This document shows, one piece after another, positions 1-64,000 of a stretch of DNA of 64,000 bases. How positions within the stretch are numbered: position 1 is the stretch's first letter; the number at the start of each line of letters is the position of its first letter. Under the pieces are notes generated by a model. It ran no database searches. It worked only from the letters and a program-made list of their open reading frames with translations, and had not been told where the DNA came from. Origin of the DNA: an uncultured Rhodospirillales bacterium (GTDB lineage Bacteria; Pseudomonadota; Alphaproteobacteria; Azospirillales; Azospirillaceae); NCBI GenBank assembly GCA_903927615.1, contig CAIYNU010000055.1:46051-110050 (forward strand), given 5' to 3'. Position numbers and translations under genes: made by a program.

Positions 1-391
1 ATCCTGATTTCCGCCGGACAAGAACAGATTGTGAGTAACCCAGCGCAGCACGATTATGCTGCCCGGCGGCCGCACTGCATTCTCCGAACCCTTGACGGCG
101 CCTATCACGAAATTTTGCAGGAGAGCGACAGCATACGCCAGGAATTCTGGACCTGCGCGCGCCCTCTGCTCCAAGGCGGTCACGTTTGACCAGACCCACG
201 TCGCGGGCTTGACGCATCAATCTCCAACGGTCAGGGGGCGTCGCCGAGACCCGACACACCACCGATGCATCCTCGGGCATGTCTGACGACCCCAAACGTG
301 CGCGCCCCCGCCATGCGCCTTCATTAAGGCGCAAATTTCTTCGATAGCCTCTCGGAACCGGCTATACTTCGTCGGCAAAGGGAGGAGGCTG
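1..391. other. Left-edge region without a recognised gene
   Basis: No convincing gene is visible in this stretch. A minus-strand frame is open from about 280 to the left edge and a plus-strand frame from 56 to 286, but neither peptide resembles a family I know and both look like chance open frames in GC-rich DNA. The minus-strand frame could be the start of a gene lying mostly outside the window. The last 50 bases carry the promoter and ribosome-binding site of the next gene. Confidence 0.4.
340..368 (+). promoter_or_regulatory. Possible promoter of the binding-protein/kinase operon
   Basis: TATACT at 363-368 is a good -10 hexamer. A poor -35 candidate (TTCGAT, 340-345) lies 17 bases upstream. 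A strong GGGAGGAGG ribosome-binding site follows just before the ATG at 392. The -35 match is weak, so only the -10 and the position support this. Confidence 0.3.
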
Positions 392-1189
392 ATGACCCAT
401 CATGGCGATTGGAATCGGGATCGGCGTCTTTATTCCAGGCTTATCCACTGTTTGGGGGGGATGGCCCTGCTTTGCGCCGTAGCGGCCGACCCGGCCGGCG
501 CGGAACAGGCGCTCCGTGTCCTGACCCAAGATAATATTTTCTCGACAAGGGATGATCAGGGGCAACTGACCGGATTCGAGGTCGAAATCGCTCGTGCCCT
601 GTGTGCAACCATGCACGCTGTTTGTGACATCGCCCCGCTCCCGTTCGCCGACGTCCTTGCCGCCCTCGACCGGCGCGCCGTCGACTTTGCGGTGGCCAGC
701 ATCCTCAAGACACCGGAACGACAACAGAAATATCTCTTTACCGATCGCTATTGGCGGTCGAATTCCAGCTTCGTTGCCCGGACCCGAACCTGGCCTGCCG
801 GTTCGATGCCCTCGCTGATCGGACTGCATATCGCGGTTAACGCCAACACCAAACAGGACGAATACATTCAACGCAACGCGACCGGTGGAATTGTGATGCG
901 TTTCGGCAGTCCGCACGGCGCTTTACAGGCGGTCGCGGAAGGAAGGGCAGACATCTGCCTGGTTCCGACGATTTTTGCCCTCCAATTCATGATGAGCGTT
1001 GACGGCCGGGAGTTGGAGACGGTCGGCGACCCCGTCACCGGCGAGGGCCTGGGCGGCGACGTGGCCATCGCCCTGCCGCCGGGCCATGAAGCCCTGCGTG
1101 ATGACATAAATCAGGCCTTGCGTACGATTCTATCCGATGGCCGTTACGATGCCATCAGCTCACGATTTCTGCCCTTCAGACTGTACTGA
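392..1189 (+). CDS. Solitary periplasmic substrate-binding protein (SBP family 3)
   Basis: 265 residues. The first ~37 residues read as a signal peptide (basic start, hydrophobic stretch, AGA before EQ). The rest has the family 3 amino-acid-binding fold: LRVLTQDN, then GFEVEIARALC, then DFAVASILKTPERQQKYLF, a pattern typical of this family. No permease or ATPase gene is adjacent. The next genes are a second binding protein and a hybrid kinase, so a role as periplasmic sensor for that kinase is my inference. The ATG follows a strong GGAGG. The ligand cannot be read from sequence. Confidence 0.8.
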   Translation: MTHHGDWNRDRRLYSRLIHCLGGMALLCAVAADPAGAEQALRVLTQDNIFSTRDDQGQLTGFEVEIARALCATMHAVCDIAPLPFADVLAALDRRAVDFAVASILKTPERQQKYLFTDRYWRSNSSFVARTRTWPAGSMPSLIGLHIAVNANTKQDEYIQRNATGGIVMRFGSPHGALQAVAEGRADICLVPTIFALQFMMSVDGRELETVGDPVTGEGLGGDVAIALPPGHEALRDDINQALRTILSDGRYDAISSRFLPFRLY

Positions 1190-1196
1190 GGCAAAG

Positions 1197-1976
1197 ATGC
1201 TCCCCCTGTTCGTCGCCCTCTGGCTGGCCGCTCTGGTGCTGATGTCGCCGTTTCCGGTCAGGGCGGACCCCTCCCTTGATGGCCGGGCGCTCCGAATCGT
1301 CATGAACGATAATTCGCCGCCATTCAGCCAACGACGGGAAGACGGCAGCTTGTGGGGCTTCAACGTCGACTTTGCCCGGGAAGTCTGCCGGTTGCTGCAC
1401 GCAACCTGCACCCTGGAAACCCAACCCTTGGCAACCGCCATCGCCAAGGTTACCGCCGGACAGTACGATATGGCGCTGTCCAACCTGCTGCGCACAGCCG
1501 AACGCGAACAGCACCTGTTGTTTTCCGTTCCGTACTGGCGGTCCAGCAGCAGTCTGATCGGACGGCGGGGCATGCCCGATGTCGACCTGACCGAAGCCGT
1601 CCATCACCACCGCATCGCCGTTCTGCGTGGTTCACACCAGATTGAGGTGCTCTCGGCCCTCGACGGCGCCGCCACCAGTCTGGTCCCGGTTGATACTTAT
1701 ACCGAGCTATGGCGGTGCCTGCGCGACAATCGGGCCGATCTTGGCATTATGGCCACTCTTAATGCCCTTCACTTTCTGTTGACCGATGAAGGCCAGGATT
1801 TTGAAACCATCGGCAATCCGCTGACCGAAAACGGCTTGGGCGGACCGATTCACATTGTCTTTCCGCTTGGCCGACTCGAATTAAAAAAAGCAGTTGATGC
1901 CGCTATTATTCATTTGCGCGATGATGGAACCTATCAGAACCTTAGCCATCGATATTTTCCGTTTGATATTTATTGA
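1197..1976 (+). CDS. Second solitary periplasmic substrate-binding protein (SBP family 3)
   Basis: 259 residues from the ATG at 1197. The frame stays open upstream to 1137, but that part lies inside the previous gene; starting at 1197 gives a clean signal peptide ([15 protein letters not shown], cleavage near VRA-DPS). The body resembles the preceding gene, with [23 protein letters not shown] and [20 protein letters not shown], and both proteins end alike (FLPFRLY, YFPFDIY), pointing to tandem duplication and divergence. The 3' end overlaps the start of the kinase gene by 4 bases, so the two are probably co-translated. Confidence 0.8.
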
Positions 1977-4900
1977 TCGGATCGCTTGTCATGGCCTTTG
2001 CCCCCAAACCTGCGGCGCCGCGGCTCCGCCTCGAACCGGTGATGCTGAGTGGCGGTTCGATCCTGTTGGTGTTGATCGGTCTGCTGTTCGTGATGATGGT
2101 CTGTGAACAACATGAGGTGGAGCAGGTCGCCGCCGATAGCCGAAACCGGGTCGTTCCCCTCATTTTGGAACGCCAACGGGCCGTTGTGAACCTGGAGCGG
2201 TTGAAGCAGTCCGGCGCGGTGGTTCTGGCCAGTGAGGATACCCGCAGAAGACGAGAAGCAATGCTGGAAGCCCAGGCCTTAGCGTTCCATCCGTCGTTTG
2301 AATTCGACCAGGAACTGAATAAGGATACTTCTGACGCCTATGGCGCGATCCGTCAAATCGCTTTTCTGAAAGAGAGCTGGGTTGCCAGACACCGGGAGGC
2401 AGAGACCTACGCCGGCACCCCGACCGGAACCGCCGCACAGCAGACGGCTGCGGCACTCGAAGAACGTCTCTCCAGCTTGTGGTTGCAAACCCTGACCCGG
2501 CTCAATACCGTCGGCGACCGGCTGCTGGTGGATGTCACCGAGCTGACCGCAGGCCGATTCGCCTTGATTCAGGAGCATACCGAACTGGTGTCGCGCGTCA
2601 TCATCATCACCTTCTTGGTGATGCTGGCCATTTTTGTCGGCGTCGCCTGGCTGGTCCGCTGCCATGTGGTCCGACCCCTGCTGCTGGCTACCGACGGTTT
2701 GCGCCGGATCGGTTCGGGCGCCCAGGATGTCACCTTGCCGGCGGCGGCCACCCAAGAGATCGACAGCATTTTGCAAGCCGTGCGCCAACTGGCCCGCCAG
2801 ACCGAGGATTTGCGCGTGGCCAGGGATCTGGCCGAGGAAGCCACGCGAACCAAAAGCGACTTTCTGGCTAATATGAGCCACGAGATCCGCACCCCCATGA
2901 ACGCCATCATCGGCATGTCCCATCTGGCGCTGAAAACCGGGCTGACCGCCAAACAACGGGACTATGTCGGAAAAATCTACGGCGCCGGCACGGCCTTGCT
3001 GGGCATCATCAACGACATTCTCGATTTCTCGAAAATCGAGGCGGGCCGGTTGGAAATCGAACACGCTCCTTTCCAGATCGAGAATGTCACCACCAACTTG
3101 CTGACGGTGGTCGCCCAACGCGCCTACGACAAGGGGTTGGAACTGTTGTTCGACCTGGCCCCGGACATTCCCCGCAGCCTGGTCGGCGATTCCTTGCGCT
3201 TGGGACAGATTTTGACCAATCTGGTCGGGAACGCGATCAAATTTACCGAGGTTGGCGAGGTTCACCTGATCGCAACACTGGTCGAACGAACCGGCCATCG
3301 GGTTACATTGCGTTTTGCCGTGCGCGATACCGGAATCGGCATGACCCGCGAACATGCCGATCGCCTGTTCCGCCCCTTTTCCCAGGCTGACAGTTCAACC
3401 ACCCGAAAATATGGCGGAACCGGATTGGGGTTGAGCATTTCCAGGCGGTTGGTCGAGTTGATGGGCGGTACCATCGGCGTTGAAAGCGTCATGGGCCAGG
3501 GCAGCACCTTTTGGTTTACGGTTCAGTTGGACGTCGCTCATGAGGAACGCCGGGCCATCCCATCGCGGTTAAATGGCCTGAGGGTGCTGGTGGTCGACGA
3601 TAATGACTCGGCACGGCGGGTGCTGGAGGAACAACTTGTCGCCATCGGCGCGATTGTCGATCAGGTGGCGTCCGGACAACAGGCGATCGACGCGGTCCGA
3701 CGCAGCGATTCGACCACGCCTTACGATTTGGTCCTGATGGACTGGTGGATGCCCGGCCTGGATGGCATCGAGGCGGCCAGGCGGATCAAGATGGAGGCGC
3801 TGAAGGGAATTCCGGCCATCGTGATTGTCTCGGCGTTCGGCCGGGAAGAAATCCATCAAGAGATCCTGGCCGCCAATCTTGATGACTATCTGATCAAACC
3901 GATCAATCAATCGCTGTTGGTCGACACGCTGGTCCGCCTGTTCGCCCCCGAGTGCCATGCGCTGGAGGAGCGGCGACTCGACCGGACGGTCTACGACCTT
4001 TCCGGGATGCGCGTTCTGGTGGTGGAAGACAATGACCTCAACCAACAGATCGCCATCGAATTGCTGACCGGTGTTGGCGTCGTCGTCGACACCGCCGTTA
4101 ACGGACGCGAGGCGGTGGACCGACTCCGAACCTTGGACGACGCCCATGCTTACCACGTCGTTTTGATGGATCTGCAAATGCCCGTTATGGACGGGTTTCA
4201 AGCGACGGCGTGCATTCGTCAGGAAGCCCGCTTCGCTGATTTGCCGATCATTGCCATGACCGCTCATGCCATGGTTTCAGAACGCGAGCGCTGCCTGCAA
4301 GCGGGGATGCGGGAACATGTCGGCAAACCCATCGATCCCGACCATCTGTTCCAGACCCTTCGACGCTACCACAAGCCGGGACGGGTGGTGGCGAGTCCCC
4401 CCAGTGCCCCCCGGCCACCGACCGAACCCGCCGCCGCGGTCCGGATTCCCGGAATCGACACCGCCGGCGGCCTGAACCGGGTCGGCGGCAACGGCCGGCT
4501 TTACCGGTCGCTGTTGATCCAGTTCGCCGATCGTCAGGGCCAGGCCTCCGACGCCATTCGGGCGGCCCTTGCCAGAGCCGACTACCCCACGGCCGAACGC
4601 CTGGCTCACACGGTCAAAGGGGTCGCGGCCAGTCTGGGCGCCGCCGACCTGGGCCAGGCCGCGGCAACCCTCGAAGCGGCGCTCCGAACCCGGGATCGCA
4701 CCGCCCACCAGACCGCGCTCCCCCTGTTCGCCGCCAGACTGAAACAAACCGTGACAGCGATTCGGACCGTCATGAACACCCTGGTTGTTGCCGACGGCGT
4801 GACGCCACCCGGCCTTGATGGGGCGTCGGCGCACCGCCTGCTCCGCCAATTGGCGGATTTGATTGCCGCCTTCGATCCCGGCGCCCTGGACGCGATCCTG

Positions 4901-5053
4901 GAGGTTCGGGAATCGCTGGCCTGGTTCGTCCCCGAAGCCGACCTGGCCACCCTGGAGGCGAAAATCAGCGATTTCGACTTCGATGCCGCAGCGGTCTGTC
5001 TGACCGGGATACTCGCCCGGTTTAACGGGAACTCGGAGACTCATCATGATTAA
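1973..5053 (+). CDS. Hybrid sensor histidine kinase: HAMP-HisKA-HATPase-REC-REC-Hpt
   Basis: About 1026 residues if the TTG at 1973 is used (TTGA overlap with the previous gene); ATG 1991 is an alternative. Membrane helix near residues 24-42, a mostly helical periplasmic segment of ~160 residues with no domain I recognise, a second helix near 209-230, then HAMP. The HisKA box has phospho-acceptor His303 ([12 protein letters not shown]). The ATPase domain shows DTGIGM and [10 protein letters not shown]. Two receiver domains follow, with acceptors Asp590 ([11 protein letters not shown]) and Asp733 ([11 protein letters not shown]), and a C-terminal Hpt domain with His879 (AHTVKG). A complete phosphorelay in one inner-membrane protein; the next gene is a plausible target. 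Confidence 0.92.
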
Positions 5054-6152
5054 GACCACCGACCGCAAATCCATCCTGATTATCGACGACACTCCGGCCA
5101 ATATTGCCGTCGTCAGCGGGTTGCTCAAGGATGACTACCGGCTGAAGGCGGCGACCAGCGGCAGCAAAGCCCTGACCCTGATCGCCTACGGCGAGCCTCC
5201 CGACCTGATCCTGCTGGACATCATGATGCCGGAAATGGATGGCTATGAAGTTTGCCGCCGCCTGAAAGCCAACCCCGAAACCACCGATATTCCGATCATC
5301 TTCCTGACCGCCAGAACCGAGGTGATTGACGAAACCACCGGCCTTGAACTGGGCGCCGCTGACTATATTCATAAGCCGTTCAATCCGGCGATCGTTAAGG
5401 CCCGGGTCCGCAATCATCTGCTGATTAAAGAAGCCAAAGATTTTTTAAAGGTCCAAAACGAATTGCTGGAGGATTTGGTCGCCCAGCGCACCCGTGATCT
5501 TGTTCAAATCCAGGATGTGACCATTCATGCGTTATCGTCCTTGGTCGAGACCCGCGACAAGGAGACCGGGAATCACATCCGCCGCATCCAATATTACGTT
5601 CGAACTTTGGCCACCCGATTGCAGGACCATCCGCGTTTTCGTCACGAACTGGTCCCCGCCGCCATCGACCTTCTGTACAAATCGGCGCCGCTCCATGATA
5701 TCGGCAAGGTCGGAATTCCCGACAAAATTTTGTTGAAGCCCGGCCGCCTGACCCCCGAAGAGTTCGAAACCATGAAGCAGCATACCACCCTCGGCCGCGA
5801 CGCCATCGCCAATGCCGAGTCCCGCCTGGGCTTGAAGGTCCCCTTTCTGAGCATCGCCAAGGCCGTCGCCTACAGTCACCACGAAAAATGGGACGGCACC
5901 GGCTACCCCCAGGGCCTGAGCGGCGATGCCATTCCGATCTGGGCGCGACTGATGGCGGTGGCCGATGTCTATGATGCGCTGATCAGTCGCCGCGTCTACA
6001 AGCCGGCCATGCCCCACGAACAGGCCATGGCGGTGATCGCCGAGGGCCGAGGCATTCATTTCGACCCCGACATTGCCGACGCCGTCCTCGCCGCCGCCAC
6101 CGACTTCCAAACCATCGCCAGCCACTACGCCGATGGACCGTCCATGGATTGA
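5046..6152 (+). CDS. Response regulator with HD-GYP cyclic-di-GMP phosphodiesterase output
   Basis: 368 residues. N-terminal receiver domain ([10 protein letters not shown], acceptor in [15 protein letters not shown]) joined by a coiled coil to an HD-GYP domain. The metal-site motifs are visible: [32 protein letters not shown] and DVYDAL. These proteins hydrolyse cyclic-di-GMP and favour motility over biofilm growth; that is family knowledge. The gene overlaps the kinase gene by 8 bases, so the kinase with its two binding proteins very likely controls this enzyme's receiver domain. Confidence 0.92.
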
Positions 6153-6203
6153 GGCGCCAACCGTCCCCAGGCCCGGGCAGTCGAAAATGCCGTGATGCGA
6201 AAG

Positions 6204-6839
6204 TCATGGCTTGGTCTTCTCCGCAAAAGCACAGAGATCGGCGACCGGACAAACCGGGCAGGTTGGGCTTCGGGCTTTACAGACGTAACGCCCGTGGAGA
6301 ATTAACCAGTGGTGGGCGTGCTGTTTCCAGCGGTCCGGAACCACCGCCTCCAGTCCCGCTTCCACCGCAGCCGGGGTCCGGCCCGGGGCCAGGCCGGTGC
6401 GGTTGGCCACCCGGAAGATATGGGTATCGACGGCCATGGTCGGCTGGCCGAACGCCACATTGAGAACCACGTTGGCGGTCTTGCGTCCGACCCCGGGCAG
6501 GTTTTCCAGAGCCTCGCGCCGGTCCGGAACCATGCCCCCGTGGTCGCGCACCAGAATTTCCGAGAGTTTGATCACATTCCGGGCCTTGGTGTTGAACAGG
6601 CCAATGGTCTTGATCGCCTGGCGCAGCTTCTCTTCGCCCAAGGCCAGCATTCCCGCGGGGGTTTGCACCACCGAAAACAGTGCCCTGGTGGCCCGGTTGA
6701 CGCCGGCATCGGTCGCTTGGGCCGACAGCACCACCGCCACCAGCAGCGTATAGGGATTGACAAAGTCCAACTCCGACCGCGGCTCGGGGTTGCGCCCGGC
6801 GAGCCGGGCAAAGAACGAGTCGATGGCATCGGGGTTCAT
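6204..6839 (-). CDS. nth: Endonuclease III (DNA glycosylase/AP lyase)
   Basis: 211 residues from the ATG at 6839; a TTG at 6878 in the same frame would add 13 residues. I prefer 6839 because MNPDAIDSFFARL aligns with the usual Nth start and gives the same length as the E. coli protein as I recall it. The helix-hairpin-helix holds the catalytic lysine (GVGRKTANVV), the catalytic Asp is in VDTHIFRV, and the C-terminus has the [4Fe-4S] spacing C-x6-C-x2-C-x5-C. It excises oxidised pyrimidines in base-excision repair. The next gene, on the other strand, is also a DNA-repair gene. Confidence 0.95.
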   Translation of the reverse strand: MNPDAIDSFFARLAGRNPEPRSELDFVNPYTLLVAVVLSAQATDAGVNRATRALFSVVQTPAGMLALGEEKLRQAIKTIGLFNTKARNVIKLSEILVRDHGGMVPDRREALENLPGVGRKTANVVLNVAFGQPTMAVDTHIFRVANRTGLAPGRTPAAVEAGLEAVVPDRWKQHAHHWLILHGRYVCKARSPTCPVCPVADLCAFAEKTKP

Positions 6840-7032
6840 GGCGGGGACCGGCACTTCAGGGGACAGAATTATGGGCAACCCGGTCAGTGATAGTCGAAGA
6901 CAATCCTGAAGACCAGATCAGCGGCGCGGGCGGCCAACACCACCCGGACGACCGCCGCGGAACCGCGTGGTCCTGCCAACGACGCACCCAGCGGGTTTTG
7001 ACTCCGGCCCGAGACCCGTGGATAACCACCAA

Positions 7033-7077
<45 letters not shown>

Positions 7078-7107
7078 CCCACCGCTGCCGCCGAGGATTT
7101 TGCCGCC

Positions 7108-7929
7108 ATGCCGGACACCGAGACCGAAGACCGGGCGGTTGCCGCCGCCATTGCCCTGCTCACGGCCCCCGACCCGTGCCGCACCACGGCGGCGGCGATC
7201 GCCCAATCCGTCGGGCTTGACGCCGAAGACCTGGAACGGCTGTTCTGGCGCCGGACCGGGGTCAGGCTGGATCGCTTTATCGCCTGCCTGCCTCTGACCG
7301 ATGCGCGGGCGCTGATGGCGCGCTCACGGCAGCGGATGGCGGCGCCGGCGACCCCGGCAGCCCCGCCGCTCGCCATCACCGTCTGGGCACCGGACCGATC
7401 CCAGGCCGCGCCGGTGATCCGCTGGGGCCGCCATCCGAGCCCGTTCGGCCCGGTGCTGGCTGCCGCCGGCGAAACCGGGGTGTGCCGGCTGGGTTTCGAC
7501 GGCGACGCCGCGGAACCCGTGCGGCTGGCGGCGGAATGGCCCGAGGCCCGGCTGATCGAAGACGCCGGCGCCACCCGTGCGGCGGTGGCGCGCGCATTCG
7601 CCCCCCCCGACCCCAACGCCGAGCCAACGCCGCTACCGGTGCTGCTGCGCGGAACACCCTTTCAGCGCCGGGTCTGGCAGGCGCTGACGGCCATCCCACC
7701 CGGGGCCATCGTCAGCTACCGGGACGTGGCCGCCGCCGTCGGCCAACCCAAAGCCGCCCGGGCGGTGGGCGGCGCCGTGGGCGCCAACCCGATCGCGGTG
7801 CTGATCCCCTGCCACCGGGTCCTTCTGACCTCGGGCGCCCTGCACCATTACGGCTGGGGACCGGCGCGCAAGCGGGCGCTGCTGGCTTGGGAACGGGCGG
7901 CTGACGGCGATCACCGAGCCCCCCCCTGA
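7108..7929 (+). CDS. Ada-like methylated-DNA-protein cysteine methyltransferase
   Basis: 273 residues from ATG 7108, which has GAGGA 10 bases upstream. The frame is open to GTG 6967, which would add a 15-Asp tract. The N-terminal part (about 10-75) looks like an AraC-type helix-turn-helix; the C-terminal part is an O6-alkylguanine transferase with acceptor Cys235 in IPCHRV, plus GTPFQRRVWQAL and PGAIVSYRDVA. It transfers alkyl groups from guanine to itself. The N-terminal Zn/Cys domain of E. coli Ada is absent, so sensing of phosphotriester damage is not expected. Convergent with dapB. Confidence 0.88.
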   Translation: MPDTETEDRAVAAAIALLTAPDPCRTTAAAIAQSVGLDAEDLERLFWRRTGVRLDRFIACLPLTDARALMARSRQRMAAPATPAAPPLAITVWAPDRSQAAPVIRWGRHPSPFGPVLAAAGETGVCRLGFDGDAAEPVRLAAEWPEARLIEDAGATRAAVARAFAPPDPNAEPTPLPVLLRGTPFQRRVWQALTAIPPGAIVSYRDVAAAVGQPKAARAVGGAVGANPIAVLIPCHRVLLTSGALHHYGWGPARKRALLAWERAADGDHRAPP

Positions 7930-7961
7930 TCGCCCGGCAGGTCCGCTCCGTCCTCCCGACT

Positions 7962-8759
7962 TTACAGGCCCAAAACGTCGGCCATCCCGTACAGCCCGGG
8001 CGGACGGCCCCGGGTCCAAAGGGCGGCCGTCACCGCGCCGCGAGCATAGATGTCCCGGTTGCTCGCGCGGTGCGCCAGTTCTATGCGCTCACCGTCCCCG
8101 GCGAACATCACCACATGGTCACCGACCACGTCGCCACCGCGCAACACCGCAAACCCGATCTCCCCCGGGCGCCGGGCACCGGTATGACCGTCCCGCACCC
8201 GAACCGCGGCGTCTTCAAACGCCACCCCGCGCCCGGCGGCGGCGGCCCGGCCCAAGGCCAGCGCGGTCCCCGAGGGCGCATCGACCTTGGCGCGATGGTG
8301 CATCTCGAGAACTTCGATGTCGAACGAGGACTCCAAAGTCTGGGCCACCCGCTTCACCAAACCGGCCAGCAGGTTGACCCCGAGACTCATGTTGGGCGCG
8401 GCAACAATGGCAATGCGGGAGCCGGCCTCGGCCAGGACCGCCTCCACATCCCCGGACAAACCGGTGGTGCCCAGCACCAGGGCGCACCGATGCGCCACCG
8501 CCAGCGCCACATGGCCGGCGGTCACCAACGGCGAGGTGAAGTCGATCACCGCCTCGCAGGCCGCGAACACCGCTGCCGGACCCTCGGCCACCGTCACCCC
8601 CAACGGCTCCAGGTCCGCCAGCACCCCTGCATCCCCGCCGATCCCGGGAAAATCGGGGCGGTCGCAAACCGCGGCCAGCACACAACCGGGCGTAGACGCA
8701 ATCTGCCGCACCAACGACCGGCCCATCCGCCCGGCGCATCCCAGCACCCCAATCCTCAT
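7962..8759 (-). CDS. dapB: 4-hydroxy-tetrahydrodipicolinate reductase
   Basis: 265 residues. Rossmann motif GCAGRMG at the N-terminus, nicotinamide-site segment LGTTGLSG, and the signature MHHRAKVDAPSGTAL with the catalytic His and Lys. It makes tetrahydrodipicolinate for lysine and the diaminopimelate of peptidoglycan. Full length for the family. It stands alone and is divergent from the type VI secretion genes, about 160 bases from tssL. Confidence 0.95.
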   Translation of the reverse strand: MRIGVLGCAGRMGRSLVRQIASTPGCVLAAVCDRPDFPGIGGDAGVLADLEPLGVTVAEGPAAVFAACEAVIDFTSPLVTAGHVALAVAHRCALVLGTTGLSGDVEAVLAEAGSRIAIVAAPNMSLGVNLLAGLVKRVAQTLESSFDIEVLEMHHRAKVDAPSGTALALGRAAAAGRGVAFEDAAVRVRDGHTGARRPGEIGFAVLRGGDVVGDHVVMFAGDGERIELAHRASNRDIYARGAVTAALWTRGRPPGLYGMADVLGL

Positions 8760-8920
8760 GCTTCGCTCCCTTGACTTTCCAGGCCACTTCCGGTCGATCT
8801 ACCCCGCAGGCCGGATCATCGGCCGCCGCACCGTCGCTTTCCGAACCAGCCGCCTGTGTTAACCTGTCATTACCGGGTCCCGCAACGCCAAAGCATCGCC
8901 CTCTCTCCGGCCATCACGCC

Positions 8921-10312
8921 ATGGGTCACGCCAAAGACACTCTGGAGCTTTCGGACAACCACCCCGACGCCGCCGGCCCGGGACGCTGGGGCTGGCTTAA
9001 CCGCTGGCTGAACGGCTGGCTTGACGAGATTCGGGCACGACTGAGCCGGCGTATTCCCACCCCGTCGCCGCAACCGTCGGGCGACGCCCCCCCCAACCCG
9101 ATCTTGCGCACCGCCACACCGCTGCTGGCTTTGATGCTACGGCTGCCCGAACTGCCGCCGCCGGCCAACCCCGACGGTCTGCGCCAGCGGATCATTGCGG
9201 CGTTACGCCGCTTCCCGTCGGCCGCCCGGGCAGCCGGAATCGGCCCCGACCCGATGCGGGCCGCCCACTTTATCCTGTGCGCCGCCCTCGATGACGTTAT
9301 TTGCCAAACCGGTTGGGGCCGGCATGGCCGCTGGCTCGAGCGCAGCCTGACCCGCACCTTCTACCCCTCGCTGGAGCCCGGCCCCAGCCTGGTCACGTTG
9401 CTGGAGCATATCCTGACCGTGCCCGACCCCGCCACCGCCACCGCCCCGTGGCCCAACCCGCATTTGGACGTGTTGGAGCTGGTCTCGGTCTGCCTGGCCC
9501 TGGGATTCGACGGCCGGACCGCGCTCAAAGGCACCGTGGACATCCAGCTTCTGCGGGACAATGTCCACCTGGCCATCCTGGACACCCGGGGCGAACCGGC
9601 CAGCGGGCTGTCCCCATACTGGCAGGGCGTGCCGGCACCGCGACCACCGCTCAGCGCCCTGGTCCCGGTCTGGGTGACGCTCACTCTGGCCGGTGCGTTG
9701 CTGACCGGGCTTTACGTGGTCTTCGCCTTTTCCCTGGGCGGCGATGCCGACCGCATCTATCAACGACTGGCCACCCTGTTGCCCGACCGGCCGGCGCTGA
9801 TCGCCGATCTCGAAGCGCCTTCATCCCCGGCCCGATCCCTGGAGTCCGACGTCCCGGCACCATCGGCCCGAACCCGACGCCTGCGGACCGCGCTCGCCCA
9901 AGAGATCGCGGCCGGACAACTGGAAATCATCACCACCAACGCCGGGGACGTGATTCGCATCTCCGGACCCCTGGCCTTCAACCACGCCGGCGATACCCTG
10001 ACAAACCCGGGTCATGACCTGGCCGAACGCCTGGTGCCGTTACTGGATACCGAACCCGGGCGCATTCTGGTGGTCGGTCACACCGACGACGGCTTCGTGC
10101 CCAGCTTGCGCTTCGCCTCCAGCGTCGCCCTGACCGAGGCCCAGGCCCGCGCCCTGGGCCGGGTCCTGGTCGCCCATCTGCGCGAGCCCGAACGGGTCGA
10201 TATCGAAGGCCGCGCCGATACCGAGCCGCTGCTCCCCAACACCAGCCCCGCCAACCGCGACCGCAACCGCCGGATCGAGATCGTCCTGGCGCCGGCTGAG
10301 GCCCGCCGATGA
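8921..10312 (+). CDS. tssL: Type VI secretion TssL (DotU family) with C-terminal OmpA domain
   Basis: 463 residues from the ATG at 8921; the frame is open to 8771, but the upstream part lacks any conserved look, and neither start has a clear ribosome-binding site. The cytoplasmic DotU domain includes ILCAALDDVICQTGWG, then LELVSVCLALGFDGR. One membrane helix lies near residues 250-272 (PVWVTLTLAGALLTGLYVVF). The periplasmic C-terminus is OmpA-like (ILVVGHTDDG, then NRDRNRRIEIVL), predicted to bind peptidoglycan. TssL anchors the T6SS membrane complex with TssM, encoded 16 bases downstream. Confidence 0.9.
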   Translation: MGHAKDTLELSDNHPDAAGPGRWGWLNRWLNGWLDEIRARLSRRIPTPSPQPSGDAPPNPILRTATPLLALMLRLPELPPPANPDGLRQRIIAALRRFPSAARAAGIGPDPMRAAHFILCAALDDVICQTGWGRHGRWLERSLTRTFYPSLEPGPSLVTLLEHILTVPDPATATAPWPNPHLDVLELVSVCLALGFDGRTALKGTVDIQLLRDNVHLAILDTRGEPASGLSPYWQGVPAPRPPLSALVPVWVTLTLAGALLTGLYVVFAFSLGGDADRIYQRLATLLPDRPALIADLEAPSSPARSLESDVPAPSARTRRLRTALAQEIAAGQLEIITTNAGDVIRISGPLAFNHAGDTLTNPGHDLAERLVPLLDTEPGRILVVGHTDDGFVPSLRFASSVALTEAQARALGRVLVAHLREPERVDIEGRADTEPLLPNTSPANRDRNRRIEIVLAPAEARR

Positions 10313-10328
10313 GCGCCAAGGTGCCAGA

Positions 10329-13300
10329 ATGAGCGACCATCGCCGACCGGGCCGCCCGCCCAAACCGTCGCGAAGCCGGGCGCCGCGACGGCGCGGCCGC
10401 CGACGGTGGCTCCGGTTACGGGTCGGGATCGGCCAAACCCTGGAGCAGCTCCACCTGACCCTGACCAGCCGATGGCTGATCAGTCTTGCGGGCGCCCTCG
10501 CCGCCTGCCTGCTGCTCTGGTTCCTGGGGCCGTTGCTGACGCTGGACGGCCTGCGGCCGTTCGAAGACGCCGAGCCGCGCCTGGCCGGCGTGCTGGGGCT
10601 GATGGTCGTCTGGGGCCTGTTCAACCAGATGCGGCAGGTCCGGGAGTCCCGGGCCAATCGCCGCCTGATCCGCGCCCTGATTACCGCGACCAATGCCGGC
10701 ATCACCGCGCCGACGGCCCCGCCGGCCCCGTTGCGGCTATCCCAACAGCTCCTGGCGCACCCGATCCCGGCGGAAGCCGGGGAGCCCGGCGGCATCGGCG
10801 GTGCCGAGGTCGAAAGCCTGCGCCACCGGCTGACCGAGGCCCTGGCCACTTACGGCCACCGCCTGGGCACCTCCTCCCTGCGACGGCTGCCCTGGTATCT
10901 GGTGATCGGCGCCCCGGGGGCCGGCAAGACCACCGCCATTGCCCAGTCGGGACTGACGTTCCCGTTGTCCGACAGTTTCGGCCACCACCCGATCCAGGGC
11001 GTGGCTGGCACCCGGACCTGCGACTGGTGGTTCACGTCCGAGGCGGTGCTGGTGGATACCGCCGGCCGCTACACCACCCAAGATAGCGAAAGGCTGGCGG
11101 ACGCCGCCGCCTGGCTGGGACTGCTCGACCTGTTGAAGAAGCACCGGCCCGGCCAACCGGTCAACGGCCTGGTGGTCACGGTCAGCCTGGCCGACCTTGT
11201 GACCCAGACCCTGCAAGAGCGCCAGCTCATCGCCGATTCCCTCCACCAACGGCTGACCGAAATCGATGAACGGCTGGGCATCCGGTTGCCGGTCTATCTG
11301 CTGCTGACCAAGGCCGATCGTCTGGCCGGGTTCTCGGAGTTCTTCGCGGACCTGTCCGCCGAGGATCGCCGGCAGGTCTGGGGCGTGACCTTTCAGCCGC
11401 AGGAGCCGCCAACCGGTGATCCGCCGACACTGGTCCCTTTGTTCACCCGCCACTTCGAACACCTGAGCGCCCGCCTGGAACGCTGGATGCTGGAACGGCT
11501 TGAAGACGAGCCCGACCCGATGCGGCGGGCGTTGATCGTGAGTTTCCCGCAACAGATGGCCGCCATCCGGGCGCCCCTGGCCGAGTTTCTGACCCAGGCG
11601 TTCCGGCTCTCCAGGCCCGACCTGGTCCCGGCCTCCCACCGACGGCTGATGCTGCGCGGCATCTATCTTTCCAGCGCCAAGCGCGAAGGGGCCGCCATCG
11701 ACGGCCTGGCCGCGGAAATCGTCTCCACCTTCGGTCTTGACCACCCGTTGCCGCAACCCGATCCCGGTCCCGACGACAACGACAGCTTCTTCCTCGGCCG
11801 CCTGTTCGGCGAGGTGGTGTTCGCCGAGGCCCATCTGGCCGGCGACGCCCCCCAAAGCCCTTCCAACAGCATCTTCCGGCAACGGCAATCGCTGGCCCTG
11901 GCCATCCTCGTCGCCAGTTTGGTGCTGGCCGGGCTGTGGAGCCAGGCGTGGTTCGCCGGCCATCGGCAACTCACCGCCCTGGAAGCAAGTCTCGATAGCG
12001 CGGCGGCCTTGCTGCCCGACGCCCTGGAAGGCGGCCCCCGGATCGATCGCGTCACCGACGGTGACACCACCCGGGTTCTGCCGACCCTCGAGGCCCTGTC
12101 GACCGTGCAGACGACCGCCACCACGGCCCAGGCCGACCCGGCACCCTGGGCGATCGGGCTCGATCAGGGCAACCGGTTGCCCCGGCTGGCCGAAACCATG
12201 CGCCACCGCGCGCTGCTCCGGCTGTTTCTGCCCCGACTGATGGTAAGGCTGGAGCAGGTTCTGGCCGGCACCGCTCCCCCACTGCCCGCCAACCGCCTGT
12301 ACGACGCGCTCAAGGTCTATCTGATGCTCACGGGGCGAGCATCGCTCGACCGTTATGTCGTCACCCAATGGTTTACGCTGGATTGGATCGCGATCCTGCC
12401 CGGCCCCGAGCACGAGGGTGAGCGTCGCCAACTGGTCAATCATCTGGGAACGCTGCTCGAAGCCGGACTCCCGGCCGACGCCGCCATCGCCTCCGGCCCG
12501 GTGGTGGCCGAAGCCCGGCGACGGTTGGCCGGCTATCCACTGGCCGACCGCGGCACCCTGCTCATGCGGGCCGCGCCGGAATTGCGCGCCCTGCCCGGCT
12601 GGCACCTGTCCGACCATGCCGGCGCCGCGGTCGCCAAGGTGCTGACCCGACGCTCGGGACAGGCGCTGTCGGAACCGATCCCGGGTCTCTACACCCGGGA
12701 CGGTTGCCTCCAGGCAGTCCTGCCGGCGATCGCGCAGGTGGCCAGGGACCTGGCTCAGGAAGGCTGGGTGTTGGGCCTGCCCGCCGATGCCGACGCCACC
12801 GCGGCCTTGACCCAGCAGTTACGCCGGGACATCGCCGCCCGCTATTTCGACGACTACGCTCACCAGTGGCAAGGGTTACTCGGCGACCTGACCCTGGCCC
12901 CCACCGGAACGTTGCGGGAGTTGTCGCCGGTACTGGCCGCCGCCTCGGGTCCGGAGTCGCCGCTGCCGGCCCTGATTGCCGCCGTGGCGGCCGAGACCGG
13001 TTTTCCGCCGCCCCCATCGCCAAGCCCCCCAGCCAAAGCCGGTCCCACCACCGCCGGCATGTTGGGATTGACCACCGGCACCACGGTTGTTACGTCAATT
13101 CAACCGCTCGCCGGCCATGGCGACCCCGGTTGGTGGGCACCGGCCGCCGCCGATCTGGGCCGGCGTTTCGCCGCGGTGCAGGCTCTTGCGCACCCGGGCA
13201 CCGCCGACGGCCATCCGGCCGCCCTGACTGCCGCGGTGACGTCATTGGCTGCGTTGCAACAAGCCCTGGCCCACTGGACCACCACCAACGCGGAACGGGA

Positions 13301-13442
13301 TGCCGGAACCGAGGTTCGCCATGCCGCCGACCGGGTCCGGGATCAGGCGGCAACCCTGCCGGCGCCCATCGCGGGCTGGGTCGCCGGTCTTGGCGAAGCG
13401 GCTTACCACGTCCTCCTGCTTGGCCCCGGAGGCCCTCCATGA
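10329..13442 (+). CDS. tssM: Type VI secretion TssM (IcmF family)
   Basis: 1037 residues. N-terminal membrane helices near residues 45-63 and 88-106, then a cytoplasmic NTPase-like domain with Walker A GAPGAGKT near residue 194 and LVDTAGRYTTQD, then a third helix near 518-535 and a large periplasmic part. TssM joins TssL and TssJ in the envelope complex. At 1037 residues it is shorter than most TssM proteins I know (about 1100-1300), and the C-terminus is Pro/Ala-rich and weakly conserved in look. No frameshift is evident. The stop overlaps tagF by 4 bases. Confidence 0.9.
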   Translation: MSDHRRPGRPPKPSRSRAPRRRGRRRWLRLRVGIGQTLEQLHLTLTSRWLISLAGALAACLLLWFLGPLLTLDGLRPFEDAEPRLAGVLGLMVVWGLFNQMRQVRESRANRRLIRALITATNAGITAPTAPPAPLRLSQQLLAHPIPAEAGEPGGIGGAEVESLRHRLTEALATYGHRLGTSSLRRLPWYLVIGAPGAGKTTAIAQSGLTFPLSDSFGHHPIQGVAGTRTCDWWFTSEAVLVDTAGRYTTQDSERLADAAAWLGLLDLLKKHRPGQPVNGLVVTVSLADLVTQTLQERQLIADSLHQRLTEIDERLGIRLPVYLLLTKADRLAGFSEFFADLSAEDRRQVWGVTFQPQEPPTGDPPTLVPLFTRHFEHLSARLERWMLERLEDEPDPMRRALIVSFPQQMAAIRAPLAEFLTQAFRLSRPDLVPASHRRLMLRGIYLSSAKREGAAIDGLAAEIVSTFGLDHPLPQPDPGPDDNDSFFLGRLFGEVVFAEAHLAGDAPQSPSNSIFRQRQSLALAILVASLVLAGLWSQAWFAGHRQLTALEASLDSAAALLPDALEGGPRIDRVTDGDTTRVLPTLEALSTVQTTATTAQADPAPWAIGLDQGNRLPRLAETMRHRALLRLFLPRLMVRLEQVLAGTAPPLPANRLYDALKVYLMLTGRASLDRYVVTQWFTLDWIAILPGPEHEGERRQLVNHLGTLLEAGLPADAAIASGPVVAEARRRLAGYPLADRGTLLMRAAPELRALPGWHLSDHAGAAVAKVLTRRSGQALSEPIPGLYTRDGCLQAVLPAIAQVARDLAQEGWVLGLPADADATAALTQQLRRDIAARYFDDYAHQWQGLLGDLTLAPTGTLRELSPVLAAASGPESPLPALIAAVAAETGFPPPPSPSPPAKAGPTTAGMLGLTTGTTVVTSIQPLAGHGDPGWWAPAAADLGRRFAAVQALAHPGTADGHPAALTAAVTSLAALQQALAHWTTTNAERDAGTEVRHAADRVRDQAATLPAPIAGWVAGLGEAAYHVLLLGPGGPP

Positions 13443-14185
13443 ACCAGCACGCCCCCACCACCCCGGCCTTCGGCCCCGGTTTCTTCGGCAAACTGCCGTC
13501 CTACGGCGATTATGTGGCCCGGGCCCTGCCCGCATCCTTCCTCACCCCATGGGAAGAGTGGCTTCAGGGGGTCTGGCAATCCGGCTGGGACCGGTTCGGC
13601 CACGTCTGGCCGTCACTGGTCGGCGAGGGGCCGGTCTGGCGCTTTGCCCTTGAAGCCGAGGTTTGCGGTCCTCATCCGGTCGCCGGCCTGCTGATGCCCA
13701 GCACCGACCGGTTGGGCCGGGTCTACCCCTTTTGTCTGGTCACCGCGGTCCCCAGCCGCACCGACCCTGCCGCCCTGCCGGTGAGCGCCAGCACTTGGTA
13801 CGGCCAGGCCGAATCCCTCCTCCGCCGGGCCCTCACCCCGAACCTGGATCTCGATGACTTTGCGGCGCAAGTGTCCGACCTCGGCCCCCCCGAGCGCCGC
13901 GGCCCGGCACCGACGCTGGCCTGCTCGGGCCCCGGCTGGCACGTCGCCCTGGACCCCAACCAACCCCCGGCCCTCTCCTACCCCGCCCTGGTCCACGAAC
14001 TGGCCGCCACCTTGCCCCAACGCTACAGCCTGTGGTGGACCCTCGGCACCGGCCGGGTCGCGCCCTCCCTGACCGTCTGTGACGGCCTGCCCCATCAACA
14101 GGCCGTCACCGCCTTCTTTGATGGCGCCTGGGACTATTGGGGCTGGAGCAATGCCGATGCGGTCTATCCCGAGGATGTGGATTGA
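13439..14185 (+). CDS. tagF: Type VI secretion-associated protein TagF
   Basis: 248 residues from the ATG at 13439, which overlaps the tssM stop (ATGA); the frame runs upstream to 12704, but that part lies inside tssM. The N-terminal motif GFFGKLPSYGDYVARALP is the hallmark of the TagF/ImpM family, followed by GPVWRFAL and RLGRVYPFCLV. In studied species TagF represses T6SS assembly post-translationally, partly through Fha. Neither the kinase TagE/PpkA nor a T6SS Fha is next to it. It ends 3 bases from the convergent DUF3782 gene. Confidence 0.92.
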   Translation: MNQHAPTTPAFGPGFFGKLPSYGDYVARALPASFLTPWEEWLQGVWQSGWDRFGHVWPSLVGEGPVWRFALEAEVCGPHPVAGLLMPSTDRLGRVYPFCLVTAVPSRTDPAALPVSASTWYGQAESLLRRALTPNLDLDDFAAQVSDLGPPERRGPAPTLACSGPGWHVALDPNQPPALSYPALVHELAATLPQRYSLWWTLGTGRVAPSLTVCDGLPHQQAVTAFFDGAWDYWGWSNADAVYPEDVD

Positions 14186-14188
14186 TCG

Positions 14189-15040
14189 TCACCAGACCTT
14201 GGCTTGAAACTTGCCGTCGTTGAGAATGGTCACGACGTCGCCGCTCTGGCCCATCACGAACAGGCCCTTCTGATAGGCATAGCGGGCCACATTATCATCA
14301 AAGAGAATCCCGGCGATCGCGCCCAGCAGCTTGTAGTCGCCATATTGCGGAAAAATCTCCTTGAACACCGACAAGCGGTCCAAATGGTCGTCGATATGGG
14401 CGATTCTAGGCCTGGTCTTGACCTCGATGGCCACCACATGATCGGTGTTGACCACCAGGATATCGACCTCGGTAGCGCGGCCGTTGCGTTCACCCTGGAC
14501 GTTGCGGGCAACGAAGTGAACCGGGATGCCGCGGGCGGCAAACAGGCGTTTGGCCGCCGGGACCACCAGTTCCTCGGCAAACTCCCCAACCTGATTCGAA
14601 AAATGCCCCATCTGCCGCGACAGTTGCCGCAAAGCCGCCTCGGTTTCCGCATGGCGACGGATGGCGATCTGGTCATTCGCCTTGATCTGCTCGTCGGTTG
14701 CCTTGAACTGTTCCTTGAGTTCCTCATTGTTACGCGCTATCCGCTCGTCGGTCGCCTTGAACCGTTCCTTGAGTTCCTCATTGTTACGCGCCATCTGCTC
14801 GTCGGTCGCCTTGAACCGTTCCTTGAGTTCCTCATTGATACGCGCTATCCGCTCGTCGGTCGCCTTGAACCGTTCCTTGAGTTCCTCATTGGTACGCGCT
14901 ATCCGCTCGTCGGTCGCCTTGAACCGTTCCTTGAGTTCCTCATTGATACGCGCCATCTGCTCGTCGGTCGCCTTGAACAACCGCCAGACGTCATCAAGGG
15001 TCACTGTCGCCGTCATCGCCTCACCCGTTTCATCAGCCAT
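14189..15040 (-). CDS. DUF3782-type coiled-coil protein with nuclease-like C-terminus
   Basis: 283 residues from ATG 15040 (GTG 15049 possible). After ~20 residues comes a run of about six 18-residue repeats of the form NEELKERFKATDERIAR, predicted to form a long charged coiled coil. The C-terminal ~130 residues show EVDILVVNTDHVVAIEVKTR, a D-x(n)-ExK arrangement typical of PD-(D/E)XK nuclease folds, as in DUF3782 proteins. No substrate is known to me. Convergent with tagF; no methylase or obvious partner is nearby, so a restriction or toxin role would be speculation. Confidence 0.75.
   Translation of the reverse strand: MADETGEAMTATVTLDDVWRLFKATDEQMARINEELKERFKATDERIARTNEELKERFKATDERIARINEELKERFKATDEQMARNNEELKERFKATDERIARNNEELKEQFKATDEQIKANDQIAIRRHAETEAALRQLSRQMGHFSNQVGEFAEELVVPAAKRLFAARGIPVHFVARNVQGERNGRATEVDILVVNTDHVVAIEVKTRPRIAHIDDHLDRLSVFKEIFPQYGDYKLLGAIAGILFDDNVARYAYQKGLFVMGQSGDVVTILNDGKFQAKVW
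14691..14983 (-). repeat. 54-base tandem repeats inside the DUF3782 gene
   Basis: About five and a half copies of a 54-base unit, nearly identical at DNA level and differing mainly in a few codons (ATAG/TTAC/GGTAC variants between units). Each unit encodes 18 residues, so copy-number change keeps the frame. The near identity suggests recent expansion or ongoing recombination between units. Confidence 0.9.
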
Positions 15041-15157
15041 TACCGACACCCCATTTTATCGCATGCCGGTCGCCACTGTCACCGGTACGGCCGGTTTTAA
15101 CGATCGGCGATACTTTCCCGATGCCCGCCCCAAGCGCCGGTAACTGTCCCGGCCGGA

Positions 15158-16261
15158 TCACCGCTCATCGTCCGGTTCCGCGGCCATGCCGTTTTCCCCT
15201 GCGGCATGGCGGATCAACTTCCGCATCACCGAGGGCAACGCCTGCCCGGCAAGCTGCGTCACCGGGACCCAGAAACCGTCGGCACCGGTGACGGCGCCGG
15301 GACCGGCCACCCGGGCGGCGACCATGGTCAATTCCAGGTGAAAATGGGTAAAGGTGTGGCGAACTATGCCCGGCAGCGGTCGCCAGGCCGCTTGAACCGG
15401 GGCCTGGTCGGCGATGGCCACCCGGTCGGGCGGTGCCTGGGTCCCCCAGACGGTGGACGGCAGTTCGACCATCCCGCCGAGCAAGCCTTTGTCCGCACGA
15501 CGACGGAGCAGCACCGCGCCCTCGCCGTCCTCCAGCCAATAGGCGACGCCGCGGCGAGTCGGCCGCTCGGCCTTGGCGGCCCGCCGCGGCAGATCCTGGG
15601 CCACCCCGGCGGCGGCGGCCGCACAGGCTCCGACCAACGGACAGACGAGGCAACGGGGACGGCGCGGGGTGCAAACGGTGGCGCCCAAATCCATCATGGC
15701 CTGGGCGAAATCGCCGCACCCGTGCTCCGGCGTCAAGGTCGCCGCCAGCTCCCGCAGGTGCGGCTTAACCGCCGGCAGAGGCTCGGCCACGGCAAACAGC
15801 CGGGCCACCACCCGTTCGACATTACCATCGACCACCGTCGCATGGCGCCCGAAAGCAATGGCGGCGATGGCCGCCGCGGTGTAAACGCCGATCCCGGGCA
15901 GGGTCCGCAATTCCGCCTCGGTATCAGGAAACCGGCCGCCCGGCCGCCCGGCCACCGCCCGGGCGCAGGCATGGAGATTGCGGGCGCGGGCGTAATAGCC
16001 AAGCCCGGCCCAAGCCCGCAACACCGTGTCGAGATCGGCGGCGGCCAGGGCGCCAACCGTGGGCCAGGCCTCGATAAAACGTTCGAAATAGGGAATGACC
16101 GCCGCCACCGTCGTCTGCTGGAGCATGATCTCGGACAGCCAGACTCGATAAGGGTCACCGGCCTCCCCGGACTCCGCCCGCCACGGTAACGACCGATGCC
16201 CGCGCCGATACCAGGCCAGCATCATCGCGGCGCAGTGTGTCATGGTCCCGCTCATGGCCAT
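15158..16261 (-). CDS. mutY: Adenine DNA glycosylase
   Basis: 367 residues from ATG 16261. The frame continues upstream to 17023, but that portion is antisense to the two plus-strand genes there, and GAGGGTGGGG just before 16261 could serve as a ribosome-binding site. WLSEIMLQQTTV carries the catalytic Glu, LPGIGVYTAAAIAAIAFG is the helix-hairpin-helix, VDGNVERV carries the catalytic Asp, and C-x6-C-x2-C-x5-C binds [4Fe-4S]. The C-terminal third is the Nudix-like domain recognising 8-oxoG. It removes A from A:8-oxoG pairs. The mutY/DUF721 neighbourhood is familiar in alphaproteobacteria. Confidence 0.94.
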   Translation of the reverse strand: MAMSGTMTHCAAMMLAWYRRGHRSLPWRAESGEAGDPYRVWLSEIMLQQTTVAAVIPYFERFIEAWPTVGALAAADLDTVLRAWAGLGYYARARNLHACARAVAGRPGGRFPDTEAELRTLPGIGVYTAAAIAAIAFGRHATVVDGNVERVVARLFAVAEPLPAVKPHLRELAATLTPEHGCGDFAQAMMDLGATVCTPRRPRCLVCPLVGACAAAAAGVAQDLPRRAAKAERPTRRGVAYWLEDGEGAVLLRRRADKGLLGGMVELPSTVWGTQAPPDRVAIADQAPVQAAWRPLPGIVRHTFTHFHLELTMVAARVAGPGAVTGADGFWVPVTQLAGQALPSVMRKLIRHAAGENGMAAEPDDER

Positions 16262-16378
16262 CCCCACCCTCTGCCGCCGGAAAAACGCGCGCCGCCGGCG
16301 CCGGCGGGCATGTCCTGGCTCGACTTCGCCCTCCCAGCATGGCAGCTTGCGCCCGGCACATCGCGCTGGAGACAATTG

Positions 16379-16855
16379 ATGAACGTCGAGTGGGTCGAAG
16401 GGGACATCGCCGGGGGCAAAGGCGCTTTCGGAGTCATGGATAGCGGGCTTACGATTGCAATCTTCCGGCAGCGCGACGGCTCGGTCTGGTTTACCGCCGC
16501 CCTTCCGCAAAGTTCCCTGACATACGACCCTTACCGTATGCCGATTCTGTGGATCGACGATACCATCGTCTGCGATGCCGGGGAAACCGCCGAACTCACC
16601 CGTCACGCCGAACGTCAGGCCACCAACGATCCGGCCAGTTTCTTCCCCTACCATATGGTCGGCGACACCGTGGTCGGCTTCCGCCTGTGGCATGGCCTGG
16701 AAACCGAGGGTCTTGGCTGTATCCGCGCCTTTCTCGACGGCGGCAAGCTGACCGTCCGATATTTCGTCCGGCCCCACGATTCGATCGACGTTACGGTGCG
16801 GTTGGTCGGCCTCGCCCCGTTGTTGCGGCAGACCCTCGGCCTCACCTATCCTTGA
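16379..16855 (+). CDS. Unrecognised protein between mutY and dciA
   Basis: 158 residues from ATG 16379, which has GGAGA six bases upstream; ATG 16310 in the same frame would add 23 residues (MSWLDFALPAWQLAP). No membrane helix or signal peptide is evident. It looks soluble with alternating beta-like segments (DSGLTIAIFRQRDGSVWFTA, GKLTVRYFVRP). I do not recognise the family. It begins divergently from mutY and ends 31 bases before dciA, so it may be co-transcribed with dciA. Confidence 0.6.
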   Translation: MNVEWVEGDIAGGKGAFGVMDSGLTIAIFRQRDGSVWFTAALPQSSLTYDPYRMPILWIDDTIVCDAGETAELTRHAERQATNDPASFFPYHMVGDTVVGFRLWHGLETEGLGCIRAFLDGGKLTVRYFVRPHDSIDVTVRLVGLAPLLRQTLGLTYP

Positions 16856-16886
16856 CCCCATCCTCGGAAGGAGGAAGACCGCCATC

Positions 16887-17477
16887 ATGGCCGGTCCTCG
16901 GACGTTTGCGGGCATCCTCCCGGCCGTCACCAGCCAGGCACTGGGGCGGCGGGGAATGGCTTTCGGCAGCCTGTTCGCAGAATGGATCAGCGTCGTCGGC
17001 GACCATCTGGGCAGCAACACCATCCCGATCCGGATCGTCTTCCCCCGGGGACGACGTGAAGACGCGGTGCTTTATCTGCACGCCTACAGCGCCGTGGCCC
17101 TGGAGATCCAGCACCTCGCGCCCCAGATGATCGAGCGCATCAACAGCTTTTTCGGTTACCAGGCCGTCGGCAAGCTGAAAGTAACCCAAATCCATCGCCT
17201 CCCCGGGTCACACGCCCCCCCTCGCTTCCGGCGGCTCTCGGCCGCCGAAATCGCGGCCATCGAGGCCGCCACCGGCAAGATTCCCGACCAGGACCTGGCC
17301 CGCACCCTCACCAGCTTCGGCATCACCCTGACCGCCCGGGTGGAAGAGCGCCCCCCCTGGGCGCCGCCGGTGCCGCCCGCACCGGCCTCATCAGACCCTG
17401 CCAACCGCACCCAAACCAGGGAGAGGTATTGGTCTTTAAGGCCGCTGGAAAAACCCCCGTGGAAGCTGTTAGGGTAG
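16887..17477 (+). CDS. dciA: DciA-type (DUF721) helicase-loading protein
   Basis: 196 residues. The N-terminal half is the DUF721 domain: a helical stretch [19 protein letters not shown], then a beta segment [20 protein letters not shown] and HFFGYQ-like text ([15 protein letters not shown]). DciA proteins load replicative helicase DnaB in bacteria lacking DnaC/DnaI; that is family knowledge. The C-terminal ~60 residues are Pro-rich and probably disordered. AAGGAGG lies 12 bases before the ATG. The trpG start is 32 bases past the stop, so the genes may be co-transcribed. Confidence 0.82.
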
Positions 17478-17509
17478 GATGGGAATCGGGTTGGCCGTCG
17501 GGGTCCGGG

Positions 17510-18115
17510 ATGCTGCTGCTTATCGATAACTACGACAGTTTCACCTATAATCTGTACCATTTTCTGGGCGAATTGCGCGCCGAGATCGTGGTCAGGCGCA
17601 ATGATGCGCTCACGGTCGAGGAGGCACTGGCCATGCGCCCCGACGGCATCGTGCTGTCGCCGGGCCCCTGCGATCCGGACCGGGCCGGTATCTGCCTGCC
17701 TTTGATCAAGGCCGCGGTGGCCCGGCGGTTGCCGCTGCTGGGGGTGTGCCTTGGCCATCAGGCCATTGGCCAGACCTTTGGGGGCCGGGTGGTGCGGGCG
17801 CCGGTGCCGATGCACGGCAAGGTCGGCGTCATGACCCACCGGGGCCACGGGTTGCTGGCCGGTCTGCCGTCGCCGTTCAAGGCCACCCGTTATCATTCCC
17901 TGATCGTCGAACGGGACAGCCTGCCGACCTGCCTGGACATCACGGCCGAGACCGTCGACCCCGAAAGCGGCGCCACCCTGATCATGGCGTTGAGTCATCG
18001 CACGTTGCCGATCCACGGGGTCCAGTTCCACCCCGAGAGCATCGCCTCGGAACATGGCCACCGTTTGCTCGGCAATTTCGTCGCACTCGCCCAGCCGCTG
18101 GATTCCGCCGCATGA
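17510..18115 (+). CDS. trpG: Anthranilate synthase component II (glutamine amidotransferase)
   Basis: 201 residues from ATG 17510 ([14 protein letters not shown], the normal start of TrpG/PabA); the frame is open upstream to 17429 but that lies over the end of dciA. The class I amidotransferase triad is present: nucleophile Cys in [11 protein letters not shown], and His and Glu in [14 protein letters not shown]. It supplies ammonia to TrpE, which is not in this window; it may also serve PabB. Start of trpD overlaps by 4 bases. Confidence 0.94.
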
Positions 18116-19173
18116 GCCCGCCTCTGTCCCACAGCGACCACCCCCCCAACGATCTGGCCGATATGAAGGCGATCCTGGCCCGGGTGGCGGGCGGCGCCCG
18201 ACTGACCGAGGCCGAAGCCAGTCACGCGTTCGACATCATCATGTCCGGCAACGCCACACCGGCCCAGATGGGCGGCTTTCTGATGGCGCTGCGGGTTCGC
18301 GGCGAGACCGTGGACGAAATCACCGGGGCCGCCCGAACCATGCGCCGCAAGGCCGTGACCATCGACGCCCCCCCCGGCACCATCGACACCGTCGGCACCG
18401 GCGGCGACGGCGCCGGGACCTACAACATCTCGACCGCCGCCGCGCTGGTGGTGGCGGCGTGCGGCGTGCCGGTGGCCAAGCACGGCAACCGGGCCATGTC
18501 TTCCAAGTCCGGGGCCGCCGACGTGCTGGCGGAACTCGGGGTCAATCTCGACGCCGACATGGCGCTGGTGCGGACCGCCTTGTGGCAGGCGGGCTTGTGC
18601 TTTCTGATGGCGCCCCGCCACCATCTGGCCATGCGCAATGTCGGACCGACTCGAGTGGAACTGGGCACCAGAACCATTTTCAACCTGCTGGGGCCGCTCT
18701 CGAACCCCGCCGGCGCCAAGCGGCAGTTGATCGGCGTTTTCGCCCGGGAGTGGGTGGAACCCCTGGCCCATGTGCTGCAACGACTGGGCACCGAGGCCGC
18801 TTGGGTGGTTCATGGCGCCGACGGTCTCGACGAGGTCACGACCACCGGCGTTACCTACGTCGCTCAGTTACGTCACGGCGTGGTCACCACCTTCGAGGTC
18901 ACGCCCGCCGATGCCGGCCTGTTCGAAGCCCATCCCCGGGACCTTCGAGGCGGCGACGCCGCCACCAACGCCACGGCGTTGCGCGCGCTGCTGGCGGGCG
19001 CCGGCGGCGCCTACCGCGATATCGTTCTGCTCAACAGCGCCGCCACCCTGCTGGTGGCGGATAAGGTGGGGACCCTCAAAGACGGCATGGCACTGGCCCG
19101 CCACGCCATCGACAGCGGCGCCGCCCGCACCGCCCTGGAGCGACTGGTGACGGTGACTCAGGGGCGCGGCTGA
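18112..19173 (+). CDS. trpD: Anthranilate phosphoribosyltransferase
   Basis: 353 residues from ATG 18112 (ATGA overlap with trpG). The PRPP/anthranilate motif [18 protein letters not shown] is intact, followed by [21 protein letters not shown] and [20 protein letters not shown]. It makes phosphoribosyl-anthranilate in tryptophan synthesis. In many relatives trpC follows directly; here the plus strand is empty after trpD and the next gene is an unrelated convergent one, so trpC must lie elsewhere. Confidence 0.95.
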
Positions 19174-19217
19174 TCCGGGGGCAAGGGCACCGGTCACGGT
19201 CCAGGCGGTCGTGACGA

Positions 19218-19268
19218 TTTTCCTATGACACCCGTTTTTCCTATGACACCCGTTCCTACGACAACCGG
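19218..19268 (+). repeat. Short tandem repeat, 18-base period
   Basis: TTTTCCTATGACACCCG occurs at 19218-19234 and 19236-19252, followed by a decayed third copy (TTCCTACGACAACCGG, from 19253). It lies between the convergent trpD and hemerythrin genes. No protein-coding or terminator role is evident. Confidence 0.85.
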
Positions 19269-19273
19269 TGGGC

Positions 19274-19666
19274 TTAGAAACAGCCCTTCAGAAATTCAAA
19301 AAATGGTTCGTCAAAAGCAATGCGGTGCGACTTATAGATTTCATGAAATCTCAGGGCAAATCTGCCCCAGTCAACGCTCTTCAAACGCTCTAGATCGGCC
19401 AAGATGATAGCCATTTCGGAAAATATTTCGCTATGATCCGCGACATGCTCGTCATATCTATCATATTTATACAAAATCATTAATTCTTCCTCGCCGGCGG
19501 TATGAGCGGCCGATAAATCAATGAGCGCACCGACCATCGATAGAGCCGTCAATTTTGCCTCATCACTCTGCGCAGTCCCGCCAATTGCTTTAATCATGCG
19601 ATCAATCTCACAATGCTCCTGGCCAATCAGTGCCATTCTATCGTCGATTCCTGGCATTTCGGTCAT
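19274..19666 (-). CDS. Hemerythrin-like protein
   Basis: 130 residues from ATG 19666 (GTG 19675 possible). The metal-ligand pattern of bacteriohemerythrins is readable: His in GQEHCEID, H-x3-E in AAHTAGEEELM, H-x3-H in EHVADHSEIF and H-x4-D in SHRIAFDEPF. Such proteins bind a di-iron centre and O2 or act as O2/iron sensors. Base composition is clearly more AT-rich than the neighbours, suggesting later acquisition. It stands alone, convergent with trpD; its function beyond metal binding cannot be told. Confidence 0.78.
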   Translation of the reverse strand: MTEMPGIDDRMALIGQEHCEIDRMIKAIGGTAQSDEAKLTALSMVGALIDLSAAHTAGEEELMILYKYDRYDEHVADHSEIFSEMAIILADLERLKSVDWGRFALRFHEIYKSHRIAFDEPFFEFLKGCF

Positions 19667-19927
19667 GCTAAGCACTCACCATTAAACATAAGTTTGTTCG
19701 CAGCGCCGAGAACGGCAACAAAGGATCGGCAATCACAACTAAAATCAACTGCTTGCCAAGAGGATTTCACAAAGTCAAGACCATGTCACAATGTATTTAA
19801 TATGAACACTGAATAGCAACTTGAATATACCTGTTGGAGCATCGCGTGAGAGATGGGGTGTGGCTCGCGCCCGTCCGTTCAAGCGAGTGAACCCGGCACC
19901 ATCAAGGGCAATGCGTGGTCCTGGCGC

Positions 19928-22087
<2,160 letters not shown>

Positions 22088-24793
22088 TCAGTCTCCCTGC
22101 GCCGCCAAGTTTCTCAAGACATAGGGCAAAATCCCGCCATGGCGGAAGTACTCGATCTCGTCCAGCGTATCAATCCGGCACAGCAAGGACACCTGCCGCA
22201 GCGAGCCGTCGGCGCCCGTCACCGTCAACGTCACATCTTGCCCGGGCTTCAGTCCCGCCTCGATGCCGGAGATGTCGAACAACTCGCAACCGTCAAGCTG
22301 GAGATCATGGCGGGTCTCGCCGGGCTCGAACTGTAGCGGCAGTATGCCCATGCCCACCAGATTCGAGCGGTGAATCCGTTCGAAGCTTTCGGCGATCACC
22401 GCCCGAATCCCCAGCAGGCGCGTCCCCTTGGCCGCCCAATCCCGGGACGAGCCGGTGCCGTACTCTTTGCCGGCGAACACCACCAGCGGCACGCCGTCGG
22501 CCTGGTAACGCATGGCGGCCGTGTAAACCGGCAACTTCTCACCGGTCGGCACATACAGTGTCTCGCCGCCTTCGACCCCGCCCAACAACTCGTTGCGGAT
22601 GCGGATGTTCGCGAAGGTGCCGCGCACCATTACTTCATGGTTGCCCCGGCGGGCGCCATAGGAGTTAAAATCCGGCAGTTTGACGCCATGGCTGATCAGG
22701 TATTCACCGGCCGGACTGGTCTTCTTGATCGAGCCGGCCGGCGAAATGTGGTCGGTGGTGATGCTGTCACCCAACACCAGCAGAGCGCGTGCCCCTTTGA
22801 CATCCCGGAGCGGCGCCGGCGTCATGGTCAGTCCGTCGAACAGGGTCGGCGCCTTGACGTAGGTGGAGCCCTCCTGCCAGTCATAGGTCTGGCCCTCGGC
22901 AATGGCGATTTCCTGCCACTGGGGCGGACCGGTAAACACCGCCGCATAGCGGCTGCGGAACATCCCGGGAGTCAGCGCCTTGAGCGTCTCGGCGATCTCC
23001 TGATTGTCGGGCCAGAGCTCCCGGAGATAAACCGGCCGGCCATCGCGACCGATGCCGATCGGGTCGTGGTTCAAGTCCAGGGCGACGGTGCCGGCCAGGG
23101 CGTAGGCCACGCATAGGGGCGGCGAGGCCAGATAGTTGGCGCGGGTGTGGGGGTTGATCCGGCCCTCGAAGTTGCGGTTGCCGGACAGCACCGCCGCCAC
23201 CACCAGATCCCCCTCCTCCACCGCGGCGGCGATGGCGTCGGGCAGCGGCCCGGAATTGCCGATGCAGGTGGTGCATCCATAGCCGACCAGATGGAATCCC
23301 AACTGTTCCAGGTACGGCGTCAGACCGGCCGCCGCCAGATAGTCGGTGACAACCTGGGAACCCGGCGCCAGCGAGGTCTTGACCCAGGGCTTGGTGGTCA
23401 AGCCCCGCTCCACCGCCTTCTTCGCCAACAGGCCGGCGGCGATCAGAACGCTGGGGTTCGAGGTGTTGGTACACGAGGTGATCGCCGCAATCACCACCGC
23501 GCCCTGGCTCAAAGCATACGCGGACCCGGCCACCGGAACCGTCCTGCTGCGGGCATCGGCCGCGACCTGAAAGCTCCCGGTCAATTCGGCGGCGAAGGCC
23601 GCGGCCAGGTCGGCCAGGGGCACGCGATCCTGGGGCCGCCGCGGACCAGCCAACGAGGGCTGAACGGTGGCCATGTCCAGATGCAGGGTGTCGGTGAACA
23701 CCGGCTCGGGCGACGTCGGGTCGCGCCACATCCCCTGGGCCCGGGCGTAGGCTTCCACCAGCGCCACCCGTGCGGGCTCGCGACCGGTAAAGCGCAAATA
23801 CTGGATGGTCTCGGCATCGATGGGGAAAATGCCGCAGGTGGCGCCATATTCGGGCGCCATGTTGGCGACGGTGGCGCGATCGGGCAGCGCCAGATTGTCC
23901 AGGCCGGGACCGAAGAATTCCACGAACTTGCCGACCACGCCCTTGCGGCGCAACGCCTGGGTCACGGTCAGCACCAGATCGGTGGCGGTGGCACCCTCGG
24001 GCAGCCGGCCGGTGAGGCGGACGCCGATCACCTCGGGAACCAGCATCGAGATCGGTTGCCCCAGCATGGCCGCTTCGGCTTCGATGCCGCCGACGCCCCA
24101 GCCCAACACCGCCAGGCCATTCACCATGGTGGTGTGACTGTCGGTTCCGACCAGCGTATCGGGATAGGCGACCGACGGCCCCTCGGCGCCGTCGGAGTCG
24201 CTCCACACCACCTGGGCCAGATATTCGATATTGACCTGATGACAGATGCCGGTCCCGGGCGGCACCACCCGGAACGAATCCAGCGCCTTCTGACCCCAGC
24301 GCAAAAAGGCATAGCGTTCGCCGTTACGCGCGAACTCCAGCGCGACATTGGCCTGGAAGGCGCCGGGGTTCCCGTAGTCATCCACCGTCACCGAATGGTC
24401 GATCACCAGATCGCAGGGCGTGAGCGGGTTGATTTTGCGGGGGTCCCCGCCCAACGCGACCATGGCCTCGCGCATGGCCGCCAGATCCGCCACCGCCGGA
24501 ACGCCGGTAAAGTCCTGCATCAGCACCCGGGCCGGCCGAAAGGCGATCTCCCGCGAGCTGGTGCGCGTCCGGAGCCAGGCCGGAATCGCCGCCACGTCTT
24601 CGGTGGTCACCGACCGGCCGTCTTCGAAACGCAGCAAATTCTCAAGCAGCACCTTGAGCGAAAACGGCAGCCGGGTCAGGTCGCCAAGACCGGCCGCCGC
24701 CGCCGCGGCCAGGCTGAAATAGTCGTACTGCCGATCCCCCACCATCAGAGTCCGGCGGGTCTTCAAACTGTCTTGTCCGGTGAACGTGGTCAC
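22088..24793 (-). CDS. acnA: Aconitate hydratase (AcnA type)
   Basis: 901 residues from the GTG at 24793, preceded by GAGGAG at good spacing. The frame extends upstream to 24925, but that part has no family similarity, so I start at [16 protein letters not shown]. The [4Fe-4S] cysteines are in [14 protein letters not shown] and [12 protein letters not shown], and the C-terminal swivelling domain has [15 protein letters not shown]. It interconverts citrate and isocitrate in the TCA cycle. When iron-free, related proteins can bind RNA. A short GC palindrome follows the stop. Confidence 0.96.
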
Positions 24794-24979
24794 GACCGAT
24801 TCTCCTCGGTGGTTGCGGGGCGGTGCTTGATCTGGTGCCGGATGACGCCCGGGGCAAAGTCCAACGGCTTTGATCGGGCCGAAAAAAAGCATCGGGCGGG
24901 CGGGATGCCCGCGGTCCCGGGACACGGCGATGCTCGCCGCCGGTCACCCCAAAGACCGGCGGCCTTTGAAAGCCCGAAC

Positions 24980-25873
24980 TTATCGGGTACCCGGCGGCGC
25001 ATGACGGTAATCACAGGTGCTGCACCCCCGCCAGGGCCGCGAGCGGGCGCCCACCGGCGCCGCGATATTGCCGAACACGCTTTCGCCCTCACAATCGATA
25101 CAGCAACTGGCAAAATCACCATTCCATAACACTGTACAGCGATTATCCCAGAGGAACTCGCAATAAATATTCGGGTCCCAGTCCTGCACCGGGCCTTTGG
25201 ACCAGGCGTGAAAAAAGAACATCTTTTCGCTGGCGTTGGAGGCCTGGCGAATCGACACGTTGGTCCCGGCCACCCGCTCCTGCCAAACCCTGAGCGCCTC
25301 GAAGTAAGCCTGCGGCCCCTGCGCCACCCATTGATGGACAGAAAGCGCAAGGTCGATCCGACTGGGAATCGTCAGCAGGATCGGCAGCTTTTTCTCCAGT
25401 AACACCCCATTGGTATTCACTTCGATGTCGATGCCGGCCGCCGAAATCTGCCGCAACCGCGATTCCAGCTCCGGATGGAGCAGCGGTTCGCCGAAATTAT
25501 TCACAATCAATGCCGAACCGATCCGCCGCTTGAGATAATGTTCGATGCATAATGCCAATATTTCTTCTGACATATGTCCCTTGGCGCGACCCATTTTTGG
25601 CTGCGGGCAATAACTACATTTCAGATTACAGTAATTCGTCAGCTCAATATTATAAATACCGATGACTTTCCGGACCTCGGCAAGGCGACGCCGTTCGGTT
25701 TCGGCAATAGCCAATTGTATTTGCCAGCCCCACTTACCAAGATTGATGGCCTTGGTCAGCACCGGCAACGGCACCCCGAGCAGTGTGGCGGTCTCTTCCA
25801 GGGGCAGCACGCTGCCGTCGGGACAGTCCCGAATCCGGGCAAGGGCGGCTTGAGCTTCTGCGGCAGTGGCCAT
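24980..25873 (-). CDS. Radical SAM protein with SPASM-like C-terminus
   Basis: 297 residues. The SAM-binding [4Fe-4S] motif C-x3-C-x2-C is in TNYCNLKCSYCPQPKMG, followed by NNFGEPLLHPEL and DIEVNTNGVLL, typical of the radical SAM barrel. The C-terminus has Cys-rich text (NRCTVLWNGDFASCCIDCEG, then RGCSTC) consistent with an auxiliary cluster domain. Residues 1-75 are an added helical region. Substrate unknown: no peptide precursor is obvious nearby. The gene is divergent from the patatin-like gene. Confidence 0.8.
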   Translation of the reverse strand: MATAAEAQAALARIRDCPDGSVLPLEETATLLGVPLPVLTKAINLGKWGWQIQLAIAETERRRLAEVRKVIGIYNIELTNYCNLKCSYCPQPKMGRAKGHMSEEILALCIEHYLKRRIGSALIVNNFGEPLLHPELESRLRQISAAGIDIEVNTNGVLLEKKLPILLTIPSRIDLALSVHQWVAQGPQAYFEALRVWQERVAGTNVSIRQASNASEKMFFFHAWSKGPVQDWDPNIYCEFLWDNRCTVLWNGDFASCCIDCEGESVFGNIAAPVGARSRPWRGCSTCDYRHAPPGTR

Positions 25874-26020
25874 GGCGATCGTCCTCGAAGAGGGATATAG
25901 TCCGTATCGGGGTCGCGTGTATAGATTTTGATACCCTGATTTTAATCAGCCGGTTACGGTCTGGTTGATACCATCATCGGTCCGTCACGCCCGCCGCCGA
26001 GAGGAAAAGGAAAGCGTACC

Positions 26021-27274
26021 ATGTCCGTGCCCCCCCAAACGCTCCCGTCCCTAGTGCCGGTGCCGGCCGACTGGGAAACCCCCACGGCTTCCGGCCCGGA
26101 AGCCGCCGGTTCCGGCGACACCGGCCAACGCCGGACCCCGCGTCCGGTCGGCTTCGCGCTCGGCGGCCTCGGTGGCTTCAACAACTATCTAGGTGGCGCC
26201 CTGGCGTCGGCCATCGACTGTGATCTGCAACCGGCCCTGATATCGTGTTCGTCCGGCGCCGTGGTCTGGGCCGGGGACTATCTTCAGGCGATCCATACCC
26301 CGGACCTGAGCCGGGAGCAACGGGCCGCCGGTTTGCGGGCGGCCGCCGAACAGGCCGCCACCCGCTCCAACATTCAGCCCCGGGACTTCCGCATCGCCAA
26401 CGACGCCATCATCGGGTTGGTGGGATTGCCCGGACTCTGCCGGCCCCTGTGGCCGCAATATTTTCTGAACCTGTTCTGGCCGCCCTCCCTCAAGACCCTG
26501 ACCCAGCGGCCCTCGGAAGTCGCCTGGGCCAACGATATCGCCGACCGCCTGCTGCCGGCGGCCTGGGCGGTCCCGACACGCTCGGCCACCGAGATCACCA
26601 AACTGGCGGAAACCCTCAACCAGACCACCGCGGAACCCGGAAAGGCGATCGGCATCGTTTTCAACGCCTACGACCCCAACCGCGGGGAAGAGTTGCTGTT
26701 CGTCAACCGGGCCGCGGTGCCCTGGCTCGACCTGGCCCGAACCCGAGTCGCCCGGGATGGCACCACGCCCCGGATCAAGTATCGGGCCATCAACGACACC
26801 GCAGTCCAAGCCGCCCTGCGGCTGTTCGCCTACGGTTTCGACTGGAAGGTCTGGGATCCGGTCGACCAGATCGAACGGGTGCTGGTCGATGGCGCTTACC
26901 ATCGTCAGGTGATTCTCAAAGAGTTGCACGAATTTGAATTGATTTTCTCCGTGCGCCCTCTCAATGAGAAATATAAGACAACCTTGCCCAACAACAGTTT
27001 GGGCAGCCTGACCCTCCAGACTGAAATGTGGCTCAATGGCTCTTATGACGCCCAGATCGGCGCCATAAACTTCATGAATTCCCTCATCGCCAACAATCCC
27101 GACGTGCCGCTCACGGTCAACGGCCGGCCGGCTCACCCGGTAACGGTGGTGCCGGTGGAAATCAAGACCACCTATGGAGTCTTCGATTATTTTATCGAAA
27201 CTCTGGCCAGCTACGACGACGGCAAGATTCAAGCCCTCCAGGGTTTCGCCCGGCATGGCCTGGGGCCGCGGTAA
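26021..27274 (+). CDS. Patatin-like phospholipase family protein (divergent)
   Basis: 417 residues. After a Pro-rich N-terminus come GFALGGLGGFNNYLGGAL, an oxyanion-hole-like Gly stretch, ISCSSGAVVWAG, where the nucleophile elbow would be (SCSSG instead of GxSxG), and VLVDGAYHR, matching the catalytic Asp-Gly of patatins. If active it would hydrolyse acyl esters. The changed first position of the elbow makes activity uncertain. No signal peptide is clear. AAGGAAAG precedes the ATG. It lies between a divergent radical SAM gene and the hopanoid operon. Confidence 0.6.
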   Translation: MSVPPQTLPSLVPVPADWETPTASGPEAAGSGDTGQRRTPRPVGFALGGLGGFNNYLGGALASAIDCDLQPALISCSSGAVVWAGDYLQAIHTPDLSREQRAAGLRAAAEQAATRSNIQPRDFRIANDAIIGLVGLPGLCRPLWPQYFLNLFWPPSLKTLTQRPSEVAWANDIADRLLPAAWAVPTRSATEITKLAETLNQTTAEPGKAIGIVFNAYDPNRGEELLFVNRAAVPWLDLARTRVARDGTTPRIKYRAINDTAVQAALRLFAYGFDWKVWDPVDQIERVLVDGAYHRQVILKELHEFELIFSVRPLNEKYKTTLPNNSLGSLTLQTEMWLNGSYDAQIGAINFMNSLIANNPDVPLTVNGRPAHPVTVVPVEIKTTYGVFDYFIETLASYDDGKIQALQGFARHGLGPR

Positions 27275-27493
27275 ACGAGGTTTTGCCGTCAGCGTTCGGG
27301 ACCGAACATCGGAACGGCGGAACCGGAACCGGGGCTGAGACGACACCGGGGGACGGGTGGCCTACACTGGCCCAACCCTCCCCTGCCGCCTCGAGCCTCG
27401 TACTGGCCCCTGGGTTGTGCTAGGGTCGCCCACGGATCGGCCGGAGATGCCCGATTTCCGGCCTTCTTCTCCCCCCTCAGCGACCACGAGCCG

Positions 27494-27865
27494 ATGCCCC
27501 TTCTCTCTCCGACCTTCATCCTGCGTCCGGTTCTGGCGGCGTTCCTGACGCTGGCCGTGTCGGCCGGTCCGGGCTTCGCCCAAACCCGGCAGTTGACCGA
27601 CGACCAGCTCCGAACCATCGAATACCACTATCAAATGGACAAGTATTTTGTCGGTGGCTGTTTGACTGGGGCGACCTTTGGGGCTATCACTGGCCTGATG
27701 ACGCTTTCGGGGCTCTCGGTCATCGCCGCAGTCCCTTATATTTCCACCGGCTGCTCGGTCGGTTTTTTGATCGGCGGGGCAACGATGGTGGTCGGAGATT
27801 TCCTGTCGACCCAATTCCTCTCCCGGAACGACCGGAACTCGCCGTCGCCTGCACCCGCCAATTGA
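27494..27865 (+). CDS. Small membrane protein leading the hpn operon
   Basis: 123 residues with a signal peptide or N-terminal anchor (to about GPGFAQ, residue 29), then two glycine-rich hydrophobic segments, each opening with a Gly-Cys pair: VGGCLTGATFGAITG and STGCSVGFLIGGAT. No family recognised. It ends 4 bases before hpnB, so it is probably the first gene of the hopanoid operon. The similar paired Gly-Cys segments recur in the protein at 32662-33489. A role in membrane organisation is only a guess. Confidence 0.65.
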   Translation: MPLLSPTFILRPVLAAFLTLAVSAGPGFAQTRQLTDDQLRTIEYHYQMDKYFVGGCLTGATFGAITGLMTLSGLSVIAAVPYISTGCSVGFLIGGATMVVGDFLSTQFLSRNDRNSPSPAPAN

Positions 27866-27869
27866 GGCG

Positions 27870-29096
27870 ATGTCCGTTATGACTCTGGCCCTGACCGTCA
27901 CGGCTGCCCTTGCGCTTGTGGTGTGGCTTTATCTGGTGCTGCTTCACGGCGGCTTCTGGCGGTGCGACCAGCGCCTCCCGATCCACCCCGAGCGGCTTCC
28001 CGCCGTCTGGCCGTCGGTGGTCGCGGTGGTCCCGGCACGCAACGAAGAGGCGGTGATCGGCACCAGCCTGCCCTCGTTGCTGACCCAGGACTATCCCGGC
28101 GACTTCCATGTCGTGTTCGTGGATGACTCCAGCGAAGACGCCACCCACGCCATCGCTCTCGGGCTGGTAGAGCCCGGCGGACGGCTGACCGTGACCTCGG
28201 CGCAACCGTTGCCGCCGGGATGGTCGGGCAAGCTGTGGGCCGTGTCCGAGGGAATACGGCAGGCGGCCGGGATCGCACCGAACGCACGCTACCTGTGGCT
28301 GACCGATGCCGACATCGGCCATGACCCCGGCAGCCTTCGCCGACTGGTCGCAAAAGCAGAGGGAGAGCGGCTTGATCTGGTGTCGTTGATGGTCACACTG
28401 TCCCACCAGGGTTTTTGGGCCGGGTTGTTGATCCCGGCGTTTGTGTTCTTTTTTCAGAAGCTCTACCCGTTTCCCTGGGTCAACGATCCCACCCGCCCCA
28501 TGGCGGCGGCGGCGGGCGGGTGCATACTGGTGCGTCGGGACGCCCTCGACGCCGCCGGCGGCATCGCGCGCATTCGGGGCGCGCTGATCGACGACTGCAC
28601 CCTGGGCGCCGTCATCAAAGCCGGCACCCCGGGACGGCAAGGCCGGGTCTGGCTGGGCCTGAGCACCCGGCTGGTCAGCCTGCGACCATACCGCGGCATC
28701 GGGGAAATCTGGGAGATGGTGACCCGCAGCGCCTATACCCAACTCCGGCACTCGCCCTGGCTGCTGGCGGGTTCGATCTTCGGTATGGTCTTAACCTATC
28801 TGGCGGCGCCGACCGTGGTGATCTCCTGGCCGCTCCATCAGGATACGGTGGCCGTCGTCCTTGCTCTTGCAACCTGTTTGCTCATGATCACCGCCTACCA
28901 ACCAACCTTGCGGCTCTATCACAAACCGGGCGCGGCTGCGCTGTTGCTGCCCGTGGTCGGACTTCTGTATAGCTTGATGACCGTCGCGTCGGCCGTGCGC
29001 CATTGGCGCCGTCGCGGCGGACAGTGGAAAGGGCGCGTCACCCAGACCAACCTGGACAACGCCCACGGATTGCCAGCAGGGAGGCCGGTCGAGTGA
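27870..29096 (+). CDS. hpnB: Hopene-associated glycosyltransferase HpnB
   Basis: 408 residues (ATG 27879 is an alternative start). N-terminal membrane helix, a GT2 domain with VVPARNEEAVIG, VVFVDDSSEDAT, the acidic motif LTDADIGHDP and PWVNDPTRPMAAAAGGCILVRRDA, then several C-terminal membrane helices. HpnB is regularly found in hopanoid clusters; its exact product is not settled. The gene overlaps hpnC by 4 bases (GTGA), and all four hpn genes here are coupled this way. Confidence 0.9.
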   Translation: MSVMTLALTVTAALALVVWLYLVLLHGGFWRCDQRLPIHPERLPAVWPSVVAVVPARNEEAVIGTSLPSLLTQDYPGDFHVVFVDDSSEDATHAIALGLVEPGGRLTVTSAQPLPPGWSGKLWAVSEGIRQAAGIAPNARYLWLTDADIGHDPGSLRRLVAKAEGERLDLVSLMVTLSHQGFWAGLLIPAFVFFFQKLYPFPWVNDPTRPMAAAAGGCILVRRDALDAAGGIARIRGALIDDCTLGAVIKAGTPGRQGRVWLGLSTRLVSLRPYRGIGEIWEMVTRSAYTQLRHSPWLLAGSIFGMVLTYLAAPTVVISWPLHQDTVAVVLALATCLLMITAYQPTLRLYHKPGAAALLLPVVGLLYSLMTVASAVRHWRRRGGQWKGRVTQTNLDNAHGLPAGRPVE

Positions 29097-29956
29097 CGGC
29101 AACGGTTGAAACCCCATCGGGAAAAACCGCGAAAGACGAAAACTTTCCGGTTGGGTCCTGGCTTCTGCCCCGTCCCCTGCGGCCCCACGTCGCCGCGTTC
29201 TATGCCTTTGCCCGGGCTGCCGACGACATCGCCGACAACCCCCGACTCACGCCCGAGGACAAGATTGCGCGGCTGAACGGCTTTGCCGAAGCCCTGTCCG
29301 AAGGAACCGGCCACCCGCGCCTGTATGGCAAGGCGCTGGCGCTTCGCGCCCGTCTGGCCGAAACCGGGGTGACCGCACGCCACGGTCTGGACCTGCTGGC
29401 CGCCTTCAAACAGGATGCGGTCAAGACCCGTTATGCCAACTGGGAGGAGCTGATCGGGTACTGCGCCCTCTCGGCGTCGCCGGTCGGGCGTTTCCTGCTC
29501 GAATTGCACGGAGAAAGCCGTGACGGCTACGAAGCCTCCGACGCCTTGTGCAACGCCCTGCAAATCCTTAACCATCTTCAGGACTGCCAGGCCGACCACC
29601 GGGACCTCGACCGGGTCTATCTGCCGCTGGACTGGCTGACCGCCCAAGCCGGCCGTCTGGACGACCTTCAGGCCCGCAAGGCCAACAGCGCGGTCCGCGC
29701 GGTGATCGACATGTGCCTGACCGGCACCGAGGATTTACTGGCGGTCGCGGCGGCGCTTCCGGCCCGCCTGCACAGCCGGTCCCTGGCCATGGAGTCGGCG
29801 GTGATTCTCCATCTGGCCCGCCGGCTGACCCGACGGTTGCGTCGCGGCGATCCCATCGCCGGCCGGGTCAAGCTGTCGCGGCTGGACTTCGTCGGCTGCG
29901 GTGTCACCGGCATCCTTCACGGCCTGACCGCCGCCGGCCGGGCATCGTCGCCATGA
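29093..29956 (+). CDS. hpnC: Hydroxysqualene synthase HpnC
   Basis: 287 residues from GTG 29093, with GGGAGG upstream and overlapping hpnB; the frame runs further upstream into hpnB. A squalene/phytoene synthase fold: ENFPVGSWLLP, AFYAFARAADDIADNP (first Asp-rich motif) and ILNHLQDCQADHRDLDRVYLP (second). In the HpnCDE pathway HpnC converts presqualene diphosphate to hydroxysqualene. Order and overlaps agree with that pathway. Confidence 0.93.
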   Translation: MTATVETPSGKTAKDENFPVGSWLLPRPLRPHVAAFYAFARAADDIADNPRLTPEDKIARLNGFAEALSEGTGHPRLYGKALALRARLAETGVTARHGLDLLAAFKQDAVKTRYANWEELIGYCALSASPVGRFLLELHGESRDGYEASDALCNALQILNHLQDCQADHRDLDRVYLPLDWLTAQAGRLDDLQARKANSAVRAVIDMCLTGTEDLLAVAAALPARLHSRSLAMESAVILHLARRLTRRLRRGDPIAGRVKLSRLDFVGCGVTGILHGLTAAGRASSP

Positions 29957-30810
29957 GCGCCCTGACCGCCGCTCAGCGTCACGTCCTGGATGTGGTCGCC
30001 CGTTCGGGCTCGTCCTTTTCTCTGGGCATGCGCATTCTGCCGTCCGAGCGACGGCAGGCGATGTACGCGATCTATGCCTTCTGCCGCGAGGTGGACGATA
30101 TCGCCGACGACGGCGGCCCGACCGAGCAACGGCTGGCCGACTTGGACCGTTGGCGGGAGGAGGTTCATCGCCTCTACCAGGGTTGTCCGACCCGCCCCAC
30201 CACTCTGGCCCTGTTGGAACCCGTCCGGCGGTTCGGTCTGCCCAGGGAAGAGTTCCTGGCGTTGATCGACGGTATGGAGATGGACGCCCGCGAAACCATG
30301 CGCGCACCCGGCCTGACGACGTTACAGCTTTACTGCCGGCGGGTCGCCGGTACCGTCGGCCTGTTGTCGCTGCCGGTGTTCGGCGCCTCCGAAGCCGAGG
30401 CCCGGACCTTCGCCCTGACCCTGGGCGATGCCCTGCAACTCACCAACATCCTGCGGGATCTGGCCGAGGATGCCGAACGCGACCGGTTGTATCTGCCCCG
30501 GGAAACCCTGGAGCGTCACGGCATCGATCCGACCCAGGCCCCGACGGCAATCCTGCGTCATCCCGCCCTGCCCGCGGTGTTTCAGGAACTGGTGGCCCAA
30601 GCCCGCGGGCGCTACCTCGAAGCCGAGACCGCGCTGCGGCATTGCAACCGCCGACGGCTGAGGCCGGCGCTCCTGATGATGGCCATTTACCAGGCGATCC
30701 TTGATCGGCTGGAGCGATACGGCTGGAACCCCGACCGGCCACCGCCTCGTCTGTCCAAGGGGGCCAAACTTTGGGCGGCCCTGTCCCGGGGTCTGCTGAG
30801 GTCCCTATGA
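29953..30810 (+). CDS. hpnD: Presqualene diphosphate synthase HpnD
   Basis: 285 residues from ATG 29953, overlapping hpnC by 4 bases. Squalene/phytoene synthase family: SGSSFSLGMRILP, AIYAFCREVDDIADD (first Asp-rich motif) and QLTNILRDLAEDAERDRLYLP (second, split here only by residue limit). HpnD joins two farnesyl diphosphates to presqualene diphosphate. It is distinct from hpnC, the neighbour of the same fold. Confidence 0.93.
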   Translation: MSALTAAQRHVLDVVARSGSSFSLGMRILPSERRQAMYAIYAFCREVDDIADDGGPTEQRLADLDRWREEVHRLYQGCPTRPTTLALLEPVRRFGLPREEFLALIDGMEMDARETMRAPGLTTLQLYCRRVAGTVGLLSLPVFGASEAEARTFALTLGDALQLTNILRDLAEDAERDRLYLPRETLERHGIDPTQAPTAILRHPALPAVFQELVAQARGRYLEAETALRHCNRRRLRPALLMMAIYQAILDRLERYGWNPDRPPPRLSKGAKLWAALSRGLLRSL

Positions 30811-32072
30811 CCACCCACATCGTCGGCGCCGGCCTCGCCGGCCTTGCCTGTGCCGTCACCCTGGCCGGGCGTGGCCGGGACATCACCCTGTACGAGGCCG
30901 CACCCAACGCCGGTGGCCGCTGCCGGTCTTTTTTCGACCAGAACCTGGGGCGGCAGATCGACAACGGCAACCACCTGTTGCTGAGCGCCAATCGCGCCGC
31001 CTTGGCCTACCTGGCCCAAATCGGCGCCGCCGACACCGTAACCGGCCCGGCCGAGGCCGCTTTTCCGTTCGTCGACCTCGAGTCGGGACGGCGCTGGGTG
31101 CTGCGGCCCAACCACGGCCCGCTGCCCTGGTGGCTGCTGATGCCGTCACGGCGGGTTCCGGATTCGCGACTCAGTGATTATCTTGGCTCGGGCTTCCGCT
31201 TGCTGACCGCCGGGGCCGGCGCCACCGTCGCCGACTGCATCGCCCCCGCCCACCCGCTGTACCGCAGCTTCTGGGAGCCCCTGACCCTGGCCGCCCTCAA
31301 CGCCGAACCGGGACTCGCGGCCGCCGGCCCGCTGCGGGCGGTCCTGCTGGAAACCTTCGCCCGCGGCGCCGCCTTTTGCCGGCCCCTGATTCCCCGCCGC
31401 GGCCTCGGCGCCAGTCTGGTGGAACCGGCTTTAACCTACCTCGCCGCCCGCCGCGTCCGGCCCGTTTTCGGCCGGCGCCTGCGTCGCCTGATCCTGGATG
31501 GCGGACGGATCGCGGCCCTGGATTTCGGCAGCGCCGTGGAACCCGTGGAACCCGGCGAAAAGGTGGTTCTGGCGCTGCCGGCGGGCGCCGCCGCCGACCT
31601 GCTGCCCGGGTTGCCGGTGCCCGAGGATGGCCACGTCATCGTCAACGCCCACTTCCGGCTCGACCAGATGCCGGCTCTCCCCGACACCCTGCCCTTTGTC
31701 GGCGTCATCGGCGCCGCTGCCCATTGGATTTTCGTCCGCGACGACGTGGCGTCGGTCACCGTCAGCGGTGCCGGAGCCTTGGCCGAACTGCCGGCCGCCG
31801 ACCTCGCCGCCCTCTTGTGGTCCGAAGTGACCCGCGCCCTGGACCTGCCGGCCGGGCCGGTGCCGCCGGTCCGGGTGATCAAGGAAAAACGCGCCACCTT
31901 CGTCCAGACTCCCACCAACCAGCGCCGCCGGCCAACCACCGCCAGCCGCTGGCCCAACCTGTTGCTGGCGGGCGACTGGACCGCCACCGGACTGCCCGCC
32001 ACCATCGAAGGTGCGATCCGCTCGGGGTTCACCGCCGCGGCAGCGGTAGATCGGAACCTCACGCAACCTTAG
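30807..32072 (+). CDS. hpnE: Hydroxysqualene dehydroxylase HpnE
   Basis: 421 residues from ATG 30807, overlapping hpnD (ATGA). FAD-binding Rossmann motif near the start (HIVGAGLAGLACAVTLAG), YEAAPNAGGRCRSF, and the C-terminal FAD motif LLAGDWTATGLPATIEGA. It reduces hydroxysqualene to squalene, completing the HpnCDE route. The squalene-hopene cyclase gene (shc/hpnF) is not within the window, so hopanoid formation depends on a gene elsewhere. Confidence 0.93.
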   Translation: MTTHIVGAGLAGLACAVTLAGRGRDITLYEAAPNAGGRCRSFFDQNLGRQIDNGNHLLLSANRAALAYLAQIGAADTVTGPAEAAFPFVDLESGRRWVLRPNHGPLPWWLLMPSRRVPDSRLSDYLGSGFRLLTAGAGATVADCIAPAHPLYRSFWEPLTLAALNAEPGLAAAGPLRAVLLETFARGAAFCRPLIPRRGLGASLVEPALTYLAARRVRPVFGRRLRRLILDGGRIAALDFGSAVEPVEPGEKVVLALPAGAAADLLPGLPVPEDGHVIVNAHFRLDQMPALPDTLPFVGVIGAAAHWIFVRDDVASVTVSGAGALAELPAADLAALLWSEVTRALDLPAGPVPPVRVIKEKRATFVQTPTNQRRRPTTASRWPNLLLAGDWTATGLPATIEGAIRSGFTAAAAVDRNLTQP

Positions 32073-32661
32073 GTCAGGAAAGCGGGTCCGAAGCCTCCCC
32101 GCACCGCGCGATGTTCGGGTGAGCGGGGCAACATCATCGTACCGGGCCAAGATCATTGTAAACGAACGGATCAGCAGGCAGAGACCGGGGGTCCCGATGA
32201 TCTGACCAGGCCGGGACGCTCCGCTTGCGGCTTGGTCGCGGGTGTGTCAATTTGAGGGGGAATCCGGCTCGACCGGATAGGAACCACCACGCCGCGTCGG
32301 CCAAGGCCTTTTGGTGCTTGAATGCCGCGACGCAATGACAGCAAAGTGGGTCAAGAGATGGCACAGAATCTTTCCGAATACACCCGTTTCTGGATCAAAG
32401 CGACCACTTATGTTTTCTCGGCCTGGATGACTCTGCTGAAATACCCAAAGCGCCCAGCCGGCAAATAAAGACCACCCCCTGGATTTTGGCGTTGCCGTCG
32501 GAGTATGATCGCAACCGGTGTCACCACCGCTGCCGGCCTTGGTGGCGACGCCAGCCAGACGAAATTGGGCTTGCATCTCAGATCGATGATGTTAAACCTT
32601 ATCGCGACCCTAGGCTTGTAGACTCAATGTGCTCGCATACTTTGAGCCGGTGGAGAGGAAT
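32073..32661. other. 589-base gap after hpnE
   Basis: No established gene is visible. A minus-strand frame (32247-32576) and a short plus-strand frame (32322-32468) are both open; only the latter has protein-like composition and is listed separately. The last bases hold GGAGAGGA, the ribosome-binding site of the next gene. I saw no tRNA, IS end or clear terminator. Confidence 0.5.
32322..32468 (+). CDS. Possible 48-residue small protein
   Basis: Small frame ATG 32322 to TAA 32468, ending in a plausible peptide: a polar start (MPRRNDSKVGQEMAQNLSEY), then TRFWIKATTYVFSAWMTLLK with aromatic and hydrophobic residues, then a basic tail. An internal ATG at 32358 is an alternative. Neither has a strong ribosome-binding site, and the opposite strand is open too, so this may be chance. 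Confidence 0.25.
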   Translation: MPRRNDSKVGQEMAQNLSEYTRFWIKATTYVFSAWMTLLKYPKRPAGK

Positions 32662-33489
32662 ATGATGATCAGATTAGTCATGTTTTTGCTTTTGACGGCT
32701 CTGATATTGACGGGCGCCAGCGCCTTCGTCCAACGGGGCTGGCAGGTGACCCATGCCGCCGACCCCGCGGCCAAACTGACCCGCGCCGAACCTGTCGCGA
32801 TCATCGCATCCCTGTATGCGTGGGCGACCTCAACACCGGAAAGCGACGTTCCCGCGCTGGTCAAGCAATTTTCCCAACAAGCGCCCTGGCTGCCGACCAC
32901 TTCGATTCACGAAGCCGGCATCGAATTGGCCGGGGCCGTAACAACCGCCCTCCACAGCGACGCCGTGACCGGCGCGACCGCCTGGGTCAAGGGTAGCGCC
33001 AGCCAGGTCGCCGCTTACGTCGGCCTTGGCGGCAGCGCACCGGCGCCTGCTCCGGTTGCCGTTGCCACACCGGCTCCAGCCCCGGCCGCCAAGCCGGTCG
33101 CCGCCGCCGCCCCAACCCCTGCTCCCGCTCCGGTCGCTTCCTCCGCCCCGGTGGTGGTTGCCCAGGCGCCCGCGGTGGCGCCGGCACCGGTCCCGCCCGC
33201 CAGGACCGTGCAGACGATCCCCACCCGGCCGCTAGCCGCCGCCGTCGCGCCCGCGCCGGCCGAACTGTGGAGCACCGGGACCTGGACTCTGACGCAAAAG
33301 GGTTGCGCCATCGGTGGTCTTGCCGGAACCGGCGCCTCGTTGGTGATTGGCCCTGCCGAGCTGGCTGCGTGGGTCACCGGCGCTGCGGTTTTGCCCGCAA
33401 CTCTTCGGGTGGTCGGCACGGTGATCGGTGCGGCCCTGGTCACGGGTTGCGCCACGGGAGCCTTGGTGGCCCCGGTCGTCATCAAGTAA
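32662..33489 (+). CDS. Ala/Pro-rich exported protein with paired Gly-Cys membrane segments
   Basis: 275 residues from ATG 32662 (or 32665), with GGAGAGGA just upstream; a further in-frame ATG at 32629 lacks this. N-terminal hydrophobic segment (MFLLLTALILTGASAF), a ~90-residue helical region, a long Ala/Pro/Val low-complexity linker (about 125-200), then two glycine-rich hydrophobic helices each opening with Gly-Cys: QKGCAIGGLAGTGASLV and ALVTGCATGALVAPV. The tail resembles the small protein at 27494-27865. Family unknown; I infer an envelope protein. Confidence 0.6.
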   Translation: MMIRLVMFLLLTALILTGASAFVQRGWQVTHAADPAAKLTRAEPVAIIASLYAWATSTPESDVPALVKQFSQQAPWLPTTSIHEAGIELAGAVTTALHSDAVTGATAWVKGSASQVAAYVGLGGSAPAPAPVAVATPAPAPAAKPVAAAAPTPAPAPVASSAPVVVAQAPAVAPAPVPPARTVQTIPTRPLAAAVAPAPAELWSTGTWTLTQKGCAIGGLAGTGASLVIGPAELAAWVTGAAVLPATLRVVGTVIGAALVTGCATGALVAPVVIK

Positions 33490-33604
33490 AACCGCAAACT
33501 TCGGGGGGGCCGGTAGGGTGGTATGGAGAGCAAGCCCTTCCATTCCCCCCTGTCCGGTGACGCCTGTAACCGATCGAAGGTCGCAGGCGTTCAGGTCATC
33601 TTGG

Positions 33605-34579
33605 TTACGGCTTGCCCGTCTGCGCCCGCGGATGGGCATTTTGGTATACGGTCATCAGGCGTTGGGCATCCACTTCGGTGTAACGCTGGGTGGTTGACAG
33701 GGATGCGTGGCCGAGCAGGTCCTGGATCGTGCGTAAGTCGGCGCCATCACTGAGCAGATGGCTGGCGAAGCTGTGCCGAAAGGCGTGGGGAGTCACGCTC
33801 TCACTCATCAGCAACGACTCGCGTGTGCCACGCAGTTGACGTTGAGCCACCCCAGGATTGAGCCGCCCCCCACGGACTCCCACGAACAGCGGATCACCCG
33901 GCCCACCGGCGAACGGGCAGACGGCCAGATACGCCTGCACCGCATCGGCCACGGCCGGTAACACCGGGACCACCCTCTGCTTGCGGCCCTTACCGGTCAC
34001 CACCAGGGTTCCAATACCATCCGCACCGGCACTCCGCCGGGGGGCTTGGCTGCGATTGAGGCTCAGCGCCTCGTCGATGCGCAAGCCGCACCCATAGAGG
34101 AGGGTAAACAGGGCGTGATCACGCTTGCCGACCCAAACCTCCTCCTCCCGGATCACCGCCTGGTCCAATACGTTGGGGACCTCGGACTCGGCGATCGGTC
34201 GCGGCATCAATCGGCGCAAGCGCGGATGTTGGACGAGTCCGATGGCGGAATTATGCAAAAGACCGGCACGGTCCAGCCAGCGAAAAAGATTCCGGACCCC
34301 CGCCAGCGCCCGGGCCCGGCTGGCGGCAGCCAAACCGTCAACCGCACGAGAGGACAACCAAGAGCGGAAGTCGGTCAGGCTGGCGTCGCCCAGGTCGGCA
34401 AGCCCCGGCAACCGGCCATGATAGTCGGTCAGGAAGGCCAGAAAGGCCCGGACATCGCCCTGATAAGCCGACAGGGTGTGCCGTGAGACCCGGCGTTCCC
34501 GTTCCAGCCACTGCCGCCACCGTATCAGGGCTTCGCCCAGTTCAGGCTTTACCGCAAACGCCAAGTCGGCCCCGGCCAT
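33605..34579 (-). CDS. xerC: Tyrosine recombinase XerC
   Basis: 324 residues from ATG 34579, preceded by GGAGGT; the frame is open to 34624. N-terminal SAM-like DNA-binding domain (RRVSRHTLSAYQGDVRAFLAFL), then the catalytic set: Arg in GCGLRIDEAL, Lys in VTGKGRKQRVVPV, His-x2-Arg in PHAFRHSFASHLL, His in LLGHASLSTTQ and nucleophile Tyr in RYTEVD. It resolves chromosome dimers at dif with XerD. No integrase-type att sites or cargo are seen around it, so I take it as the housekeeping enzyme. Confidence 0.9.
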   Translation of the reverse strand: MAGADLAFAVKPELGEALIRWRQWLERERRVSRHTLSAYQGDVRAFLAFLTDYHGRLPGLADLGDASLTDFRSWLSSRAVDGLAAASRARALAGVRNLFRWLDRAGLLHNSAIGLVQHPRLRRLMPRPIAESEVPNVLDQAVIREEEVWVGKRDHALFTLLYGCGLRIDEALSLNRSQAPRRSAGADGIGTLVVTGKGRKQRVVPVLPAVADAVQAYLAVCPFAGGPGDPLFVGVRGGRLNPGVAQRQLRGTRESLLMSESVTPHAFRHSFASHLLSDGADLRTIQDLLGHASLSTTQRYTEVDAQRLMTVYQNAHPRAQTGKP

Positions 34580-34635
34580 GGCCACCTCCCCGAAAAACTG
34601 CTTCCAGGTTAGGCGATTAGGCACCGACCTTCAAC

Positions 34636-34673
34636 TGTTCTCTTAACAAGGCGGTGTTCTCTTAACAAGGCGG
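34636..34673. repeat. Perfect 19-base tandem duplication containing a dyad
   Basis: TGTTCTCTTAACAAGGCGG occurs twice in direct succession (34636-34654, 34655-34673). Each copy contains the dyad TGTT-N5-AACA. It sits 57-94 bases upstream of xerC (minus strand) and after the stop of the next upstream gene, a fitting place for an operator. No regulator is identified. Confidence 0.9.
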
Positions 34674-34698
34674 GTGGTCCCCGGCGACCGGGGTTGCG

Positions 34699-36441
34699 TC
34701 AGCCCGGCTTGTCGCTGGCCAGGAAGGCCTTAACCTTCATCAACATCTCTTTGAGTTCGCCCTGGCTTTTAAAGCGCCCCTTGATCAGCGGCAGAAAATT
34801 GGGGTTCCGGAACTCCCGGCTGATGGTTTCCACCGCCAGGGCCCGCGCTTTGCCGTCCACCAATTGTACGCCCGAACACACCCGAAGCAACAAGACCAGA
34901 CGATCGGCATAACTGCGGTTGGGTGCCAGCAGAATGTCGTTCTTAAAGATATCGAGTAAAGCGGCGTCGATCGCGCCAAGAACCTCGGTGCGGGTGGTCT
35001 CATCGATCGGCGCGGCCAGCAAGGTCCGTTGAACCTCGGCCAGGGTGGCCACCGCCGCCACTCGATTGGTGCTCTCCCGCACGCAGATGCGTACCAATTC
35101 GTCGGGGGGCAAAGCCGAACGGAAGTGCCGAAACACCAGCGCCTTATTGAAGGCCCCGGGGACCAGGCTGGCCAACTTGCTCAACGCCGTCAACTTGTCG
35201 ATGACCCGTGGCGCGCTATTCATGCATTCGGACACGCCCTGAACGGAAATCGAGCGTGTGGCGCGAAAAACCAGCGCCTCGGACATCTCCTCATCTTGGA
35301 TCAGCGTGGGGGCATTGTTTCGGAAATGCAGGATAATTTGGTTCAGAGCTTCCATTTCAAGCATCAGCACCCGACCCGCAACCAGGGGCTGACGACTGAT
35401 CATTTCACGCAACAACCTCCGGCGCAGTGTCGACCGCACCCGCGGCATCCGTCCATCGGCCATCAGGGTGTTGATCACCGCAACGCCGACCGGCAACCCG
35501 CCCGCCGGGGGCTTGTAGCCGCCGCCATAGAGGCTGGCAACCGTCCCGAAAACCGACACCCGGTCGGCCCCCTCGTCGAGCAACTCGCGAAAGGGGCCGG
35601 CCATGGACAGGATTTCGGCGGCCTGGGTATCGAGGAAGCGCAGATGCCGACGCTCGCACTCCGGCTCGTAGAGTTGCCCCAGGCGGTCGAGTTTCTCAAG
35701 CCAGCTCTTGGCGTCCATCAGATAGACGACGATGGCCCGAAACAGGTGGTAAGCCCAGGTCTCGGGGCCGAACTGCTTTTCCACCTGCGCCGAAACCTCG
35801 ATGAGATTCCCCGGTTCCAGCCGCGGCAGCTTGATCGTCATCGCGTCGTTGCGCAGTTGCAGTACCAATTGGCACCACACGGTCATCATGTCTTTATAGA
35901 GACCGGCTGCGGACAGCTTGCCCGCTTGGGCGACGGGCAAAGCGACCTTCTGAATCAACCCTTGCAAGATGGTGCCGGCGTTATCCAGGTCGATAGAATG
36001 CTTTTCCGAGTATACCAACTCTAATGCCGTAACGCGCCGGTCCTCAAGATAGCGGCCAAGTTGCGCCCGCAACTCCTCGCGACTGCGATCTCGAAAAAAA
36101 TCACTCACCTGCCGCCAATAGAAACTACTCCCGATTTCAGAAGCGGGCGCCAACGGATCAGGTTCGACAACATCATTGACCAATCGCTTGAAAGTAATGA
36201 TGCTGTCGGTGAAATCGTAATCAACGTAATGTACGAGACGGACGACACGGATCCCGTCCACAGTCTGTTCCGAGAATATCTGCTCGGCTGCGGCAACTGC
36301 CTCTATACGTTGATCCCACGCATTCAGCCGAAACCACTGCTGGTCCCGAAAAGAATGAAGCTCGTAAGTGATGCGGATCTCTCCGACAACAGCAGGGTCG
36401 GGATGCACGATCTGAACCTTCGCTGAAAAACAGAGAACCAC
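34699..36441 (-). CDS. Unrecognised 580-residue protein
   Basis: 580 residues from GTG 36441 (no clear ribosome-binding site). I do not recognise the family. It seems soluble, mixed at the N-terminus (VQIVHPDPAVVGEIRITYEL) and largely helical afterwards, with conserved-looking stretches such as ETWAYHLFRAIVVYLMDAK and ASLYGGGYKPPAGGLPVGVA. No signal peptide, membrane helix or known motif is visible. A small frame ends 6 bases upstream on the same strand. xerC follows downstream on the same strand, about 120 bases away. Confidence 0.7.
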   Translation of the reverse strand: MVLCFSAKVQIVHPDPAVVGEIRITYELHSFRDQQWFRLNAWDQRIEAVAAAEQIFSEQTVDGIRVVRLVHYVDYDFTDSIITFKRLVNDVVEPDPLAPASEIGSSFYWRQVSDFFRDRSREELRAQLGRYLEDRRVTALELVYSEKHSIDLDNAGTILQGLIQKVALPVAQAGKLSAAGLYKDMMTVWCQLVLQLRNDAMTIKLPRLEPGNLIEVSAQVEKQFGPETWAYHLFRAIVVYLMDAKSWLEKLDRLGQLYEPECERRHLRFLDTQAAEILSMAGPFRELLDEGADRVSVFGTVASLYGGGYKPPAGGLPVGVAVINTLMADGRMPRVRSTLRRRLLREMISRQPLVAGRVLMLEMEALNQIILHFRNNAPTLIQDEEMSEALVFRATRSISVQGVSECMNSAPRVIDKLTALSKLASLVPGAFNKALVFRHFRSALPPDELVRICVRESTNRVAAVATLAEVQRTLLAAPIDETTRTEVLGAIDAALLDIFKNDILLAPNRSYADRLVLLLRVCSGVQLVDGKARALAVETISREFRNPNFLPLIKGRFKSQGELKEMLMKVKAFLASDKPG

Positions 36442-36447
36442 TCGGGT

Positions 36448-36684
36448 TCAGCGATTCCGGCCTCCCAGTCGCGGCCGTTGCGACATTACGCGGCGTAGCC
36501 CGGACATGAACCGATGGTCTTTTATAAACCAGCCAAGCAGATCTGTGCCAGAGAATTTGGACATCGCCTTACCAAACTCTCGGCATTTGGGGCCGCCGTT
36601 CCTCGCACAGAGGCTCATGACCGCCAAGGGCGGGCATTTCACGCCAAATGTTCCGAGACACGCCACGGCTCCACCGTCCGCCAT
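36448..36684 (-). CDS. Possible 78-residue small protein upstream of the 580-residue gene
   Basis: ATG-started frame ending 6 bases before the start of the downstream gene, the spacing expected of an operon. The peptide is basic and contains several Cys and Gly residues (MADGGAVACLGTFGVKCPPL; LGWFIKDHRFMSGLRRVM). No family recognised and no strong ribosome-binding site. The plus strand is also open here, so it may be chance. Confidence 0.3.
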   Translation of the reverse strand: MADGGAVACLGTFGVKCPPLAVMSLCARNGGPKCREFGKAMSKFSGTDLLGWFIKDHRFMSGLRRVMSQRPRLGGRNR

Positions 36685-36987
36685 GGTTTGCGGTCATTGG
36701 AGGTCTGGTGACCCTTCGAACTCCAATCACACGGTGTGGTTGACACCTTGACCGGCCAGCACACGGGCGCCCCGGGATGCCCCGGAGCCGTCCAGCCCAG
36801 GCCGAACAGGGCGATGCGACGCCCCCATCCGTCGGTCCCCTTCAGGAGTGACGCTTTTGAGAAATCGGCGAATGATTATGGCTCCATCAGCATTGCTGCC
36901 AACCTCTTTCAACATACCTTTAGGCAGAGCGCCAATGACAGTTTCGATTTGGTAGAGGGTCGCCCTGGCAACGAATGAGCAGGCACG
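36685..36987. other. 303-base intergenic region
   Basis: It lies between the divergent small frame/580-residue gene and the EAL gene and would hold promoters for both. Frames are open on both strands but neither gives a recognisable protein. No repeats, RNA gene or mobile-element end noticed. Confidence 0.4.
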
Positions 36988-38667
36988 ATGATGGCCGCGG
37001 ACAGACTTGACCATGCCCCCAAAATAAATAGTCAACGATTTCTGTCGTTGGCCTTTGCCAGCGCCGATTTACTTTTCGAAATTGGTTTGAATGGAAAGAT
37101 TTTTTTTGCTGTCGGGGCAACCGTTGGCCTGACCGAGCGCACGGAGACCGAACTGATCGGAAATGATTGGCTCGCCATTATTGACGTTGCCGACCACGAG
37201 GCTCTCAAGGCCCTGACCACCCGAATGACTGTGGGAACCCGGTGCGGGCCGCGTCAGGTGCAGTTGGCGCTGCCACGGGCCGATGGCACCCCCCGATACG
37301 CGCTCTTCAGCGCCTGCCGGTTGCCGGGAACCGAGGACAGAATCTCATGTGCATTGGCCCATCTGCGGATTCCCTTACCGTTGCGAAGCGCCCCTCTTCA
37401 GCGCGATGTGGAAAGTGGCCTGCTTGACGCCAATGGCTTTTCCGCAGCCGCCGCAGAGATCGCCCTCTCCGCCAAATCGGCACCCTATCCGGTTGAAATT
37501 GTTCTGGTCGACGTCCATGGCCTGACCGAGGAGAGCATTGAGGGCGGCGCTTCATCGCTGATCAAAAAAATCGGTGAACTCTTGCGCAGTGCCTCGCTCG
37601 ATGGTGATTCGGTCGGTCGGCTTGCCTATAACAAATTCGGTCTGGTCCATGAATGTGGTGACAATCGGCTGTTTGAGCGAATCGCCGATATCAGGCATGA
37701 AGGGGCCAGTGCCGGGGTCAATCTTTCCTGCATTCGCAACGACATTCCCGTCGATACCGGGACTCTGACCAATGACGATGTGATCAAGGCCATTAAGTAT
37801 ACAATTAATAACTTTATTCATTCCACGACCACGATGTCCACATCGGACTCTTTAGCCGATGTATTCGAGAATATGGTCGGCGATACGATCAAACGAATGG
37901 ACGATTTCATCGTCAATGTGCGAGAGCAGCGATTCGAACTGTGGTTCCAGCCCATTGTCGACATAGAGCGGAACCGGTTGCATCATTTTGAGGTCCTGGC
38001 CAGATTTCAGGAGGGCGAAAGCCCCTTCGAGAACATCCGGTTTGCCGAACAGATTGGGGTCATCGAGCAATTCGATCTGGCGGTTTGCGACCGCGCCATT
38101 GCCCTATTAAAGTCGCGGCTCAACGGTGACCAGTTGGTTGGCATGGCCATTAATATCTCTGGCCGCTCGATTGAAAACTCCATTTTCGTTAACCTGCTTT
38201 TGAAAATCCTGGAGAAAAATCAATCACTATCTAAATGGCTATCTATTGAGATAACCGAAAGCTCCCGGATGCGTGATCTGGCCCGGGCCGAGCAGATCAT
38301 TCAACAAATTCGTCAGATGGGCTTTGTTTTATGTTTAGATGATTTTGGTTCGGGAGCAGCATCTTTCCAATATTTGCGCTCGCTGACGGTGGATTTCGTC
38401 AAGATTGATGGTATCTACGTTAAACAAATCGGTCAATCGCGCCGCGATGACGCCATGTTGCGCTGTATTGCCGGGACCTGCCGGGAACTCGGGATCGGCA
38501 CCATCGGCGAATGTGTCGAAACCGCCAGTCAGGCTAGATCCTTGTTGGACCTCGGCGTAAAATTCGCTCAGGGGTGGTACTACGGGCGGGCGACCCCGGA
38601 CCCGGTCTGGGCGCCGTCCGCCCCGTTGGCGGTTCCCCCCGGCGTGGCCGCCGCACGGCGCCGATAA
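36988..38667 (+). CDS. EAL-domain protein with degenerate GGDEF-like region
   Basis: 559 residues. An N-terminal PAS-like segment (SADLLFEIGLNGKIFFAVG) is followed by a middle region that resembles a decayed GGDEF domain (SVGRLAYNKFGLV where RxGGDEFxxL would be). The C-terminal EAL domain has FEVLARF for EAL, NISGRS, IEITES, CLDDFGSG and FVKIDGIYV, then IGECVET. Most catalytic and metal residues are present, so cyclic-di-GMP hydrolysis is plausible. The GGDEF-like part should not make cyclic-di-GMP. No membrane helix seen. Convergent with tatC. Confidence 0.85.
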   Translation: MMAADRLDHAPKINSQRFLSLAFASADLLFEIGLNGKIFFAVGATVGLTERTETELIGNDWLAIIDVADHEALKALTTRMTVGTRCGPRQVQLALPRADGTPRYALFSACRLPGTEDRISCALAHLRIPLPLRSAPLQRDVESGLLDANGFSAAAAEIALSAKSAPYPVEIVLVDVHGLTEESIEGGASSLIKKIGELLRSASLDGDSVGRLAYNKFGLVHECGDNRLFERIADIRHEGASAGVNLSCIRNDIPVDTGTLTNDDVIKAIKYTINNFIHSTTTMSTSDSLADVFENMVGDTIKRMDDFIVNVREQRFELWFQPIVDIERNRLHHFEVLARFQEGESPFENIRFAEQIGVIEQFDLAVCDRAIALLKSRLNGDQLVGMAINISGRSIENSIFVNLLLKILEKNQSLSKWLSIEITESSRMRDLARAEQIIQQIRQMGFVLCLDDFGSGAASFQYLRSLTVDFVKIDGIYVKQIGQSRRDDAMLRCIAGTCRELGIGTIGECVETASQARSLLDLGVKFAQGWYYGRATPDPVWAPSAPLAVPPGVAAARRR

Positions 38668-38676
38668 GCCGCCTCG

Positions 38677-39492
38677 TCATTCCGGCGGTTCACGTCCACT
38701 CCCGGCCTCGGCGGCGGTCTTGGCGGCGTCGCGCCGATGCTCGATCCAACGGGCCGACCAGATTGATATCTCATAGAGCAGCATCAGCGGTATGGCCAGG
38801 CTGATCTGACTGAAAACGTCCGGCGGCGTCAAAATCGCCGCCGCAACAAACACCAGCACAATGGCATAGCGGCGCTTCTCCGCCAGTTGCTTCGACGTGA
38901 CCAAACCGACCCGGGCCAACAGCGTCAAAAGCACCGGCAACTGGAACGCGATGCCAAAGGCGAAGATCAGGGTCATCACCAGCGAAAGATATTCGCTGAC
39001 CCGAGCCTCCAATTGAATGGGCAACGTCGCCGGATCGCTGGGGTTCAGTTCGAAACCAAGGAAGAAACGCCAAGCCAAAGGGAAAACCAGATAATAAACG
39101 ACGGCGCCGCCCATAAAAAATAAGATCGGAGTCGCGATCAGGAACGGCAAAAACGCTTGCTTCTCATGTTTATAAAGGCCAGGCGCCACAAACAGCCAGA
39201 GTTGGGAGGCCACAAAGGGAAAGGTGATGAACGCCCCGGCCCAAAACGACACTTTGATGTAGGTAAAAAACGCCTCCGTCAGACCGGTGTAAATCATTCG
39301 CCGGTTTTGACCTGCAAGGATTTCTGCGAGCGGTCGCACCAGAAAAGCGTAGATTTCTTGGTGAAAAAGATAGCAGACGGCAAATCCGATCAACAACGCC
39401 ACCACCGAATAGATCAGGCGGTTCCGCAGTTCGATCAGATGCTCGACCAGTGGCATCCTGGATTGATCGAATTCCTCTTCCACCGTCGTCAC
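38677..39492 (-). CDS. tatC: Sec-independent protein translocase TatC
   Basis: 271 residues with the six-helix TatC layout. The conserved N-terminal RMPLVEHLIELRNRLIYS and YTGLTEAFFTYIKVSFWAG, then ILFFMGGAVVYYLVFP are characteristic. TatC recognises twin-arginine signals and forms the receptor with TatB. Start overlaps the tatB stop by 4 bases. Confidence 0.95.
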   Translation of the reverse strand: MTTVEEEFDQSRMPLVEHLIELRNRLIYSVVALLIGFAVCYLFHQEIYAFLVRPLAEILAGQNRRMIYTGLTEAFFTYIKVSFWAGAFITFPFVASQLWLFVAPGLYKHEKQAFLPFLIATPILFFMGGAVVYYLVFPLAWRFFLGFELNPSDPATLPIQLEARVSEYLSLVMTLIFAFGIAFQLPVLLTLLARVGLVTSKQLAEKRRYAIVLVFVAAAILTPPDVFSQISLAIPLMLLYEISIWSARWIEHRRDAAKTAAEAGSGREPPE

Positions 39493-39947
39493 CCCTGCCC
39501 ATGACCAGCCGCAGCACCGCTGGTCGGCGCCCCGACGGCAGGCGACGATGTTTCGATCAGCGCCGTCGCCTGAGCCAAGGCCGCCGGTTCTGCCGAGACC
39601 GAAAGCGGTGGCGGCGGCAACGGCTCCACCGGGCTGCCGGGATGGCCGGTCGCGCCAGCCTGGGTGGGATCGAGACCGTAACGGAGCGTCCCGCCGGGGT
39701 CCACCAGTTCGGCCAGGCTGCGGGGATGGGTCAGATCACGGGCGGCCTGGGCCTGACGGCGCAACTCGTCCAACTCGGTCTCGTGCATCATGTCGTTGAC
39801 ATGGCGTTGGAACTCGCCGGCCATGGCGCGCAGCCGACGCACGGCTTTGCCCAACTCATAAAGAACCCGTGGCAACTCTTTGGGTCCAATGGCAATCAGG
39901 GCAACCACCCCGATCACCAGGATTTCCGTCCAGCTAATATCGAACAT
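39489..39947 (-). CDS. tatB: Sec-independent protein translocase TatB
   Basis: 152 residues from ATG 39947; the frame is open further upstream to 40049 but MFDISWTEILVIGVVALIAI is the standard TatB start. One membrane helix, the hinge IGPKELP, an amphipathic helix and a Pro-rich tail. TatB pairs with TatC in substrate binding. No tatA is next to it: the upstream gene is an ExbB-type channel, so TatA must be encoded elsewhere, or TatB is doing double duty. Confidence 0.92.
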   Translation of the reverse strand: MFDISWTEILVIGVVALIAIGPKELPRVLYELGKAVRRLRAMAGEFQRHVNDMMHETELDELRRQAQAARDLTHPRSLAELVDPGGTLRYGLDPTQAGATGHPGSPVEPLPPPPLSVSAEPAALAQATALIETSSPAVGAPTSGAAAGHGQG

Positions 39948-40087
39948 GGCCCATTGTCCCGGCGCGTCGCGTCGCCACTGCCCGCGCCACAGCGCACGGC
40001 GTTGATGATGGCAGAAAGCCCTCACGACCGCAACACGCGCACTGGGCACGCATCAGCTTGGGCCGCTGCTCCGGGGTTGGGGCAAGT

Positions 40088-40753
40088 TCATCCGCCCCGC
40101 TTCAGAATGGCCACCATATGCAGCGAGATTTTTTCCATCTCGATGATCAGGTTGGTCACGCGGTTGGTGAAGTTGTTGTAAAATACGATGGCCGGGATCG
40201 CGACCACCAAGCCACAAGCCGTGGTGATCAGGGCTTCGGAAATGCCGCCGGCAAGATCGCTGGCCTGGATGGTCCCGCCCTTGGACAGCGCATCGAACAC
40301 CTGAATCATGCCGATCACGGTGCCGAACAGACCCAATAACGGCGCCGCTGAGGCAATCGAGCGCAAGGTGGTCAACTGGGCGCGCAACCACGGGATTTCC
40401 TGCCGGCCGGCCTCTTCCAGACGCTCCTTGATCTCGTGCTCGCTCCGATCAAAATAAAGAATCCCCCCCAGAATCACCCGGGTCATGGGCAGCGAGGTTT
40501 TCTTGCAATAGGCGGTGGCTTCGGCGCGCTTATTGTCAAGCAGCAGACGCTCCACCTGGGCAATCACTTTGGCGTTGATCACCTGGCTGTGACGGAGTTG
40601 GCCGAGTTTCCAAATGATGATCCCGACGCACCAGACCAGGATGACCAGCAACAGCCACACCACCACGCCGCCCAGTTGAAACAGGTGAACGATGAAGGCG
40701 CCGAAGCGGCCGAACAGGTCGAGCAGCAGACCTTCGATCGCGGTAATGTCCAT
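40088..40753 (-). CDS. MotA/TolQ/ExbB family proton channel protein
   Basis: 221 residues. Three predicted helices: about 27-47 (GGVVVWLLLVILVWCVGIII), 131-152 (LRSIASAAPLLGLFGTVIGM) and 170-193 (SEALITTACGLVVAIPAIVF). APLLGLFGTVIGMI and the ALITTACGL segment match the ExbB/TolQ family, which form ion-conducting pentamers driving a partner in the periplasm. The adjacent upstream gene encodes the ExbD-like partner. It is followed by tatB; no tonB or pal is near. Confidence 0.88.
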   Translation of the reverse strand: MDITAIEGLLLDLFGRFGAFIVHLFQLGGVVVWLLLVILVWCVGIIIWKLGQLRHSQVINAKVIAQVERLLLDNKRAEATAYCKKTSLPMTRVILGGILYFDRSEHEIKERLEEAGRQEIPWLRAQLTTLRSIASAAPLLGLFGTVIGMIQVFDALSKGGTIQASDLAGGISEALITTACGLVVAIPAIVFYNNFTNRVTNLIIEMEKISLHMVAILKRGG

Positions 40754-40885
40754 TTCCCTTCCCCCGGGTTTCCACCGGGCGGTCTCTGCCGCCCGGTGAC
40801 GTCATATCATTGTCGTGACATCAAGGTCATTGTCGTGACATCAGGCGCCCTGGTCACACCGTCCGCGCCCTCGGGACCGCCGTCC

Positions 40886-42133
40886 TCAGTGGGCCAGCAG
40901 CACAATTTCGATCCGCCGGTTCCGCGCCCGGCCTTCGGGCGTGGTGTTGGCGGCGATGGGCTGAAATTCGCCGTACCCGACCGCGGCCAACCGGGTCGGC
41001 TCGACGCCGCCGGTTTGTTCGAAAAAGCGGACGACATTCACCGCCCGGGCGGCGCTCAAGGCCCAGTTGCTGCCAAAGCGGCTGGCCGGACCCAGCGGCA
41101 CGTTGTCGGTGTGGCCACCCACTTGAATCTGTAAGGTATTGACCCGGGTGGCCAGGATTTTGCCGACATTGGCCAGGACCGGCAATCCTTCGGGCCGCAG
41201 TTGATCACTGCCCGAGTCGAACAGGATGCGATCCGACAGTTCCAACACCAGCCGATCGTTGACCCGGGTCACCCCCAGCGACTTGTCGTCGATCAGCGAT
41301 TTAAGGCTGTCGGTCAGGTGCTGCTGGGTCTCCTCGATGCCGGCCAGCCGATCCAGTTCCGCCTTCTTCAGCGACTGGAACCGGGCATTTTCGGCGCTGA
41401 CATCGGCCACCTGAATCCGCAGCCGTTCCAACTCGGCCTGGGCCGCCGCCAGGTCGGCCTGGTGGCTGGCCTGTTCCCGCGCCAAGTCACTGGCCAGGGC
41501 CTTGCTTTCGGTCTCCAGGCGGGTCAACGTCGCCTGGGCCTCGGTGGCCTGCTGGGTCTGCTGTTCGGCCGTCGCCTGACTTTGCGCGAGCTTGGCCCGT
41601 ACGTCGTCAAGGGCTTGATCCATCACCACAATCCGCTGAGCCTGGCTCGCCAGGGCCTGCTCTTTGGTCGTCAGATCAGCCTGGAGCTGAGTCAGCCGTT
41701 GGGCTTGATCGGCCAGCCTGGCCTGATGGTCACTCAAGCTGGTGGTGGCCGTGGTCAGGTCCCCCTGAAGCCGGCCGATCTGGTCCCGTTGTCCCGCCAG
41801 GTCCGCTTCGTATCGGGTCGCTTGAACCGCACTGGCCTGAAGCTCGGCCTCGAGCCGGACCACCCGCTCACCCTGGGCCGCCGCCTGCCGGGCGCTTTCG
41901 GAGAGGTCCGTTTGCAGCCGGGCCAACACCGCCTCCTGGCTACTGGCGTGCTCCACCAGGGTCCGATTCTCGGTGGCCGCGGTCGCCAACTGGCCCTTGA
42001 GGTTGGCCAAATCCTCGGGACTGATCAACGAACTCGATACGGCGTAGAACAGCACAATCAGAAACAGCACGTCGATCAGCGGCGCCAGTTCCAGGGTCAC
42101 ATCGGGCTCGATCAACAGCTCGCTGAGCTTCAT
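40886..42133 (-). CDS. ExbD-like, long coiled-coil, OmpA-domain fusion protein
   Basis: 415 residues. N-terminus like ExbD/TolR/MotB: a cytoplasmic start, then LAPLIDVLFLIVLFYAVSSS with the conserved helix Asp expected to conduct protons. About 220 residues of Gln/Ala-rich coiled coil follow (roughly 45-265). The C-terminus is an OmpA-like domain (DRILFDSGSDQLRPEG, VGGHTDNVPLG, NRRIEIVL) that should bind peptidoglycan. MotB and ZorB have a similar plan, but the coiled coil is unusually long. With the next gene it looks like a stator unit anchored to the cell wall. Confidence 0.85.
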   Translation of the reverse strand: MKLSELLIEPDVTLELAPLIDVLFLIVLFYAVSSSLISPEDLANLKGQLATAATENRTLVEHASSQEAVLARLQTDLSESARQAAAQGERVVRLEAELQASAVQATRYEADLAGQRDQIGRLQGDLTTATTSLSDHQARLADQAQRLTQLQADLTTKEQALASQAQRIVVMDQALDDVRAKLAQSQATAEQQTQQATEAQATLTRLETESKALASDLAREQASHQADLAAAQAELERLRIQVADVSAENARFQSLKKAELDRLAGIEETQQHLTDSLKSLIDDKSLGVTRVNDRLVLELSDRILFDSGSDQLRPEGLPVLANVGKILATRVNTLQIQVGGHTDNVPLGPASRFGSNWALSAARAVNVVRFFEQTGGVEPTRLAAVGYGEFQPIAANTTPEGRARNRRIEIVLLAH

Positions 42134-42347
42134 GGCGACCTCCTCTCCCGGTTTGCCGCCGGCCGGCGACCGGCCAAAACGACTCGCAATTCACACGTCC
42201 CGACCTGGAAACGACCGGAACGGTGTTGTGACCACGACCCCTGGCGACGAGTCTCGCGTCGCACGATCGTGTCGATGGCACCGTACCGGTCAGGGCATGG
42301 CCCGACCCGACGGGGTTGAATGCCCCGCCGTCGTCGGAACCCTCCTC

Positions 42348-43388
42348 TTACGCCTTCAGATGCTCCAGCCGCTTCCACACGCCCTCGGCATCCCGGCGGC
42401 GCCCCACGTCGCGTTCCAACAGAAACCCCAAATTCTCCAATCCGGGGATAAAATTGGGTTCGCGCTCCAGCAACCGTTCGAAGGCGCCAATCGCCCGGGC
42501 CGGATCGCTGTCCTTCAGATCGAACCCTTCACAGGTGAACAACAACTCGGTCTTGCCGATCGCGACAACGTCACCGAACTCCAGAACGACATCTTCCGTA
42601 ACCGGGCTACCATTGCGGAGGGTGCCGTTGGTGCTGCCCGAATCCCTGAGGGTAAAGCGGTTATGCTCGTATCGCACCTCGGCATGAACCCGCGAGGCCT
42701 TGTTCTCGGCTAACATCACCCGATTGGTACTGGCGCGACCGATGGTGCATGCCTCGAAGGGCAGTTTGTATTCCTGTCCCGGCTCGGTCCCCAGCATCAC
42801 CCGCAGCACCGGCATCCCGTGGAATTGATCCTTGGGCTGAGCCGGAGGCAATCCACGGCCCAGCATCACCGTCGACTCCGCCGGCGCCTCTTCTTCCTCA
42901 ACCGCTTCCACCGGTGGGGGAGGAGGAGGGGCAGGCGCCCGAACTGGAGCCCGGACGGCGGTCCGGGGCGCGGACGCCCCCGGCATGACCGGCACCGTCT
43001 GGTCCGCTTCGTCGTTCCGGGTCGCAACCAACGGGGGGCGCTGCACCGGCTGAGGCGCCGGTTGCGGCGCGTGCTGGGGCGCGTGCTGGGGCGGCTGGGG
43101 CGCTTGCTGGGGCGGTCGCTGGGCCTGCTGAGGCGAAGAGGCGGTTGGTAAGGCCGACACGATGCGGGACAAGGCCGCCACATCGGCGCGCCACGCCGCA
43201 TACAACCGCTCACCCTCCCGATGGAGGTCGATCAGGGCGGCGGCGGCGCGCTCGGCATCGTGGGCCGCCGCACGCGCCTGCCGGGCTGCCGACAGGGCAG
43301 CCATTATCGCCAGTAGCGTTAACAAAGCGGCCACCGCCGCCACAACCCACGGAATCAAGGTCGCATTTGCACCGAACACTGCATCCAT
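42348..43388 (-). CDS. FHA-domain protein with N-terminal membrane helix and TPR-like tail
   Basis: 346 residues from ATG 43388; upstream reading is not family-like. Membrane helix near residues 8-30 (ANATLIPWVVAAVAALLTLL), a coiled segment, a long Pro/Gln/Ala linker (about 75-180), then an FHA domain (CTIGRASTNRVML, SRVHAEVRY, LRDSGSTNGTL), and a TPR-like C-terminus (DPARAIGAFERLLEREPNFI). FHA domains bind phosphothreonine peptides. It lies about 215 bases upstream of the ExbD-OmpA gene on the same strand, so it may be a regulator or scaffold of that complex. Confidence 0.82.
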   Translation of the reverse strand: MDAVFGANATLIPWVVAAVAALLTLLAIMAALSAARQARAAAHDAERAAAALIDLHREGERLYAAWRADVAALSRIVSALPTASSPQQAQRPPQQAPQPPQHAPQHAPQPAPQPVQRPPLVATRNDEADQTVPVMPGASAPRTAVRAPVRAPAPPPPPPVEAVEEEEAPAESTVMLGRGLPPAQPKDQFHGMPVLRVMLGTEPGQEYKLPFEACTIGRASTNRVMLAENKASRVHAEVRYEHNRFTLRDSGSTNGTLRNGSPVTEDVVLEFGDVVAIGKTELLFTCEGFDLKDSDPARAIGAFERLLEREPNFIPGLENLGFLLERDVGRRRDAEGVWKRLEHLKA

Positions 43389-43620
43389 CTTTATTTCCCC
43401 CGCCAGAATGTCCGCGTCTTCGGGACACCATGTTAGCAAAATCACCGATCCTGTCACGGCACAAACGCGAGTCCCGACGACATCGATCGGGTTATTGACG
43501 AAAGCCGACCGATACGACATCACCCGGCGTCACGTTCGCCGACACCGGTCCGGCCGATCCCGTCCCGGGCCACCGCGCTTTTCCGGTGTTCCTCAATACC
43601 GCCCCGCACGCATCAGCACC

Positions 43621-44076
43621 ATGACCGACATCCGATTTTATCACCTACAGCGCAAGACTTTGGAACAGACGCTGCCCCCCCTGCTCCAAAAGATTCTGGA
43701 GCGGGGTCTGCGGGCAGTGGTCAGGGCCGGCTCGGACGAACGGGTCGAAGCCTTCAATCAATGGCTCTGGACCTGGGACCCGGCCGCATTCCTGCCCCAT
43801 GGCAGCCGCGCCGACGGCTCGGCCGCGGACCAACCGGTCTGGCTGACCACCGCCGACGAAAACCCCAACGGCGCCCAAGTGCTGGTCCTGACCGACGGCG
43901 CCACCACCGGAACCACCGAAACCGAGGCTTTTGCCCTGATCTGTGATCTGTTCGACGGCAACGACGCCGCCGCGGTCGCAGCCGCCCGACACCGCTGGCG
44001 AAGCTGCAAGTCCGCCGGCCATCAACTCACCTACTGGCAACAGTCGGCCCAAGGCGGATGGGAGCGAAAGGCTTGA
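43621..44076 (+). CDS. holC: DNA polymerase III subunit chi
   Basis: 151 residues from ATG 43621. MTDIRFYHLQRKTLEQTLPPLLQ and RAVVRAGSDERVEAFNQWLW, then FLPHGS fit the HolC pattern, and the C-terminus (YWQQSAQGGWERKA) is its usual ending. Chi links the clamp loader to single-strand-binding protein. It starts opposite to the FHA gene and is followed by an unrelated sensor kinase. Confidence 0.9.
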   Translation: MTDIRFYHLQRKTLEQTLPPLLQKILERGLRAVVRAGSDERVEAFNQWLWTWDPAAFLPHGSRADGSAADQPVWLTTADENPNGAQVLVLTDGATTGTTETEAFALICDLFDGNDAAAVAAARHRWRSCKSAGHQLTYWQQSAQGGWERKA

Positions 44077-44175
44077 AGGAGCCCCCAACCCGCGGAATCC
44101 GGAATAAAGCTTTTGAGTTCCCGGTCGTTTTTCGCGAAAGTGTGACTCTGGGGGTCGCGCCCGGCCGCGCGGACC

Positions 44176-45405
44176 ATGATGGATAAGCGTCCGATGATCA
44201 CAGAAGAAATCAACCGCGAAACAAAGGACGCCGCGATCCTGATCGTTGACGACAACGGATCCAACGTCGACCTGTTGCGCGAAATTCTGCGTCACCAGGG
44301 CTATACCCAGGTTCGAGGCGAAACCGACCCGCGGCTGATTCCCGACCTGTGCCGGGCCACCCGGTACGACATCCTGTTGCTGGACATCCGCATGCCGCAT
44401 ATCAACGGCTTTCAGTTGATCGAGCTGCTGCGTCCGATTTTCGCCGATGATTATGTCCCGATCCTGGTCCTGACCGCTCAGACCGACCAGGAAACGCGCC
44501 GCAAATCCTTGGAGGTGGGCGCCAGCGACTTCCTGACCAAGCCCTTCGTCGCTTGGGAATTACTTCAGCGCGTCGGCAATATGTTACAAATTCGCATGCT
44601 CTACAAGAAAACCCGGGAACAGAATCGGGAGCTGGAGCAACGGGTGACCGAACGGACTCGGGAGCTGACCGAGGCCCTGGCCGCCACCCGCAAGGCCGAC
44701 CGCGCCAAGCTCGACTTTCTGTCGGTGGTGAGTCACGAGCTGCGCACGCCGTTGAACGCCATCATCGGCTTTTCCGAGATGATCTCGGCTCATGACGACA
44801 AGCCGCAGATTCCCGCCGATTATCTCGACTACGCCAGACTGATCGAGGAAAGCGGCAAACACCTGCTCGATATGGTCAACCGCATCCTCGACTACACCAA
44901 GGGCTCGACGGGCGCGGTCAATGTCGAGGACCGGCCGGTGGCGCTGCGTGATCTCGTGAGCCGCTGCATCAGCCTGCTGATGCCCAAGGCCGCTGCCAAG
45001 ACCGTATCGGTGATCCTGGAACCGTCACCCCCCCTGTGGGTTCGGGGTGACGAGCGCCGGCTGCGCGAAGTGGTCCTGTCGATCCTCGACAACGCCATCA
45101 AGTTCAATGCCGTAAACGGCAAGGTGACGATCAGCTTGAGCGACAGCCTGACCGGACCGGTGGTCACCATCGCCGACAATGGTCCGGGGATCGCCCCGGA
45201 CATTCGTGCGCGCATCTTCGATCCGTTTACCCAGGGCGAGGGGTCCCTGGACCGTCGCCACGACGGCATCGGCCTGGGCCTGCCCATCGTCCAACGGCAC
45301 ACCCAGCACCATGGCGGCCGGGTGGAGCTGGACAGCGAACCGGGCTGCGGAACCACCGTCCGCGTCTGTTTGCCCGCCGAACGGCGGCTTGACCGGGGCG
45401 GGTAA
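44176..45405 (+). CDS. Receiver-histidine kinase hybrid (REC-HisKA-HATPase), cytoplasmic
   Basis: 409 residues. N-terminal receiver (AILIVDDNGSNVD, acceptor in LLLDIRMPHINGF, DFLTKPF), a coiled linker, HisKA with acceptor in VVSHELRTPLNAIIGFSE, and an ATPase with LDNAIKF, DNGPGIAP and GIGLGLPIVQRH. No membrane helix or input domain, so signal enters by phosphorylation of its receiver or by a partner protein. No cognate regulator is adjacent; the next gene is an SDR 150 bases away. Confidence 0.9.
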   Translation: MMDKRPMITEEINRETKDAAILIVDDNGSNVDLLREILRHQGYTQVRGETDPRLIPDLCRATRYDILLLDIRMPHINGFQLIELLRPIFADDYVPILVLTAQTDQETRRKSLEVGASDFLTKPFVAWELLQRVGNMLQIRMLYKKTREQNRELEQRVTERTRELTEALAATRKADRAKLDFLSVVSHELRTPLNAIIGFSEMISAHDDKPQIPADYLDYARLIEESGKHLLDMVNRILDYTKGSTGAVNVEDRPVALRDLVSRCISLLMPKAAAKTVSVILEPSPPLWVRGDERRLREVVLSILDNAIKFNAVNGKVTISLSDSLTGPVVTIADNGPGIAPDIRARIFDPFTQGEGSLDRRHDGIGLGLPIVQRHTQHHGGRVELDSEPGCGTTVRVCLPAERRLDRGG

Positions 45406-45555
45406 GGGTCATCCCGACGCACCGGGCACCGACCGCCGAAGCGTGACCTTGGGCCGGGAAACCTCGGCTCCCCAACCCGGGGCTGGACGGTTGCCGCGCG
45501 GCCGTGCCAAGCTGGGGGTCTTGTTTGCCTCCCGAAGTCAGAGGACCCTCGCCCC

Positions 45556-46302
45556 ATGCGCCTTGCCGGAAAGATTGCCGTCGTCACCGGAGCCAGTCGC
45601 GGCATCGGCCGTGACATTGCCCTGGAATTCGCCCGCCAGGGCGCCCTGTTGGCGGTGGGCTATGCCGAACGGCAGGACAAGGCCCAAGCGGTGGTGGCCG
45701 AAATTGCGGCCCTGGGCGGCCAGGCGATGGCGGTGGCACTGGATGTCCGCAACCGGGACCAGATTCGCGCGGGCTTTGCCGAGATCGTGCGCACGTTCGG
45801 CGGCATTGACATTCTGGTCAACAACGCCGGGATCAACGAACGCTGCACCTTTCAGGAGATGACCGACGACAGCTGGGACCGGATCATGACGGTCAACCTC
45901 AAGGGGCCGTTCATCTGTTGCCAGGAGGTCTTCCCCCACCTGATCGCCCGGGGCGGCGGCCGGATCGTCAATATCAGCTCGGTGGCCGGCGAATATCATG
46001 GACCCAAGACCGTCCATTACGCGGTGTCCAAGGCCGGACTCAACAGCCTGACCAAAGTGGTCGCGCGCTATGGCGCCGAGCACAACATCCTGGTCAACGC
46101 CGTGGCACCCGGCATCATGCTGACCGACCAGACCGCCGACGAGTTGGCCTCGCCGGCGGGCGCCCGGATCGTCGAGATGACCCTGCTGAAGCGCGCGGGA
46201 ACCCTCGCCGACGTGGCCTCGGCCTGTGTGTTTCTGGCCTCGGATGAACAGAATTACATGACCGGCCAAGTCTTGAGCGTCAGCGGCGGCGCTGTGCTCT
46301 GA
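45556..46302 (+). CDS. Short-chain dehydrogenase/reductase (FabG-like)
   Basis: 248 residues. Classical SDR: cofactor motif VVTGASRGIGRDIA, NNAGINE, catalytic Ser in NISSVAGEYHG and Tyr-x3-Lys in VHYAVSKAGL. The start is not tied to fatty-acid genes; the next gene (30 bases later) is an HpcH/HpaI aldolase and then a glycosyltransferase. I infer a role in making a sugar or keto-acid intermediate for that operon, not fatty-acid synthesis. Confidence 0.88.
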   Translation: MRLAGKIAVVTGASRGIGRDIALEFARQGALLAVGYAERQDKAQAVVAEIAALGGQAMAVALDVRNRDQIRAGFAEIVRTFGGIDILVNNAGINERCTFQEMTDDSWDRIMTVNLKGPFICCQEVFPHLIARGGGRIVNISSVAGEYHGPKTVHYAVSKAGLNSLTKVVARYGAEHNILVNAVAPGIMLTDQTADELASPAGARIVEMTLLKRAGTLADVASACVFLASDEQNYMTGQVLSVSGGAVL

Positions 46303-46331
46303 ACATCCCGGCAAGCGGAGACCAAAACGGC

Positions 46332-47105
46332 ATGGACGCACGCGAATTCAAAGCCCGGCTGAAGCGTCGGCAACCAGTCATCGGGACCTGGAGCCACCTG
46401 CCCCATCCGACCGTGGTCGAGATCATCGGCGCTGCCGGCCTCGACTTCATCGTATTCGACCTGGAACACGGTCCGCACAGCTTCGGCGACCTGCCGGCGC
46501 TCTATCTGGCCGCCGAAAGCCAGGGCATGGTGCCGATCACCCGGGTCCCGGGTCCCGACAACAGCAACATCCTGCGCTGCCTGGATTCCGGCACCAAGGG
46601 CGTGATGGTCCCCCATGTCGAAGACGCGGTCGCCGCGGCCCGCGCCCTCGAGTCCATGGTGTACGGCCCCTCGTCACGCAACCGCGGGGTGGCGACCCTG
46701 ACCCGGGCCTCGATGTTCGACGGCCGTCACGAACGCGCCCATCTCGACGGCCAGAACCCGCTGATCACCTCGATTCTGATGGTCGAGGACGGCGGGGCGC
46801 TGGACGATCTCGACGCCATCTGCGCCCTGCCCGGCCTGGATGTGCTGTTCATCGGCATCTATGACCTGTCCCAAAGCCTGGGGCTCCGCGGCAGCCTCGA
46901 CGATCCGGGCTTCCAACGCCTGTTTACCGACGCCGTCCGCCGCATCACCGACCACGGCATTACCGTCGGCTGTTACGCGGCCACCCCGGTTGCCGCCAAA
47001 CGTCTGCTCGATCTCGGCATCGGGTTCATCACCCTGTGTGTGGACGGCGCCATGCTGCGCCGATCCTACGAACAGGCTTTGGCCGAACTCGCGTCCCTGA
47101 CCTGA
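46332..47105 (+). CDS. HpcH/HpaI-type class II aldolase
   Basis: 257 residues. Phosphoenolpyruvate/pyruvate-binding barrel: GTWSHLPHPTVVEIIGAAGL, FDLEHGPHSFGDL, ITRVPGPD, GVMVPHVED, metal Glu in LMVEDGGALDDLD and Asp in IYDLSQSLG. The family cleaves or forms 2-keto-4-hydroxy acids from pyruvate and an aldehyde. The SDR is 30 bases upstream; the glycosyltransferase follows 13 bases after its stop. The aldehyde substrate cannot be told. Confidence 0.9.
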   Translation: MDAREFKARLKRRQPVIGTWSHLPHPTVVEIIGAAGLDFIVFDLEHGPHSFGDLPALYLAAESQGMVPITRVPGPDNSNILRCLDSGTKGVMVPHVEDAVAAARALESMVYGPSSRNRGVATLTRASMFDGRHERAHLDGQNPLITSILMVEDGGALDDLDAICALPGLDVLFIGIYDLSQSLGLRGSLDDPGFQRLFTDAVRRITDHGITVGCYAATPVAAKRLLDLGIGFITLCVDGAMLRRSYEQALAELASLT

Positions 47106-47118
47106 AAGTATCCTGTTG

Positions 47119-48522
47119 ATGCCCGCGCCTCGCGTTTCTGTGATCATCCGGACCCGGAACGAAGAATCCTGGGTCGGCCATTGCCTCGATATGGTGTTCG
47201 CCCAGGATTATCCCGATTTTGAAGTGATACTGGTCGATAATAACAGCACCGACCATACGCTCCAAGTCATCCGGCGCTACCCGGTCAGCCAGGTGGTGAC
47301 CATTGACGCCTACAAACCCGGGCTATCGCTGAATCTGGGCATCCGCGCCAGCACCGGCGCCCTGATCGCGTGTCTGTCATCCCACTGCATTCCCCAGCGC
47401 ACCGACTGGCTGTCGTCCCTGGTCGCGGGCTTGGACGACCCCAGCATCGCCGGTGTCTATGGCCGTCAGTTGCCCTTGGCCTTCAGCGGTGCCGTCGACA
47501 AACGCGATTTGTTGACGGTGTTCGGACTCGACCGCCGGGTTCAGACCCGCGACTACTTCTTCCACAACGCCAACAGCATGATCCGGCGGGACGTGTGGGA
47601 ACAATTCCCGTTTGACGAGCAACTGACCAACATTGAGGACCGTTACTGGGGCAAGGCGGTGACCGAGGCCGGCTGGCGTTTGCTCTACGAGCCCGAGGCC
47701 GCGGTTTATCACCATCACGGCATCAACCAGGCCAATGACGGCGAGCGCGCCGGCGGCGTTTCCGCGATGCTGGACCTGTTGGAACGGGATCTGGTCACGG
47801 CGCTGCCCGACAGCCTCAAGCCCGAGAACTGCAATGTGGTGGCGGTGGCCCCGGTGCTGGGCGAACCCCGGGACCTTCAGGGCATGGATCTGCTGGCGGG
47901 CCTGCTGCGCCAACTTGGGCAAGCCGGTTACGTCCGCTCGATCTACACCTTTTCCGAGAGTGACGCCGTCCGCGAGACCACCGAGCGCGCCGGTGCCCGC
48001 TTTATCCGCCGCCCCGAGGCCCTGCGCGCCCGTGATCGGACGCTGGGCGAAGTCCTGCAACATGCCCTGGCCGAGATCGAACGGGGCGGTGACTATCCCC
48101 AGACGGTCCTGTACGTCAATTATCTGTGTCCGTTCCGGCCGCCGAGCCTGTTCGACGAACTGGTGACCGAACAGCAATACAAGGGCCTGGACACGGTGTT
48201 CCCCGGGTTCATCGACTACAATGACCACTGGGCCAACGCCGCCCCCGGCACCTACCGCCGCATCACCGAAAGCATCCGCCCCGGCCCCGACCAGCCGGCA
48301 CTCTACCGTTCGTTGTATGGACTGGGTTGCGCCACCAAGGCCTCGGTGGTCCGGCGCGGCCAGTTGCTGGGCGAGCGCGTCGGCATCCTGCCCATTCACG
48401 ACCACATCTACACGCTTCGCTGCACCGACCGCCGCCCCGAGCCCAGTCCGCCGTCGTTACGCGACAGCCAGTCCCCGGTGGGTTGGACCGCCGAGTTGTT
48501 CCTACGGGAATTCCGGCCGTAG
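47119..48522 (+). CDS. GT2 glycosyltransferase fused to a cytidylyltransferase-like domain
   Basis: 467 residues from ATG 47119 (TTG 47116 also possible). Residues 1-220 are a GT2 domain (VIIRTRNEESWVGHCLDMVF, VILVDNNSTDHT, SHCIPQ, FDEQLTNIEDRYWGK). Residues ~235-450 resemble the CMP-sugar (NeuA/KdsB) fold, but the usual N-terminal R-x-G-S-K signature is replaced (VAVAPVLGEPRDLQGM), so this part may not bind nucleotide or may be divergent. The aldolase ends 13 bases upstream. I infer synthesis and attachment of an unusual sugar, perhaps to surface glycans or flagellin. Confidence 0.75.
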   Translation: MPAPRVSVIIRTRNEESWVGHCLDMVFAQDYPDFEVILVDNNSTDHTLQVIRRYPVSQVVTIDAYKPGLSLNLGIRASTGALIACLSSHCIPQRTDWLSSLVAGLDDPSIAGVYGRQLPLAFSGAVDKRDLLTVFGLDRRVQTRDYFFHNANSMIRRDVWEQFPFDEQLTNIEDRYWGKAVTEAGWRLLYEPEAAVYHHHGINQANDGERAGGVSAMLDLLERDLVTALPDSLKPENCNVVAVAPVLGEPRDLQGMDLLAGLLRQLGQAGYVRSIYTFSESDAVRETTERAGARFIRRPEALRARDRTLGEVLQHALAEIERGGDYPQTVLYVNYLCPFRPPSLFDELVTEQQYKGLDTVFPGFIDYNDHWANAAPGTYRRITESIRPGPDQPALYRSLYGLGCATKASVVRRGQLLGERVGILPIHDHIYTLRCTDRRPEPSPPSLRDSQSPVGWTAELFLREFRP

Positions 48523-48867
48523 CGACCAAACCAGGCCGGGTGCCAAAACCTCACCGGTTCCAAGACACCGAACCCCGCCATGACGGGGTTCGGCCGCCAG
48601 ACCGACCCCGGCGCCAGAGTCCCGGAACGTGGGTATTCGACAAAAACCGAGCGCCTCGAACCACCCTCAACCATGCTTTTCCGCTCGGAAATCTGCCCTT
48701 TGGCGTCGGCGCCGGCGCGTTGTACGGAACAACATTCGATCGTCAGGGGATCGAATCAACATGATATCTCTTGCAAGTACCGGTCTCTTGTGATCTCATC
48801 AACAGACCGTCGGCAGGTACCTTCACGGTGGGCCGCACGGAGTTATCGGATATATCGGAGACCTGGG
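48523..48867. other. 345-base intergenic region before the cold-shock gene
   Basis: It contains the 10-bp inverted repeat at 48568-48593 and then a long leader in front of the cold-shock gene, as is usual for cspA-type genes, whose long 5' UTRs control translation. No ORF here looks real. A CGGAG ribosome-binding site is at the right end. Confidence 0.5.
48568..48593. terminator. Inverted repeat (10-bp stem) after the glycosyltransferase gene
   Basis: CCGAACCCCG and CGGGGTTCGG flank a 6-base loop, a perfect 10-bp stem 46 bases past the stop of the glycosyltransferase gene. No T-run follows, so intrinsic termination is uncertain; it could stabilise the transcript 3' end instead. Confidence 0.45.
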
Positions 48868-49077
48868 ATGCCGAGTGGCATTGTGAAGTGGTTCAACAGC
48901 AGCAAGGGTTACGGTTTCATTCAGCCGGATGGGGGTGGAGCCGACGTGTTCGTCCATATCTCTGCGGTTGAACGTGCCGGGCTCGGCAACCTGAGCGAAG
49001 GGCAGAGACTTTCGTTCGATGCACAGCGCGACCCGAAGAAGGGAAAGTCGTCGGCGGAGAATCTTAAGGCAATCTAG
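48868..49077 (+). CDS. Cold-shock protein (CspA family)
   Basis: 69 residues from ATG 48868; the frame extends upstream, but the short form is the standard single cold-shock domain: GIVKWFNSSKGYGFIQPDGG with the RNA-binding motif, then DVFVHISAVERAGL. Such proteins bind single-stranded RNA/DNA as chaperones. GGAG lies before the start. A strong hairpin terminator follows. Confidence 0.93.
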   Translation: MPSGIVKWFNSSKGYGFIQPDGGGADVFVHISAVERAGLGNLSEGQRLSFDAQRDPKKGKSSAENLKAI

Positions 49078-49101
49078 CCGGCACATTGACCTGTAATGGA
49101 T

Positions 49102-49126
49102 GGGGCGCCCACGAGGCGCCCCTTTT
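49102..49126 (+). terminator. Intrinsic terminator of the cold-shock gene
   Basis: GGGGCGCC (49102-49109), a 5-base loop CACGA, GGCGCCCC (49115-49122) and then TTTT. A perfect 8-bp GC stem followed by a short T-run, 24 bases after the stop. Confidence 0.85.
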
Positions 49127-49361
49127 CATGTCCGCGCCCCGCACCCGGGCGGAACCGCGAGCCGGACCGCGGGGTCGGTTATCCTGAGAGCCGGGCACCG
49201 ACGGGCGGCGGGGTCGACGTTCTGTGACGATGGTCTGTGCCAAGAGTCCGCGACGAGAGTCCTTGATGGCGCCGGAACGAAGACCAATCTTAGAAAGCAG
49301 AGCCAATTTATCCGGGCAATCTTATCCGCAAGAGATTGTTCCGCACCGGTGGAGGCTCGAC

Positions 49362-49760
49362 ATGGTGCCCAAACCGAACCAAGCGCGTGACAAGAATCAC
49401 CCCGCAACCGAGCTTCACGATTTCCTCGAAGCCTTTCGGCCGGACGTCGGGAAGTCCGTGGGGCCAAATCCCCATCCTGTTGGCGCCGGCACCTCGGGAC
49501 TTCACGACCACTGGGCGGTCTCCCGTCCCGACAGCCGCAGCGCCCGCGACTGGCGCCAGGAATGGCAGGCCCAACATCGCCCGGCGCTGCAACAGCCTCA
49601 AAACCCGAAGGTTCTGTGGCTGAGCCTGGCTCTGGTGATCGCTGTCCTGTTGTCGGTCTACGGTGTCTGGCGGATTGATCAGGCGGTCCACGAGCATGCC
49701 ATCCCGTCGGAGATGACCGCGGACCACACTGCTCCGGCAATTCACTGGCGCGGACAGTAG
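49362..49760 (+). CDS. Hypothetical protein with one membrane helix
   Basis: 132 residues from ATG 49362, with GGAGG nine bases upstream; the frame is open to 49224 but that part lacks this. A polar N-terminal ~90 residues (Arg, His, Pro-rich) and one helix near 87-107 (VLWLSLALVIAVLLSVYGVW), then a short periplasmic or cytoplasmic tail. No family recognised. Small solitary gene between the cold-shock gene and another hypothetical. Confidence 0.55.
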   Translation: MVPKPNQARDKNHPATELHDFLEAFRPDVGKSVGPNPHPVGAGTSGLHDHWAVSRPDSRSARDWRQEWQAQHRPALQQPQNPKVLWLSLALVIAVLLSVYGVWRIDQAVHEHAIPSEMTADHTAPAIHWRGQ

Positions 49761-49881
49761 GCGGTGGTGTTTTACCGGACGTCCGGTACACTATCGCGGG
49801 GTTGGTGACCGGAACCAGCCAACCCGACACCCGCCGGCCGATACGCCTTGAACACCCAATGGCCCAGGAGAACAAGCGGCG

Positions 49882-50199
49882 ATGACCGTATCCAGGACCG
49901 ACGAAATTCGTGCCGCCGCCGAATCCCGGGCCGCCACTCTGGCCTCGATCGAGACCGGGGTTCATATGCTGGCGGCCGCACTCCATCAGTTGATCATCGG
50001 GGATACCAAACTCAGCCGGCTTGCTCCGGTGCTGGGCCGGCGCCTGCACGACGATCAGCAGGAAGTGGGCGAATTCATCGCCGAACATCTGGACAAGTAT
50101 TTGCCGCCAGAACGGCGGGAACCACCCCCCGAGGGTGTCCGCCCCCTCCCGACACGGGTGTCTTCGGCCCGGGCTTTGGAGTCGTCGGCCTCCCGATGA
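49882..50199 (+). CDS. Hypothetical small helical protein
   Basis: 105 residues from ATG 49882, with AGGAGA about 11 bases upstream. Residues 1-75 are predicted helical (ETGVHMLAAALHQLIIGDTK, DDQQEVGEFIAEHLDKYLPP), followed by a Pro-rich tail. No membrane segment or known motif. Function unknown; neighbours give no clue. Confidence 0.55.
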   Translation: MTVSRTDEIRAAAESRAATLASIETGVHMLAAALHQLIIGDTKLSRLAPVLGRRLHDDQQEVGEFIAEHLDKYLPPERREPPPEGVRPLPTRVSSARALESSASR

Positions 50200-50413
50200 C
50201 CCGGACGGGCGAGCCGGGACAGGGAACGATGGCAGGCCGCTTGACAAGGTGATGCCGAAGCCGTCAAGTCGCTGGGGTCGTTCACCGGTTCGCCATAACG
50301 CCTCTCACGGCCAGAAGCGGCGTCATGGGCCGATGACAGGTCGCCAGGTTTCGCGCATGGCCATGCGACGGTAAGGTCGGGCTACCCCGAAACAGGATCA
50401 GGCTGAAATTTCC

Positions 50414-53134
50414 ATGCCCATCCACAACCTCGACGCCCTTTTCCAACCCGGGACCATCGCCCTGATCGGGGCCGGTAGCCTATCCCGAGGTCCGGCCGCG
50501 ATTCTCGCCCGCAACCTGTTCCATGGAGGCTTTCGCGGGCCGGTCATGCCGGTTTCGGATCAGGTGGCGGTGGAAGGTGTCCTCGCCTACCGGTCGGTGG
50601 CGGCGCTGCCGGTGGTCCCGGACCTGGCGGTGGTTTGTAACCCACCGGATCAAACCCCCGACCTGATCGACCAGCTTGGCCGCCGCGGGGCCCGTGCGGC
50701 GCTTCTGGTCGGAGAGGGAGGCGTGGGAACCTCCGGCCAGGACGCCCTCGACCGGCGTCAGCGATTGATCGAGGCGGCCCGGCCCTACGGCTTGCGCCTT
50801 TTGGGTCCCAACAGCTCGGGGGTGATCGTGCCGGCCCGGGGTATGAACGCCAGCATCGTTCATACCCATCCGACCAAAGGCGACATTGCCCTGATCGGCC
50901 AATGCGGAACCGTGGTCAGCGCCGTGGTCGAATGGGCAGGCGAGCGTGGGGTCGGCTTTTCCCATGTGGTCGCGGTCGGTGACGCCGTCGACGTCGATGT
51001 CGGCGACCTGATGGATTCCCTGGCCATGGACGGTGGCGTCCGGGCGATTCTGCTGCATATTGAAGCGGTCGGCAACGCCCGGACCTTCATGTCCGCAGCC
51101 CGGGCCGCGGCCCGCCACAAGCCGGTGATCGTGATCAAGGCCGGGCGCAACCTGGAGGCGACATGCCGCGCCAGCGCCCGGGTCGGTGCTCAACCGGGCT
51201 CGGACGAGGTTTATGACGCGGCGTTCCGCCGGGCCGGCATCCTTCGGGTCAAGCATCTGTCAGAATTGTTTGATGCCGCCCAGACGCTGGGCATGGGCGT
51301 TTCCATGGCCGGCCTGCCCCCGGGTCCCGGCCGGCTGGCTATTCTGACCAATGGCGCCGGCATCGCGACACTGGCCACCGATACCCTGATGGAAGGCGGC
51401 GGCCGGCTGGCCGCACTGGCCCCTGCCACGGTCCAACGCTTGAATCAGGAGTTGCCGCCAAACTGGTCTCACGGCAATCCGGTGGATATCGGCAGCGACG
51501 CCTCGGCCAAACGCTATGGCGACGCTCTCGACCTGCTGCGTCAGGACCCGACCAACGACGCCGTCCTGGTGCTCAATTATCCGGCGTCCAGCGGAGACGG
51601 GGTGGCCTGTGCCCAAGCGGTGATTGACGCCAGCCGCCGGCCAAGCTCGGGGCGGCCCCATCCGGTTCTGACCAGTTGGCTGGGTGCGGGCGTTGCCGCC
51701 GAGGCCCGCCGCCGATTCGCGGTCGCACGCGTTCCGACCTACGACACGCCCGATAGTGCCGTCCGCGGATTTCTTCAACTGACTGAGTACCATCGCAATC
51801 AAGAATTATTGATAGAAACGCCGCCCTCCCTGCCCGACCAATTCGAGGTCAATGAGGCGGCGGTCCGCATCATTATCGAACGCGCACTGGCCGGCAGCCG
51901 TCAGTGGCTGACCGAGCCGGAAGCGCTTCAGATCATATCCGCTTACGGAATTCCCACCCAGGAAACATACCGCGTCAACACGCCGGCTGAAGCCAGCGCG
52001 GCCGCCCGCGCCATCGGCCGGCCGGTGGCGCTGAAACTGCGAACCGCCGACCTCAGCCACCGGGTCGATTTCAACGAAGTGATTCTCAATCTCAAGGAGC
52101 CGGATCAGGTCAGCGCCGCCGCCGAGCAGTTGCTGCGGCAGGCCCACGAAGTCGATCCGATCATCCCGGTCGACGCGTTCACGGTCCAGGCCATGGCTGA
52201 CCTTGGCGAAGCCCAGGAACTGATCATCGGCATGACCGAGGACCGGCTGTTCGGACCCGTGTTGCGGTTTGGCCACGGCGGCAGCGGCGGCGCGGTGCTG
52301 AACGACGAAGCCCTGGCCCTGCCGCCGCTCAACATGAACCTGGCACGCGACCTGATGGCACAGACTCGGGTCTGGCGGCTGTTGCATGGTTACCGGGGCC
52401 GCAAGCCGGTCGATCTGGACGCGGTGGCACAGGCGCTGATCAAGATTTCCCAATTGGTGATCGACGTTCCGGAAATCGCCGAGTTGGAGGTCGATCCGCT
52501 GTTCGCCACCGAACGCGGTGTGCTGGCCCTGGGCGCCCGCATCCGGGTGGCCAAGCACACCCCGGACCGAACCACACGTTTGGCGATTCAGCCCTACCCC
52601 AAGGAGTTGGAGGAACCGGCAACGTTACGCGACGGGACGCCGGTGTTGATTCGCCCGATTCGCCCCGAGGACGAGCCTCGCCTTCATGCCATGATCGCGG
52701 CGATGAGCGCCGAGGATATGCGGTTGCGCTTCTTCGCACCGACCCGGCGTTTGTCGCACCAGACCGCGGCGCGCATGACCCAAATCGACTATGACCGTGA
52801 GATGGCTTTTATTTTGGTCACACCCGACCATTTGGGCGGCGACATCCTGGGGGTCGCCCACCTGATTGCGGACCCGGACCTGCGCCGGGCAGAGTTTGCC
52901 CCCATGATCCGGAGTGCCCAGTGCCGACGCGGCCTTGGGACGCTGTTGATGACGAAAGTCATTGCCTACGCCAAGACCCGCCACATCGACGAAGTTTACG
53001 CCGAGGTGTTGCGGGAGAACACCGGCATGCTCCGGTTGGCCCAGAGAATGGCGTTCAGCCGCCGCGACAACCCCGATGAACCGGGGGTGCTGGAGGTGAG
53101 GCGCCGCCTCGATACCGCGCCTCCCTCCGGTTAA
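50414..53134 (+). CDS. Pat-type acyl-CoA synthetase (NDP-forming) fused to GNAT acetyltransferase
   Basis: 906 residues. N-terminal CoA-binding domain (GTIALIGAGSLSRGP), succinyl-CoA-ligase-like domains (LLGPNSSGVIVPARGMNAS, ILTNGAGIATLATDTLM), an ATP-grasp-like part (FTVQAMADLGEAQELIIGM, FGHGGSGGAVLNDEALALP), and a C-terminal GNAT domain (RPIRPEDEPRLHAMIAAMS, CRRGLGTLLM). This is the architecture of protein lysine acetyltransferase Pat/YfiQ, in which the synthetase part is usually inactive and the GNAT part acetylates e.g. acetyl-CoA synthetase. Its target here is unknown. Confidence 0.88.
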   Translation: MPIHNLDALFQPGTIALIGAGSLSRGPAAILARNLFHGGFRGPVMPVSDQVAVEGVLAYRSVAALPVVPDLAVVCNPPDQTPDLIDQLGRRGARAALLVGEGGVGTSGQDALDRRQRLIEAARPYGLRLLGPNSSGVIVPARGMNASIVHTHPTKGDIALIGQCGTVVSAVVEWAGERGVGFSHVVAVGDAVDVDVGDLMDSLAMDGGVRAILLHIEAVGNARTFMSAARAAARHKPVIVIKAGRNLEATCRASARVGAQPGSDEVYDAAFRRAGILRVKHLSELFDAAQTLGMGVSMAGLPPGPGRLAILTNGAGIATLATDTLMEGGGRLAALAPATVQRLNQELPPNWSHGNPVDIGSDASAKRYGDALDLLRQDPTNDAVLVLNYPASSGDGVACAQAVIDASRRPSSGRPHPVLTSWLGAGVAAEARRRFAVARVPTYDTPDSAVRGFLQLTEYHRNQELLIETPPSLPDQFEVNEAAVRIIIERALAGSRQWLTEPEALQIISAYGIPTQETYRVNTPAEASAAARAIGRPVALKLRTADLSHRVDFNEVILNLKEPDQVSAAAEQLLRQAHEVDPIIPVDAFTVQAMADLGEAQELIIGMTEDRLFGPVLRFGHGGSGGAVLNDEALALPPLNMNLARDLMAQTRVWRLLHGYRGRKPVDLDAVAQALIKISQLVIDVPEIAELEVDPLFATERGVLALGARIRVAKHTPDRTTRLAIQPYPKELEEPATLRDGTPVLIRPIRPEDEPRLHAMIAAMSAEDMRLRFFAPTRRLSHQTAARMTQIDYDREMAFILVTPDHLGGDILGVAHLIADPDLRRAEFAPMIRSAQCRRGLGTLLMTKVIAYAKTRHIDEVYAEVLRENTGMLRLAQRMAFSRRDNPDEPGVLEVRRRLDTAPPSG

Positions 53135-53257
53135 ACCTAGCCCCCCGAATGGCCGCATGAGAGGATTTGTCGGAATCGATCACTCCGGCCTTGCATCTTG
53201 GCGCCATATCGTCATCTTGGATGGACACGTTCTTTTTCCCTTTGACGAGACGACGGC

Positions 53258-53848
53258 ATGTACGATCGCCCCCCCCGTTCCTTCAATGCACCCGCGATCA
53301 CCCATAGTGGGGCTCGGGCCACCGTGAAATGGTTCAATCCCACCAAAGGCTTCGGCTTTGTGACGCCCGACGACGGATCGCCCGACGCATTCCTGCACAT
53401 ATCGGCTGTGCAGTCTGCCGGCTACGACGCGCTGCCAGAGGGCGCGACCCTGATTTGCGATCTGTCCCACGGCCCCAAGGGTCCACAGGTTGCCGCGATT
53501 TCTTCGGTCGACACCTCGACCGCCAAAGCGGGCGGCAGCCGGCCGCAACGCCCATCGGCCCCCCGCGGCGACTTCGGCCGCAGCAGCGGCGGCGGCGGTG
53601 CCCGTGGTGGTTGGGACGGGCAAGATGACGACGCTGACGGCGCCACCGTTGATGGAACCGTGAAATGGTTTAATGCCGACAAGGGCTTCGGCTTTGTGGC
53701 GCCCGCCGGTGGTGGCAAGGACGTGTTTGTCCACCGGAGCGCCCTCGAGCGTTCGGGACTTCAAGCCCTGGCGGACGGCGAACCGGTTCGACTGACGGTC
53801 CGCCAAGGTCAGAAAGGACCGGAAGCGGTGCGGGTCGAAGTCCGTTAA
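53258..53848 (+). CDS. Cold-shock protein with two cold-shock domains
   Basis: 196 residues. Domain 1 at about 20-85 (ATVKWFNPTKGFGFVTPDDG, AFLHISAVQSAGY) and domain 2 at about 130-196 (GTVKWFNADKGFGFVAPAGG, DVFVHRSALERSGL), separated by a Gly/Arg/Ser-rich linker. Two-domain cold-shock proteins of this type are common in alphaproteobacteria. They bind RNA; role in growth-phase adaptation is known for relatives. The linker may be disordered. Confidence 0.92.
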   Translation: MYDRPPRSFNAPAITHSGARATVKWFNPTKGFGFVTPDDGSPDAFLHISAVQSAGYDALPEGATLICDLSHGPKGPQVAAISSVDTSTAKAGGSRPQRPSAPRGDFGRSSGGGGARGGWDGQDDDADGATVDGTVKWFNADKGFGFVAPAGGGKDVFVHRSALERSGLQALADGEPVRLTVRQGQKGPEAVRVEVR

Positions 53849-54062
53849 TCCTCACTGCGGCCTGCTGGCCGGTCCCCGTTTCCGGGGGGAGCCGGCTGGC
53901 TTCCGTCGGTGTGCGAGTCGCGCTATTCGTTCCGAGCCAGAGTATCGAAGGCGGGAGTTTACAGCGCCTCGTTCGACGTCGCGGATGGCACCGCCACCGG
54001 GACCGGTCGAATCGGAGTGACTTGGCTTGTCAGGCAGGCTGACAAGTTTGACGAGGCCGGGT

Positions 54063-54107
54063 GGGAACGACACGGGGACGGGAACGACACGAGGACGGGC
54101 ACGACAC
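54063..54107 (+). repeat. 17-base tandem repeat ending at a start codon
   Basis: GGGAACGACACGGGGAC (54063), GGGAACGACACGAGGAC (54080) and a truncated third copy (54097-54107) run right up to the ATG at 54108. The period is not a multiple of three. The GAGG inside the second copy could act as a ribosome-binding site, so copy number could change translation. Confidence 0.85.
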
Positions 54108-54857
54108 ATGGCTGACCAGGATGACCCAACAATGCCGCGCCAACCCGGCCGACGGCAACTCCTTCGCTGTGTGGTCGCCGCAATGGTGGCGGGAACCGTC
54201 GATCTGGCATCCAGCCCGGGACAAGCCGCCGGTCGTCTTGCCGATCTGCTGGCCCCCCACATCCTCTCGTTCCTCAATGTTCACACGGCCGAGGCCCTGG
54301 CGGTTCCCTACGGGCTCGACGGCAAGGTCGTTCCCGGGGCCATGCCGGCGGTGCGCCATTTGCTCCATGACCACCACGACGGGAGCGACCACGAGATCGA
54401 CTCGAAATTGCTCGACGTGCTGTTCACGATTGTCCAGTCCGTGGGCGGGGGGGCTCACACCACGCTCCAGGTTCTGTCCGGTTACCGTTCGCCGCACACC
54501 AATTCGATCTTGCGCCTGACCGATGAAGGCGTGGCGGTCAACAGCTTTCACATGCGGGGACAGGCCATCGACTTCTATATCCCGGGCTGTCCGCTTGCCG
54601 AACTTCATCGCGCCGCGTTGGCGGCGCGGGGTGGCGGCGTCGGCTATTACCCGGCCCACAATTTCATCCATGTGGATGTCGGGCCGGTCCGGCAATGGGG
54701 GTCATTCGGTGGCGCCATACCGATGCCGATGGGTCACGAGTCGCTGATGGTCGGGGGGCGACCGATGCACCTGACGCCGGTCCAGGCCAGGAATCTGGCC
54801 ATGCATCGGCGCGCCTTGATGTGGGACCATCAGCATCGCCGTCTGATGGGGCAATAG
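54108..54857 (+). CDS. DUF882 / YcbK-like M15 peptidase, probably Tat-exported
   Basis: 249 residues from ATG 54108 (frame open to 54027). N-terminal GRRQLLRCVVAAMVAG resembles a twin-arginine signal, with likely cleavage after GQAAG. The body has LSGYRSPHTNSILR, FHMRGQAIDFYIPG and FIHVDVGPVRQWG, whose His and Asp residues match the zinc-binding set of M15/DUF882 enzymes. Relatives act on peptidoglycan. The window also encodes TatB and TatC. Its ribosome-binding region is made of short tandem repeats. Confidence 0.85.
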   Translation: MADQDDPTMPRQPGRRQLLRCVVAAMVAGTVDLASSPGQAAGRLADLLAPHILSFLNVHTAEALAVPYGLDGKVVPGAMPAVRHLLHDHHDGSDHEIDSKLLDVLFTIVQSVGGGAHTTLQVLSGYRSPHTNSILRLTDEGVAVNSFHMRGQAIDFYIPGCPLAELHRAALAARGGGVGYYPAHNFIHVDVGPVRQWGSFGGAIPMPMGHESLMVGGRPMHLTPVQARNLAMHRRALMWDHQHRRLMGQ

Positions 54858-54906
54858 GCCGGCGGCGCGAGGTATCCACGTCAAAGCTCTTGACAGCTCT
54901 TGTGCA

Positions 54907-55626
54907 TCAGCCCCCGCCCAAATACGCGCCAACCACCGCGGGATTTCGGGCGATGTCAGCCGCCCGGCCGTGAAGAGCGACCCGGCCGCCTTCCAGCACG
55001 TAAGCGGTGTCGGCAACCGCAAGAGCGGCTTCGGCGTTTTGCTCCACCAACAGAATGGTCCGGCCCTCGGCCCGCAGTGCTGCGATGATCGCAAACACAG
55101 AGTCCACCAGCAGTGGCGCCAGCCCCATGCTCGGCTCATCCAATAGAAGCAGCCGAGGCTCCGCCATCAGCGCCCGGCCCATAGCCACCATTTGCTGCTC
55201 GCCACCCGAGAGCAAGCCGGCCGTTTCGTCCAGACGCTCGGCCAGCCGCGGAAAGCGCGCCAGCACCGCATCACGCCGACGGCGCAGACCCGCACCATCC
55301 GGCACCCCATACGCGCCCATGCGCAGATTCTCGGCCACGGTCATGCCATCGAACAACTGCCGGCCCTCGGGAACCTGCGTGATGCCCGCGGCGGCGATCC
55401 GGTGGGCCGGCAAACCCGTGACGTCACGCCCATCAAAACGAATACTTCCGCAAACCGGCTTAAGCAACCCGGAGATCCCCCTCAAGGTCGTGGTCTTCCC
55501 GGCACCATTGGCGCCGATCAGGCAAACCACCTGGCCCGCCGCCACCGTCAGGTTCAAGCCGGTCACGACCGGCGAACGGCCATAAGCCAGGGTCAGATCG
55601 CCAATCTCCAACAGCGGTGCGGTCAC
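54907..55626 (-). CDS. livF: Branched-chain amino acid ABC transporter ATPase LivF
   Basis: 239 residues, GTG start overlapping the livG stop. Walker A GANGAGKTT, signature LLSGGEQQMVAMGRAL, Walker B LLLDEPSMGLAP. LivF lacks the long insert of LivG. It energises uptake of branched-chain amino acids or related amides with LivG/H/M/K. Last gene of the five-gene operon. Confidence 0.92.
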   Translation of the reverse strand: MTAPLLEIGDLTLAYGRSPVVTGLNLTVAAGQVVCLIGANGAGKTTTLRGISGLLKPVCGSIRFDGRDVTGLPAHRIAAAGITQVPEGRQLFDGMTVAENLRMGAYGVPDGAGLRRRRDAVLARFPRLAERLDETAGLLSGGEQQMVAMGRALMAEPRLLLLDEPSMGLAPLLVDSVFAIIAALRAEGRTILLVEQNAEAALAVADTAYVLEGGRVALHGRAADIARNPAVVGAYLGGG

Positions 55627-56420
55627 AACGATGACTCCCCGCAGGCCAATCGCGCCGCTCCCTTGGCGCCCAAATACGCCTCGATCACCACCGGATCGCG
55701 TCTGATTTCAGCCGGAGGGCCTTCGGCGATGCAACGACCGAAATTCAACACGGTAATCCAGTCACACAACTTCATGACAAACCCCATGTCATGTTCCACC
55801 AGCAGCAGGGTCACCCCCCGGTCCCGCACCCGCCCCAACAGCCGGGCCAGCGCCTCGGTTTCGTGGGGGTTCATGCCGGCGGCGGGTTCGTCGAGCAGCA
55901 ACAGCCGGGGCGCCGAGGCCAGCCCCCGGGCGATCTCCAGCCGGCGTTGCTCGCCATACGACAGGTCGCCGGCAGGCAAATCGGCACGATCCCGGAGCCC
56001 GACCACCTCCAACAACTCCAGGGACTGCTCCCGCAACCGGCGCTCCTCGGCCCGCCAGGCCGGCGTCCGGAACAGACACTGCATCAGCGTGGCCGTGAGG
56101 CGGGCATGGGCCCCGGTCGCCACATTTTCCAGCACCGTCATCCCGTCGAACAGACGGATATTCTGAAACGTCCGGGCCAGGCCCAGGCCAGCCCGGGCAT
56201 GCACCGGCAATCGGGTCACCGACCGGCCATCCACCGCAATCTCGCCGTCATCCGGCGGCAGCACCCCCGAGATCAGGTTAAACACCGTGGTCTTACCGGC
56301 CCCGTTGGGACCGATCAGGCCGTGAATATGTCCGGCCCGGACCGAAAACGTCACATGCGCCACCGCGGTCAGGCCACGGAATCGCTTGGACAGTCCGGTT
56401 ACGTGCAACAGCGCGGTCAT
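55623..56420 (-). CDS. livG: Branched-chain amino acid ABC transporter ATPase LivG
   Basis: 265 residues from ATG 56420 (ATGA overlap with livM). Walker A GPNGAGKTT, a LivG-type ARTFQNIRLFDGMTVLENV segment, signature LSYGEQRRLEIARGL, Walker B LLLDEPAAGMNPHE. Partner of LivF. The frame is open upstream to 56465 but the overlap start is preferred. Confidence 0.92.
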   Translation of the reverse strand: MTALLHVTGLSKRFRGLTAVAHVTFSVRAGHIHGLIGPNGAGKTTVFNLISGVLPPDDGEIAVDGRSVTRLPVHARAGLGLARTFQNIRLFDGMTVLENVATGAHARLTATLMQCLFRTPAWRAEERRLREQSLELLEVVGLRDRADLPAGDLSYGEQRRLEIARGLASAPRLLLLDEPAAGMNPHETEALARLLGRVRDRGVTLLLVEHDMGFVMKLCDWITVLNFGRCIAEGPPAEIRRDPVVIEAYLGAKGAARLACGESSL

Positions 56421-57277
56421 GGCGCCATGCCCCGGGGCAGCCGTCCCAGCCGCGGCATCCGCCACGGCACCACCCCCCGGGGCAGGAACAGCACCACCAG
56501 AACGATAATCAGACCATTGAAGACCAACCTAAAATCTTGAAGCGGCCGAAGCACCTCGGGCAGTGCGGTCAGCACCAGCGCCCCCACCACCGGCCCCAGG
56601 GGCGAACCGGTGCCGCCCAAGATCGCAAAACTCAGGATCGTGACCGCGGTTTCGAAGGCGTAGTCGTTGGGACCGATGAAGCTGGCGCTATGCGCCGAAA
56701 AGCAGCCCGCCAGCCCAGCCAGCATCGCCGAGACCAGCAGCGCCGCCAATTGACCCGCCGCCCGGTCGATCCCCATCACCGCCGCGGCGATGCCGTCGCT
56801 GCGCATGGCCTCCATCGCCCGCCCGATCCGCGACTGTCCCACGGCGAAAGCGCCTGCCAGCGCCAGCCCCAGCGCCAGAAAAATCATCCAGGTCTCGGTC
56901 CGGCCGGGAATGCCATTGAGGCCAAGCGCGCCTCCGGTGATCCCGGCATTGACGTACACCACCCGCAGCACCTCGCCCAGGCCGATGGTGGCGATGGCCA
57001 GATAGACCCCGGTCAGGCGCAGGGTCGGAATCCCGATCACCGCCGCCACCACCGCCGGCGCCAGGGCCGACGCCGCCAGCACCAGGGCGAACGGCAGGCC
57101 GGTGTGCAAAGACAGCAGGGCGCCGGTGTAGGCCCCAAGGCCCATGAACGCCGCCTGACCCAAAGACAGTTGGCCGGCCGCCAGCACCACATACATCGAC
57201 AGCGCCAACAGGCCGTTGATCCCCAACGAGTGGATCAGGGTCTGGTAAGTCCAAAGGATATCGTCCAGCCAGGGCAC
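56417..57277 (-). CDS. livM: Branched-chain amino acid ABC transporter permease LivM
   Basis: 286 residues from GTG 57277, with AGGAGG seven bases upstream (TTG 57280 adjacent is possible). Multi-spanning permease; GQLSLGQAAFMGLGAYTGAL and GVYLAIATIGLGEVLRVVYV are characteristic LivM text, and IGRAMEAMRSDGIAAAVMGI is the coupling loop for the ATPase. Forms the channel with LivH. Confidence 0.92.
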   Translation of the reverse strand: MPWLDDILWTYQTLIHSLGINGLLALSMYVVLAAGQLSLGQAAFMGLGAYTGALLSLHTGLPFALVLAASALAPAVVAAVIGIPTLRLTGVYLAIATIGLGEVLRVVYVNAGITGGALGLNGIPGRTETWMIFLALGLALAGAFAVGQSRIGRAMEAMRSDGIAAAVMGIDRAAGQLAALLVSAMLAGLAGCFSAHSASFIGPNDYAFETAVTILSFAILGGTGSPLGPVVGALVLTALPEVLRPLQDFRLVFNGLIIVLVVLFLPRGVVPWRMPRLGRLPRGMAP

Positions 57278-57344
57278 CAACCATCCTCCTGCTTTGCCTT
57301 CGGCGACCGATGGCCGGGATCCCCCGGCCGCGAACCGGGGTCGG

Positions 57345-58235
57345 TCAGACCCGCGGCGCCACCACCCGACCGCCCAGACCCGCCGGACGCAGCCACAGCA
57401 CCAGCATCATCAGCGCAAACGCCACGCCGTCCTTCAACGCCGAGTCGACATAGCCCGCCACCATCACCTCGGTGACCCCCAACAGCACCCCGGCCAGCAA
57501 GGCGCCCCGGATATTGCCGAGACCACCGACGATCACCACGGCAAAGCCGTGCAGCATCATGGATTCGCCCATGTACGGCTGAATCGCGTTGAAGTTGAGG
57601 CCGAGCAGCACCCCCGCGGCGCCCCCCATCACCCCCGACAGGAACGACACCAGCGCCATGGTCCGCGCCACCGACACTCCCATCAACCGCGCGGCATCCT
57701 CGTTCCCGGCCACCGCCCGGATGGCCAGACCAAGCCGGGAGCCGTGGAGCAAGGCCAGCAGCGCCCCCACCAGCAGACCGGTGGTGGCGATGATCAGCAC
57801 CTGGCTCCAGGCGAGCCGGACCGGCCCCAACACCACCGCCCCGCCCGTCCCGGTCCCCAGCATCCCGGGCGGAAAGCGGCGGATTTCGGTGCCGAGTCCC
57901 ATGGACAGCAGCGACGTCAGAAGCAGCACCGCCCCCACCGTCACCATCAGGGCACTGAGTTCCGGTGCCCGGACCCGGCGCAACGGCATCAGCAGCAGCG
58001 TATCGACCACCACCGCCAGCCCCCCCGCGGCCAGCGCCCCCGCCGGCAGCGCCAGCCAGAGCGTCGCCCCGGGAATCCCCGCCACCGCCAGCGCCACCAG
58101 CGCGCCCGCGGTGCAATAAAAGCCATAGGTCAGATTCAGCACCTTCAACACCCCGAACATCAGGGTGAAGCCGAGGGCGAACAGGGCATAGGTGCAGCCA
58201 AGGACCAAGCCGTTGGCCAATTGTTGGGCGAACAT
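57345..58235 (-). CDS. livH: Branched-chain amino acid ABC transporter permease LivH
   Basis: 296 residues from ATG 58235 (GTG 58244 possible). MFAQQLANGLVLGCTYALFA is a standard LivH start; RLGLAIRAVAGNEDAARLMG is the coupling loop, and GGLGNIRGALLAGVLLGV follows. Co-transcribed with livM, 67 bases downstream. Confidence 0.92.
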   Translation of the reverse strand: MFAQQLANGLVLGCTYALFALGFTLMFGVLKVLNLTYGFYCTAGALVALAVAGIPGATLWLALPAGALAAGGLAVVVDTLLLMPLRRVRAPELSALMVTVGAVLLLTSLLSMGLGTEIRRFPPGMLGTGTGGAVVLGPVRLAWSQVLIIATTGLLVGALLALLHGSRLGLAIRAVAGNEDAARLMGVSVARTMALVSFLSGVMGGAAGVLLGLNFNAIQPYMGESMMLHGFAVVIVGGLGNIRGALLAGVLLGVTEVMVAGYVDSALKDGVAFALMMLVLWLRPAGLGGRVVAPRV

Positions 58236-58293
58236 GACCGGCACAATAGCGAAGCCCGACGGCCGGCGGCAACCGCGCCGGCCGTCCTGTGGC

Positions 58294-59457
58294 CTATTGC
58301 AGCACCGAAAACCGGCCGTCCTTCATGACCAGCACCACCACACCGGCGGTGGACCCGGGACTGCGATCCGCCGCGAACGTAAACAAGCCCATCACGCCCT
58401 CGTGATGGGTTTGCAACAACGCTTGACACAAGGCTTCGGACTGGACACTGCCCGCCCGGTTGATGGCCTCGGCCAGGATATGGAGCGTGTCGTAGGCCTG
58501 CGCCGCAAACTGATCCGGGTCCTTGTGGTAACGCTGGCGAAAGGCCGTGACGAAGGTCTGGTTGACCGGGTCTGCCTTGTCGATGAACCAGGGACTGCCG
58601 ACCAGCGTACCATCGGCGGCGGCCCCGGCGATCTCGCCCAGCTTCGGCGAATTGAAGCCGTTACCGCCGATAAAGAATACTTTTTCCGGCAAACCCAACT
58701 GCCGCGCCTGGAGCAGAATCCCCGAAGCCGCCTCCACCAGGGCCGACACCACCACCGCGTCGACTCCCAAGTCCTTGATCTTGGTCAACTGGGCTGAAAA
58801 GTCGGTATCTTTGGCACCGAAGGTCTCGATGGTGGCGATGTCGAAACCAAGACTATCAAGATTGGCCTTGAACACGTCAAAACCCGATTTGGTGAAGGCG
58901 TCGTCGTTGCCATACATCACCGCGACGCGTTTGACCCCAAAACGGCTCTGGGCAGTCTTCAGCGTCACCGGGATCACGTCGGCCTCGGGCAAGGACGTCC
59001 GGAACACCGTCGGACCGATGTCGGTAATGCCGTTGGCCGTGTTCGACGTCCCGATGATCGGCACCTTGCGCTCGACCGCCACCGGACCGACCGCAAACAT
59101 TTCGTTGGACAGCGTGGGACCGATGATCACTGGCACCCGTTCCCGACCGATCAGGGAGCGCGCGGCGTTGATCGCACTTTCCTTCTGGCCGCCGGAATCT
59201 TCGTACCGGATGGCCAGGGTCCGGCCATGCAGCACCCCGCCGCCGGCCCCGCCGCTTCCGGCGTTCACTTCGTCCAACGCCAGATCCAACCCGTCCCTGA
59301 TCGCGATGCCGTAGCGAGACGCGGGTCCGGTCAAGGCCTCGATGGCGCCGACCGTCAACGGCTCGGACCCGGCCGCCGTCACCGATGGTGACACCAGTAT
59401 CGCCGTCGCCAGCCCCAAGACACCCCAAAGAGGCGAACCCCAGAAAACCTTCGTCAT
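58294..59457 (-). CDS. livK: Branched-chain amino acid ABC transporter substrate-binding protein
   Basis: 387 residues from ATG 59457, preceded by GAGAGGA. Signal peptide (about 1-31), then Periplasmic-binding fold type I: GAIEALTGPASRYGIAIRDG, RYEDSGGQKESAINAARSLI, VPVIIGPTLSNEM, and FGAKDTDFSAQLTKIKDLGV. First gene of the liv operon. The ligand may be a branched-chain amino acid, amide or urea; sequence alone does not settle it. Confidence 0.9.
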   Translation of the reverse strand: MTKVFWGSPLWGVLGLATAILVSPSVTAAGSEPLTVGAIEALTGPASRYGIAIRDGLDLALDEVNAGSGGAGGGVLHGRTLAIRYEDSGGQKESAINAARSLIGRERVPVIIGPTLSNEMFAVGPVAVERKVPIIGTSNTANGITDIGPTVFRTSLPEADVIPVTLKTAQSRFGVKRVAVMYGNDDAFTKSGFDVFKANLDSLGFDIATIETFGAKDTDFSAQLTKIKDLGVDAVVVSALVEAASGILLQARQLGLPEKVFFIGGNGFNSPKLGEIAGAAADGTLVGSPWFIDKADPVNQTFVTAFRQRYHKDPDQFAAQAYDTLHILAEAINRAGSVQSEALCQALLQTHHEGVMGLFTFAADRSPGSTAGVVVLVMKDGRFSVLQ

Positions 59458-59733
59458 CAGCCATCCTCTCGATGAAGGAACTTTTGTTCTTGTCGCATAG
59501 AACCGTGATCGAGGAAACCGTCTCACCGCACCTATACGAATATGTTACACTTTGGTGAAGTCCGAAAGCCAGGCCCGTGCGGCCTCAAGCTCCCCTCAAG
59601 CGACTGAAGAGCTTCCGCAATCGTGTTGCGATGCACAATAATAAGCACTGGAATACGCCCTATTCCTCGCTAACGCTGCGATCCGACTTATGATAACCTG
59701 CTTTCTGCGTTCGTCGTCCAGGGATCATCGATA

Positions 59734-62091
59734 ATGAACAATTTAACTATCGGCACCAGGATTTATTCTGGATTTGCGATCATGCTATTTATTATTTTAA
59801 GCCTCGGCACTATGTGTCTGGTTGTGGTCAATTATTTTAATCGAATGCAGGAATTATCGGTCAGGGAGGTTAGAAATGTTTCCAGTATTCAGGATATCGA
59901 ACGTAATATTGGTGTTCTTCGCGGACAAGTCTTTGTATATCTTACAAATGGGACAGCCAATGATTTAAAATTAGCCAACGCCTTGATTGTTGACATCAAA
60001 GCGCAATTTGATGTCCTGGCCACCACCCTGACCGATCAGGATTTCCGGGCCGCTCTGACAGACCTTCAAAGCCAGCTCTCGCACTATGTTGACCAGTTTA
60101 AGGCATCGGTCGATTATCGCGAACGGCGGGATTGGCTGGTTGAAACCGGAACCCAAAGCAACGCCGATGCCGCCGCCTTCGGTCTCGCCCCGTTGGTCAA
60201 AAACGCGCTTGCCGGTGGCCAGTTCGAATTGGCCGCGCACCTGAGTCAGGCGCAACAGGAACTCTGGGCCGCACAGGTCGACAACGGCAAATTCGAGGTC
60301 AGCGGCGCCAGAACCGATGCCGAGTCGGTCAAACCCCATTTAAGCCATTTCCATCAGTCCATGGCCGCGGCCCTGGCGCACTCCGATGCCGGGCCAATCC
60401 AGGCAAAGCTGTCCCGGATCACCAAACTCGGTCTTGACTACGACCAGGGCTTTGGCACCCTGATTCCGATCATCATGGATTACAAGGCCCTGGCCACCGA
60501 TACCCTGCCGGCGCTGGCGGATCGCTTCATCCAGGCGTCATCCGATCTGTCGTCCCGGATGCGCCAACGCCTGAAAGACATTCAGGACGAAGTCGACCAG
60601 ACCGTGCGGACCATGATGGAACTGGTGGTCGGCGTCTCTCTGGTCAGTCTGGTGCTTGGCGGCCTGATCGCCTGGATCATCGCCCGGGGGTTGATCCGGC
60701 CGATCGTCGGCATGACCACCGCCATGACAGCCCTGGCCGAAGGCGACCTGACGGTCGCGGTCCCTGCTCTGAAGAACCGGGACGAGGTCGGCGACATGGC
60801 CCGGGCCATGGAGGTGTTCCGGGATCACGCCCTGGAAAACGAAATGCTGAAAGCTGTTCAGGCGGGGGAGCAACGGACCAAAGAGCGCCGGCAGAAGGAG
60901 GCCGAAGAACTGATCGATATGTTCGGTTCGAGCGTTTCCGGTGTCTTCTCGTCGCTTTCGGTGGCGTCCAACGACATGGCGAACACGGCAAACTCCATGC
61001 GGGCGGTGGTGACCGAAACCAATCGGCAGATCGAATTCGTGATGCAGGCGGTCAGCACCGCCGGCATCAATGCCGCCGCCGTGGCCACCGCCTCCCAGCA
61101 GTTAAGCGCCTCGATCAACGAGATCAGCCGCCTGGTCAACGAGTCGGCAGCCATCACCGACGAAGGCGCCAATCAGGCCCGGGAGGTGGTTCAGCGGGTC
61201 TCCCTGCTGCGCGACGCTTCGGAGAAGATCGGCAACATCATCGGCATCATCTCGAACATCGCGAGCCAAACCAACCTGTTGGCGCTCAACGCGAACATTG
61301 AAGCGGCCCGCGCGGGCGAAGCCGGGCGGGGATTCGTGGTGGTGGCCAACGAGGTGAAGACGCTGGCGGGACAGACCCAGCGCGCCACCCTCGACATCAC
61401 GGTTCAGGTCCAGGATATCCAGAGTTCCATCGGCAACACCGTGGCGGCGGTGGGCGCGATCGGCAAGACCATCGATCAGATCCACCGGTCCAGCAACGAA
61501 ATCGCCGCCGCCATCACCGAACAGCAGAGCGCGACCGAAGGCATCGCCCAGAACATCCATTTCGTCGCCTGCGGTGCCGACCAGATTGCCAGCAGCATGA
61601 CGACCGTCCGCACCTCGGCGGACCAGACCAGCCAAGCCTCGCTCCAGGTCAATCAGGCCTCCAGTTCCATGGCCAACCAGTCGGAAAAACTTAGCGTTGA
61701 AGTCAAAGATTTCCTGCTGGCGATCAAAGAAGCCGGCGTCAAGAACGAGTTCGAACGCCTGGAGATCAATCTCGCCGCCATCGTGACCGTCGACGGGCAT
61801 GTCCAGCAGACCCGGGCCCGGCAAATCTCGGCAGGCGGCGCCTGGCTCGATGCGGTCATCGACCGCCCGCTCGGGAGTCAGGTCGCCGTGACCCTGGAGG
61901 GCTTCGCGCAGCCGATTCGGGGCCGGATCGCAGGCATCGCCGACAAGGGCACCCGGCTTCAATTCCCCATGGACAGTGCCCATCTGAAGAGGATGGCGGC
62001 GGCCATCGAACGGCTGACCGCCCAAAACACCCCGACCCCATCGCAGCAAAGAACCGATCAGACGTTTGCGGTCACCAAGGTTGGGGGATGA
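59734..62091 (+). CDS. Methyl-accepting chemotaxis protein with C-terminal PilZ-like domain
   Basis: 785 residues. First helix near 12-35, a helical periplasmic sensor to about 290, second helix near 295-315, HAMP (WIIARGLIRPIVGMTTAMTA), then a signalling domain with the hairpin ISNIASQTNLLALNANIEAA. After it, residues ~680-760 resemble PilZ (RARQISAGGAWLDAVIDRP), with the RxxxR part not clear. PilZ binds cyclic-di-GMP, so receptor output may respond to it; this is inference. The first ~90 codons are AT-rich compared with the rest. Confidence 0.88.
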   Translation: MNNLTIGTRIYSGFAIMLFIILSLGTMCLVVVNYFNRMQELSVREVRNVSSIQDIERNIGVLRGQVFVYLTNGTANDLKLANALIVDIKAQFDVLATTLTDQDFRAALTDLQSQLSHYVDQFKASVDYRERRDWLVETGTQSNADAAAFGLAPLVKNALAGGQFELAAHLSQAQQELWAAQVDNGKFEVSGARTDAESVKPHLSHFHQSMAAALAHSDAGPIQAKLSRITKLGLDYDQGFGTLIPIIMDYKALATDTLPALADRFIQASSDLSSRMRQRLKDIQDEVDQTVRTMMELVVGVSLVSLVLGGLIAWIIARGLIRPIVGMTTAMTALAEGDLTVAVPALKNRDEVGDMARAMEVFRDHALENEMLKAVQAGEQRTKERRQKEAEELIDMFGSSVSGVFSSLSVASNDMANTANSMRAVVTETNRQIEFVMQAVSTAGINAAAVATASQQLSASINEISRLVNESAAITDEGANQAREVVQRVSLLRDASEKIGNIIGIISNIASQTNLLALNANIEAARAGEAGRGFVVVANEVKTLAGQTQRATLDITVQVQDIQSSIGNTVAAVGAIGKTIDQIHRSSNEIAAAITEQQSATEGIAQNIHFVACGADQIASSMTTVRTSADQTSQASLQVNQASSSMANQSEKLSVEVKDFLLAIKEAGVKNEFERLEINLAAIVTVDGHVQQTRARQISAGGAWLDAVIDRPLGSQVAVTLEGFAQPIRGRIAGIADKGTRLQFPMDSAHLKRMAAAIERLTAQNTPTPSQQRTDQTFAVTKVGG

Positions 62092-62214
62092 CCACGGTTT
62101 GATTGTGACGGCCGGGCGATCCGCTTCATACTGGCGCCCCCGGACCCTGTGGGTCCACGGTCCCAGCAAGCCCCCTCGCCGCCACGCGACCTGGGGCGGA
62201 TACAAGGAAATACC

Positions 62215-62703
62215 ATGACTGATTGCCCGTGCGGCTCCGGCCGGGTCTTGAACGATTGCTGCGGCCCCTACCTGTCGGGCGAGCGCCCGGCACCGACCGC
62301 CGAGGCGCTGATGCGTTCGCGCTATTCGGCCTTCGCCACCCGCCAGATCGACTATCTGGAGGAGACCCTCTTGCCCGAAACCCGGGGCGACTTCGATCGC
62401 GACCATGTCGCCAACTGGGCCGAGACCAGCCAATGGACCGGTCTGGACGTGCTGGCGACGGCCAAGGGCGGCGAGGCCGACAGCGACGGCACCGTCGAGT
62501 TCGCGGCCCACTTCACGGTCAGCGGCCGGGCGCACCGCCACCACGAACTCAGCCGCTTCGTCAAGCGCGACGACCGCTGGTGGTATCTGGACGGAACCAT
62601 CGTCCTGCCCAAGCCGCGGACCGTCACCAAAATCGGCCGCAACGACCCCTGCCCCTGTGGCAGCGGTCAAAAACACAAGAAATGCTGCGGCGCCGCCGCC
62701 TGA
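62215..62703 (+). CDS. YchJ family protein with two SEC-C zinc motifs
   Basis: 162 residues from ATG 62215, with AAGGAAA upstream. SEC-C metal-binding motifs lie at both ends: [19 protein letters not shown] (1-19) and [17 protein letters not shown] at the C-terminus. Between them is the YchJ NTF2-like domain ([20 protein letters not shown]). The biochemical role of YchJ is not well established; SEC-C motifs in SecA bind zinc and SecB. Confidence 0.9.
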
Positions 62704-63098
62704 AGAGCGGGCGATCCGGCAGCAGCGCAATCCTGACCAGGGGCGCCGCCCCTGGTTACCCCTGGAAATACGCCGTGACCCTGTCTCGTTGAAGTCCAGA
62801 CCCGGCATCGCTTCTGCGCCCGGGGGCACCTTGGTGCCGATGCACCCTATGGGTCAGTCGTTACGCCGGTCAGTGCGCCTTCGTGAAAATCAGAACGCAA
62901 TTACCCGAAAAATATTGGTCACAGGGGCGTCGGGAACGAAGCTAATTCTCTCGAATTAAATATATATTATAAGCAATCAATACAACTTAATCCTTATGGC
63001 CACTGGCAATAAACTCATACCCAGCCTATCATGATCACCTTGCAGTAAGAGATTGGGTGTACCTACACCATCGGTCAGCAAAGCAAGTGGAGATTACG
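62704..63098. other. 395-base intergenic region
   Basis: It holds the hairpin at 62736-62756 and then an AT-rich tract (about 62940-62990), likely promoter region for the next small gene. No frame looks like a real gene. Confidence 0.5.
62736..62756. terminator. GC-rich hairpin after the YchJ gene
   Basis: ACCAGGGGC and GCCCCTGGT flank a 3-base loop (GCC): a perfect 9-bp stem 33 bases past the stop. No T-run follows, so termination is likely but not certain. A related GGGGC/GCCCC palindrome lies beyond acnA. Confidence 0.5.
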
Positions 63099-63467
63099 AT
63101 GGCAATTGAACAAAATTATTGCGATCTTCCCCATACCATCGTCAAGGCACTCTGGAGTGCCGACGTCTTGACCGGCGAGTTTCTTAAGCCGCTCCCGGCT
63201 CAGTCCTTGGCCACCTTGCGCCGCATGGGGCTTGCCTTGATCGATCAGCCGGTTTTGAGTCCCCGGGGATGCGCGGTCCGGCGCTGCCTGACCTGGGGCT
63301 CACCGGTGGCCATCGAAAACCTGGCGGCATTGCTTAAAGACGCCGGGAGCGCCCGGGACGAGAAGGAATCCAATGATTTTTCGGACGGCCCCAGATTGAC
63401 CGGTCCCGAAATGGCCTTTGCCGGCAGCACCCGTAGCGGTGCCGGCCATCGTCACGAAATTCGGTAG
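63099..63467 (+). CDS. Hypothetical protein, 122 residues
   Basis: From ATG 63099, with GGAG eight bases upstream; the frame is open to 63057. Start MAIEQNYCDLPHTIVKALWS, then KPLPAQSLATLRRMGLALID and two nearby Cys. Soluble, no motif recognised, low-complexity C-terminus. Upstream of the YjfB-like gene. Confidence 0.5.
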   Translation: MAIEQNYCDLPHTIVKALWSADVLTGEFLKPLPAQSLATLRRMGLALIDQPVLSPRGCAVRRCLTWGSPVAIENLAALLKDAGSARDEKESNDFSDGPRLTGPEMAFAGSTRSGAGHRHEIR

Positions 63468-63590
63468 AGGCGAACGCCCCGATCCTCACCACCCCATTCC
63501 GACCTCTTATTCCCATTGCAGTCCCGGACCAAGCCGAGCATCATTCGCTTGGGAACGGGCCGGTCACGGCCGGTCAGAAAGGACTGCACC

Positions 63591-63791
63591 ATGGACATCA
63601 ACGGAACCCCCGCAGCGGCTTTGATGCTGCGTCAAGGTGGCGAGACCAAGTTTAACCTGGCAACCCTCAAGAAGGACAATCAGACCGACGTCCAGGTTGC
63701 CACGCTGGCGTCTCAAATCCCACCCCCGGCGCCCCCATCCTCGGCATCGTTGAACGCCCAACGCGGGCACACCGTCAACACCACCGCCTGA
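63591..63791 (+). CDS. Small YjfB-like protein, 66 residues
   Basis: From ATG 63591, with AAAGGA upstream (frame open to 63516). The layout (MDI start, Gln/Leu-Lys-Lys core ATLKKDNQTD, then a Pro/Ser linker and a VNTTA end) resembles small YjfB-type putative motility proteins, which I recall only loosely. An alternative is a peptide precursor for the radical SAM enzyme starting 100 bases downstream; it has no Cys, so a Cys-based modification is unlikely. Confidence 0.4.
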   Translation: MDINGTPAAALMLRQGGETKFNLATLKKDNQTDVQVATLASQIPPPAPPSSASLNAQRGHTVNTTA

Positions 63792-63891
63792 CCGGTCGGA
63801 CCGGTGTTGCCGGGGAGGGTGGCCCCAGAACCCCGCCGAAGGCCCGAGGCCTTTGGATTGTGCGACTTTCAAGGCAAAGGTGCCTGCCCCT

Positions 63892-64000
63892 ATGGCCGGG
63901 CTTGATGTTCTGATGGTGACGCCGCCCAGCCGGCTGGACGTCTACCAGGGTTTAAGCACAGATCTGGCCGCCATTGAACCGCCGGTGTGGTCCGGCCTGA
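63892..64000 (+). CDS. Probable B12-binding radical SAM protein (5' fragment)
   Basis: Only the first 36 codons are in the window, from ATG 63892. The N-terminal text MAGLDVLMVTPPSRLDVYQG and LAAIEPPVWSGL is typical of the cobalamin-binding domain start in radical SAM proteins. The catalytic Cys motif lies beyond the edge, so the assignment rests on this short match. It is truncated by the window, not broken. Confidence 0.55.
   Translation, partial: MAGLDVLMVTPPSRLDVYQGLSTDLAAIEPPVWSGL

What the first reader, a model, noticed from the sequence alone, without database searches (positions are those of the whole stretch)
40088..43388. FHA + ExbD-coiled-coil-OmpA + ExbB set directly upstream of tatBC
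Seen: three consecutive minus-strand genes encode an FHA/TPR-like membrane protein, an ExbD/MotB-like protein with ~220 residues of coiled coil and an OmpA domain, and an ExbB-type channel; tatB-tatC follow. Known: ExbB/ExbD-type pairs form ion-driven motors, OmpA domains bind peptidoglycan and FHA domains bind phosphothreonine. Inference: an ion-driven, cell-wall-anchored complex controlled by a phospho-dependent partner, distinct from TonB, Tol-Pal and flagellar stators (no tonB, tolA or pal here). ZorAB of Zorya shares the channel/OmpA plan but not the FHA partner.
Basis: partly seen in the sequence, partly recalled or inferred. Interest (0 to 1): 0.7.

Follow-up and report, generated by a model that had tools for sequence, protein, structure and literature searches.

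The report
Phospho-switched, wall-anchored ion motor family
Three neighbouring bacterial genes, kept together in distant relatives, encode an ExbB-type channel, a partner predicted to form a long rod ending in a cell-wall-binding domain, and an FHA (phosphate-reading type) protein; they likely form an ion-driven, wall-anchored machine that would be switched by protein phosphorylation, a combination for which the literature searches made here found no description.

Summary
In detail: FHA protein (42348-43388), ExbD/TM-coiled coil-OmpA protein (40886-42133) and ExbB protein (40088-40753), minus strand, then tatBC. The trio is a real module: the order FHA > ExbD-rod > ExbB recurs in all 8 genomes with a module-grade ExbB that I opened (Azospirillaceae and Gammaproteobacteria), and in 369 gammaproteobacterial genomes the FHA and ExbB families fall in the same 3. 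The ExbB proteins form one clade apart from E. coli TolQ, ExbB and MotA. Key channel and peptidoglycan-pocket residues are invariant. TatBC is an incidental neighbour. The FHA protein's nearest solved relatives are GarA and OdhI; an invariant threonine (T173) about 20 residues before the FHA domain, in a poorly conserved linker, suggests a self-docking phospho-switch like theirs and DgcB's (inferred). All 8 genomes carry Hanks-type kinases; in one, a kinase gene follows exbB. Best reading: a 5:2-type motor driven by proton motive force, held on the cell wall by a long coiled-coil rod (135 to 1,092 residues in those measured) and gated by threonine phosphorylation; cellular role unknown. It fails the tests for Tol-Pal, TonB, MotAB, Zorya, T6SS and PRK09039. 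New variant of a known kind.

The parts
42348..43388 (-). FHA membrane protein, 346 aa: TM plus long helix (11-79), disordered Pro/Ala-rich linker (80-190), FHA domain, TPR-like C-terminal helices
   Evidence: Pfam FHA 58 bits; AlphaFold model m5d587500afdd, pLDDT 76.5; family alignment A4 of 26 rows
42870..42872 (-). codon of Thr173, the invariant linker threonine proposed as the in-cis phospho-switch site (motif E-S-T-V-M)
   Evidence: invariant in 23 of 23 distinct rows, while linker columns average 26% identity
42534..42809 (-). FHA domain (residues 194-285) with G217 R218 S232 R233 T253 N254 G255 invariant in A4
   Evidence: nearest solved relatives GarA and OdhI
42354..42530 (-). C-terminal helical, TPR-like domain (residues 287-345), as conserved as the FHA domain
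   Evidence: 72% mean column identity; four helices
40886..42133 (-). ExbD/TM-coiled coil-OmpA protein, 415 aa (the 'B' subunit)
   Evidence: Pfam OmpA 69.2 bits, weak ExbD; AlphaFold model m0040e7d2250d, pLDDT 80.1
42035..42082 (-). transmembrane helix (residues 18-33) with invariant Asp21, the ExbD/TolR/MotB-type channel aspartate (role recalled)
   Evidence: D21 in 68 of 68 rows of A7; hydropathy; model
41306..42019 (-). rod: one predicted continuous helix, residues 39-276
   Evidence: AlphaFold; periodicity peak 3.50-3.52 in 6 of 6 ExbD rods tested
40895..41278 (-). OmpA-type peptidoglycan-binding domain (residues 286-413)
   Evidence: Pfam; G340 H341 D343 N356 S360 R363 in 68 of 68 rows
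40088..40753 (-). ExbB/TolQ-type channel protein, 221 aa (the 'A' subunit)
   Evidence: MotA_ExbB 119.9 bits; T145, T177, K109, R117, E119 in 121 of 121 rows, T178 in 120; own clade
43430..43457 (-). promoter-like site (GTGACA-16-TAACAT) in front of the FHA gene, conserved in L034 and L035
39489..39947 (-). tatB, downstream neighbour, judged incidental
   Evidence: tatBC stands without the module beside it in G048 and G050
38677..39492 (-). tatC, downstream neighbour, judged incidental

Best explanation
The three genes are one conserved module encoding an ExbB-type channel, an ExbD-type partner whose predicted long rod ends in an OmpA peptidoglycan-binding domain, and an FHA protein with a predicted membrane helix, which together likely form a proton-motive-force-driven motor of the 5:2 kind that would be anchored to the cell wall and switched by threonine phosphorylation. 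Inferred steps: (1) five ExbB subunits surround two ExbD transmembrane helices, and ions passing Asp21 and the ExbB threonines turn the ExbB ring against the ExbD dimer. (2) The dimer runs through the periplasm as a two-stranded coiled coil and is held by its OmpA domains on peptidoglycan, so the ring in the membrane, not the rod, is the moving part, as in MotAB (recalled). (3) The FHA protein sits beside the ring by its own membrane helix and reads or transmits the motor's state in the cytoplasm through its FHA and TPR-like domains. (4) A Hanks-type kinase phosphorylates Thr173; the phosphothreonine docks into the same protein's FHA pocket, as in GarA, OdhI and DgcB, and so blocks or frees the contact with the motor or a third partner. 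Shown here: gene content, order, conservation, residues, domain models. Not shown: assembly, rotation, phosphorylation, cellular role.
For: Gene order FHA > ExbD > ExbB in 8 of 8 opened genomes with a module-grade ExbB, from Azospirillaceae and Gammaproteobacteria. In the same 369 gammaproteobacterial genomes the ExbB family (3 hits, 298.1 bits or more) and the FHA family (3 hits, 259.6 bits or more, next best 82.9) fall in the same 3 genomes; two of the three supplied rows to the query alignments, so only G943 is an independent coincidence, and at most 8 (ExbB) or 6 (FHA) candidates per genome were scored. ExbB family one clade, support 96/92, against short ExbBD pairs, TolQ, E. coli ExbB and MotA. 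D21 and OmpA pocket residues invariant in 68 rows; ExbB T145/T177 in 121 of 121 rows. Rod predicted as one helix. FHA pocket residues and T173 invariant in 23 distinct rows; motif [DE]xT[VILM] 27 times in the linkers against a shuffle mean of 3.45 and maximum of 9 in 500. Nearest solved relatives by profile are GarA and OdhI, including the Rv1827 pThr22 structure; by fold GarA, OdhI and DgcB, the last also in complex with its own phosphorylated N-terminal peptide. Hanks kinase domains in 8 of 8 module genomes; in L039 a kinase gene starts 301 bases behind exbB. PMC6733907 (abstract) shows FHA control by the protein's own phosphorylated N-terminal region.
Against: No assembly was modelled: only single chains can be folded here. 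One of 8 modules (L086) has an ExbD rod without OmpA, so the wall anchor is not universal; its FHA domain also has Ser for T253. The ExbB glutamate E173 is E in only 87 of 121 rows. The window's ExbD hit is under the Pfam cut-off. Coiled-coil periodicity exceeds every shuffle in only 2 of 6 rods. T173 lies in a part of the model with pLDDT under 50 and its phosphorylation is unproven; the motif is only similar to ETTS of OdhI/GarA. Only 1 of 8 modules has an adjacent kinase gene; none of the 17 kinase places in the window's genome is on the window's contig. Rods of 811 and 1,092 residues in L038 and L036 would be longer than the periplasm is wide if straight, which a simple anchored-shaft picture does not explain.
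Confidence: 0.55

Rival explanations
1. Envelope sensor rather than motor: the long rod and OmpA domain gauge the state of, or distance to, the peptidoglycan, a pull on the rod opens the ExbB/ExbD channel, and the FHA protein passes the signal to phospho-signalling in the cytoplasm; ion flow is the signal, not the power.
For: Rod length varies widely, 135-286 residues in the 68 rows of A7 and 811 and 1,092 in L038 and L036, more natural for a tether than for a stiff shaft. The Zorya paper PMC11890865 (passages read) proposes that a peptidoglycan change triggers ZorB binding and channel opening. The cytoplasmic partner is a signalling domain with GarA/OdhI/DgcB-type relatives.
Against: The channel residues of the motor family are kept. 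L086 has no OmpA anchor. No downstream effector is encoded in the module.
Confidence: 0.25
2. A divergent Tol-Pal or TonB energiser: the set powers an outer-membrane protein as TolQRA/Pal or ExbBD/TonB do, with the OmpA domain in place of Pal.
For: ExbB is TolQ/ExbB-like by profile: TolQ 99.2 bits (cut-off 221), ExbB 69.6 bits (206.2); nearest solved chains are TolQ.
Against: No tolA/tonB-like gene among the three; the genome has its own tolQ (268.8 bits, over the cut-off) beside ybgC; the module's ExbB is a separate clade.
Confidence: 0.08
3. A defence system of the Zorya kind, in which the FHA protein (and a kinase) replaces ZorC/D/E as effector.
For: Same plan of channel plus PG-binding partner; patchy, accessory distribution even within one genus. 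The kinase behind exbB in L039 matches PADLOC's PD-T4-6 defence kinase models (E = 1e-76), but it also matches many other kinase models and the PASTA-kinase model best in NCBIfam, so this may only reflect the kinase fold.
Against: ZorA models match the window's ExbB only at E = 0.027; ZorB models match only the OmpA end of the ExbD-like protein. Of three further family ExbB proteins one matches ZorA at 0.005, two not at all. No nuclease or helicase in the module; neighbours that I recognised by eye are housekeeping genes.
Confidence: 0.07
4. The FHA gene is only a passenger in an operon whose ExbB/ExbD pair is a plain PG-anchored channel, like the PRK09039 pair without FHA.
For: A pair of MotA_ExbB protein and TM-coiled coil-OmpA protein without an FHA gene exists in the same genus (L114, PRK09039).
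Against: FHA kept in 8 of 8 modules and co-distributed in 369 genomes; its C-terminal domain is as conserved as the FHA domain.
Confidence: 0.05

Closest known systems
ExbB-ExbD and TolQ-TolR energisers (the GIT group of PMC12505986)
   Same: ExbB/TolQ-type A subunit, TM helix with the channel Asp
   Different: B subunit carries a long rod (135-1,092 residues in those measured) and, in 7 of 8 opened modules, an OmpA domain; section 14 of PMC12505986 (read) says GIT B subunits have no discernible OmpA homology; extra FHA protein; separate clade
Flagellar stators MotAB/PomAB
   Same: OmpA-type peptidoglycan-binding B subunit
   Different: A subunit is ExbB/TolQ-type, 221 aa; long coiled coil; FHA partner; no flagellar genes recognised by eye beside the opened modules
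Zorya ZorAB
   Same: channel plus PG-binding partner
   Different: in ZorAB the long tail is on ZorA in the cytoplasm (PMC11890865, abstract and passages); here the rod is on the B subunit, on the periplasmic side by topology; no ZorC/D/E; ZorA models match weakly or not
PRK09039 'peptidoglycan-binding protein' with an upstream MotA_ExbB protein
   Same: TM, coiled coil, OmpA; channel-like neighbour
   Different: different TM motif (WPGWVDALSSL); window protein scores 114.4 bits against a cut-off of 388; MotA_ExbB partner only 24.5 bits; no FHA gene recognised in L114
Myxococcus Agl-Glt gliding machinery
   Same: TolQ/TolR-type motor (AglRQS) working with an FHA membrane protein (GltG) (PMC3169522, passages and table)
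   Different: GltG has 640 aa and a TonB-like C-terminal part; AglQ/AglS are listed as ExbD/TolR without OmpA; the genes lie in separate clusters; the GltG model matches the window protein only over the FHA domain (28.9 bits, cut-off 650)
GarA/OdhI and DgcB FHA switches
   Same: FHA domain preceded by a segment with a phosphorylatable Thr; nearest solved relatives; ETTS motif of OdhI/GarA (PMC8546545, passages)
   Different: GarA/OdhI regulate metabolic enzymes and DgcB its own GGDEF domain; here membrane-bound, TPR-like C-terminus, encoded with a motor

Membership tests
MotA/TolQ/ExbB channel family | PF01618 domain over the curated cut-off | tested here: met
   119.9 bits against 22.9
ExbD/TolR family | PF02472 over the curated cut-off | tested here: inconclusive
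   18.9 bits against 25.4 in the window; 32.2 in L039
5:2 ion-driven rotary motors | channel Asp in the B-subunit TM helix and conserved A-subunit Thr residues | tested here: met
   D21 in 68 of 68 rows; T145 and T177 in 121 of 121 rows, T178 in 120; functional role of these positions recalled
5:2 ion-driven rotary motors | pentamer around a dimer, ion flow, rotation | not testable with these tools
   single-chain folding only
Tol-Pal | tolQ equivalog with tolR, tolA, tolB, pal | tested here: not met
   TolQ model 99.2 bits against cut-off 221; no such genes in the module; the genome has another tolQ over the cut-off
TonB-ExbB-ExbD | ExbB equivalog and a tonB gene | tested here: not met
   ExbB model 69.6 bits against 206.2; no tonB in the module
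Flagellar stator MotAB | MotA equivalog and MotB-type partner | tested here: not met
   MotA-type models 14.9-22.8 bits, cut-offs 237-380; tree
Zorya | ZorA and ZorB models plus ZorC/D or ZorE | tested here: not met
   ZorA E = 0.027, ZorB at the OmpA end only; three further ExbB proteins, ZorA 0.005 at best
Type VI secretion (TagH, TssL) | TagH or TssL model over cut-off, T6SS neighbours | tested here: not met
   TagH 35.6 bits against 120.25; TssL 112.1 against 139.8; TssK marker in 4 of 8 module genomes
PRK09039 | NCBIfam PRK09039 model over cut-off | tested here: not met
   114.4 bits against 388; the other four PRK09039 models also under their cut-offs
GltG | NCBIfam gliding_GltG over cut-off | tested here: not met
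   28.9 bits against 650
GarA/OdhI | OdhI equivalog over cut-off | tested here: not met
   44.7 bits against 200
GarA/OdhI-like self-docking FHA switch | Thr in a flexible segment phosphorylated and bound by the same FHA domain | not testable with these tools
   conserved T173 and FHA pocket found; phosphorylation needs the bench

The most novel reading that the evidence does not exclude
A so far undescribed class of phosphothreonine-gated rotary machines: an ExbB-type ion motor locked to the cell wall through a coiled-coil rod up to about 160 nm long, longer than the periplasm is wide, so that the rod must lie along or wind around the wall, with a GarA-like FHA switch as its clutch. It would be a third design beside the flagellar (OmpA-anchored MotAB) and generic (short ExbD/TolR) motors and would tie the proton motive force directly to Ser/Thr-kinase signalling.
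Probability: 0.3. Interest if true: 0.82.

Novelty: new variant of a known kind. Interest (0 to 1): 0.6.

Why it matters
Known ion-driven 5:2 motors are few, and they serve very different ends (motility, uptake, division, secretion, defence; recalled). A recent survey (PMC12505986, section 14) draws a line between flagellar stators with OmpA anchors and generic ExbB/TolQ motors without; this family sits across that line. If the FHA switch is real, Ser/Thr phosphorylation would directly control an ion-driven envelope motor. It is testable with three genes and point mutants.

Tried and rejected
Tat link: rejected; G048 and G050 (same genus) have tatBC with other genes upstream, and in other genera the module sits beside other genes. 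T6SS link: rejected (TssK in 4 of 8 module genomes; no T6SS genes recognised by eye beside the opened modules). Zorya: rejected by models. Plasmid spread: one weak ExbB hit in 72,556 plasmid records. Phage spread: only partial matches (35-41% of the query, at the OmpA end) in 5 of 50,697 records. A link between the RR-HisKA-HATPase gene at 44176-45405 and the similar gene behind exbB in L086: 26% identity, what common domains give; not pursued. Counting short ExbB hits as members: one search found matches in 70 of 398 genomes, 69 of them other than the window's own and scoring 173.7-199.7 bits; in the 29 of these 69 fetched as loci the partner is a 134-139-aa ExbD, too short for an OmpA domain, and no FHA-family gene was found in the 1.5 kb or less held on each side, so they were not counted. 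The FHA hits P0142-P0155 (135 bits or less) were left out of A4, as were P0121 (near-copy) and P0128. The second coiled coil-OmpA protein of L036 did not show coiled-coil periodicity (peak below the shuffle mean).

Literature searches. Judged by titles and abstract beginnings, and by passages in the papers opened, none describes this three-gene set; the two lesser papers that hold FHA domain, ExbB and ExbD together name them in unrelated places (passages). The library holds open-licence PMC papers only, so absence there is weak evidence.

Full report
What is there. On the minus strand of the window, 43388 down to 40088, lie three genes: a 346-aa FHA protein, a 415-aa ExbD-like protein with a long helix and an OmpA domain, and a 221-aa ExbB/TolQ-type protein. 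tatB (39489-39947) and tatC (38677-39492) follow. Upstream, holC runs the other way. A promoter-like site at 43457-43430 is kept base for base in both hexamers in two sister species, while most of the sequence further upstream has drifted; the pattern alone is at chance level.

Is it a module? The search for related loci returned 8 loci for the ExbB protein. Two of them (L040, L041) are ordinary ExbB genes with a short ExbD. The organisms named are Rhodospirillales and Azospirillaceae MAGs, one Methylococcales MAG and one Granulosicoccaceae MAG. Gaps between the three genes are 6-214 bases or overlapping, except in L036, where an extra gene lies between ExbD and exbB.

How common? In the window's order 5 of 82 genomes have an ExbD-rod protein at 150 bits or more; matches in the other genomes score 103.3 bits or less, and the 10 such loci checked hold no FHA-family gene and no ExbB above 22 bits. 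In 385 alphaproteobacterial genomes the FHA profile rings only in the window's own genome. In 369 gammaproteobacterial genomes the ExbB profile rings in 3 (E <= 1e-70) and the FHA profile at 259.6 bits or more in the same 3 (8 further genomes have FHA matches of 82.9 bits or less). Two of the three gave rows to the alignments, so G943 is the only fully independent coincidence; and only a few candidates per genome were scored. In G943's order 2 of 2 genomes have the ExbB, in G826's order 1 of 48. In protein databases the family is large: 6756 ExbB-profile hits at 1e-20 (which may include ordinary ExbB) and 1803 ExbD-profile hits at 1e-30, among about 8000 candidates scored each. Named sources among the listed hits are mostly Rhodospirillales/Azospirillaceae and Gammaproteobacteria (Methylococcales, Chromatiales); one ExbB (P0015) carries the name Rhodothermales. 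As a rough proxy read by eye from the lists, 9 of the 21 best FHA hits share a 'longest contig' length with a listed ExbB or ExbD hit. The set is accessory and patchy; even in the window's genus 3 of 5 genomes have it.

tatBC. In the same-genus genomes G048 and G050, which gave no module-level match, tatBC stands with other genes upstream; the modules of other genera lie elsewhere. The tat neighbourhood carries no functional message.

The channel subunit. In a tree of 33 rows (22 family members, of which 15 were chosen from the 120 listed database hits) the family is one clade, support 96/92, apart from seven short ExbBD-type ExbB, two TolQ, E. coli ExbB and E. coli MotA; the three E. coli rows and L041 sit on long branches, so their exact places are unsure. 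T145, T177, K109, R117, E119, P138 and N193 are the same in 121 of 121 rows, T178 in 120; E173 only in 87.

The rod subunit. In A7 (the window and 67 of 120 listed hits) Asp21 in the TM helix and the OmpA residues G340, H341, D343, N356, S360 and R363 are invariant in 68 of 68 rows. AlphaFold gives one helix from 39 to 276. In six ExbD rods tested, hydrophobic periodicity peaks at 3.50-3.52, above the highest of 300 shuffles in two of six (L036, L037) and above the shuffle mean in all six. The six rods measure 230, 230, 1,092, 318, 811 and 249 residues, that is 34 to 164 nm if straight (0.15 nm per residue and a periplasm of roughly 20-30 nm are recalled); in A7, whose rows are limited in length by the search, 135 to 286. 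L036 also has a second coiled coil-OmpA protein with a signal-peptide-like start (by eye) between the ExbD and exbB genes. L086 has a rod without OmpA.

The FHA subunit. AlphaFold: helix 11-79 (TM and beyond), disordered 80-190, FHA 194-285, four C-terminal helices. The C-terminal part is as conserved (72%) as the FHA domain (68%), the linker is not (26%), but Thr173 in the linker is invariant in 23 of 23 distinct rows (26 rows less three near-copies), and the G943 protein also has a Thr in an acidic stretch there. The motif [DE]xT[VILM] occurs 27 times in the linkers, in 17 of 23 rows, against a shuffle mean of 3.45 and maximum of 9; 11 of the copies are not T173. By profile the nearest solved chains are GarA and OdhI, among them the pThr22 form; by fold GarA, OdhI and DgcB. 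DgcB is controlled by its own phosphorylated N-terminal region (PMC6733907, abstract). OdhI/GarA carry a phosphorylatable ETTS motif (PMC8546545, passages); family motifs such as ETTLMF (L034) resemble it. The inference is an in-cis phospho-switch. Kinases: PF00069 rings over the cut-off in 8 of 8 module genomes, 17 places in the window's genome (whose 11 handles are 7 distinct genomes, four being listed twice; one search adds G943). In L039 a Hanks-type kinase gene starts 301 bases behind exbB; in the other seven no kinase place lies near the module.

What it is not. Tol-Pal, TonB, MotAB, T6SS TagH/TssL, PRK09039, GltG and OdhI models all score under their cut-offs; Zorya models match weakly or only at the OmpA end. 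T6SS marker TssK: 4 of 8 module genomes. The genome has its own tolQ (268.8 bits, cut-off 221) beside ybgC (159.1 bits, cut-off 141.35).

How it likely works, and what is inferred, is given under Best explanation. The published survey PMC12505986 (section 14 read) states that ExbB/TolQ-type motors lack OmpA-like B subunits; this family combines the two. The nearest published parallel that I found for an FHA protein working with a TolQR-type motor is GltG with AglRQS in Myxococcus (PMC3169522, passages read). In PMC12505986, PMC9389320 and PMC11890865 the term FHA does not occur in the main text.

Noticed in passing
L036:5932-7926: Second OmpA protein with a helical, coiled-coil-like stretch and a signal-peptide-like hydrophobic start, between the giant ExbD-rod gene (1277 aa) and exbB; possibly a secreted partner of the rod.
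   Followed up: partly
L114:2139-4796: In a same-genus genome a MotA_ExbB protein (24.5 bits) directly precedes a PRK09039 TM-coiled coil-OmpA protein: another uncharacterised channel/PG-anchor pair, without FHA.
   Followed up: partly
window 40807-40842: Two direct copies of GATGTCACGACAATGA (minus strand), four bases apart, in the gap between the ExbD-like gene and exbB; the only two copies in the window.
   Followed up: partly
window 39489-39947 and L106: In this genus tatB has no tatA directly upstream, whereas a more distant relative (L109) has a TatA-like ORF (by eye) in front of tatB; tatA has moved or lies elsewhere.
   Followed up: no
L086:8915-10129: A receiver-HisKA-HATPase gene overlaps the end of exbB by four bases in G943; a gene of the same domain make-up lies near the module in the window (44176-45405).
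   Followed up: partly
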